Assembly: GCA_017540945.1 (NCBI GenBank)
Contig: JAFYAB010000119.1
Location: forward strand, 1 to 33,022
Reading direction: 5' to 3'
Source: Oscillospiraceae bacterium
GTDB lineage: Bacteria; Bacillota_A; Clostridia; Oscillospirales; Oscillospiraceae
DNA: 33,022 nt
This document shows, piece after piece, positions 1 to 33,022 of this stretch. Made by a program: the position numbers and the translations under genes. A model generated the notes under the pieces. It worked only from the letters and a program-made list of their open reading frames with translations, ran no database searches and was not told the DNA's origin. The stretch's first letter is position 1. Every line of letters begins with the position of its first letter.

Positions 1-2
1 AT

Positions 3-212
3 TACGATGGCTTCGAGGCGGAAGACATGCGGACCCTGTACGACTTTGTACCGGTGGCGGACGGCGAAGAGACCGGCACGCCGCTGACCTGGTCCGTGGA
101 GGGCTACGCCCGGGAGGCCCGGCTGAATCCGGATGCCACGGATGCGGAGCTGAATCTGTTCAACGCCCTGCTCCACTATGTGGACGCGGTCAAGGCTGCA
201 TTTCCGTCGTAA
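3..212 (+). CDS. C-terminal end of a probable secreted or surface protein (partial)
   Basis: The reading frame is open from the left edge, so the ATG at 27 is probably internal and only the last 69 or so codons are present. The tail has the pattern LTWSVEGYAREA followed about 20 residues later by ALLHYVDAVKAAF. This resembles the short helical C-terminal repeat (YSVExYA...LxNALLxYGxAA) that ends many exported proteins of gut Clostridia. That resemblance is from memory and no signal peptide can be seen because the start lies outside the window. A strong terminator follows 42 bases downstream. No catalytic residues are recognisable and the function is unknown. Confidence 0.5.
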   Translation, partial: YDGFEAEDMRTLYDFVPVADGEETGTPLTWSVEGYAREARLNPDATDAELNLFNALLHYVDAVKAAFPS

Positions 213-253
213 AACCCGCGCAAGCTGAAAAAATTGTTCACTGGCAAACAAGA

Positions 254-283
254 CCCGCGGAGCTTCGGCTCCGCGGGCTTTTC
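254..283 (+). terminator. Rho-independent terminator
   Basis: A perfect 10-bp stem (CCCGCGGAGC paired with GCTCCGCGGG) closed by a TTCG tetraloop is followed by CTTTTCTT. It ends the partial gene at the left edge. Confidence 0.92.
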
Positions 284-301
284 TTGCCGTCAAACGGGGA
301 A

Positions 302-339
302 ACCCGCCGATCGAAGGGGAACCCGCCGATCGAAGGGGA
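302..339. repeat. Two-copy 19-bp tandem repeat
   Basis: Two identical 19-bp units lie at 302-320 and 321-339, followed by a degenerate third copy at 340-358. The array sits just upstream of the promoter for the peptidase gene. It may be slippage-prone or bind a regulator, but nothing in the sequence decides this. Confidence 0.7.
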
Positions 340-357
340 AATCCGCTGATTTCATGG

Positions 358-386
358 TTTACTTATGGACGCGCTTCATGTATAAT
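358..386 (+). promoter_or_regulatory. SigA-type promoter for the M3 peptidase gene
   Basis: TTTACT at 358-363 and a perfect TATAAT at 381-386 are separated by 17 bases. The start of translation is at 475, giving a leader of roughly 80 bases. Confidence 0.7.
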
Positions 387-474
387 AGAACAGAAAGCAA
401 AAACAGAACTGCGCAGCGGGCAGCCGCATGCCGCGGTTCCAAAAACCCGAAAGGAAAGGAAAGGACCAACGAAC

Positions 475-2169
475 ATGGAGATGTTGAAATTTCAGGATAT
501 GCCCTATCTGCGGCCGGACATGGAAGCCCTCAGGGCCGCTTATGAGAACGCCACCGAGGCCATGACCCGGGCCGCCAACGCCGCAGAGGCCAGGAGGATC
601 TTCTTTGATTTGCAGGAAAAGGAGGAGGCCGCCGGGACCCTGTTCTCGATCTGCTCGGTCCGAAACACCATCGACACCGCGGATGAATTCTATGACGGGG
701 AGATCGCGGCTCTGCGCAAGGGCTTTGCGGCCCTGATCCCCCTGCGCAAGCGCTGGAACGAGGCCCTGGCCGCGAGTCCCTTCCGGCCGGAGCTCGAGAA
801 GGAGCTCGGCACGCAGTTCTTCCGCATGGTGGACGCCGCCCTGAAGAGCTCCGACGAGCGCATCATCCCCGAGGTGATCCGGGAGGGGGAGCTCAAGCAG
901 CAGTACCAGAAGGACAGCGCCATGGCCGCCACGGAGTTCCGGGGCGAAAAGTGCAACTTCTACGGCCTGCTCAAGCACATGGAGAGCACCGACCGCGACG
1001 AGCGCCGGGAGGCCTTCCACGCCTGGGCGAAGCTCTACGAATCCATCAGCCCGAAGCTGGACGCCCAGTTTGACGAGTTGGTGCGGCTCCGCCACAGGAT
1101 GGCCGGGACCCTCGGCTATAAGTCCTATACGGAGCTTGCCTATCTCCAGCGCCGCCGCTTCGACTACACCCAGGCGGACGCCGCGGCCTTCCGGGACCAG
1201 GTCCGCCGGGTCGTCACTCCGGCGGTGGCGGAGCTGCGGGAGCGGCAGCGCGTCCGCCTGGGCCTGGACAAGCTCCGCTTCTACGACGAAAAGCTGATCT
1301 TCCCGGAGGGCAACGCGGATCCCGAGGGGAGCGTGGCGGAGCTGGTGGCCAAGGCGCAGAAGATGTACCGGGAGATGAGCCCGGAGACCGGGGAGTTCTT
1401 TGACTTCATGGTGCGGTACGGGCTCTTCGATCTGGAGACCCGCCCCGGCAAGCGCATGGGCGGCTATATGACCTATTTCTCCGGCTACAAGGCCCCCTTC
1501 ATCTTCTCCAACTTCAACGGCACCAGCGCTGACGTGGACGTGCTGACCCACGAGGCCGGTCATGCCTTCGAGGGCTATCTGAGCCTGCGATCCATCCCCG
1601 TCGCCGATCTGCGCCTGTCCACCGCGGAGGTCAACGAGATCCACTCCATGTCCATGGAGCACTTCGCCTATCCCTGGATGGGGGAGTTCTTCGGCGAAAA
1701 CAGCGGGAAGTACCTGACCGCCCATCTGCTGGACGCCTTCTGCACCATCCCGTATCTGGTCAGCGTGGACGAGTTCCAGCACCGGGTCTACGCCAAGCCC
1801 GAAATGACCGCCCTTGAGCGCCGGCAGGTCTGGCGGGAGATCGAACGGATCTACATGCCCTGGCGGGATTACGACGGGGAGCCCTTCCTGGAGGGCGGCG
1901 GCTTCTGGATGCAGAAGCAGCATATCTTCCTCTATCCCTTCTACTACATCGAATACGCCCTGGCCCAGCTCTGCGCCTTCCAGTACTACGGCCGCATGAA
2001 GACCGACCGGAAGGCCGCCTGGGCGGACTATCTGCGGCTCTGCCGGGCCGGCGGCACCAGGGGCTACTTTGAGCTGCTGGAGCTGGGCGGGCTGGAGAAT
2101 CCCTTCCGGGAGGGCGCGGTGGAGCGCAGCACGGCCCATGTGATCGAGGAGCTGCGGGCCCGCTTCTGA
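475..2169 (+). CDS. M3 family oligoendopeptidase (PepF-like zinc metallopeptidase)
   Basis: This is predicted to be a cytoplasmic zinc peptidase that trims short peptides. The 564-residue length is normal for the family. The gluzincin motif HEAGH is at residues 359-363, with E360 as the general base. The third zinc ligand is probably E388 in VNEIHSMSMEHF, which matches the family's E-x-x-S-x-x-x-E region. A purine-rich Shine-Dalgarno (AAAGGAAAGGA) precedes the ATG and no signal peptide is present. It has its own promoter at 358-386. The next gene starts 57 bases downstream and could be co-transcribed. All expected active-site residues are present. Confidence 0.93.
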   Translation: MEMLKFQDMPYLRPDMEALRAAYENATEAMTRAANAAEARRIFFDLQEKEEAAGTLFSICSVRNTIDTADEFYDGEIAALRKGFAALIPLRKRWNEALAASPFRPELEKELGTQFFRMVDAALKSSDERIIPEVIREGELKQQYQKDSAMAATEFRGEKCNFYGLLKHMESTDRDERREAFHAWAKLYESISPKLDAQFDELVRLRHRMAGTLGYKSYTELAYLQRRRFDYTQADAAAFRDQVRRVVTPAVAELRERQRVRLGLDKLRFYDEKLIFPEGNADPEGSVAELVAKAQKMYREMSPETGEFFDFMVRYGLFDLETRPGKRMGGYMTYFSGYKAPFIFSNFNGTSADVDVLTHEAGHAFEGYLSLRSIPVADLRLSTAEVNEIHSMSMEHFAYPWMGEFFGENSGKYLTAHLLDAFCTIPYLVSVDEFQHRVYAKPEMTALERRQVWREIERIYMPWRDYDGEPFLEGGGFWMQKQHIFLYPFYYIEYALAQLCAFQYYGRMKTDRKAAWADYLRLCRAGGTRGYFELLELGGLENPFREGAVERSTAHVIEELRARF

Positions 2170-2226
2170 GGCGGCCCGGACCGGGCGGGACGACCCGCCG
2201 AAACAATTGTCAGACAGGAGGCAGTT

Positions 2227-2847
2227 ATGCGTATCATTACCATCAGCCGGGAGTTCGGCAGCGGCGGGCGGGAGCTGGGCAAGCGCCTGGCTGACGTGCT
2301 GGGCTGGGACTACTACGACCGGGAGATCATCGACACGGTGGCCAAGGAGGAGGGCATGGACGCGGACTATGTGCAGGCCGTCCTGGAGCGCCACGAGTGG
2401 TGGACGGTGCCCCTCAGCTTCCGCCGCAGCTTTACCGTCTCCACCGCTCCCAGCACGGAGCTGCTGGTCAAGGAGAAGGAGGTCATCGAGCGGATCGGCC
2501 GGACGGGGCGGGACTGCGTCATCGTGGGCCGCAACGCGGACTTTTTCCTGCGGGAGCTGGACCCCTTCCGGATCTTCGTCTGCGCGGACCGGGAGGCAAA
2601 GCTCCGCCGCTGCCGGGAACGGGCCGCGGAATCGGAGCAGCTCAGCGACAAGGAGATCGAAAAGCAGATGAAGCGCATCGACCGCAGCCGCGCCTCCATC
2701 CGGGAGCTGGTGGCGGGGGATCGCTGGGGCAGCCGGGAGTCCTGCCATCTGATCGTCAACACCACGGACTGGGAGCTGAAGGCCCTGGCCCCCGCGGTGG
2801 CGGAATTCGCCCGGAAATACTTTGAAAGGAACGATCCGCAGCCATGA
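2227..2847 (+). CDS. Cytidylate kinase-like family protein
   Basis: A 206-residue P-loop kinase of the cytidylate-kinase-2 type. The N-terminus has ITISREFGSGGRELGKRLA, in which GSGGRELG is the nucleotide-binding loop region, followed by the conserved YYDREII segment. IVGRNADF in the middle and ICADREAKLRRC later match the family's lid region. Members are thought to phosphorylate CMP or a related nucleotide, but many copies in Firmicutes are paralogues of unproven substrate. A good AGGAGG site lies 5 bases before the ATG. The stop overlaps the start of the MATE gene (ATGA), so the two are translationally coupled, which is an unusual pairing for a housekeeping nucleotide kinase. Confidence 0.85.
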   Translation: MRIITISREFGSGGRELGKRLADVLGWDYYDREIIDTVAKEEGMDADYVQAVLERHEWWTVPLSFRRSFTVSTAPSTELLVKEKEVIERIGRTGRDCVIVGRNADFFLRELDPFRIFVCADREAKLRRCRERAAESEQLSDKEIEKQMKRIDRSRASIRELVAGDRWGSRESCHLIVNTTDWELKALAPAVAEFARKYFERNDPQP

Positions 2848-4172
2848 GCATCCGTCTGTCCGACCACTTCAGCTACGGACGCCTGCTCCGCTTCTCCCTG
2901 CCCTCCATCCTGATGATGGTCTTCACCTCCATCTACGGCGTGGTGGACGGCTACTTCATCTCCAACTATGTGGGCAAGACCCCCTTCGCGGCGGTCAACT
3001 TCATCATGCCCTTCCTGATGCTGCTGGGCGGCCTGGGCTTCATGGTGGGCTCCGGCGGCAGCGCCCTGATCGGCAAGCTGCTGGGGGAGGGGAAGCCCCA
3101 GCAGGCCCGGAGCCTCTTCTCCATGCTGGTCTACATCACCGTCGCCGTCGCGCTGCTGATCGCGGCGGCGGGGGAGCTGGTGCTGGAGCCCGTGGCCCGG
3201 GCTCTGGGAGCCGACGATACCCTGCTGCCGGACTGCGTCCGCTATGGCCGGATCATCCTTTTGGGTCTGCCGGCCCTGATGCTGCAGTTCGAGTTCCAGA
3301 GCTTCTACGTCACCGCGGAAAAGCCCCAGATGGGCCTCTACGTCACCCTGGCCGCCGGCTGCACCAATATGCTGCTGGACTGGCTGCTGGTGGGCGTCCT
3401 GCGCTGGGAGGTGGAGGGCGCGGCCATCGCCACGGTGGCCAGTCAGTGCGTGGGCGGCCTGCTGCCGGTGCTGTATTTCCTGCGGCCCAACCAAAGCCTG
3501 CTGCGGATCGGCAAGGCCGGCTTCGACGGCCGCGCTCTGTGGAAGGTGCTGAGCAACGGCGCCTCGGAGTTCGTCTCCAATATCTCCATGTCCGTGGTCA
3601 GCATGCTCTACAACGCCCAGCTGATGAAATACGCCGGGGAGGACGGCGTGGCGGCTTACGGGGTCCTGATGTACGTCTGCTTCATCTTCATCTCCATCTT
3701 CGTGGGCTTCTCCGTGGGCACGGCGCCCATCATCAGCTACCACTACGGAGCCCGGGACACGAAGGAGCTCCGCAGCCTGCTGCGCAAGGGCCTGCTGATC
3801 ATTTCCGGCTTCGCCACGATCATGCTGGCGGCGGGGGAGCTGCTGGCAAGGCCGCTGTCCGTGCTCTACGTGGGCTACGACGAGCTGCTCATGCGCATGA
3901 CCCTGCGGGCCTTCCGCATCTTCTCCTTCTCCTTCCCCTTCGCCGCCGTGCCCATCTTCGGCTCCTCCTTCTTCACGGCCCTGAACGACGGCCGCAGCTC
4001 GGCCGCCATCTCCTTTTTGCGCACCATGGTGTTCCAGATCGCGGCGGTGCTGCTGCTGCCCCTGGTCTTCGGCCTGGACGGGATCTGGATCTCCCTGGTG
4101 GCGGCGGAGCTGGCCGCCACGGCGGTGACGGTGATCTTCTGGGTCGCCAAGCAGCGGAAATACCAATATTGA
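2844..4172 (+). CDS. MATE family efflux transporter
   Basis: A 442-residue polytopic membrane protein with about 12 hydrophobic segments in two halves, typical of MATE transporters that export cationic compounds in exchange for Na+ or H+. Recognisable pieces are the N-terminal LPSILMMVFTSIYGVVDGYF with the conserved acidic residue after helix 1, GGSALIGKLLGEGK after helix 2, and the matching second-half GFSVGTAPIISYHYGA. This resembles the DinF/NorM-like branch common in Clostridia. The start overlaps the kinase stop by 4 bases. No substrate can be assigned. Confidence 0.94.
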   Translation: MSIRLSDHFSYGRLLRFSLPSILMMVFTSIYGVVDGYFISNYVGKTPFAAVNFIMPFLMLLGGLGFMVGSGGSALIGKLLGEGKPQQARSLFSMLVYITVAVALLIAAAGELVLEPVARALGADDTLLPDCVRYGRIILLGLPALMLQFEFQSFYVTAEKPQMGLYVTLAAGCTNMLLDWLLVGVLRWEVEGAAIATVASQCVGGLLPVLYFLRPNQSLLRIGKAGFDGRALWKVLSNGASEFVSNISMSVVSMLYNAQLMKYAGEDGVAAYGVLMYVCFIFISIFVGFSVGTAPIISYHYGARDTKELRSLLRKGLLIISGFATIMLAAGELLARPLSVLYVGYDELLMRMTLRAFRIFSFSFPFAAVPIFGSSFFTALNDGRSSAAISFLRTMVFQIAAVLLLPLVFGLDGIWISLVAAELAATAVTVIFWVAKQRKYQY

Positions 4173-4199
4173 GCAGAGCCCCTCAGGGAGGTACAAGCC

Positions 4200-5336
4200 A
4201 TGATCGATCATCACGATATCACCCGCGACGCCTGTATGCTCCACGGCCCCCTGGCCCATAAGGGCTACGACTGGTGGTGGCATTCCTTCACGGCCCAGGA
4301 CGCCGAGACCGGGGCCGACAAGGCGTTTTTCATCGAATTCTTCCTCTGCAATCCCGCCCTGGCGGAGGACGAGCCCGTCCTGGGCCAGCTCCCCGCCAAC
4401 CAGGCCGCCGGCAAGCGTCCCTCCTATCTGATGGTGAAGGCCGGGACCTGGGGGCAGGACCACGCCCAGCTCCACCGCTTCTTCCCCTGGAAGGACGTGA
4501 AGCTGCACGGCGAGGCCCCCTATCGCATCGAGGCCGCCGACTGTCTGGCCTCCGAGACGGCGCTGCGGGGCAGCGTATCCGTCACGCCGGAGCAGGCCGC
4601 GGCCCATCCCGAGTGGATGTGCGACAGCGGCAGCCTGTCCTGGGACCTGCGCCTGGACAAGCAGATCGCCTTCAACGTGGGCTACGGGGCCAGCAAGCCC
4701 CTGCGGGACGCGGAGGCCTTCGCCATGTACTGGCACGCCGAGGGCATGAAGACCGCCTATTCCGGCGAGCTGCGCTGCAACGGGCGGCGCTATACCGTCT
4801 GCCCGGAAAAGAGCTTCGGCTACGCCGACAAGAACTGGGGCCGGGACTTCACCAGCCCCTGGGTCTGGCTGGCCTCCAGCGACCTGGTCAGCAAACGGAG
4901 CGGCAAGCGGCTGGAGCACTCCGCCTTCGACATCGGCGGCGGACGTCCGCAGATTTATTTCGTCCCCCTGGACCGCCGCCTGCTGGGGGCCTTCTGCTAC
5001 GAGGGCCGGGAATACGACTTCAACTTCTCCCATCTCTGGCTCAACGTGAAGACCGAGTTCTCCTTCGAGGAAGGGGAGGAGCTGGTCCATTGGCGGGTCC
5101 GCCAGGAGACCGTCCACGCCCTCATGGAGACGGAAATCTTCTGCCCCAAGGACGAGATGCTGCTGGTGAACTACGAGGCCCCGGACGGAAGCAAAAAGCA
5201 CAATCGCCTCTGGAACGGCGGCACCGGCCGGGGCACGGTCCGCCTCTGGGAGAAGCTTCACGGGGTCCTGACCCTGGTGGACGAGCTGGAGACCGCCCAC
5301 GTGGGCTGCGAGTACGGAGAATATGACGAGCCATAG
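4200..5336 (+). CDS. Tocopherol cyclase-like / CrtC-type lipocalin-fold protein
   Basis: This 378-residue soluble protein has the central signature YADKNWGRDF and preceding KTAYSGEL, which match the EKNWG core of the tocopherol cyclase/hydroxyneurosporene synthase superfamily. The ending ETAHVGCEYG resembles that family's C-terminal AxVEVGG strand. There is no signal peptide. Clostridia make no tocopherol, so the true substrate is unknown; a lipid or isoprenoid-like ligand is only a guess. A GGGAGG ribosome site precedes the ATG, 27 bases after the MATE stop, suggesting one operon. A second protein of possibly related fold (DUF2804) is encoded at 17162-18235. Confidence 0.68.
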   Translation: MIDHHDITRDACMLHGPLAHKGYDWWWHSFTAQDAETGADKAFFIEFFLCNPALAEDEPVLGQLPANQAAGKRPSYLMVKAGTWGQDHAQLHRFFPWKDVKLHGEAPYRIEAADCLASETALRGSVSVTPEQAAAHPEWMCDSGSLSWDLRLDKQIAFNVGYGASKPLRDAEAFAMYWHAEGMKTAYSGELRCNGRRYTVCPEKSFGYADKNWGRDFTSPWVWLASSDLVSKRSGKRLEHSAFDIGGGRPQIYFVPLDRRLLGAFCYEGREYDFNFSHLWLNVKTEFSFEEGEELVHWRVRQETVHALMETEIFCPKDEMLLVNYEAPDGSKKHNRLWNGGTGRGTVRLWEKLHGVLTLVDELETAHVGCEYGEYDEP

Positions 5337-5425
5337 CGGCGTACCTTGCGCGTCACGAAAGCCAAATACGACAAGCCGCGGCAGCGCAACGGAAATGCCG
5401 CAAAACCGGACAGGAGAAAAAGACC

Positions 5426-6703
5426 ATGAAACGCTGTGATCCCTGCTACAAGCAATACGTCCAAATACTGAGGGAAGAGTTGAAGCCTGCCATGGGCTGT
5501 ACCGAGCCCATCGCCATCGCCTACGCCGCCGCCAAGGCCCGGGCGGTGCTGGGGGCGGAGCCGGAGCGCCTGCTGATCGAGGTCAGCGGCAACATCATCA
5601 AGAACGTCAAGAGCGTGGTGGTCCCCCACACCGGCGGTCTGCGGGGCATCCCCGCCGCCGCTGCCGCGGGGGTCGTGGGTGGAGACGCCGACGCGGAGCT
5701 GGAGGTCCTCTCCCGGGTCAGCGCCCCGGAGATCGCGGAGATGTCGGCCTACCTGGCGAGGACCCCCATCGAGGTCCGGCACGCGGACACCGGCCATATC
5801 TTCGACATCATGATCACCGCCTTTCACGGGGCGGACAGCGCCTTCACCCGGATCGTGGACTACCACACGAACCTGGTGACGGTGAAGCGCAACGGCGAGA
5901 CCCTGCTGGAAAAGGAGATCACCGAGCAGATCGACGAGGGCCTGACGGACCGGGCCTGCCTGTCCGTGGAGGGCATCGTGGAATTCGCAGAAACCGTAAA
6001 CCCGGAGGATGTCCGGGAGGTTCTGGAGCGGCAGATCGCCTACAACATGGCCATCGCCGCCGAGGGCCTGCGGGGGAATTACGGGGCCAACATCGGCCGG
6101 ACCGTGCTGCGGGGCCGGGAGTACGACATCAATTACAGGATGCGGGCTTGGGCCGCCGCCGCCAGCGACGCGCGGATGAACGGCTGCGAGCTGCCGGTGG
6201 TCATCAACTCCGGCTCCGGCAACCAGGGCATCACCGCCTCGGTGCCGGTGATCGTCTACGCCAGAGAGAACGGGATTTCCCATGAGGAGCTGCTCCGGGC
6301 CCTCTGCGTGTCCAACCTGGTCACCACCCACCTGAAAACCGGCATCGGGCGGCTGTCCGCCTACTGCGGGGCCGTCAGCGCGGGGGCCGGGGCGGGCGCG
6401 GGCCTGGCCTGGCTCAAGGGGGGCCGGGTGGAGATGATCGCCCACACCATCGTCAACGCCGTGGCCGTCACCTCCGGTATCATCTGCGACGGGGCCAAGG
6501 CCAGCTGCGCCGCCAAGATCGCCGCCGCCGTGGACGCGGGCCTGCTGGGCCTGGCCATGTACGAGGACGGCAACCAGTTTTTCGGGGGCGACGGCATCGT
6601 GAAGAAGGGCGTGGAGAACACCATCGCCACCGTGGGCAAGCTGGCCCGCCTGGGCATGGAGCAGACGGATAAGGAGATCATCCAGCTGATGATGGAGAAC
6701 TGA
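5426..6703 (+). CDS. L-cysteine desulfidase family protein (CyuA/YhaM, UPF0597)
   Basis: This 425-residue cytoplasmic enzyme should convert L-cysteine to pyruvate, ammonia and sulfide using an oxygen-sensitive [4Fe-4S] cluster. The N-terminal GCTEP places a cysteine at residue 25. The further cysteines at about 314, 354 and 361 are spaced 40 and 7 apart, as I recall for the Methanocaldococcus jannaschii enzyme (25, 282, 322, 329). SGSGNQGITASVPV and the glycine-rich AGAGAGAG stretch are also typical. Shine-Dalgarno AGGAG lies 8 bases before ATG. The gene sits at the end of the left plus-strand cluster, next to the mobile element, and appears intact. A serine dehydratase-like activity is the alternative. 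Confidence 0.92.
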   Translation: MKRCDPCYKQYVQILREELKPAMGCTEPIAIAYAAAKARAVLGAEPERLLIEVSGNIIKNVKSVVVPHTGGLRGIPAAAAAGVVGGDADAELEVLSRVSAPEIAEMSAYLARTPIEVRHADTGHIFDIMITAFHGADSAFTRIVDYHTNLVTVKRNGETLLEKEITEQIDEGLTDRACLSVEGIVEFAETVNPEDVREVLERQIAYNMAIAAEGLRGNYGANIGRTVLRGREYDINYRMRAWAAAASDARMNGCELPVVINSGSGNQGITASVPVIVYARENGISHEELLRALCVSNLVTTHLKTGIGRLSAYCGAVSAGAGAGAGLAWLKGGRVEMIAHTIVNAVAVTSGIICDGAKASCAAKIAAAVDAGLLGLAMYEDGNQFFGGDGIVKKGVENTIATVGKLARLGMEQTDKEIIQLMMEN

Positions 6704-6793
6704 TACTGAACTTCCATAAGACAGCTTTTGTCAAGGATATATTTATCCAAACACTTTATATCCTCGTAGAAGACCTCAACAACCAGGACCATG

Positions 6794-6855
6794 CCAGACA
6801 AATCCGAACCACAGACCAGTCGGTGGGGCGTTTTGGTTTGTCTGGTATTTTATTG
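6794..6855 (+). terminator. Possible terminator downstream of the desulfidase gene
   Basis: A 9-bp stem, CCAGACAAA (6794-6802) with TTTGTCTGG (6837-6845), encloses a 34-base loop and is followed by TATTTTATT. The loop is long for a terminator, so this could also be a remnant of element insertion. Confidence 0.4.
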
Positions 6856-6900
6856 ATTCGCATTGAAGCCGGCCCCGCATGGAATGGGCTAGCTTCATTG

Positions 6901-6964
6901 AACAGCAGCGAAGCGTTCCGGTCTGACGGCCGATACGCTTCGCTGCTGTTTTGTGTTGTTTTGA
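6901..6964 (+). terminator. Strong terminator-like hairpin
   Basis: A perfect 15-bp inverted repeat (6901-6915 with 6936-6950) with a 20-base loop is followed by TTGTGTTGTTTT on the plus strand. It lies about 200 bases after the desulfidase stop and faces the minus-strand fragments. The stretch 6704-6900 otherwise holds only the weaker hairpin at 6794 and no convincing gene. Confidence 0.72.
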
Positions 6965-6995
6965 AAGGAAAGCATCCGGGGATGCCTCCCTGCAG

Positions 6996-7208
6996 TTATA
7001 ACTCCAGGTTTTCCAGCTCGGTGATGATCTCCTTCTGGCGCTCGTAGAAGAGGAGCTCCTTGTTGTGGGCGAAGTACTCCTTGCAGCCGTAGCGGCTGAT
7101 GAAATGGGCGCCGTACCAGCTGATGGCCACCTCTGTGAGCAGGATCAGCAGCTCCTGGCCGTCGCCGAAGACCTCCTCGCAGAACTTGAACAGGTTCGAC
7201 AGCTGCAC
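6996..7208 (-). pseudogene. Small helical protein, probably the end of a broken larger gene
   Basis: An open frame of 70 residues beginning at a GTG. It is rich in acidic and aromatic residues, with CEEVFGDGQELLILLTEV, then ISRYGCKEYFAHNKELLFY and a charged helix at the end. No convincing Shine-Dalgarno precedes the GTG. The composition and sudden start suggest the C-terminal end of a larger protein whose upstream part was lost. It lies just downstream of another fragment on the same strand. I do not recognise a function. Confidence 0.45.
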
Positions 7209-7256
7209 GCCTGAGCCCTCCGGAGTTGCCTCCGTGAGGCGTCTTTCTATGCGTGC

Positions 7257-7517
7257 TTACCACTCCAGGGTGAATTCGTCCATGGTGTCGAAGTCGGCGA
7301 AGTGGGTGTTCTTGTACTCCAGCAGGGCGGCAAGGACGTTGGTGGCGTTCGCCTCCTGGGCCGCGGTGATAAACTCCGTGATCTGGGCCAGCGTAAAGCC
7401 TTGTGTCTGATCCCTCGCTCTAATATCATCCTTGCGTATGCGATCCCCTAATGTTTTTTTCATATTCCTGCAAGAGACCGATCTGCTCAAAATATGCTCT
7501 TGCCGCCTTGTGCTCAT
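7257..7517 (-). pseudogene. Gene remnant ending in a helical TLAQITEFITAAQEAN segment
   Basis: Only the downstream half of this 86-residue frame looks like real protein, from RARDQTQGFTLAQ to the end MDEFTLEW. It resembles the helical C-terminal tail seen on large repeat proteins of gut Clostridia, although this is a recollection and not a proven match. A second plausible fragment overlaps it in another minus-strand frame at about 7426-7540 (NEHKAARAYFEQIGLLQEYE, then a stop). The first residues MSTRRQEH look like out-of-frame translation of that piece. With the relaxase fragment, three consecutive fragments use three frames, which indicates decay by deletion and frameshift. Confidence 0.5.
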
Positions 7518-8023
7518 TCAGCAGGAGCGCACCGCGGATCCTTCACGCAGAGATATTCTTTTTCTGTTTTCGCCTGCCAGGTGCCGTCCGGATTCAGCGG
7601 CCGCACCGTCAGCAGAATATGGGCGTGGGGATTGTGTCCGTCGGTGTCGTGGATCGCCATATCTGCGCATATGCCCTGAGCTACAAACTGCGTTTGAATA
7701 TAATCTGTCAGGAGCCACATCCATTCCGTTTGGCCCAGCTCCACCGGCAGAGCCACAACAAATTCCCGGGCCAGCCTGCTGTCCTTCGTCTTCTCTGCAG
7801 CCTCCACGGCATTCCAGAGCGTTTCCCGGTTTTTCCATTCCGTCGGCGCGTTGGGCGGCAGAAAAATTTGCTGCGCGACCAATCCGCGTTTGCGGGTATA
7901 GTCGTGCTGCACGCCGTCGTAATTGTTATAGATTCTGGAGCAACTCATATAGGCCGCTGCCGCGCAGGCGGAGCGTCCCGCCCCGCGGCTGACGACTTTT
8001 GCTTCCAGGTGGTAAATTGCCAT
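7514..8023 (-). pseudogene. mobL: MobA/MobL family relaxase, truncated
   Basis: The 169 residues match the N-terminal catalytic part of MobA/MobL (MOBQ) relaxases, which nick oriT and lead the DNA strand during conjugative mobilization. The start MAIYHLEAKVVSRGAGRSA contains the region of the nicking tyrosine, and GHNPHAHILL supplies the metal-binding histidines (H130, H133, H135). The frame ends abruptly after KEYLCVKDP, where full-length relatives continue for several hundred residues. AAAGGAAGTGA precedes the ATG. A matching oriT lies about 385 bases upstream. The catalytic residues remain, but loss of the C-terminal part makes independent function doubtful. Confidence 0.85.
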
Positions 8024-8069
8024 ACCGTTCTTTCACTTCCTTTCGTCGTTTTCATTCCTCTCTCGCATT

Positions 8070-8257
8070 CGTCATTGCGAGGCTCCGAAGAAGCCATAGC
8101 AATCCGTACCTTCTCCCGTAGAAGCTGGCCGGACGCAAACCCACGGCCAGCCCCTTTGCCAAACCTGCCGGCCCCAGATTTGGCACACAGGCGGACTGCA
8201 TTTCCAATGGAAAACCAGATTGCCACGACCAGCCTGCGGGCTGGTCTCGCAATGACG
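8070..8257. repeat. GTCATTGCGAG-type palindromic element (MITE/REP-like)
   Basis: CGTCATTGCGAG at 8070-8081 is repeated in inverted form as CTCGCAATGACG at 8246-8257. The right arm contains a further internal hairpin (GACCAGCC with GGCTGGTC). This terminal sequence is characteristic of dispersed non-coding elements found in many bacteria. It lies between the relaxase start and the oriT and has no coding capacity. An 18-bp perfect palindrome at 8306-8323 lies just beyond it. Confidence 0.75.
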
Positions 8258-8407
8258 GAAATGCCGCCCGCCGCGGACGAGAGGAGCAGCGCCCGAAACG
8301 TCCGTCGTTCTCTGCAGAGAACGAAACACCCCGCGTCCCCCTCGGACACCGGAGCGAAGCGGAGGCGTGCCTCGCAGAGCGCATGGCCCGACCATCGGGA
8401 GGGATAC

Positions 8408-8458
8408 CACCACCTCCAAAATGCTATGCATTTCGGAGGTGGTGAGTAAGTGCGCCCT
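8408..8458 (+). other. oriT: Origin of transfer (oriT), MOBQ/RSF1010 type
   Basis: A long hairpin, 8408-8424 with 8428-8444 (17 pairs, one mismatch, TAT loop), is followed after two bases by TAAGTGCGCCCT at 8447-8458. A hairpin next to TAAxTGCGCCCT is the arrangement of the RSF1010/R1162 oriT, where the relaxase nicks inside the GCGCCC segment. It lies upstream of the MobA/MobL relaxase fragment, as expected for that family. The stretch 8258-8602 holds this site and a short palindrome, with no gene. Confidence 0.82.
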
Positions 8459-8602
8459 TCGGGAAAAAGAAACCGACGGGACAGCCCGCTTTCGAGCCAT
8501 CCCACCGCGTTGGATTTCGCGCCGTTTTCCGTTTTTCGTCTTCTGTCGCAATTCTAGTCGCTGCAGGTTTGAATTCCTGCCGCAACAACAAAAGAACCGT
8601 TT

Positions 8603-8803
8603 TCAAGACAAGTCACCCCGCAGCTCCAGCGCCTTCGTGATCTTCGTCAGAAATGTCTCTAACTCCGCCAAGGTCATCCCGTTCGTAAACGGCATCGCTT
8701 TCTCAACAATTGCACCCTTCTGAATTAAGCGCCTCGTCCGTTCCTTCCGCTCCCGCACACGGTCCCGTGCCTGGGCTTCCTCATAACGGTGGCGCATTTG
8801 CAT
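8603..8803 (-). CDS. DUF3847-like small mobilization-associated protein
   Basis: A 66-residue, highly charged protein with the segment RERKERTRRLIQKGAIVEKA followed by a helical end. It resembles DUF3847 and other MobC-like accessory proteins that sit beside relaxases in clostridial mobile elements and may assist nicking at oriT. I chose the ATG at 8803, preceded by AGAAGGA, because a longer frame from a TTG at 8881 would begin inside the terminator of the upstream recombinase gene. It lies on the relaxase strand, between the recombinase and oriT. Confidence 0.6.
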   Translation of the reverse strand: MQMRHRYEEAQARDRVRERKERTRRLIQKGAIVEKAMPFTNGMTLAELETFLTKITKALELRGDLS

Positions 8804-8867
8804 AAGTTCCTTCTGGAGGTCCGTTGGTTTATCTATGATTTTAAAGTCCCCTTTCCTGTAAAAATGC

Positions 8868-8912
8868 AAAACGGGCCGCAAGGGAATTGTTTCATCCCCT
8901 TGCAGCCCGTTT
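8868..8912 (-). terminator. Terminator of the recombinase gene
   Basis: A nearly perfect stem of about 17 bp (8868-8885 with 8895-8912) is followed on the minus strand by TTTTGCATTTTT, 13 bases past the recombinase stop. Confidence 0.85.
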
Positions 8913-8924
8913 GCTGTCGTTTTG

Positions 8925-10739
8925 TTATTCTGTTGTCGCCGGGAGTTCCGCTTCTGCTAATGCCGCAGCTGCTGCCTCCGCTGCTTCCTTCGCTTTTCGC
9001 TCCTTGCGCCGGTAATACTTTTCCCGATTCGCTGCCCGCTTCTTTCGCTCAGCCTCCAGCTGTGCCAGCTCCTCCGGGGTGGGCTCCGGCGTCGGCACCT
9101 CAAAGCGCCCGATGAAGTTCAGATAGATCTCCACCTCCTGGCAGCGGTCACCGTACTTGTCCTTCGTCGGGGCGTGCACCAGGATGCGATCAATGAACTC
9201 GTTGATCATGGGCGTGGTCAGCTCCGTGAAGTCCCGGTACTTTTTTGCCAAAGCCAGAAACTGCTCCACACGATCTGTGTCAGCCTCATAAGCCGCAAGC
9301 TGTGATTCTTCGGAGGAGATCATCCTTTCCAACTCGGCCTGCTCTTGCTCGTATTCCTGCGACAACGCTTCGTACCGCTTTTCCGGCAGCTTCCCAAGCG
9401 CATAGGATTCATAGAGCTTTTTCAGAATCGTATCCAGCTCCTTACTGCGCCGCTTTGCTTTCTGAATGATCCGCTTCAATTCCTTTGCGGAGTCTGCCTG
9501 GCGGAGCGCAGAGGCCTCCCGGACCTTCTGCACAAAGGCCGCTTCATTCTGAATCGCGTAGGTGCTGACCGTGCGGATCGTTTCCAGAATCAACTCCCGC
9601 AGAGCAGTGGTGCTGACGTGATGCGAGAAGCATTCCTTGTGCTCGTGCTGATAAGAAAGCGTGTAGGAGGAGCAGTTGTAACCGTCGCTGGAGATCACTT
9701 GCTCTCCGGAGGACAGCACCTTTTTCGCCCGGTGGTTGTACATTCGTTTTCCGCAATCCGCACAGTACACAAGGCCGGTCAGAGGGTTTGCTTCCCCGAC
9801 GGTATCCGTCCGGTGGCGGACCTGGCAGACCTTCTGGGCCAGCCGAAAGGTCGCCTCGTCGATAATGGCCTCATGGGTGTTTTCAAAAACCATCCAATCC
9901 GTCGGATCGTTGAAAACACGTTTTTCTTTGTAGTTCCGCTTTTTTGTCCGGAAATTGACCGTGTGGCCCAGATACTCGGGACGCGTCAGAATATTCATCA
10001 CCGACTGTCCATACCAATCGTAGGGCCGGTCTGGGTCAGTCTTCCCCTTACATGTCCCGGTTCCGAGTCTTGCCAGATGGCAGCTGGGTGTTTCCACCTT
10101 TTCAGTTGTCAGCGTTCGTGCAATGTCATAAGGACCGTGACCGTCAACCGCCAGGCAGAAGATGTGGCGGATGACTGCAGCAGCCTCCTCATCCACAATC
10201 CACCGATTGACATCCTTCGGGTCCTTGAGATAGCCATAGGGCGGAATGTTCGAGGTGGGCTTTCCGGAGCTCCCCTTGACTTTGTAGGCAGCCTTAATCT
10301 TCCGCGACTGATCCCGCAGATACCACTCGTTCATGATATTCAGGAATGGAGCGAATTCGCTGCTGTTCTGATCCTCGCTGTCCACGTTATTTGCGACAGC
10401 AATAAAATGAACCCCATGCTCCCGGAAGAATACCTCGGTGTAAAAGCCCGTCTGCAGATAGTTTCTGCCGATCCGGCTCATGTCCTTGACCAGCACGGTC
10501 CCGATCTTCCCAGCCTCAATGTCCGCGATCAACCGTTTCCAGTCCGGGCGGTCAAAATTGCCGCCGGACCAGCCGTCGTCGGTATAGTGGCGCAGGTTCG
10601 TGTAGCCGTGCTGTGTGGCGTAGGTTTCGAGGTAAAGCTTCTGGTTTGCAATGGAGCTCGAGTCGCCCGACAGTTCATCGTCGCGCGACAGCCGCTCATA
10701 GAGAGCGGTGATTTTTTCTTCCGTCTGTCTGCTGGTCAT
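8925..10739 (-). CDS. Large serine recombinase (TnpX/TndX-like)
   Basis: A 604-residue site-specific recombinase that would excise and insert the element. The resolvase domain occupies about residues 8-155, with the nucleophile S18 in YERLSRDD and the conserved KDMSRIGRNYLQTG helix near 95. The recombinase domain follows to about residue 310. A zinc ribbon begins with CADC (C326, C329) and a second cysteine pair lies roughly 30-45 residues later. A coiled-coil region and a DUF4368-like end (EFIDRILVHAP) complete it. The start overlaps the stop of TnpW by 4 bases (ATGA). A terminator follows closely. All domains look intact, so this enzyme may still act even though the relaxase is broken. Confidence 0.95.
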   Translation of the reverse strand: MTSRQTEEKITALYERLSRDDELSGDSSSIANQKLYLETYATQHGYTNLRHYTDDGWSGGNFDRPDWKRLIADIEAGKIGTVLVKDMSRIGRNYLQTGFYTEVFFREHGVHFIAVANNVDSEDQNSSEFAPFLNIMNEWYLRDQSRKIKAAYKVKGSSGKPTSNIPPYGYLKDPKDVNRWIVDEEAAAVIRHIFCLAVDGHGPYDIARTLTTEKVETPSCHLARLGTGTCKGKTDPDRPYDWYGQSVMNILTRPEYLGHTVNFRTKKRNYKEKRVFNDPTDWMVFENTHEAIIDEATFRLAQKVCQVRHRTDTVGEANPLTGLVYCADCGKRMYNHRAKKVLSSGEQVISSDGYNCSSYTLSYQHEHKECFSHHVSTTALRELILETIRTVSTYAIQNEAAFVQKVREASALRQADSAKELKRIIQKAKRRSKELDTILKKLYESYALGKLPEKRYEALSQEYEQEQAELERMISSEESQLAAYEADTDRVEQFLALAKKYRDFTELTTPMINEFIDRILVHAPTKDKYGDRCQEVEIYLNFIGRFEVPTPEPTPEELAQLEAERKKRAANREKYYRRKERKAKEAAEAAAAALAEAELPATTE

Positions 10740-10948
10740 ACCTGACTCCTTTCAGACTGACGGCTCATTTGCGGCACGTTCAGTATAGCACATTTTGATT
10801 CCGATTCCAACCCTTCATTTTGAATTAAGTGAAAAATCTTGTCCTCAAAGGTCTCCGCCGCCTTCTCGCTGAAATGGGCGTTGACCCGATAGTTGGTCGA
10901 GCCGATCCGTCGGCTCAGGGTAAAGGTATTGCCAGGGCGTTTTTCCAT
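10736..10948 (-). CDS. tnpW: Transposon-encoded TnpW family protein
   Basis: A 70-residue protein with NTFTLSRRIGSTNYRVNAHFSEKAAETFEDK, the compact signature of TnpW proteins that accompany serine recombinases in clostridial elements. The function is not established; a role in recombinase control or assembly is inferred from linkage. I chose the ATG at 10948, which has AAGGAG at an ideal distance, rather than a longer frame from 11068 that lacks such a site. Its stop overlaps the recombinase start by 4 bases, so translation of the two is coupled. Confidence 0.8.
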   Translation of the reverse strand: MEKRPGNTFTLSRRIGSTNYRVNAHFSEKAAETFEDKIFHLIQNEGLESESKCAILNVPQMSRQSERSQV

Positions 10949-11007
10949 AAAGCTCCTTTCCGCGCGTGCTGCGCTCTGTAATGATGTGTTTGGTGTTGTA
11001 ATTTCAT
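10915..11007 (-). CDS. Possible 30-residue leader peptide overlapping tnpW
   Basis: An ATG with an excellent AAGGAGG site opens a 30-residue frame starting MKLQHQTHHYRAQHARKG and ending inside tnpW. The tnpW Shine-Dalgarno and start lie within it, in another frame. It could set tnpW/recombinase expression by translational coupling. It has no recognisable homologue and may be a chance frame, but the ribosome site is strong. Confidence 0.35.
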   Translation of the reverse strand: MKLQHQTHHYRAQHARKGALWKNALAIPLP

Positions 11008-11079
11008 TGTGTTTGCCTCCTTGCAAAGTCGTTTTGATTTGGACGGATAGAGTTGATTTCCGGTACAAACAACCTTGCT

Positions 11080-11167
11080 CAAATTGTGATAACCATGTTT
11101 TCTGCCTCCTCTCAGATCAAATAAAAAGGCTGCCTCCGAAAAAAGTGGAAGCAGTTATCATAATTTG
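11080..11167. repeat. Imperfect 15-bp inverted repeat between sigma-like gene and tnpW
   Basis: CAAATTGTGATAACC (11080-11094) pairs with AGTTATCATAATTTG (11153-11167) at 13 of 15 positions. The stretch 11008-11281 holds no other convincing gene. It may be a regulator binding site for the tnpW operon or a scar. Confidence 0.4.
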
Positions 11168-11281
11168 CGAAAAGCCTGGTGAACCGCGCTTGTTCACCGG
11201 GCCCTCTACCTATTGGAAAAACAGAGGTCGTTTTCGGAACTGTTTTCAGAAAAAACCTCAAAAAGTATGCAAACAGGAAAA

Positions 11282-11318
11282 CCGCACAACCAAAGGCCTT
11301 TCCCCTAAGGCTGTGCGG
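11282..11318 (-). terminator. Terminator of the sigma-like gene
   Basis: A GC-rich stem (CCGCACAACC with GGCTGTGCGG, one mismatch) is followed on the minus strand by TTTTCC. It overlaps the stop codon of the upstream gene. Confidence 0.7.
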
Positions 11319-12159
11319 CTCTCGCCCCTCCGAATTCGTAATATCTCTTAATAATGCTGTCGACACGCTTCAGCACCCCGCTGTGGCTGGCGTAGCCGAG
11401 CTGCTGTGCAATCTCTGCCCAGGTATAACCTCGCTGCCGCAAATCCAGCAGCCTGCGGTCCTGCTCTGTCAGCGTTTTCAGGAACGATTCAAGGAACACC
11501 TTGGAGACCACGTGCTCCTCCACATGGCAGGATGCGTCCGGGATGAAGAACATAGGGCCGAAGTTCTCGTCTCCGTACGTTTGCTCCAGAGAAACCTCCT
11601 GTACCTTCTTGGATCGCGTATGATACCACTCCCGGAGGAAATCCGTCCGCACGTTGGAACGCACCGGCTCATAATCCTCATGGCAGGGCATCTCCTTTAC
11701 CACGTCCAGTACTGGCTGCCAGTTCTGCTCTGTAATCACCCGCCTGACGATCCGTTCAAACAGGGCGTCGACCGCCTCCTTGGGCGGATAGGCAAACGGC
11801 AGATTCCGCGGATGATAGAACAGCCTCTGCAGATTCATGCTGGTTTCCTTCTCCACCTCCCGTGCCCAGATGGGCAGACTGTAGGAGAAAATCCACACAG
11901 GGCAGAAGCCGGAGTAATGCTCCTTCCAGCCCCGGAAGCCGAAATGGGGAAAGGCCAGATCGGAAACCGCGTCCATAATCTCCTTCCGGAATTCGTCCCC
12001 GTCGATGATATCCAGTTGCTCGTTGGAAGAAAAGATATCGCCCGGAATCCGGGGCAGTTTTGCAAGCACCGGGTATTTTGAAATTACCTCCCAGGGCAGA
12101 ATGTACACCAGCGGCAGATACCGCAGATTGCTGTCCGCCGGGATACGGAGCACTGCCAT
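11305..12159 (-). CDS. Sigma-70-like / helix-turn-helix regulator of the mobile element
   Basis: A 284-residue protein whose last 60 residues contain LTEQDRRLLDLRQRGYTWAEIAQQLGY and then a recognition-helix-like segment, the form of sigma-70 region 4 or a related helix-turn-helix. The first 220 residues are not a standard sigma region 2 and I do not recognise them. I place the start at the ATG at 12159, which has GGAGGAGGTGG upstream, instead of an extension to 12285 with no ribosome site. Its position between TnpV and TnpW/recombinase suggests it controls element genes. Whether it replaces a sigma factor or simply binds DNA cannot be told from sequence. Confidence 0.7.
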   Translation of the reverse strand: MAVLRIPADSNLRYLPLVYILPWEVISKYPVLAKLPRIPGDIFSSNEQLDIIDGDEFRKEIMDAVSDLAFPHFGFRGWKEHYSGFCPVWIFSYSLPIWAREVEKETSMNLQRLFYHPRNLPFAYPPKEAVDALFERIVRRVITEQNWQPVLDVVKEMPCHEDYEPVRSNVRTDFLREWYHTRSKKVQEVSLEQTYGDENFGPMFFIPDASCHVEEHVVSKVFLESFLKTLTEQDRRLLDLRQRGYTWAEIAQQLGYASHSGVLKRVDSIIKRYYEFGGARAAQP

Positions 12160-12312
12160 TTGACCACCTCCTCCACGATTTGACTGCAAGGACTGTGTTC
12201 TACTTATTAACGACACTTCGACAGGTGAAATGTCACCAAAACAAGAAAAATTTTTTCCAAATCTGTTTTTTGTGCATTTACCCATAGCCCCAGCATGATC
12301 CTATCACAAGAT

Positions 12313-12332
12313 ATGTCCCATAAACCGGACAT
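12313..12332. promoter_or_regulatory. 20-bp dyad in the leader of the sigma-like gene
   Basis: ATGTCC and GGACAT are separated by 8 bases, forming an operator-like dyad in the 565-base stretch 12160-12724 that separates the sigma-like gene from tnpV. That stretch also holds GACA/TGTC half-sites near 12210-12235 and the tnpV terminator. I found no convincing gene in it. Confidence 0.3.
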
Positions 12333-12641
12333 AAAAATCCCCTGGCGCACGGGACACACAAATCCTTGCGCCGAAGGAAAGAGTTTTTTGCGTTTTTTCA
12401 GAGAAAGCATATCTTCCGCAATTCAAATTGTGCTGATTCGGGCACCCGATTCTCGCGCCTCTCAGGGGTATCATTCCGTGAACCGGAGAGGGGTGGTATA
12501 GGTATATTCCCCCGTTCAAGAAAGACCCGAAAAATCGAGGCTACGCCTGGGTTTCTGAGGCTCTAAATCGGGAGATCGCCATGTGCGCAGTTAAACTCCT
12601 GCACACCTACCCCTGACATTCATCAGGGTCCCCAAAAAGAG

Positions 12642-12688
12642 AAAAGCCACAGGCCTTCAGAGAGTTCTCTGAGAAACTTGTGGCTTTT
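12642..12688 (-). terminator. Terminator downstream of tnpV
   Basis: AAAAGCCACA (12642-12651) pairs with TGTGGCTTTT (12679-12688), with a further inner stem of TCAGAGA and TCTCTGA. It lies 36 bases after the tnpV stop and would work in both directions. Confidence 0.82.
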
Positions 12689-12724
12689 GCTGTTGCGTTG
12701 TGCTAAACTGTTGGCAGTGAGTTA

Positions 12725-13153
12725 TCAGGCGAATACGTATTCCCGCAGGACGATTTCCTCAGCGCGGTTTTGAATCGAGTTCATCCGGGCCACCCACGCC
12801 ATGGGATTGGCAGCTTTGAGCGTCTCGTTGACACCCTCGTGCTTGGCCATTTGCGTGGCCATCTGTTCTACCTGTCGAGAGCAGATCTCGTTTACCTCTG
12901 CCAGATGTTCATACAGCCTCGCAGTTCGGAGCAGCTCCTCATACAGCACCGGCCGATGCTCCTTGAGGTACGTCTTACGCATCAGACCATACTTGCCGAT
13001 CCAGCCAGTATCTGGTTCTGCCCCGGAAGCCAGGCTATGTATTTTCTTCAGATGGCCCTCAGACTGTTCCGTTGTCTTGATGTCCATGTTCGGAAGATAG
13101 TAGTCTCCGACCCGGGAATACCTCCCGCCCAATTGCTCGTAGATTGTTTTCAT
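12725..13153 (-). CDS. tnpV: TnpV family transposon protein
   Basis: A 142-residue protein matching TnpV proteins of Tn4451-like elements. It has a N-terminal GDYYLPNM segment, a central IGKYGLMRKTYLKEHRPVLYEELL, a helical middle, and the end NPMAWVARMNSIQNRAEEI. The role is unknown. AAAGGAG lies before the ATG. A possible upstream frame of 39 residues overlaps the start by 4 bases. A terminator follows. The protein is full length. Confidence 0.85.
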   Translation of the reverse strand: MKTIYEQLGGRYSRVGDYYLPNMDIKTTEQSEGHLKKIHSLASGAEPDTGWIGKYGLMRKTYLKEHRPVLYEELLRTARLYEHLAEVNEICSRQVEQMATQMAKHEGVNETLKAANPMAWVARMNSIQNRAEEIVLREYVFA

Positions 13154-13296
13154 AACGGCTCCTTTCGCGTTAAATGTTTCTTACAGTCTGATTGAAAAAA
13201 GTAGACCTTCTTCCAGCCGCGGGGATGGATTACTTTGCAAACCTCCTTTCCCACGACTGATTTCCTCACATTTGCCACAAATAAGCCGCCAGCCGT

Positions 13297-13338
13297 GATG
13301 TATTGTGAAGGTTAATTCCTTCCTTTACACAATACATC
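13297..13338. promoter_or_regulatory. Perfect 11-bp dyad between divergent transcripts
   Basis: GATGTATTGTG (13297-13307) and CACAATACATC (13328-13338) flank a 20-base loop that itself contains AAGG/CCTT. It lies between the minus-strand tnpV region and the plus-strand RNA candidate, which suits an operator for an element-encoded regulator. Confidence 0.5.
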
Positions 13339-13354
13339 GTAAAAAGATTGAAAA

Positions 13355-13552
13355 ATGTTCCGTGAGGGAATCGCGCCAGACAAGGCGGAGGACGCAGATG
13401 GGCTGGCGCCCATCAAGGACGACAACGCAGTCTGGCACAATTCCCGCCGGAACAGATTAAAGGTTTTTATGGGAGTTCAGTATGAAGCAACAGAGGGCGC
13501 TGCCCGCGAAACCAATACCCGCCGCAGGACGCGGCGGGTATTGCTGCTTTTT
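13355..13552 (+). ncRNA. Candidate structured non-coding RNA with its own terminator
   Basis: The first 100 bases fold into a long rod. The stems are 13356-13362 with 13448-13454, 13366-13371 with 13440-13445, 13375-13381 with 13430-13436, and 13397-13403 with 13408-13414, the last closed by a TGGC tetraloop. Between the last two stems lies a symmetric 15x15 internal loop whose strands, AAGGCGGAGGACGCA and AAGGACGACAACGCA, agree at 11 of 15 positions. A perfect 11-bp terminator stem (13514-13524 with 13532-13542) followed by a T-run ends the transcript. vapE has its own promoter just after it. I do not recognise a known RNA family. Confidence 0.5.
13514..13552 (+). terminator. Rho-independent terminator of the RNA candidate
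   Basis: AATACCCGCCG pairs perfectly with CGGCGGGTATT around a 7-base loop and is followed by GCTGCTTTTT. It is immediately upstream of the vapE promoter. Confidence 0.85.
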
Positions 13553-13566
13553 GAGATACATTCCCC

Positions 13567-13595
13567 TTGACTTTCCTCCTAAGATGTGGTATAAT
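13567..13595 (+). promoter_or_regulatory. Near-consensus SigA promoter of the vapE-type gene
   Basis: TTGACT (13567-13572) and TATAAT (13590-13595) are separated by 17 bases. Transcription would start near 13602 and leave a short leader of about 40 bases before the ATG. Confidence 0.9.
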
Positions 13596-13642
13596 TAAGA
13601 TACAAAATAATTATAGCAAGATACCACGAAGGAGGGAGTCCC

Positions 13643-15106
13643 ATGAAGGACGAATTGGACCGTATGACGGACGGGGAGATCGAGGAGCAGACCCAGATTG
13701 CCCGGCGGCTGGCGCGGCACGAGGCGGAGCAGCGCAGGTCCCAGCGGCAGTTCTACGATCTGCAGGGGAATTTTGTCTACTGGCTGGATCAGCTGAGCCG
13801 GGACCGGAACGGGAACGTGGAGAAGAACGTGACGAATCTCAGCACGATCCTGGAGCTGGACCCGGCCCTGGCGGAGATCGCCTATAATCGCTTCACCCAA
13901 TGCTTTGAGGCGCTGGGGCCCCTGCCCTGGCGGAAGAAGCCGGGGCCCTGGCGGGACGCGGACGACGCCCAGCTGATCTGTTATGTGGACAGCCGCTACG
14001 CCGCCTTTCCCATCTCCTATTACAGCACAGCCCTGGAGGCCCAGACGGACGCCCGGGCCTTTCATCCGGTGCTGCGCTTTTTTCAGGGGCTGGAGCCCTG
14101 GGACGGGACGCCCCGGGTGGACAGCCTGCTGATCGACTACCTGGGGGCCCCGGACACGCCCTATGTGCGCGCCGTCACCCGCAAGACCCTCTGCGCCGCG
14201 GTGCGCCGGGTCTTTGAGCCGGGCTGCAAGTTCGATCACATCCTGGTGCTCTCCGGGCCCCAGGGCATCGGCAAGAGCAGTCTGCTGGCCCGGCTGGGGA
14301 TGGAGTGGTTCTCCGACAGCCTCAGCGTCTCCGACATGAACGACAAGACCGCCGCGGAGCAGCTCCAGGGCCACTGGATCATCGAGATCGGGGAGATGGC
14401 GGGCATGAAGAAGGCGGAGCTGGAGAAGGTGAAGGCCTTTCTGACCCGGCAGGACGACAAGTACCGGGCCTCCTACGGCCGCCGGGTCACCAGCCACCTG
14501 CGGCAGTGCGTGTTCTTCGGCACCACCAACGAGGACGGCTATCTCCGGGACGTCAGCGGCAACCGCCGCTTCTGGACGGTCCCGGTGACGGGGCAGGGGG
14601 AGCACAGGCCCTGGGATCTGAGCCCGGAGCTGCTGCGGCAGATCTGGGCCGAGGCGGCGATCCTGGCGGCCTCGGAGCCCCTGTATCTGGACGAGTCGCT
14701 GGAGCATTTTGCCAGGGAGGCCCAGCGGGAGGCCCTGGAGCAGGACGACCGGGAGGGCCTGGTCCGGGAGTATCTGGAAACGCCCATCCCCCAGGACTGG
14801 AACTACCGGGACTACTGCCAGCGCAGGGAATGGTATCAGAGCCCCAGGGCCCGGGCGGGAGAAAAAAAGCTGGTCCGGCGGGACCGGACCAGCAATATGG
14901 AGATCTGGTGCGAATGCTTCGGCCAGCTGAAACAGGATCTCACCCGGAAGGAGAGCTCCGCCATCACCGCCATCATGGCCCGCATCGAGGGCTGGAGCCG
15001 CTCGCCCAATCCGGAGCAAAGCCTTGTCTATGGCAGGCAGCGGGTGTACAGGAGAGAGGCTCCGGCGCAGCCCACCCAGGGCACGCAGACCAGGATCCAG
15101 CTCTGA
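13643..15106 (+). CDS. VapE domain protein (virulence-associated E, superfamily 3 helicase-like ATPase)
   Basis: A 487-residue ATPase of the VapE family found in phages, satellites and plasmids, usually as the helicase part of a replication primase-helicase. Walker A is GPQGIGKSS with K211. WIIEIGEMAGMKK provides the Walker B-like acidic pair, and RRFWTVPV the downstream arginine region. The first 60 residues are charged and helical; no primase or zinc-finger domain precedes the ATPase. An AAGGAGGGAG site and a strong promoter drive it. It returns to the plus strand and high GC, unlike the minus-strand element beside it, so it may belong to a different mobile segment. It ends at a large dyad shared with the convergent esterase gene. 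Confidence 0.9.
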   Translation: MKDELDRMTDGEIEEQTQIARRLARHEAEQRRSQRQFYDLQGNFVYWLDQLSRDRNGNVEKNVTNLSTILELDPALAEIAYNRFTQCFEALGPLPWRKKPGPWRDADDAQLICYVDSRYAAFPISYYSTALEAQTDARAFHPVLRFFQGLEPWDGTPRVDSLLIDYLGAPDTPYVRAVTRKTLCAAVRRVFEPGCKFDHILVLSGPQGIGKSSLLARLGMEWFSDSLSVSDMNDKTAAEQLQGHWIIEIGEMAGMKKAELEKVKAFLTRQDDKYRASYGRRVTSHLRQCVFFGTTNEDGYLRDVSGNRRFWTVPVTGQGEHRPWDLSPELLRQIWAEAAILAASEPLYLDESLEHFAREAQREALEQDDREGLVREYLETPIPQDWNYRDYCQRREWYQSPRARAGEKKLVRRDRTSNMEIWCECFGQLKQDLTRKESSAITAIMARIEGWSRSPNPEQSLVYGRQRVYRREAPAQPTQGTQTRIQL

Positions 15107-15122
15107 GAGCCGGAAGGGAGCT

Positions 15123-15217
15123 GTATACGATCTACAAAGTATACAAAGTTTTCCTGAACATTTATTGAAAAACACTCCTCAATTATTTTTCAACATGTTT
15201 TTATGTAGATTGTATAC
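15123..15217. repeat. Large nested dyad between convergent genes
   Basis: GTATACGATCTAC (15123-15135) pairs with GTAGATTGTATAC (15205-15217) at 12 of 13 positions. Inside lies TTGAAAAA (15165-15172) with TTTTTCAA (15186-15193). The AT-rich dyad could act as a bidirectional terminator for vapE and the esterase, or be the attachment or insertion site of the vapE segment, because it also encodes the last codons of the esterase. Confidence 0.6.
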
Positions 15218-15982
15218 AATTGATTGTTCGGGGGAAGCCGGAGCGCGGCGGGCGGAGAGCCAATCCTCCATCGCTGCGGTCATCTGCTCCAGGTGGCGGT
15301 CGAAGCAGTGGGTGTCCCCCTCCACGGGGACCAGGCTGCAGTTCTCGTACAGGGCCGCGGCCTGCTGGGAGAAGGGATAGGGGATCGAGGCGTCGGCGGT
15401 GCCGTGGACGATCAGCACCGGGCCCTTGTAGGCCCGGATGGCAGCCTCCGCGTCGATGCTCTGGGCGACCCGCAGATAGTTTCCGCCGAGGCTGACGCCG
15501 CCCCCCAGGGGGATCTCGTCGGGGATGCTGCGGGGATCGAAGCGCATCCCCAGGATGTCGCCCATCCGGGCGCCCGCGGGGATCACCCAGGCGGGGGAGA
15601 GGGGGATCAGGCCCTTCACCAGCTCCTTCCGCTCCGCCGCGGCCAGCATGACGGCCAGGCCTCCCTGGGAGTGGCCGCAGAGCCAGATCTCCGAGACGAA
15701 ATCCAGCTGCCGGGTCCGGTCGATGATGGCGGTCAGCTCGTCCACCCACTTGCGGATATCGTGGTCGTGGAAGCTGCCGCCGCTGTGCCCGTGGCCGTAG
15801 AGCTCCACCCGCAGGGTGACGAAGCCCAGCGCCCGGGCGGTCTCCGCCGCCGCCAGGATGTGCCGCTCCTCCATGTGGCCGGTGAAGCCGTGGGAAATGA
15901 TCATCAGCGGAGAGCGCTCCGCGTCCTGGGCGGGGAATTCCATCTTCGCGTTCAGCCGAACGCCGTCAACGTCAAAATACAT
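15179..15982 (-). CDS. Alpha/beta hydrolase (cinnamoyl-esterase-like)
   Basis: A 267-residue cytoplasmic esterase of the alpha/beta hydrolase fold. HGFTGH forms the oxyanion region, the nucleophile is S105 in CGHSQGG, the acid is probably the aspartate of HGTADASIPY, and the histidine is in GDTHCF near the end. The arrangement resembles feruloyl/cinnamoyl esterases of gut bacteria, but the substrate is inferred. I chose the ATG at 15982, which has GGAGG upstream, over a frame extending to 16024. The last residues (SIVYNLHKNMLKNN) are read through the AT-rich dyad at 15123-15217 and look foreign, so the natural C-terminus may have been replaced. The catalytic residues lie upstream of that change. 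Confidence 0.88.
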   Translation of the reverse strand: MYFDVDGVRLNAKMEFPAQDAERSPLMIISHGFTGHMEERHILAAAETARALGFVTLRVELYGHGHSGGSFHDHDIRKWVDELTAIIDRTRQLDFVSEIWLCGHSQGGLAVMLAAAERKELVKGLIPLSPAWVIPAGARMGDILGMRFDPRSIPDEIPLGGGVSLGGNYLRVAQSIDAEAAIRAYKGPVLIVHGTADASIPYPFSQQAAALYENCSLVPVEGDTHCFDRHLEQMTAAMEDWLSARRAPASPEQSIVYNLHKNMLKNN

Positions 15983-16003
15983 GGCAGATACCTCCGAGAA
16001 TAG

Positions 16004-16033
16004 AATGCAAAATGCAAAGTGCAAAATGCAAAA
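16004..16033. repeat. Short TGCAAAA-type tandem repeat
   Basis: Four imperfect copies of a 7-8 bp TGCAAAR unit lie directly upstream of the esterase gene. They are too degenerate to suggest phase variation with confidence. Confidence 0.6.
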
Positions 16034-16075
16034 CCGTGAATGGGATTATGTAAATCGGGATTTGTCGAGATCATT

Positions 16076-16168
16076 CGTAGGGGCCGAACTCGAAGAGTCA
16101 CGAAGTATGCCCACATCGGCCCTCCGTATCGTCCGGGGAAAGGGCCGATGTGGGCATCGGCCCCTACG
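16076..16168. repeat. CGTAGGGGCCGA palindromic repeat (REP-like)
   Basis: CGTAGGGGCCGA (16076-16087) and TCGGCCCCTACG (16157-16168) are inverted, enclosing a second inverted pair (TGCCCACATCGGCCC and its complement). Direct copies of AAATCGGGATTTG flank it at 16052-16064 and 16185-16197. A related copy begins at 32964. The stretch 15983-16246 contains this and the TGCAAAA repeat but no gene. Confidence 0.8.
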
Positions 16169-16246
16169 AAAGAAAGATCCCTGCAAATCGGGATTTGCGT
16201 TTCTGTTCCCAGTATACCATAGCCGAGAAAAAAAGCAATACAGTTC

Positions 16247-16275
16247 TTGTATTTTCCGGCGGGAAACTGTATAAT
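16247..16275 (+). promoter_or_regulatory. Promoter of the DUF523 gene
   Basis: TTGTAT (16247-16252) and TATAAT (16270-16275) are spaced by 17 bases, 35 bases before the GTG start. Confidence 0.75.
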
Positions 16276-16310
16276 GGAGGAAAGAGCGAAAAGGGAAGGG
16301 GGGCTTCCGC

Positions 16311-16745
16311 GTGATCCTGGTGAGCGCCTGTCTGGCTGGGCTGAACTGCCGCTATGACGGGGCCTCGAATGCCGTGCCGGAGCTGATGGAGCTGGTGCTG
16401 CGGGGCGAGGCCGTGCCGGTCTGCCCGGAGCAGCTGGGGGGCCTGCCCACCCCCCGGATCCCCAGCGAGATCCAGCCCGACGGACGGGTGCTGAATGCAA
16501 GGGGAGAGGAGCTCAGCGCCCAATTCCGCCGCGGGGCGGAGCAGGCCCTGGCGATCTGCAGGGCCCGGGGCTGCAGCCTGGCGGTGCTCAAAGCCCGCAG
16601 TCCCTCCTGCGGCAAGGGCGAAATCTACGACGGCAGCTTCACCCATACCCGGGTCCCCGGGGACGGGGTCTTCGCCGCCCTGCTGAAGCAGAACGGCGTC
16701 CGGGTCCTGACGGAAGAGGAATACTTGGAGAAGGGAATCCTGTAA
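16311..16745 (+). CDS. DUF523 domain-containing protein
   Basis: A 144-residue cytoplasmic protein of the DUF523 family, whose biochemical role is unknown. Conserved features are SACLAGLNCRYDG at the start, VCPEQLGGLPTPR near residue 40, LKARSPSCGKGEIYDG near 95, and TRVPGDGVFAALL. The invariant cysteines suggest metal or thiol chemistry. The start is GTG, preceded by a purine-rich AAGGGGGG, and there is a good promoter at 16247. DUF4298 follows 44 bases downstream, separated by a small GC-rich hairpin (16746-16764). Confidence 0.9.
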   Translation: MILVSACLAGLNCRYDGASNAVPELMELVLRGEAVPVCPEQLGGLPTPRIPSEIQPDGRVLNARGEELSAQFRRGAEQALAICRARGCSLAVLKARSPSCGKGEIYDGSFTHTRVPGDGVFAALLKQNGVRVLTEEEYLEKGIL

Positions 16746-16789
16746 CGGCGCACAGCCTGCGCCGAAAAACCGAAAAAGGAGCGTACACC

Positions 16790-17095
16790 ATGGAAAACAA
16801 GGAACAGATCGAACGCATCCAACACTACGAGGCCCTGCTGGACCGGGTGGAACAGGCCCACGGGGTCCTGGCCCGGGCTTTGGAGGCCTTTGAGAAGACC
16901 GAGCCCCTCTGCGCCGAGCTGGACGAATATCTGGCGGGCGCCGACTGGAAACGGGACTATGAAGATGACGAGGCGGGCCGCCTGCCTGCCGAGCTCAAGC
17001 GGGGCGTCCTCTCCGAGGACGGCATCTTCTACGCCCTGGAGGAGCACCGCCAGCTGCTGAGCGAAATGCTGGAGCTGGTGGCCCGCGCTCTGTAG
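16790..17095 (+). CDS. DUF4298 domain-containing protein
   Basis: A 101-residue helical cytoplasmic protein. The C-terminal half carries the family signature (KRDYEDDEAGRLPAELKRGV then LSEDGIFYAL). The N-terminal half is a predicted coiled coil. The function is unknown. AAAAAGGAG lies before the ATG. Its stop codon TAG is formed by the first bases of a TGTAGGG palindromic repeat, so the natural C-terminus may have been set by insertion of that repeat. Confidence 0.85.
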   Translation: MENKEQIERIQHYEALLDRVEQAHGVLARALEAFEKTEPLCAELDEYLAGADWKRDYEDDEAGRLPAELKRGVLSEDGIFYALEEHRQLLSEMLELVARAL

Positions 17096-17116
17096 GGACA
17101 AGCATCGCTTGTCCGC
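17092..17116. repeat. TGTAGGGACAAGC palindromic repeat
   Basis: GGACAAGC (17096-17103) and GCTTGTCC (17107-17114) form a hairpin preceded by the TAG of the DUF4298 gene. The same family occurs at 20971 and 21014. Confidence 0.75.
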
Positions 17117-17161
17117 GGACCTGCAATGCGCGTCCCTGCATCATAGAATGGAAGTGAGCCT

Positions 17162-18235
17162 ATGAACCGTACCTATAAAAGCTGGCTCGAAACGGATTTT
17201 AAGTCCGAGCAGCGGGAGTATACGGAGCCCACGGAGCTGCTGGCCCCGGACGGGAAGCTCCTGGCGGCGGGCTGGGCCCGGCACAACGTCTTCGACTACG
17301 ACCGGACCCGGGTCCGCCATGTCCTGCGCCGGAAGGAGTGGGACTTCTACCAGATCTCCGACGGCCATTACATGGTCCAGATCAGCTTCGCCAACATCTC
17401 CCTGGGGGGCTACGCCTCGGCGGTGCTGGTGGATCTGCGGGCGGGGAAGACCCTCTGCTCCAAAATGGCCCCCTTCCTGGGGGGAAAGGACAAGTACGTT
17501 CTGCCCCCCAAGGGCGACGTGCCCGGCAAGGTCCGCATGGAGGTCGGAAAGTCCGTCTTCGAGACCGTCACGGAGCCGGAGCGCAGAAGCCTGCGCTTCG
17601 AGCTTGGGGACGTTTCCGCCGCGTTCACCATGGACATCCTCCCGGACCAGGAAAACATCACCACGGTCCTGCCCTTCGCGGGGAAAGCGGACCGCTATTT
17701 CATGACCACCAAGCAGAACTGCATGGCCACGGAGGGCGTCTTCCGGGTGGGGGAGCGGAGCTGGAGCTTCACGAAGGACAGCTGCTTCACGGTGCTGGAC
17801 TGGGGCCGGGTCTGCACCCCCTACAAGCTGGTCTGGTACTGGGGCAACGGCTCCGGCCGGGTCCCGGGCCCCGACGGGAGGGAGCATCTCTTCGGCTTTG
17901 AGATCACCTGGGGCATCGGCGACGAGGGCGAGGCCACCGAGACCTGCGTCTTCTGGGACGGCAAAGCCCACAAATTCGGCCCCGTGGACGTGAAGCGCTT
18001 CCCCAAGCCGGACAAGTACCTGGAGCCCTGGGAGTTCGTCTCCCAGGACGGCCGCTTCCAGCTGACCATGCGGCCCTTCTACGACCACCACTCCGATCTC
18101 AACGTCCTGGCCATGCGGATGCACTCCCACCAGGTCCACGGCCTCTGGAGCGGGACCGTTACCCTGGACGACGGGACGGAGCTGCAAATCAAGGACTTCT
18201 ACGCCTTCTGCGAATACGTGGAAAACCGCTGGTAG
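17162..18235 (+). CDS. DUF2804 domain-containing protein
   Basis: A 357-residue soluble protein of the DUF2804 family. Recognised parts are ARHNVFDYDR near residue 40, WDFYQISDGHYMVQISFANI, and the core VLDWGRVCTPYKLVWYWGNG near residue 207, which is the strongest family mark. The family's function is unknown; a beta-rich lipid- or ligand-binding fold has a general resemblance to the CrtC/tocopherol cyclase group, represented by the gene at 4200-5336. GGAAGTGAG precedes the ATG. The TauE/SafE gene follows after 75 bases. Confidence 0.87.
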   Translation: MNRTYKSWLETDFKSEQREYTEPTELLAPDGKLLAAGWARHNVFDYDRTRVRHVLRRKEWDFYQISDGHYMVQISFANISLGGYASAVLVDLRAGKTLCSKMAPFLGGKDKYVLPPKGDVPGKVRMEVGKSVFETVTEPERRSLRFELGDVSAAFTMDILPDQENITTVLPFAGKADRYFMTTKQNCMATEGVFRVGERSWSFTKDSCFTVLDWGRVCTPYKLVWYWGNGSGRVPGPDGREHLFGFEITWGIGDEGEATETCVFWDGKAHKFGPVDVKRFPKPDKYLEPWEFVSQDGRFQLTMRPFYDHHSDLNVLAMRMHSHQVHGLWSGTVTLDDGTELQIKDFYAFCEYVENRW

Positions 18236-18258
18236 ACAAGTCAACAGAAGACAAAACA

Positions 18259-18287
18259 GTTAACATAACAACAGATGGTTAACATAA
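18259..18287 (+). promoter_or_regulatory. Paired GTTAACATAA direct repeats before the permease gene
   Basis: Identical 10-bp sites at 18259-18268 and 18278-18287 are 19 bases apart, in an AT-rich gap within otherwise GC-rich DNA. TTAACA at 18260 and TAAAAT at 18285 could be promoter elements with a 19-base spacer. This could be a promoter with a regulator bound at tandem sites. Confidence 0.4.
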
Positions 18288-18310
18288 AATAAATCAGAGG
18301 AGGGAGCTCC

Positions 18311-19081
18311 GTGATCGACGGTTATCCCCTCTGGGCAGTGCTGCTGATCGGCCTGGGGGTCTTTGCCGCGGGCTTTGTGGACGGCATCGGCGGCGGCGGG
18401 GGGATCATTTCGGTCCCCATCTATCTGCTGGCGGGCCTGCCCGCCCACTTTGCCCTGGGCACCAATAAGCTGTCCTCCTGCGTGGGCACAGCCGTCTCCA
18501 CCGGCCGCTATCTGAAAAAGGGCTATGTGGACTGGTCCCTGGCCCTGCCCTCCGTGCTGCTGGCCATTGGCGGGGCCTACCTGGGCACCAGCCTCCAGCT
18601 GCGGGTGGACGAGCGCATCCTGAAATATGTGCTGCTGCTGGTGCTTCCCCTGGCCGCCGCGGTGCTGCTGCGGAAGAAAAGTCTGCCGGAGGAGCGGGGC
18701 GCGATGCCCCTGTGGAAGCGGCGGCTGATCATCTGGGGCTTCTCCCTGCTGATCGGCGTCTACGACGGCTTCTACGGCCCCGGCACCGGCACCTTCCTGC
18801 TGATTACCTTCTGCGCCCTGGGCAGGCTGGACGTGCGCAGCGCCTCCGGCAACGTGAAGGTGGTGAACCTGTCCTCCAACCTGAGCGCCCTGCTCACCTC
18901 CCTGATGGCCGGGAAGGTGCTGATCGGCGTAGGCCTCGCCGCCGCCTGCTTCTCCATCGCGGGCCACTGGCTGGGCTCCGGTCTGGCCATCAAAAACGGC
19001 GCGAAGATCGTCCGGCCCGTGATTTTGGCGGTGATCGCCCTGCTGCTGGTCCGCGTGCTGGCGGAGCTGCTGGGCATGTAG
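18311..19081 (+). CDS. TauE/SafE family sulfite exporter-like permease
   Basis: A 256-residue membrane protein with about 8 hydrophobic segments. The family's first repeat, GFVDGIGGGGGIISVPIYLL with LGTNKLSSCVGT, and the matching second repeat, YDGFYGPGTGTFLLI with NVKVVNLSSN, are both clear. TauE/SafE proteins move organic or inorganic sulfur-containing anions, but the substrate here is not determined. The start is GTG with AGGAGGG upstream. Its TAG stop is part of a TGTAGGGGCG palindromic repeat, so the C-terminus may have been set by that repeat. Confidence 0.92.
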   Translation: MIDGYPLWAVLLIGLGVFAAGFVDGIGGGGGIISVPIYLLAGLPAHFALGTNKLSSCVGTAVSTGRYLKKGYVDWSLALPSVLLAIGGAYLGTSLQLRVDERILKYVLLLVLPLAAAVLLRKKSLPEERGAMPLWKRRLIIWGFSLLIGVYDGFYGPGTGTFLLITFCALGRLDVRSASGNVKVVNLSSNLSALLTSLMAGKVLIGVGLAAACFSIAGHWLGSGLAIKNGAKIVRPVILAVIALLLVRVLAELLGM

Positions 19082-19098
19082 GGGCGCATTGCGCGCCA
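19078..19098. repeat. TGTAGGGGCGCATTGCGCGCC palindromic repeat
   Basis: GGCGC and GCGCC form a hairpin after TGTAGG. The repeat supplies the TAG stop of the preceding permease gene and belongs to the family at 17092, 20971 and 21014. Confidence 0.65.
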
Positions 19099-19130
19099 TC
19101 CCCCCATGCTTTGAAATCTGAGGAATCGAC

Positions 19131-20957
19131 ATGAAAGAACGAAAGAGGAGAAAGCCCGTGCTGTTCTGGATCCTGTTTGTGCTGATCGTCCTGATCGCCC
19201 TCGCCCTGTTTGAGCTGGGGAAGAACAGCCTCTGGGGCTGGGCCCTGCTGGTGCTGCTGCTGGTGTTCTGGGTCCGCGCCAGGACCCAGCTCCTGTCCGG
19301 GGCGGGCTTCCTGCCCCGTCTGCTGTGCTTCCTGGGCTTTTTGGCGCTGCTGGGGCTCCTGTTTGTGATCTCCGGCCCCCGGGAGAAGGCGGTCCCCGCC
19401 GTTTCCAACAAGAAGCCCCGGATGACCGGCGTCGTCCGGGTGGCCGAGGGCCAGCTCACCGGCGTCTATACCGCGGACGAGGCCGTGGAGGTCTACGCGG
19501 GCATTCCCTACGCCAAGCCCCCCCTGGGGGAGCTCCGCTGGAGGGAGCCCCAGCCGCCGGAGCCCTGGGAGGGGGTCCGGGTCTGCGATACCTTCGCCCC
19601 CATGTCCATGCAGCCCCGGAACCATCCGGTGATGGGCTCGCTGATGGACATTTTCGGCTCCCACCGCTTCCGCCTCAGCCTCACGGACAACTGGATCGAG
19701 CCCATGAGCGAGGACTCCCTCTACCTGAACATCTGGAAGCCCGCGGGCAGGGCAGAAAAGCTGCCCGTGCTGGTCTACATCCACGGCGGCTCCCTCACCA
19801 CCGGCCAGCCCTCCTACAGCGAGTACAACGGGGAGAGCCTGGCCCGGAAGGGGATCCTGGTGGTGAACTTCGGCTATCGGCTGGGGGTCTTCGGCTACTA
19901 CGCCGACGAGGCCCTGGCCGCCGAGTCCCCCAACGGCAGCACCGGCAACTACGGCCTGCTGGACCAGATCCAGGCCCTGAAATGGGTCCGGGAGAACATC
20001 GCAGTCTTCGGCGGGGACCCGGATAACGTCACCGTGGCGGGCGAGTCCGCCGGCGCCTCCGCCGTCAACGCCCTCTGCGTGTCCCCCCTCAGCGAGGGCC
20101 TGTTCCAAAGGGCGGCCGCCGCCTCCAGCGGCATCACCGCCAAAACCCCCTACCACAGCTTCCGGCCCATGGAGCGGGCCCTGGAGACCGGCAGAGCCAT
20201 CCGGGAGGAGTTCGGCGCCGCGGATTCCGAAGCCCTCCGGGCCGTCCCCGCGGAAAAGCTGGTGAACACCAGGCACGCCAACGACTCCATGACCGTGGAC
20301 GGCTACGCCCTCACGGAGCAGCCCTATCTGAGCTACCTGCGGGGGGCCAACCACGAGACCGCCCTGCTCCAGGGCTTCAACGTCCACGAGGCGGACCTCT
20401 TCTGCATGACCACCAGGGTGGACGCGGAAAACTATGTGGAGAAGCTCCGGCCCCTCTACGGCGACGGGGCGGAGGAGGCCGCCAGGGCCTTCCCGCCGGA
20501 GCCCCAGATCCCCTTCTACCATTATCTGATCGACCCCGGCGGCACGGCCAAGGGCTCCTACGACGCCTGCGTCTCCGCCGCCTGGTTCAGCTACAGCCAC
20601 TACAACTGGGCCCGTCTGCTGGGGAAGCGGGGCGTCCCGGTCTATACCTACTGGTTCACCAAGGACAACCGGGGCCTGGGCTCCAACCACGCCGGGGAGC
20701 TGCCCTATTTCTACGGCAACCTGAACAAGTTCCCCCGGAACTACGACGAGAGCGACCGGAGCCTGGAGCAGCGGATAATGGAATATTATGTCAACTTCAT
20801 CAAAACCGGCGACCCCAACGGACCCGGGCTGCCGGTCTGGCCCACCGGGACGGAGGCCCCGGACCGGGTCCTGGAGCTGGGGGAGGAGATCCGGGTGATC
20901 CCGGACCCCTATCTGGCCCTCTACCCGCTGATCGACCGCTTTATGGAACAACCGTAA
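19131..20957 (+). CDS. Membrane-anchored type-B carboxylesterase
   Basis: A 608-residue protein with a N-terminal membrane region (residues about 10-85, about three hydrophobic segments) followed by a carboxylesterase/lipase family domain. The domain begins near GQLTGV and has GIPYAKPPLGELRW, SEDSLYLNIWKP and YIHGGS, the oxyanion loop. The nucleophile is S306 in GESAGAS. The acid is probably E in GFNVHEADLF and the histidine is in SNHAGELPYFYGN. It therefore looks catalytically intact, and would hydrolyse esters of unknown kind, probably outside the membrane. GAGGA precedes the ATG. The membrane anchor is unusual, since most relatives are soluble or secreted. Confidence 0.9.
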   Translation: MKERKRRKPVLFWILFVLIVLIALALFELGKNSLWGWALLVLLLVFWVRARTQLLSGAGFLPRLLCFLGFLALLGLLFVISGPREKAVPAVSNKKPRMTGVVRVAEGQLTGVYTADEAVEVYAGIPYAKPPLGELRWREPQPPEPWEGVRVCDTFAPMSMQPRNHPVMGSLMDIFGSHRFRLSLTDNWIEPMSEDSLYLNIWKPAGRAEKLPVLVYIHGGSLTTGQPSYSEYNGESLARKGILVVNFGYRLGVFGYYADEALAAESPNGSTGNYGLLDQIQALKWVRENIAVFGGDPDNVTVAGESAGASAVNALCVSPLSEGLFQRAAAASSGITAKTPYHSFRPMERALETGRAIREEFGAADSEALRAVPAEKLVNTRHANDSMTVDGYALTEQPYLSYLRGANHETALLQGFNVHEADLFCMTTRVDAENYVEKLRPLYGDGAEEAARAFPPEPQIPFYHYLIDPGGTAKGSYDACVSAAWFSYSHYNWARLLGKRGVPVYTYWFTKDNRGLGSNHAGELPYFYGNLNKFPRNYDESDRSLEQRIMEYYVNFIKTGDPNGPGLPVWPTGTEAPDRVLELGEEIRVIPDPYLALYPLIDRFMEQP

Positions 20958-20970
20958 GCCTGTCATTTTA

Positions 20971-20997
20971 TTGTAGGGACAAGCATTGCTTGTCCGC
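20971..20997. repeat. TTGTAGGGACAAGC palindromic repeat, copy 1
   Basis: GGACAAGC and GCTTGTCC form a hairpin. An almost identical unit follows 43 bases later at 21014-21040. Confidence 0.85.
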
Positions 20998-21013
20998 CCC
21001 CGCGTCATTTCAA

Positions 21014-21040
21014 TTGTAGGAACAAGCATTGCTTGTCCGC
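21014..21040. repeat. TTGTAGGAACAAGC palindromic repeat, copy 2
   Basis: This matches the unit at 20971-20997 at 26 of 27 positions, in direct orientation, between the carboxylesterase and sugar kinase genes. Confidence 0.85.
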
Positions 21041-21084
21041 TCCCGTCCCCCGCGTCTGAATCACAGACAGAAAGGTCAAACGCC

Positions 21085-21876
21085 ATGATACCTGCAATCG
21101 CCTGCATTGGAGACAGTTGTGTGGACCACTACGAGGCCCTGGGCCAGAAATTCCCCGGGGGCAACCCCGTCAATTTCGCGGTCTATCTGCGCCGGCTCGG
21201 GACCAGCGCCTCCTTCATCGGGGCCGTGGGCTCCGACGAGGACGGAGAGCTGGTGCTGGGCGCCCTGGAGAAGAAGGGCGTGGACGTGAGCCACGTTCAG
21301 GTCCTGGAGGGCCCCACCCCCACCACCACGGTGGTGATGGAGCACGGAAACCGGGTCTTTACCTCCTATGAGACCGGCATCATGGAGGACTACCGCCTCC
21401 GGCCGGAGGATCTGGACTACATCGCAGAGCACGCCATCGCCGTCTCGGCGGTCTGGGGCAAATGCGAGCACGCCCTGGCGGAGATCAAGGCCCGGGGCGT
21501 CACCGTGGCCTTCGACTGCGCCGATCTGCCCGACGATCCCGTGTCCCTGACGGCCCTGCCCCACGTGGACATCGCCTTCTTCTCCGACGACGGGACCCCG
21601 GTGGAGCGCCTGATGGAGAAGGTCAAGGCCATCGCCGCCATGGGTCCCTCCCTGGTGGTCACCATGCGGGGCGCCAAGGGCAGCATGGTCTACGACGGGG
21701 AGACCTTCTTCCTCCAGCACGCCATCGAATGCCCGGTGGTGGATACCCTGGGCGCCGGGGACAGCTACATCGCCGGCTTTTTGAGCGCCACCCTCCGGGG
21801 CCTGCCCATCCCGGACCGCATGCGGGCCGGCTCGGAGAACGCGGCCGTCACCATCGGCTACGTGGGGGCGTGGTGA
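21085..21876 (+). CDS. PfkB family carbohydrate kinase (fructoselysine 6-kinase-like)
   Basis: A 263-residue ribokinase-fold sugar kinase. ACIGDSCVD at the start and FPGGNPVNFAVYLRRLG, the first PfkB signature, are followed by the C-terminal signature DTLGAGDSYIAGF with the catalytic aspartate. The short length and the GDxCVD start resemble FrlD-type fructoselysine 6-kinases, but no deglycase or transport genes lie nearby, so the substrate is unproven. I chose the ATG at 21085, with AGAAAGG upstream. A frame from 20986 would translate one of the palindromic repeats and is rejected. Confidence 0.88.
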   Translation: MIPAIACIGDSCVDHYEALGQKFPGGNPVNFAVYLRRLGTSASFIGAVGSDEDGELVLGALEKKGVDVSHVQVLEGPTPTTTVVMEHGNRVFTSYETGIMEDYRLRPEDLDYIAEHAIAVSAVWGKCEHALAEIKARGVTVAFDCADLPDDPVSLTALPHVDIAFFSDDGTPVERLMEKVKAIAAMGPSLVVTMRGAKGSMVYDGETFFLQHAIECPVVDTLGAGDSYIAGFLSATLRGLPIPDRMRAGSENAAVTIGYVGAW

Positions 21877-21888
21877 GCATTGAAAACC

Positions 21889-22458
21889 ATGAGTAAGCAC
21901 AAGCTGGCGGAGCTCTTCGCCGTCTTCTTCCGGATCGGCCTGTTCACCTTCGGGGGCGGCTACGCCATGATCTCCATTGTGGACGACGCCTGCGTGGAGC
22001 GGCGGGGCTGGCTCACGAAGGAGGAAATGGATGATCTGGTGGTGGTGGCCGAGTCCACCCCCGGGCCCATCGCCATCAACTGCGCCACCTATGTGGGCGG
22101 GCGGCAGGCGGGGCTCCCCGGGGCCCTCTGCGCCACCCTGGGCATGGTCCTGCCCTCCTTCCTGGTGATCTTCGCCCTGTCCCGCTTCCTGGACCGCTTT
22201 CTGGAGATCCCGCTGGCGGCCAACGCCTTCCGGGGGATCCGGGTGGCGGTGGGCATCCTGATCCTGGACGCCGCCCGCCGCCTCTATGCCCGGATGCCCA
22301 AAAAGCCCCTGCCCCTGCTGCTGCTGGCCGGGGCGCTGGCGGCCTCCCTGGCGGCCAATTTCCTCTCCCTGCGGCTGTCCTCCATCGTGCTGATGCTGGG
22401 GGCCGCCGCCGTCAGTGTGGCGGTCTTCGCCCTTCGGAGAGGAGGGAAGACCCCATGA
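21889..22458 (+). CDS. Chromate transporter, first half (CHR family)
   Basis: A 189-residue membrane protein with FFRIGLFTFGGGYAMI at the N-terminus and VVAESTPGPIAINCATYVG, the two marks of short-chain CHR proteins. Such proteins work as a pair with the gene that follows, which overlaps it by 4 bases (ATGA). Chromate or sulfate export is inferred from the family; the natural role is uncertain. The start is ambiguous: a TTG at 21880 lies 4 bases after the previous stop, but the ATG at 21889 is favoured because TTG is rare, although neither has a strong ribosome site. Confidence 0.9.
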   Translation: MSKHKLAELFAVFFRIGLFTFGGGYAMISIVDDACVERRGWLTKEEMDDLVVVAESTPGPIAINCATYVGGRQAGLPGALCATLGMVLPSFLVIFALSRFLDRFLEIPLAANAFRGIRVAVGILILDAARRLYARMPKKPLPLLLLAGALAASLAANFLSLRLSSIVLMLGAAAVSVAVFALRRGGKTP

Positions 22459-23006
22459 TCCTGCTGGAGCTGTTCTGGGGCTTTCTGCGGGTGGGCTGCT
22501 TCTCCTTCGGCGGCGGCTACGCCTCCATCGCCCTGATCCGGGAGGTGGTGCTGGCCCATGGCTGGATGGGGGAGGAGCTGCTGTCGGACATCATCGCCGT
22601 CAGCGAGAGCACGCCGGGGCCGATTATGGTAAACCTGGCCACCTATGTGGGCAGCGTCCGGGCGGGGCTCCCCGGCGCCCTTGCGGCCACCTTCGCGGCG
22701 GTGCTCCCGGCCTTCTGCATCATTCTGGTGCTGATGGCGGCGCTGCGGCGCTTTGTGGAAAACCCCTGGGTCCGGGCGGCCATGACGGGGCTCAAGGCCT
22801 GCATCACCGGCGTCATCCTGGCCACGGGCCTGGAGATCCTGGCCGCCTGCTGCGTCCCCGCCGGGGTCCCGGACTGGAAGGCCCTGATCCTGCTGCCGGT
22901 GCTGGGGATCGGCTATTTCGGCTGGAAGCCCCTCTTCCACCGCAAGCCCTCGCCCATCGCGCTGATCGCGGTCTCCGCGGTCCTGGGCGCCCTTCTGTAC
23001 GCCTGA
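22455..23006 (+). CDS. Chromate transporter, second half (CHR family)
   Basis: A 183-residue membrane protein with the same marks as its partner (FLRVGCFSFGGGYASI and VSESTPGPIMVNLATYVG). The two genes overlap by 4 bases and should be co-translated to form a heteromeric pair, replacing the fused CHR proteins of other bacteria. A terminator follows 11 bases after the stop. Confidence 0.92.
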   Translation: MILLELFWGFLRVGCFSFGGGYASIALIREVVLAHGWMGEELLSDIIAVSESTPGPIMVNLATYVGSVRAGLPGALAATFAAVLPAFCIILVLMAALRRFVENPWVRAAMTGLKACITGVILATGLEILAACCVPAGVPDWKALILLPVLGIGYFGWKPLFHRKPSPIALIAVSAVLGALLYA

Positions 23007-23016
23007 TGGAGAAATG

Positions 23017-23052
23017 AAAACCAGCGGGTCCCCCGGGGGACTCGCTGGTTTT
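23017..23052 (+). terminator. Bidirectional terminator between convergent genes
   Basis: AAAACCAGCG pairs with CGCTGGTTTT around an inner GTCCCC and GGGGAC stem. It serves the chromate transporter (plus) and the large membrane protein (minus). Confidence 0.9.
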
Positions 23053-23109
23053 GTGCTGCCTGGAAGCAGGGCTTCGGAGAAGGGAGCTCCGCCGGGAGCC
23101 CCGGGTCCC

Positions 23110-26100
23110 TCAGCGGCGCAGCGTCAGGCTCAGGATCAGGCCCAGCAGGCCCAGCAGGGCCAGGCCCAGGAAGCAGAAGCCCAGGACGTTGCTGCCGAAG
23201 AGGGCCCGCTCGCTGCTGCCGTCCGTTCCGATCCGCCGCAGGGCCCGGCCGCCCTCGTCCAGCTCAAAGACCGCGGTTTTCAGCTGCGCCCCCGGCTTGA
23301 CCGGCACACACCAGGCGGCGCCCTTGCCCAGCCGCAGGCTCTGGCACTTGGACAGCTCCGCGCTCTGGCCGTTGATGCGGTTGACCCGCTGACGGACCAT
23401 GCCGCTCTCCGCGCCGCCGGTCATGACCAGGTTGAAGGACAGGCTTTCGTCGGCGCAGACCACGCAGCCCTCCTCCGTGGGCAGGACCACCAGGGCCGCG
23501 TCCGAGCTGTAACGGAGCTTGCCGTCCCGGACCTCCGCCAGCAGCCTGCCGCTTTCGTCCAGGACGCGCAGCGTGCCGGGCTCCGTCAGCAGCACGCGCT
23601 GATAGAAGCCGGTCTCCGAGGCGGCCTCCGGGGCCTTTTGGATCAGCAGCTCCCGCAGGGCAGCCAGGCTGTGGTCCAGGAAGCGGCCCCGGACCGTGCC
23701 GGCCAGGAAGTGATCCTTGCCGCTGCGCCCCAGACCCAGGGGCAGCTCCGTCAGCAGATCCGCGCTGTTGAGCAGATTGTGGATGCCCGGGAGCTTTTCC
23801 GCGTGACCGGGCTTTCTCAGATACCGGGGGGTGCAGAAGCTATAGGCGAAGACGGTCTCCGGCTCCGCCAGCTCCTCCTGCAGGATGGGGACCAGCCGCC
23901 CGATGGCCGCGCCGCCCAGCCCCGCGCCGCAGAGGAAGAAGCTGCTGTGGAAGCGGTCAAAATCATAGGCGGCGGCCCGGGCGTCCAGATAGGAGCCCAG
24001 CCTGCTGCGGAAGAGCTCCGCCATTTCGTCGGCGTATTGGGCGGCGTCGGGCAGCAGCGCCAGCTGCTCCTCGCCGGCGGGGCCTTCTGAGAGGACCAGG
24101 GCGAAGATCAGCCGGTCCTCCTCCTCCCAGCGGAGCAGCCGCATGCCCATGGTGGCGGTAAACTGCCCGGCGGAGAGGCTTTCCACCTCCTCGAAGCCCA
24201 GGGTCTTCAGCAGGGCGGAGGCGTGGGCCTGGTCCTCGCAGAGCCAGGCCGCGGCCATGGCCAGGTCCGGCTGATAGTCCGCGGGGGCCTGCTTGAACAG
24301 ATCCCAGCCCCAGTCCAGAGAGAGGGTCTCCCCCCCGAGCTCCGCGGAGAGGGTCCGCACCGCGCCCCCTGCGCCCCCCAGCCAGAGGGCCTGCAGCCGC
24401 TCCCAGCCGCGGTCCCGGAGCTCCTGCAAGCTCATGGAGTCGGCGTGCTCCGTCCAGAGCTCCTCGAGGGAGGCGCTCCGCTCATAGCGCACGCAGCCGT
24501 TTTGGAAGCGGAAGACGTAGATCGCCTGATAATCGGGGAGGGACTGGCCGTTGAAGACCAGCAGCTCCGGCTGTCCGTCCCCGTCCATGTCCCGCAGGGC
24601 AAAGCGGGGCGGGTCGTCGTTGTAGTTCAGACTGCCGTAGCCCAGCTCCAGATCCCCGTCGCTGAGGAAGCGCTCGTTGAGCACGAAGTCCCGGAAGGCC
24701 TCGTTCCAGTCCGCAAAGCGCAGCCTGGCGCCGCCGGTGGCGGCAAAGCCGTAGCCGCCCTCCTCGTTGTAGAGTCCGGCGCTGCTGAGCCGGGCGCTGT
24801 TCCTGCCGCTGACGGAATAGACCCAGCCCAGGAAGGACTCCGGAAGCCGATGGCACGGGGCCCCCTCCGCGTAGTAGTAGAAGGTCCTGCCGCCCTGGAG
24901 CCCGTAGGGCTCGGCGGCGACCATGCGGGTGCGGCCGTAGCCCGGGTCCGTGATGTAGGTATCCCCCGGGGTCTCCCGGGCCTCCAGCGACTCCAGCTCG
25001 AAGCTCCAGGTGTAGGCGTTGAGCTTCCGGGGATTCGTGAAGCGGCCGGTGAAGTTGCAGTAGTAGAGGGTCCCGTCGTAGCCCTCGCCCCCCTCGCCCA
25101 TGTTGGCGTCGGTGAAGCGGCCCCGGAAGCTGCCGTCCTCGTTCAGCACCAGCTGCGTGCCCCAGCCGCCGAAGCCGCTGGCGAACAGGTAGCGGGCGGG
25201 GATCTGGCTGAAAAGCTCCGGCGCGGGCTCCGGCTCCGGCTCCGGGGGCAGCTCGCCGCCGTTCTTGTAGAGGGTCCAGTAGAAGCTCCCGTCGATCTCC
25301 TCCCAGCCCAGCACCGCGCAGGCGCTGTACTCGTACTCCGCGTTGGAGGAGGGGTAGCGGCTGGAGAAGTCCGTGTCGAAGTAGAGGTCGTAGACCACCG
25401 TGTATCTGCCCTTCTCCAGGGAAGCGGCGCTGGGCACCAGCTTCAGGAAGGGATCCCCCACGCCGCCGATGGGCCGGTAGTAATACTCCCTGCCGTCCTC
25501 GGCCTTCTGGCGGTAGAAGAGATGCGCCTCCTCGCCCTGGGCGATCTGGGCCAGCAGGGCGGCGGGGGAGAGGTGGAAGATGTTCCGGGCGATCCAGTCC
25601 ACGCTCTCGGCGTCATAGGCCGCGTAGGAGCCCAGATTGCCCTGGCCCGCGCTCCAGCCCCTGGGGTCGTTCTCGCCCCAGTAGTCCGTCTGCCCCTGGC
25701 CGGGATAGATGGAGAAGCGGACGCAGGAGCCGTTGTTGACGATGCTGTTGAGCAGATTCGTCCCGTCCGTGCCGGCGCTCTCGGCGTCGTAGGCGCAATA
25801 GGGGTCCTCGCTTCGATACCAGCTCACGAACTGGGTCAAAAAGCGGATCAGACTGTCCGGCAGGGCGTCCGGGTCCAGCTCCGCGGCGCCCTCGGCGGGG
25901 GCGGTCTGCCGCAGCAGGGAGAAGAGAGCGTCGGAGACGGTCATGCCCAGCTCCGGGTTCCCGGCCAGAAAGGCCTCCAGGTCCTCGTCTCCCCGCTGGG
26001 AGCAGAGCACCACGGCGGAGAGCTTGTCCAGCAGCGCGGCGCGCAGCTGCTGGTAGCGCTCCTCGCTGATCTCCTCCTGGGCGTTGATCGGGCCCTGCCA

Positions 26101-26841
26101 GCATTGGATCACCTGGTTGTATTCCCCGTTTTCGTAGCTGGGCGAGCTGGTCCAGCCCAGCTCCCGGGTGCATTCCAGCCCCTCGCCCCGGGGGACGAAG
26201 TGGAGATAGGTCTTGTACCAGCTCTCGTCGCCGGAGCTGGTGTAGGCGTAGAGCTCCTTGCTGCCCTCCACCTGGAACAGATCGTAATAGAAGCCGCCGC
26301 CGGCCAGCACGTCCCAGGCCACGTCGCAGAGGGTGCGCAGCGCCCCGTCCCAGGTCAGGATGTAGAGCCGGGACATGTAGACGTAGCGCTCCGTGGGATC
26401 CACAGCCACGTAGATCAGCTCCGGGGTCTCGTCGCCCCAGCAGTCCAGAAGGGCCACGGGCTTCGGGGTCTTCTCCGGGCTCTGCGCGTCGTATTGGGAG
26501 CCGCCCTTCTGCCAGTAATAGCCCTCGATGCCTTCCCGGTTCCGGCTCAGATGCTCCAGATAGGCCGCCAGGGCCTCTCCGCTGTGATCCGCCGGCTCCG
26601 CGGCGGGGTTGTCGTTCTCCGTGACCGGCGGGGCCTCCGTGCCGCTGTCCTGGCCCGGGAAGCCGGAGGCGAGCTCCGAGAGCGGAAAGCGCTCCACCGC
26701 GTTGACCTGGAGCAGAACGCCCAGTACGCCGGTGACGAGCATGACCAGGGAGAGCAGCAGCGCCGCCAGCCGCGGCCCCCGTATGCCTGCCCGCCGGGGC
26801 GGATTGCCGCCCTGCCGGGGATAAGTGCCCGGATATTCCAT
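23110..26841 (-). CDS. Large membrane protein with a degenerate lipase-3-like domain
   Basis: This 1243-residue protein has a N-terminal membrane segment (about residues 22-50) and another at the C-terminus (about 1215-1240). The region between is predicted to be outside the cell. It includes two calcium-type stretches (LLDCWGDETPEL early and LRDMDGDGQPELL near 745). The part from about 890 to 1040 has the order of a class 3 lipase: FALVLSEG, then CGAGLGGA (residues 971-978) at the nucleophile elbow, then FCTPRYL and NLLNSADLLTELPLG. Class 3 lipases have GHSLGG at the elbow, and here the H and S positions are A973 and G974. A beta-rich C-terminal region follows. It has a strong AAGGAGGG site and a consensus promoter. 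It may bind lipid or polymer rather than cleave it. Confidence 0.65.
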   Translation of the reverse strand: MEYPGTYPRQGGNPPRRAGIRGPRLAALLLSLVMLVTGVLGVLLQVNAVERFPLSELASGFPGQDSGTEAPPVTENDNPAAEPADHSGEALAAYLEHLSRNREGIEGYYWQKGGSQYDAQSPEKTPKPVALLDCWGDETPELIYVAVDPTERYVYMSRLYILTWDGALRTLCDVAWDVLAGGGFYYDLFQVEGSKELYAYTSSGDESWYKTYLHFVPRGEGLECTRELGWTSSPSYENGEYNQVIQCWQGPINAQEEISEERYQQLRAALLDKLSAVVLCSQRGDEDLEAFLAGNPELGMTVSDALFSLLRQTAPAEGAAELDPDALPDSLIRFLTQFVSWYRSEDPYCAYDAESAGTDGTNLLNSIVNNGSCVRFSIYPGQGQTDYWGENDPRGWSAGQGNLGSYAAYDAESVDWIARNIFHLSPAALLAQIAQGEEAHLFYRQKAEDGREYYYRPIGGVGDPFLKLVPSAASLEKGRYTVVYDLYFDTDFSSRYPSSNAEYEYSACAVLGWEEIDGSFYWTLYKNGGELPPEPEPEPAPELFSQIPARYLFASGFGGWGTQLVLNEDGSFRGRFTDANMGEGGEGYDGTLYYCNFTGRFTNPRKLNAYTWSFELESLEARETPGDTYITDPGYGRTRMVAAEPYGLQGGRTFYYYAEGAPCHRLPESFLGWVYSVSGRNSARLSSAGLYNEEGGYGFAATGGARLRFADWNEAFRDFVLNERFLSDGDLELGYGSLNYNDDPPRFALRDMDGDGQPELLVFNGQSLPDYQAIYVFRFQNGCVRYERSASLEELWTEHADSMSLQELRDRGWERLQALWLGGAGGAVRTLSAELGGETLSLDWGWDLFKQAPADYQPDLAMAAAWLCEDQAHASALLKTLGFEEVESLSAGQFTATMGMRLLRWEEEDRLIFALVLSEGPAGEEQLALLPDAAQYADEMAELFRSRLGSYLDARAAAYDFDRFHSSFFLCGAGLGGAAIGRLVPILQEELAEPETVFAYSFCTPRYLRKPGHAEKLPGIHNLLNSADLLTELPLGLGRSGKDHFLAGTVRGRFLDHSLAALRELLIQKAPEAASETGFYQRVLLTEPGTLRVLDESGRLLAEVRDGKLRYSSDAALVVLPTEEGCVVCADESLSFNLVMTGGAESGMVRQRVNRINGQSAELSKCQSLRLGKGAAWCVPVKPGAQLKTAVFELDEGGRALRRIGTDGSSERALFGSNVLGFCFLGLALLGLLGLILSLTLRR

Positions 26842-26873
26842 CGTTGACCCTCCTTGCGATGCGATTTGATCTT

Positions 26874-26902
26874 ATTGTATCGCGCGGGGGGAGCTTTGTC
26901 AA
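26874..26902 (-). promoter_or_regulatory. Consensus SigA promoter of the large membrane protein
   Basis: On the minus strand, TTGACA (26902-26897) and TACAAT (26879-26874) are spaced by 17 bases, about 32 bases before the ATG at 26841. Confidence 0.92.
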
Positions 26903-26976
26903 TCCGGGGAATTCTCGTTTCCGCTGTTGCAATCGGACAAAAAATATGATAGGATACAGGCAAGGAGGGATGCCCT

Positions 26977-27738
26977 TTGACTGTTTTTCTGCTGAAGCTT
27001 GCCGCGGCCGTTTTGATGCTGACGGATCATCTGGGCATTGTCCTCTATCAACACCAGGCCATCGGCTTTGAGCTCTATCACTGGATGCGGACCCTGGGCC
27101 GCTTTGCCTTTCCCATCTACTGCTTCCTGCTGGCGGAGGGCTTCCGCCATCTGCGGAAGGACCCGAAGCGGCTCTGCGGCCACATGCTGCTGCTCCTGGC
27201 CCTGGCGGTGTGCAGCGAGCCCTTCTTCGATCAGCTGCTGACCCAGCGCTTTGACGACGCCGCCCATCAGAGCGTCATCCTCACCCTGATTCTGGGCTTC
27301 GGCGGTCTCTGGCTGTCGGAGTGCTTCCGGGACCGGCCCCTGCCGCGCTTTGCGGTGCTGCTCTTCGCGGGGGCCCTGGGCCGCTTCCTGCATACGGACT
27401 ATGGCGTCGCCGGCGTCTTTCTGATCTTCGGCTGCTATTTCTATCTGGAGCGCTGGGGGCAGCGGGAATTCGGGCGGCGGCTGTTGGGCGTCCTCTGCCT
27501 GATTGTGGGCTATCTGCTCTTTTACAGCTGGGTCCGCGCGGGATTTGGCGGTCCGGCGGCGGTTTGCTCCCGCCTCTTCGCCATGGGCGATTATCTCTTT
27601 CCCTTCCTGCTGCTGATCCCGGCGCTGGCCTCCTACGGCGGGAGGCCGGGCCGGCGAAACAAGCTTCTGCACCGCTGTTATCAGTGCTTCTACCCGGCCC
27701 ATCTGGCGGCCCTCTATCTGCTGGGCCTGCTGCTTTGA
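26977..27738 (+). CDS. TraX family membrane protein
   Basis: A 253-residue membrane protein with about seven hydrophobic segments. It carries KLAAAVLMLTDHLGIVLY at the start and MRTLGRFAFPIYCFLLAEGF, the conserved part of TraX. TraX acetylates F pilin in conjugation, but chromosomal homologues in Clostridia are common and of unknown role; a membrane acyltransferase is the usual guess. The start is TTG, with an ideal AGGAGGG seven bases upstream; an ATG at 26970 is too close to it. It is divergent from the large membrane protein, and the Card1-like gene follows 37 bases downstream. Confidence 0.87.
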   Translation: MTVFLLKLAAAVLMLTDHLGIVLYQHQAIGFELYHWMRTLGRFAFPIYCFLLAEGFRHLRKDPKRLCGHMLLLLALAVCSEPFFDQLLTQRFDDAAHQSVILTLILGFGGLWLSECFRDRPLPRFAVLLFAGALGRFLHTDYGVAGVFLIFGCYFYLERWGQREFGRRLLGVLCLIVGYLLFYSWVRAGFGGPAAVCSRLFAMGDYLFPFLLLIPALASYGGRPGRRNKLLHRCYQCFYPAHLAALYLLGLLL

Positions 27739-27775
27739 AAGGTCCCCCGAATTCGGAACGAGACGAGGTGCTTCC

Positions 27776-28951
27776 ATGGAAACCCTGATCGAGCTCTATG
27801 ACGAGCGCCCCCTGGAGAATGTGCTGGGGGTGGAGGTCTTCCGCCCGGAGCGGGTGGTCTACGTCTGCCCCGCCAGGATCGCCTCGGACCGGGCCCTGCA
27901 CCGGCGGCTGCGGAGCTACTTCGCCCACCGGGGTCAGGAGATCAGCCTGGAATTCGTCAAGGCGGACATGTACCGGTCCGACGCCATCCTCAAGACCCTG
28001 CGGAAGATCGTGGCGCGCTATCCCGACTGCGCCATGGACATCACCGGCGGCACCGACGCCGTGCTCTACGCCGCGGGGATGCTGGGGGCGGAGACTCCCA
28101 TCCCGGCCTTCACCTACAGCCGCAAAAAAAACCGCTTCTATGAGATCCAGAACGCCGACTTCGCCGCGGGCCTGCCCTGTGAGGTGGTCTATTCCGTGGA
28201 GGACTGCATCCGGATGGCGGGGGGCGAACTGCGGCCGGGCCGGGTGAACAACCAGCTCCTGGCGGACTATGTGGAGGATATCCAGCCCTTCTACCGCCTC
28301 TATCTGAAGCATCGCCGGGAATGGGTGCGGCTCGTCGGCTACATCCAGCGCCTCTCCGCCTGGACGGGGGAGGGGCCCGCCCCCCTGTCGGTCCGGGGAG
28401 ATTACAACGTGAAGGGGGAGCGGGGCTCCCGCATCGACGCGCCGGAGGACGCCCTGCGGGCCCTGCGGAACATCGGCTTTCTGCGGGAGCTCAGCATCGA
28501 CCGGGAGAACGGCGTCAGCTTTTGCTTCCGCGATCTGCAGATCCGAAGCTGGCTGCGGGACGTGGGCGTCGTGCTGGAGCTCTTCGTCTATCAGTGCTGC
28601 GTGGAGCTGGGGATCTTCGACGACGTTCGCCTCAGCGCCGTGGTAGACTGGGAGGAGAGCGCGGGCCGCAACGCGGTGTCCAACGAGCTGGACGTGATGT
28701 GCACCCGGGGCGTCACCCCCGTGTTCATCAGCTGCAAGACCGGCGAGGCGAAGTCCGAGGCCCTCAACGAGCTGGCGATCCTGCGGGACCGCTTCGGCGG
28801 GGGCATCGCCCGGGCCGCCATCGTCACCGCGGAGCAGGTGGGGGAGCTGACCCGCAGCCGCGCCGCCGAGCTGAATATTCAAGTCATCGATCTGAACGAC
28901 CTGGACGGAAACCGCCTTTCCAAACGCATCAAAAAGCTGATGCAGTCATAG
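27776..28951 (+). CDS. Card1/Can2-like CARF nuclease (DUF1887 family)
   Basis: A 391-residue cytoplasmic protein. The N-terminal half is a CARF-like fold, with YVCPARIASDRALHRRL and AMDITGGTDAVLYAAGML matching the cyclic-oligoadenylate-binding loop of DUF1887 proteins. The C-terminal half is a restriction-endonuclease-like domain with NELDVM (E304, D306) and VFISCKTG (K321). Relatives such as Card1 are type III CRISPR effectors activated by cyclic tetra-adenylate and cut DNA or RNA. The acidic residue of the ExK half-motif is serine (S319) here. No CRISPR array or cas gene is visible in this window. GAGG precedes the ATG. Confidence 0.87.
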   Translation: METLIELYDERPLENVLGVEVFRPERVVYVCPARIASDRALHRRLRSYFAHRGQEISLEFVKADMYRSDAILKTLRKIVARYPDCAMDITGGTDAVLYAAGMLGAETPIPAFTYSRKKNRFYEIQNADFAAGLPCEVVYSVEDCIRMAGGELRPGRVNNQLLADYVEDIQPFYRLYLKHRREWVRLVGYIQRLSAWTGEGPAPLSVRGDYNVKGERGSRIDAPEDALRALRNIGFLRELSIDRENGVSFCFRDLQIRSWLRDVGVVLELFVYQCCVELGIFDDVRLSAVVDWEESAGRNAVSNELDVMCTRGVTPVFISCKTGEAKSEALNELAILRDRFGGGIARAAIVTAEQVGELTRSRAAELNIQVIDLNDLDGNRLSKRIKKLMQS

Positions 28952-28983
28952 ACAATCCATCATGAAGATCCGGAGGAATTCCC

Positions 28984-29862
28984 ATGAAAACAACGAAGCT
29001 GATCCTCTGCCTGCTGCTGGCCCTGAGCCTGCTGCTGGCCGCCTGTGAAACGACGCCTGCCGCCCCCCGGAGCACCGAGTCCAAAACGGAGCCCGCCCAG
29101 AGCGAGGCCCCCAACGGCCCCGGCCCCGCCGACTGGTCTTCCCTGAGCGGCAAGGGCAAGGTGGGCACCGTGCTGCCCGATTTCTCCTTGGACACCGCCG
29201 ACGGCGGCGTCTTCACCCTCTCCGAGGTCCTGAAGGACCACGAGCTGGTGTTCATCAATCTCTGGGCCACCTGGTGCGGCCCCTGCCAGCGGGAGTTCCC
29301 CTTCCTGGAGGCCGCCTATCAGGCCAACCGGGACCGGGTGGCGGTGGTCGCCGTCTCCGTGGAGGAGCGCGACACCCCCGAGGTGCTGCGGAAATACGCG
29401 GAGGAGAACCGGCTGAGCTTCCCCCTGGCTCAGGACCGGGACTACGCCCTGCTCGGGACCTTCAACGTCAGCGCCATCCCCACCAGTCTGCTGGTGGACC
29501 GGAGCCGCACCGTGCTCTGGATGGAGACCGGCGCCAAGGACTCCGAGCAGGCCTTCACCGAGCTGTTCAACACCTACCTCAACAGCGGAGAGTCCGGCGC
29601 GAACCAGAAGCGCTACGAGGTCACGATCCTGGACCAGAACGGCGCTCCGGTGCCCGGCTGTGCCGTCAACTTCTGCACCGAGGAGAGCTGCGTCCCGATG
29701 GTTTCGGACGAGACCGGCAGGGTGTGCTACTACGCGGACCCCTACGCCTATCGGGTGCAGCTGCTCTCCGTTCCCGAGGGCTATGATTACACGGGCTCCG
29801 ACTCCCTGTTCATGAAGGCCGAGGGAGATCAGATGACCATCACCGTCACCAAGCTGGGATGA
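28984..29862 (+). CDS. TlpA-type thioredoxin lipoprotein with C-terminal beta domain
   Basis: A 292-residue exported lipoprotein. The lipobox is LLAAC with lipidated C21, followed by a Ser/Pro-rich linker. A TlpA/AhpC-TSA-type thioredoxin domain spans about residues 55-200, with WCGPC (C98, C101) and the cis-proline region SAIPTSLLVD. From about 208 to the end there is a CarboxypepD_reg-like beta domain with four cysteines, which may itself form disulfides. It would act as a thiol-disulfide reductase on the outer face of the membrane. CGGAGG precedes the ATG. Its stop overlaps the next gene, so the two are coupled. Confidence 0.92.
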   Translation: MKTTKLILCLLLALSLLLAACETTPAAPRSTESKTEPAQSEAPNGPGPADWSSLSGKGKVGTVLPDFSLDTADGGVFTLSEVLKDHELVFINLWATWCGPCQREFPFLEAAYQANRDRVAVVAVSVEERDTPEVLRKYAEENRLSFPLAQDRDYALLGTFNVSAIPTSLLVDRSRTVLWMETGAKDSEQAFTELFNTYLNSGESGANQKRYEVTILDQNGAPVPGCAVNFCTEESCVPMVSDETGRVCYYADPYAYRVQLLSVPEGYDYTGSDSLFMKAEGDQMTITVTKLG

Positions 29863-30032
29863 GCCGGGCGGGAACAAGGGCGCCCCGGAGGGCGCGCCGC
29901 ATCACGGTCCTGCGGGGCCTGCTGCTGATCCTGGCCCTGGGCCTGATCGTCCTGGGCGTGCTGAACGGCGGCCTGCGGGACGTCTTCGTGAAAGCCGCAA
30001 ATCTGTGTACGGAGTGTATCGGCCTTGGATAA
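29859..30032 (+). CDS. CD1871A family CXXC motif-containing small membrane protein
   Basis: A 57-residue protein with one transmembrane segment (about residues 18-38) after a basic start, then NLCTECIGLG at the end. The basic N-terminus suggests the CxxC end is outside. This pattern is that of the CD1871A family, named after a Clostridioides difficile protein and of unknown function. It overlaps the lipoprotein stop by 4 bases, and the next gene begins 8 bases before its end. Its placement between two thioredoxin-type genes suggests a small redox partner in the same complex. Confidence 0.85.
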   Translation: MSRAGTRAPRRARRITVLRGLLLILALGLIVLGVLNGGLRDVFVKAANLCTECIGLG

Positions 30033-31485
30033 GCTGAAAACATGGTGGGCCGCCCACCGGCCCGGCACCCGCCGCCTGGTCCAGCTCTATGCCGCCCTGC
30101 TCTGCAACGCCCATCTCAAAGGCTTCGGGGAGGGCGGGCTCTACCGGGGCAGGACCAAGGGCCTCTGCGTTCCCGGCCTCAACTGCTACTCCTGCCCCGC
30201 CGCCATCGGAGCCTGCCCCCTGGGGGCCCTGCAAAACGCGGTGGCGGCCTCGGCCAGGCGGCCGGCCTTTTACGCGGTGGGGGTCCTGCTGCTCTTCGGC
30301 CTGACCCTGGGCCGGGTGATCTGCGGCTGGGCCTGTCCCTTCGGCCTGCTCCAGGAGCTGCTATATAAGCTCCCCACCGGGAAGCTGAAAAAGAGCCGCC
30401 TGACCCGGGCTCTGACCTGGGTGAAATACGGCCTGCTGACCCTGCTGGTGCTGGCGCTGCCCCTGTACTTCGCCTTCCGCCGCCTCCCCCTGCCGGCCTT
30501 CTGTAAGTATGTCTGCCCCGCCGGGACCCTGGAGGGGGCCCTGGGCCTGCTGCTGCACCCCGCCAACCGGGAGAGTCTGGGGAGCGGGCTGGGCCTGCTC
30601 TTCGACTGGAAGCTCCTGGTCCTGGTCCTGGTGCTGATCGCCTGCGTCTTTCTGTACCGGGCCTTCTGCCGCTTCCTCTGTCCCCTGGGCGCCCTCTACG
30701 GTCTGATGACCCGCCTGGCCCTGCTGGGGGTGAAGCTGGACCCGGAGCGCTGTACGGAATGCGGTGTGTGCCGCTCCCTCTGCCCCGTGGACATCCGCCG
30801 GGTCGGAGACCGGGAGTGCGTGGCCTGCGGTAAGTGTATCGATCGGTGCCCCGAGGCTGCCATCCGCTTCCGGGCCGGGAAGATCGTCCTTCACGCCCCC
30901 GTCGCAGGGGCGGCCAACAGCCGCCCGCCCAAGGCAGAAGCAAAACGGAAACGGACCCTCGCCTGGGCCCTTGCCCTGGCGCTTCTTCTGGGAACGCTGG
31001 TTTATGTCAACTTCCTTGATCGGGTCGATGCCGCGCCTGTCCCGGCTGAGACCCAGGCTGCTGCCCTTGGGAACGCCGTGGGCCAGACCCTGCCGGACTT
31101 CTCCGTCGATACGCTGGAGGGCGGGAGCTTCACCCTCTCGGAGCACCGGGGGCAGGTGACGGTCCTGAACCTCTGGGCCACCTGGTGCGGCCCCTGCGTC
31201 AGGGAGCTGCCCCACTTCGAGGCCTTCGCCGCCGCCCACCCGGACGTCTGCGTTCTGGCCATCCACGGCCCCATGATCACCGAGGACGTCCCGGCCTGGC
31301 TGGCGGAAGCCCATTACAGCCTTCCCTTCGCCCTGGACGGGGAGGGGAGCATGACCGCCCTGCTGGGCGCCTCCAACGTCCTGCCCCACACGGTGGTCCT
31401 GGACCGCTCCGGGACCGTGATCTACAACGCCCCCGGCGCCCTCACCCCGGAGCGGCTGGAGGAGCTGTATCAAAGCGCTCCGTAA
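30025..31485 (+). CDS. Membrane 4Fe-4S protein fused to an extracytoplasmic thioredoxin
   Basis: A 486-residue fusion. The N-terminal part is a NapH/YccM-like membrane iron-sulfur protein, with NCYSCPAAIGACPLGALQ near residue 52, three hydrophobic segments, and the inward motifs GWACPFGLLQE, CKYVCPAG and CRFLCPLG. Two classical 4Fe-4S sites follow: C243/C246/C249/C253 and C265/C268/C271/C275. After another transmembrane segment (about 315-335) comes a TlpA-type thioredoxin with WCGPC (C388, C391). Electrons could therefore pass from cytoplasmic ferredoxin through the membrane clusters to an external thioredoxin. The start is TTG, as no ATG is possible, with GGAG upstream. It ends the operon. 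Confidence 0.9.
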   Translation: MDKLKTWWAAHRPGTRRLVQLYAALLCNAHLKGFGEGGLYRGRTKGLCVPGLNCYSCPAAIGACPLGALQNAVAASARRPAFYAVGVLLLFGLTLGRVICGWACPFGLLQELLYKLPTGKLKKSRLTRALTWVKYGLLTLLVLALPLYFAFRRLPLPAFCKYVCPAGTLEGALGLLLHPANRESLGSGLGLLFDWKLLVLVLVLIACVFLYRAFCRFLCPLGALYGLMTRLALLGVKLDPERCTECGVCRSLCPVDIRRVGDRECVACGKCIDRCPEAAIRFRAGKIVLHAPVAGAANSRPPKAEAKRKRTLAWALALALLLGTLVYVNFLDRVDAAPVPAETQAAALGNAVGQTLPDFSVDTLEGGSFTLSEHRGQVTVLNLWATWCGPCVRELPHFEAFAAAHPDVCVLAIHGPMITEDVPAWLAEAHYSLPFALDGEGSMTALLGASNVLPHTVVLDRSGTVIYNAPGALTPERLEELYQSAP

Positions 31486-31522
31486 GCAGGGCAAAAGGGG
31501 TATTTGTGGGGCTCTCCGCAAA

Positions 31523-31679
31523 GCCTTCCCCCTCGGGGGAAGGTGGCATCCGGCGTCTCACGGAAGCCGGATGACGGATGAGGAGCGCTGCATGTTATTT
31601 GCTCGTTGGTGGGAGCACTCTGTCGTCGATACCTCCCCTCATCCGGCGCTTTGTGCCACCTTCGCCCCAAAGGGAAGGC
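31523..31679. repeat. GCCTTCCCC-type inverted-repeat element (MITE-like), copy 1
   Basis: GCCTTCCCCCTCGGGGGAAG at the left is mirrored by a 25-base right end (31655-31679). The right arm (31617-31679) is nearly identical, in inverted orientation, to 32896-32960. The gap 31486-31706 otherwise holds no gene. Confidence 0.78.
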
Positions 31680-31706
31680 ATCCCGCCACATCCGAATCTG
31701 TAACGC

Positions 31707-31744
31707 AAACGCGGCAATTTCCGAGAATGGAAATTGCCGCGTTT
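31707..31744 (-). terminator. Terminator-like hairpin for the minus-strand membrane protein
   Basis: A perfect 16-bp stem (31707-31722 with 31729-31744) with a 6-base loop lies 15 bases after the stop. The stem ends in TTT on the minus strand, but no long T-run follows. Confidence 0.7.
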
Positions 31745-31758
31745 CCGCGCAGCAGGCG

Positions 31759-32862
31759 TCAGCCCGTGGTGTCTCCGCCCAAGAGCTCGCCGGTGTAGTA
31801 GTCCACCAGGAAGTAGGTGCTGGTGGTGAATTCGTCGTACTTCTTCTCGATGCTCAGCTTCCAGCACAGACGGCTCACGTCGGGGGCCTGGAGATCGACG
31901 CCGGCGTGGTCGGTGAACATCCAGTTGGGCAGGGCCACCACCTTCCGGATGCTGACGCCTTCACCGGAGCCCAGGTCGAAGCCCTGGGCCCGGAGAGCCT
32001 CCAGGGCCTCCTCCTCGGTCAGCGGGACGTCCCCGGGCTGGTGGTCGTCCAGCAGGGGCACGTAGAAGACCACGCAGTCCTCCAGGGTCCCGGACACGGG
32101 GTTGATGGCCACCCGCACGCACTCATACCAGGAATACAGCCCGGGCTCCACCTCCCGGCAGAAGTCATAGGACCAAAACTGCTCGTCGTACTTCTCGCAG
32201 CCCGTCATCACGTAGCCCTGCTCCACGGGCAGGGACTCGTAATAGCGCCGGGCCAGGGCGTCTGCCTCCGCCTGGGTCCGGCAGGCCGCCGTGTCGGAGA
32301 GGACCCAGCGGATCCCGGTCATCCCCAGGAAGACCCCCCGTTCAGCGTCAAATACGACCTCGATCCCGTCCTCTCCGTCGGGATAGGAGACATCAACCTC
32401 CTCCCGGTTCCAATACAGATGCTTCTGCCGCCGGACCGTGACGGCCCCGTCGGAGAGCTCGGTGATCCCGGCGTTGGCGAGGATCTCCCGGCCCCTTTGG
32501 ATGAACCAGGCGTCGGAGAGCTTCTCCGGCTCCGCGGACTCCGCGGCGCTGCTCTCCGTCTGGGAGAACGGATAGCTCTGCTCCGTGTGAACGGAGACGT
32601 TGCCCTGCTCCGGGTCAAGCGTATAGGGTTCCGGCTCCGGCAGCTTCCACCGCTCGTAGGCTGCGTAGCCTCCGACGACCAGCGAGGCCAGCAGGGCTAC
32701 GCAGGCCGCCGCCAGCAGGGCCCGGCGCAGGACGGGGTGCCGCTTTGCCTTCCGTTCCTCCGTCCGCTCCGCGGCCCGGGCTACCCCGGCCCAGATCCGG
32801 TCCTCGGTCCCGGGCTCCGGCGCGGCCTTGTCGTAGGCCGCAACGATCTTATCGTTTTTCAT
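31759..32862 (-). CDS. Single-pass membrane protein with an anti-sigma-like layout
   Basis: A 367-residue protein with a short charged cytoplasmic start (MKNDKIVAAYDKAAPEPGTE), one transmembrane segment (about residues 47-70), an acidic linker, and an extracellular domain of about 270 residues. The outside part has ITELSDGAVTVRR and repeated EEALEALRAQGFDL-like segments. It resembles PepSY/YcdB-like repeats only weakly. The layout matches anti-sigma or signal-transducing membrane proteins, and a sigma-factor gene might lie upstream, beyond the window. I chose the ATG at 32862, preceded by AAAGGAG, instead of a longer frame that runs through a repeat. Confidence 0.6.
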   Translation of the reverse strand: MKNDKIVAAYDKAAPEPGTEDRIWAGVARAAERTEERKAKRHPVLRRALLAAACVALLASLVVGGYAAYERWKLPEPEPYTLDPEQGNVSVHTEQSYPFSQTESSAAESAEPEKLSDAWFIQRGREILANAGITELSDGAVTVRRQKHLYWNREEVDVSYPDGEDGIEVVFDAERGVFLGMTGIRWVLSDTAACRTQAEADALARRYYESLPVEQGYVMTGCEKYDEQFWSYDFCREVEPGLYSWYECVRVAINPVSGTLEDCVVFYVPLLDDHQPGDVPLTEEEALEALRAQGFDLGSGEGVSIRKVVALPNWMFTDHAGVDLQAPDVSRLCWKLSIEKKYDEFTTSTYFLVDYYTGELLGGDTTG

Positions 32863-32895
32863 GTTGAACTCCTTTCTGTTTGGATTTGTCGGGAT

Positions 32896-32960
32896 GCCTT
32901 CCCCTTGGGGGGAAGGTGGCGCGAAGCGCCGGATGAGGGGAGGTATCGACGACAGAGTCG
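32896..32960. repeat. GCCTTCCCC-type element, copy 2 (inverted relative to copy 1)
   Basis: The arm matches the right part of the copy at 31523-31679, including GCGCCGGATGAGGGGAGG and TATCGACGACAGAG. Together the two copies bracket the membrane-protein gene. Confidence 0.78.
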
Positions 32961-32963
32961 CTC

Positions 32964-33022
32964 CGTAGGGGCCGATGCCCACATCGGCCCTTTCCCCGGT
33001 CCACAGGGAGGGCCGATGTGGG
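32964..33022. repeat. CGTAGGGGCCGA palindromic repeat (cut by the window end)
   Basis: CGTAGGGGCCGATGCCCAC and a following complementary arm (AGGGCCGATGTGGG) match the element at 16076-16168. The right end lies beyond the window. Confidence 0.8.

What the first reader, a model, noticed from the sequence alone, without database searches (positions are those of the whole stretch)
28984..31485. A three-gene membrane redox relay: thioredoxin lipoprotein, tiny CxxC protein, 4Fe-4S/thioredoxin fusion
The genes overlap (4 and 8 bases) and all point to disulfide chemistry outside the cell. Seen: WCGPC in two exported thioredoxins, NLCTEC at the end of a 57-residue membrane protein, and a NapH-like membrane protein with two 4Fe-4S sites fused to one of the thioredoxins. 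Inferred: ferredoxin-level electrons cross the membrane through Fe-S clusters to reduce extracytoplasmic disulfides, which would replace the CcdA/DsbD route. The Fe-S/thioredoxin fusion makes that path direct. The small CxxC protein could shuttle electrons between the two thioredoxins.
Basis: partly seen in the sequence, partly recalled or inferred. Interest (0 to 1): 0.75.

Follow-up and report, generated by a model that had tools for sequence, protein, structure and literature searches.

The report
Iron-sulfur membrane wire for exported thioredoxins
A conserved gene cluster of anaerobic gut bacteria looks like an iron-sulfur wire that carries electrons through the membrane to thioredoxins outside the cell, probably doing the job that the CcdA/DsbD proteins do in other bacteria; the wiring has not been tested in the laboratory.

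Summary
In detail: three overlapping genes (28984-31485) encode a thioredoxin lipoprotein, a 57-residue CxxC membrane protein of NCBIfam family CD1871A, and a NapH-like Fe-S membrane protein fused to a second thioredoxin. It is a conserved module. In 243 sampled genomes of the class, CD1871A is above cut-off in 36, and all 36 have a high-scoring module NapH (37 genomes have one). A thioredoxin gene is nearby at 35 of 38 loci. The module NapH keeps the 12 cysteines aligned with E. coli NapH/YccM and adds six invariant ones, placed outside by topology; CD1871A adds two. CcdA/DsbD is above cut-off in 0 of 80 genomes with fusion-type loci, against 125 of 243 sampled genomes. TGA stands at the first active-site Cys codon in five neighbouring thioredoxin genes and one CD1871A gene; SelB is present in the three of those genomes checked. 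I infer that ferredoxin-level electrons cross via Fe-S clusters to reduce extracytoplasmic disulfides. Correction: CD1871A belongs to NapH, not to a relay between two thioredoxins. The plain operon was already noted, without mechanism in the parts I read, in a 2025 preprint. Clusters and direction are unproven.

The parts
28984..29862 (+). TlpA/ResA-type thioredoxin lipoprotein, 292 aa: lipobox LAAC, Trx domain with WCGPC (C98/C101), and a C-terminal all-beta domain with a C231-x4-C236 pair on adjacent strands
   Evidence: AF2 model mean pLDDT 88.8; C231 in 48 of 48 and C236 in 43 of 48 aligned rows
29275..29286 (+). codons of CGPC in the lipoprotein thioredoxin
   Evidence: C98 and C101 in 48 of 48
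29674..29691 (+). codons of C231-x4-C236 in the beta domain, a possible second relay disulfide
29859..30032 (+). CD1871A-family small membrane protein, 57 aa: basic N-terminus, one TM helix, C-terminal CTECIGLG outside
   Evidence: NF040920 36.1 bits, cut-off 32; TM 17-35; K at -13 in 78 of 78 and E at -6 in 77 of 78 relatives (its pattern fixed the cysteines and GLG)
30006..30017 (+). codons of CTEC in the small protein
   Evidence: a TGA stands in place of the first Cys codon in one relative, L117
30025..31485 (+). NapH-like Fe-S membrane protein fused to an extracytoplasmic thioredoxin, 486 aa
30166..30216 (+). outer cysteines C48, C54, C57, C64 (CVPGLNCYSCPAAIGACP), without counterpart in E. 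coli NapH and YccM
30322..30336 (+). inner CxxxCP pair C100/C104, shared with NapH
30502..30516 (+). outer CxxxCP pair C160/C164, without counterpart in E. coli NapH and YccM
30667..30681 (+). inner CxxxCP pair C215/C219, shared with NapH
30751..30849 (+). cytoplasmic ferredoxin domain, eight cysteines C243-C275 (two 4Fe-4S sites)
31066..31482 (+). extracytoplasmic ResA-like thioredoxin domain of the fusion, WCGPC at C388/C391

Best explanation
The three genes make an extracytoplasmic thiol-reducing system whose membrane conduit is an iron-sulfur wire instead of the thiol relay of CcdA/DsbD. Shown by sequence: a cytoplasmic two-cluster ferredoxin domain, four inner membrane cysteines shared with NapH, six extra invariant cysteines on the outer face, a near-obligate one-helix partner (CD1871A) ending in an outer CxxC, and thioredoxin domains outside. 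Inferred: reduced ferredoxin feeds the ferredoxin domain; electrons pass an inner-leaflet cluster (C100/C104/C215/C219) to one or more outer clusters (C48/C54/C57/C64 and C160/C164). The CD1871A CxxC sits at the exit, either completing an outer cluster or acting as the cluster-to-disulfide converter, as the active-site disulfide of ferredoxin:thioredoxin reductase does (recalled). It hands electron pairs to the thioredoxin. In this two-thioredoxin version the fused thioredoxin would play the part of cDsbD, and the lipoprotein, with its thioredoxin and its C-x4-C beta domain, the part of the distributing domain nDsbD.
For: CD1871A/NapH pairing both ways: 38 of 38 loci; in 243 genomes all 36 with NF040920 above cut-off are among the 37 with a module NapH at E<=4e-78, the next match being 2e-35. 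Trx nearby at 35 of 38 loci. PF02683 (CcdA/DsbD) above cut-off in 0 of 80 genomes with fusion-type loci against 125 of 243; family-level control 6 of 52 with the module against 56 of 148 without (Fisher p 4e-4). Six outer cysteines in 35 of 35 NapH copies from other loci (33 of them not fused to Trx) and invariant in 87 fusion sequences, without counterpart in E. coli NapH and YccM. Topology: K+R fraction 0.21/0.06/0.22/0.08/0.11-0.15/0.03 along the chain, so thioredoxin outside. TGA at the first Cys of CxxC in 5 neighbouring thioredoxin genes (4 genomes) and 1 CD1871A gene; SelB above cut-off in 3 of 3 of those genomes checked. Orphan CD1871A copy L179, with no NapH or Trx nearby, has lost both cysteines. 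Reductive-type Trx fold: best matches ResA, Etrx2. 10 of 12 separate same-strand upstream Trx proteins at fusion loci carry the C-x4-C beta domain, against 0 of 67 separate Trx hits in the other sets.
Against: No biochemical data. Direction is argued only from CcdA anticorrelation and ResA-like folds. 10 of 36 and 6 of 52 module genomes also carry PF02683, so replacement is not strict for the module as a whole; among the 80 genomes with fusion-type loci 5 have sub-cut-off PF02683 matches, and DsbD_2 (PF13386) is above cut-off in 3 of the 50 searched. Kinship of genomes was hidden, so the Fisher values ignore shared ancestry. Most fusion genomes are MAGs and may be incomplete. The outer loop with C48-C57 has pLDDT under 50, so cluster geometry is untested. 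Three of 38 loci have no Trx nearby, the Sec-CD1871A locus among them. The hairpin after the TGA is also present in a Cys relative (L137), so it does not by itself prove selenocysteine. No genome is held for the window, so its own CcdA status is unknown.
Confidence: 0.62

Rival explanations
1. Thiol oxidation: the thioredoxins collect electrons from forming disulfides and the Fe-S protein carries them inward to a cytoplasmic acceptor (a DsbB/VKOR-like role).
For: NapH proteins are electron carriers of either direction in principle; nothing here measures direction.
Against: Trx domains are closest to reductive ResA/Etrx2/TlpA folds; CcdA/DsbD, which is reductive, is what the genomes with fusion-type loci lack. 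Low-potential clusters are poor acceptors from disulfide formation (general knowledge).
Confidence: 0.12
2. The NapH-like protein and CD1871A deliver electrons to another extracytoplasmic acceptor (flavin, metal or quinol pathway), and the thioredoxins only keep its outer cysteines reduced or help insert clusters.
For: Six outer cysteines would need a reductant; NapH in nitrate respiration works with quinol (recalled); three of 38 loci have no Trx nearby.
Against: Thioredoxin is fused to NapH in the window's branch and near it in most other loci. Neighbour clustering of 70 parsed fusion loci gave, beside the small gene, only a 24-locus cluster that includes Trx proteins and C-x4-C beta-domain proteins, a 13-locus cluster whose scanned member is a subtilase, and an 8-locus cluster whose one member read looks like an ABC ATPase; none is an obvious terminal acceptor.
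Confidence: 0.18
3. Ordinary co-annotation: a TlpA gene and a NapH gene lie together by lineage history and the CcdA absence is a lineage effect.
For: Genome kinship was not available, so shared ancestry is not excluded.
Against: Trx lies upstream at 18 and downstream or fused at 18 of the 35 loci, one locus counting in both, so adjacency was kept or re-made repeatedly; within the family of G001 the CcdA contrast persists.
Confidence: 0.08

Closest known systems
Operon of 4Fe-4S ferredoxin, TlpA disulfide reductase and CxxC protein in gut Clostridia (preprint PMC12637426, 2025)
   Same: Same three gene kinds together, with the CxxC gene in between in all instances but one; reported from gut bacteria including Blautia wexlerae and Anaerostipes hadrus; called a novel operon there.
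   Different: In the passages and the one section I read: no NapH relationship, outer cysteines, topology, CcdA comparison, selenocysteine forms, fusion or mechanism; it is treated as a biomarker for immune side effects.
DsbD / CcdA (and DipZ)
   Same: Functional plan: membrane conduit plus extracytoplasmic thioredoxin domain; nDsbD is an Ig-fold domain with C103/C109 on opposite strands of a hairpin (PMC7347389 passages); the beta domain here also puts C231/C236 on adjacent strands. DipZ C-terminal domains appear in the fold list of the lipoprotein, but with rmsd 17-19 over the whole chain.
   Different: No PF02683 domain; the conduit is Fe-S-type with ferredoxin input rather than thiol-disulfide exchange from cytoplasmic thioredoxin.
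NapH / MauN ferredoxin-type membrane proteins
   Same: Four membrane-flanking cysteines and eight ferredoxin cysteines aligned.
   Different: Below TIGR02163 and NapH cut-offs (78.4 of 213.05; 61.2 of 234); six extra outer cysteines; a CD1871A partner; thioredoxin fused or nearby.
CD1871A family CXXC motif-containing protein (NCBIfam NF040920)
   Same: The small protein is a member by score.
   Different: A named family without a function in the tool's output; here it gets a partner, a topology and a proposed role.
Ferredoxin:thioredoxin reductase (recalled)
   Same: Ferredoxin-level single electrons turned into dithiol by a cluster next to a CxxC disulfide, the proposed chemistry.
   Different: Soluble, plastid/cyanobacterial; no sequence comparison was made here.

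Membership tests
NapH/MauN (TIGR02163) | score above curated cut-off | tested here: not met
   78.4 bits against 213.05
NapH/MauN (TIGR02163) | two inner CxxxCP pairs and two 4Fe-4S ferredoxin motifs | tested here: met
   alignment with E. coli K-12 NapH and YccM
NapH/MauN (TIGR02163) | association with Nap or Mau genes | tested here: inconclusive
   Nap/Mau families were not searched for by name; clustering of 70 parsed loci showed Trx/beta-domain, subtilase-type and ATPase-like neighbour clusters
CD1871A family (NF040920) | score above curated cut-off with C-terminal CxxC | tested here: met
   36.1 bits, cut-off 32
TlpA/ResA thioredoxins | AhpC-TSA/Redoxin domain with WCxxC and exported N-terminus | tested here: met
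   Pfam above cut-off; lipobox LAAC; ResA fold match; the ResA NCBIfam subfamily cut-off itself is not reached (90.3 of 170)
DsbD/CcdA | DsbD_TM domain (PF02683) with its thiol relay | tested here: not met
   no PF02683 among the Pfam hits of the three proteins
DsbD-like function | transfer of reducing equivalents to extracytoplasmic thiols | not testable with these tools
   needs biochemistry
Bacterial selenoproteins (relatives, not the window) | in-frame TGA at a catalytic Cys position and SelB in the genome | tested here: met
   TlpA type in L133, L134, L143 (genomes G218, G148, SelB above cut-off) and CD1871A type in L117 (G096, SelB above cut-off); L108 and L109 have the TGA but their genomes were not checked for SelB
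Bacterial selenoproteins (relatives, not the window) | SECIS hairpin after the TGA | tested here: inconclusive
   a 6-7 bp hairpin with a three-base loop follows in L133, L134, L143 (-6.7 to -9.1 kcal/mol) but also in the Cys relative L137 (-7.7); eight other Cys homologues fold at 0 to -4.8. The hairpin after the CD1871A TGA is the best fold in 38- and 45-base stretches only. No shuffle control.

The most novel reading that the evidence does not exclude
A new class of transmembrane reductant export: ferredoxin-driven Fe-S wiring across the membrane with a shared outer site completed by a 57-residue partner, converting single low-potential electrons into extracytoplasmic dithiols, and standing in for CcdA/DsbD in many anaerobic gut Clostridia; in some lineages the converter or thioredoxin uses selenocysteine.
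Probability: 0.45. Interest if true: 0.88.

Novelty: new variant of a known kind. Interest (0 to 1): 0.72.

Why it matters
How bacteria without CcdA/DsbD keep thiols outside the membrane reduced is a gap for many anaerobes. This module would answer it for part of the Clostridia (36 of 243 sampled genomes) and would couple extracytoplasmic thiol chemistry directly to the ferredoxin pool. The extra cysteines, the near-obligate partner and the probable selenocysteine forms give precise residues to test. The operon is also reported in a preprint as associated with side effects of cancer immunotherapy, where its function is unknown.

Tried and rejected
Small protein as shuttle between two thioredoxins: rejected, it follows NapH irrespective of thioredoxin number.

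My first synteny script found the small gene at only a few loci because it capped ORF length; one search corrected this to 78 of 79 parsed loci, and the two others (L057, L022) were seen by eye to have it.

Trx counts, same strand within 2.6 kb: 35 of 38 class loci (misses L140, L141, L145); 19 of 22 rows of the family sample (misses L178 and L186, two rows of one locus with a broken small gene, and L179, an orphan); 14 of 14 in the order sample, where my small-gene pattern did not match 2 of 14 (L202, L204) although NF040920 did; 78 of 80 fusion-type loci (misses L055, within about 250 bases of a contig end, and L060, cut at the contig end). L157 and L158, fetched for sub-cut-off hits, are not in the 38. 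In L064, L065 and L068 NapH and Trx are separate frames but their genomes are counted in the 80.

C-x4-C beta domain: separate same-strand upstream Trx proteins exist at 12 fusion-type loci. Ten carry the motif (8 by pattern, L001 and L068 by eye); L008 (a fragment at the contig start) and L070 do not. On the opposite strand Trx proteins at 4 of 6 loci have it (L026, L029, L045, L049; not L011, L031), and L019 and L042 have it in small proteins without a Trx motif. The 0 of 67 counts Trx hits, not loci (four loci count twice), and depends on one pattern.

CcdA: the 125 positives were taken from its genome table leaving out G089 as the one sub-cut-off genome; the list of places was cut, so that choice is inferred from its E-value.

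Fold search: only thioredoxin-like domains fill the lists; the membrane part and the beta domain were not searched alone, so no statement on their folds. A standalone relative of the beta domain (L042) scores above the Pfam cut-off for SpaA, a prealbumin-like fold. Sequence search of solved structures gave matches to the ferredoxin part, none spanning the membrane helices in the 60 rows shown.

Literature: CD1871A gave 0 papers; CD1871 gave two papers, in one of which it is an ABC permease; NF040920 and CD1871 do not occur in the main text of the selenoproteome review PMC13188914. The listings named no such mechanism in the titles and abstract starts shown; of them I opened PMC12637426 and PMC13188914. 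Seen: PMC12637426 section 8 and passages; PMC13188914, PMC7347389, PMC12772354 and PMC11326576 passages only; all others as search listings.

Folding small protein and NapH as one tethered chain was considered and not run: the outer C-terminus would be joined to an inner N-terminus.
Full report
What is there. The window carries three overlapping genes on the + strand: 28984-29862 (lipoprotein with a thioredoxin domain), 29859-30032 (57 aa) and 30025-31485 (NapH-like part plus thioredoxin). Pfam and NCBIfam give Redoxin/AhpC-TSA for both thioredoxins, Fer4_5 and Fer4 for the membrane part, and CD1871A_fam (NF040920, 36.1 bits, cut-off 32) for the small protein. The two thioredoxin domains are 40% identical. 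No whole genome is held for the window.

It is a module. At 78 of the 79 loci that the script parsed a CD1871A gene ends within 400 bases of the start of the NapH-like gene; the remaining parsed locus, L057, and the unparsed one, L022, have it too on inspection. In an even sample of 243 genomes of the class of G001 (a record titled Clostridia), NF040920 is above cut-off in 36 genomes at 38 loci. All 38 have the module NapH next to it and 35 have a thioredoxin domain within 2.6 kb on the same strand, upstream, downstream or fused. Searching the same genomes with the NapH membrane part alone gives 37 genomes at E<=4e-78 and then a gap to 2e-35; the 37 are those 36 plus G228, whose small-gene hit is sub-cut-off near a contig end. 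The plain arrangement is thus thioredoxin + CD1871A + NapH-like; the window's branch has a second thioredoxin fused to NapH. A separate same-strand upstream thioredoxin, as in the window, is present at 12 of the 80 fusion-type loci. In L064, L065 and L068 the NapH part and its thioredoxin are separate overlapping frames. In P0029 and P0034 the thioredoxin is doubled.

Cysteine anatomy. In 35 NapH copies from other loci (two, L149 and L150, fused to Trx), 18 cysteines are invariant, as they are in 87 fusion sequences. Twelve align with E. coli K-12 NapH and YccM: C100/C104, C215/C219 and the eight of the ferredoxin domain. The other six, C48, C54, C57, C64, C160 and C164, have no aligned counterpart in either E. 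coli protein. Charge distribution over 87 sequences (K+R fraction 0.21 at the N-terminus, 0.06, 0.22, 0.08, then 0.11-0.15, and 0.03 after the last helix) places the first set inside and the six outside, and the thioredoxin outside. The small protein has a basic N-terminus and one helix, so its CTEC should lie outside too; over 78 relatives K(-13) is invariant and E(-6) is in 77, the cysteines and GLG having been fixed by the search pattern. Six outer cysteines plus two give eight, enough for two four-cysteine sites or for one cluster and reactive disulfides. That is a count, not a structure: the outer loop is predicted with pLDDT under 50.

Link to CcdA/DsbD. PF02683 is above cut-off in 125 of 243 sampled genomes: 10 of the 36 with the module and 115 of the 207 without (Fisher p 0.003). 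In the family of G001 the figures are 6 of 52 with and 56 of 148 without (p 4e-4). In the genomes of the 80 fusion-type loci it is 0 of 80, with 5 sub-cut-off matches. DsbD_2 (PF13386) is above cut-off in 3 of the 50 such genomes searched; the other 30 were not searched for it. Shared ancestry and incomplete MAGs weaken these p values.

Selenocysteine. In five loci of four genomes a TGA stands at the first cysteine codon of CxxC in the neighbouring thioredoxin (L133, L134, L143, L108, L109). For the three examined, a hairpin with a three-base loop follows at about +22 to +38, with one paired change between copies (-6.7 to -9.1 kcal/mol). Against its use as proof, the close Cys-containing relative L137 has it too (-7.7); eight other Cys homologues fold at 0 to -4.8 there. 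One CD1871A gene (L117/L145) has TGA at its first cysteine, with a short hairpin that is the best fold in 38- and 45-base stretches but not in longer ones. SelB is above cut-off in G096, G218 and G148 and not in G001; the genomes of L108 and L109 were not checked. I take the TlpA cases as probable selenoproteins; the CD1871A case is a single genome, could be a sequencing error, and has no thioredoxin beside it. Selenocysteine at these positions would argue for redox catalysis at CxxC. A natural counter-case: CD1871A copy L179, with no NapH or thioredoxin nearby, has lost both cysteines.

The lipoprotein. Its second domain is all-beta with C231 and C236 on adjacent strands; C231 is in 48 of 48 and C236 in 43 of 48 aligned rows. 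Ten of the 12 separate same-strand upstream thioredoxins at fusion-type loci have this C-x4-C domain and 0 of 67 separate thioredoxin hits at the other loci match the pattern. It also occurs in opposite-strand thioredoxins at four loci and in small proteins without a Trx motif beside two fusions; a standalone copy matches the prealbumin-like SpaA domain. nDsbD likewise carries C103/C109 on opposite strands of a hairpin in an Ig fold and receives electrons from the thioredoxin-fold cDsbD (PMC7347389 passages). So the two-thioredoxin branch repeats the order conduit, thioredoxin, beta-domain distributor. This is a functional parallel; no homology was shown.

Mechanism. Best supported: reduced ferredoxin gives electrons to the cytoplasmic clusters; inner and outer clusters carry them across; the CD1871A CxxC at the exit makes or shares the site that turns single electrons into a dithiol; the thioredoxins distribute it. 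Shown: parts, predicted topology, partnership, CcdA contrast. Inferred: cluster binding outside, donor, direction, role of CD1871A.

What is known. A 2025 preprint (PMC12637426; section 8 and passages read) found the 4Fe-4S + TlpA + CxxC operon in gut Clostridia as a marker for immune side effects and calls it novel; the parts I read give no mechanism. NCBI has a family model for the small protein. Searches showed no printed mechanism in their listings; they cover open-licence papers only.

Verdict. The operon itself is not new; the wiring, the NapH-plus-six-cysteines anatomy, the CcdA exclusion of the fused form and the probable selenocysteine forms were not found in print in those searches, and make a sharp testable proposal.

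Noticed in passing
27776-28951: CARF plus PDDEXK nuclease of the Card1/CARF4 kind directly upstream of the module (PADLOC 169 bits; Pfam Card1_endonuc above cut-off).
   Followed up: partly
26977-27738: TraX-family membrane protein (PF05857, 110 bits).
   Followed up: no
31617-31696 and 32879-32958: 80-base inverted repeat, arms 91% complementary, on either side of a minus-strand ORF (31759-32982 as listed).
   Followed up: no
23110-26841 (-): 1243-aa ORF, hydrophobic at both ends, with no Pfam domain above cut-off.
   Followed up: no
L133, L134, L143, L108, L109: Thioredoxin genes beside the module with TGA (probable selenocysteine) at the first active-site Cys.
   Followed up: partly
L117:1400-1720 (same gene as in L145): CD1871A gene with TGA at the first Cys of CxxC, one genome (G096).
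   Followed up: partly
P0040, P0047: Fusion proteins with two Trx domains, the second having lost its cysteines.
   Followed up: no
L022, L057: CD1871A proteins with an N-terminal extension rich in hydrophobic stretches; L057 has CKAC instead of CTEC.
   Followed up: no
L051, L054, L056, L058, L061, L063, L069, L072, L077: Members of one 13-locus cluster, mostly very large ORFs, two genes upstream of the fusion on the opposite strand in these nine loci; the one member scanned (L053) is a subtilase, PF00082.
   Followed up: partly
L019, L042: Small proteins with the C-x4-C beta domain and no Trx motif beside the fusion; L042 has a lipobox.
   Followed up: partly
genome G368: Five CD1871A loci in one genome.
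   Followed up: no
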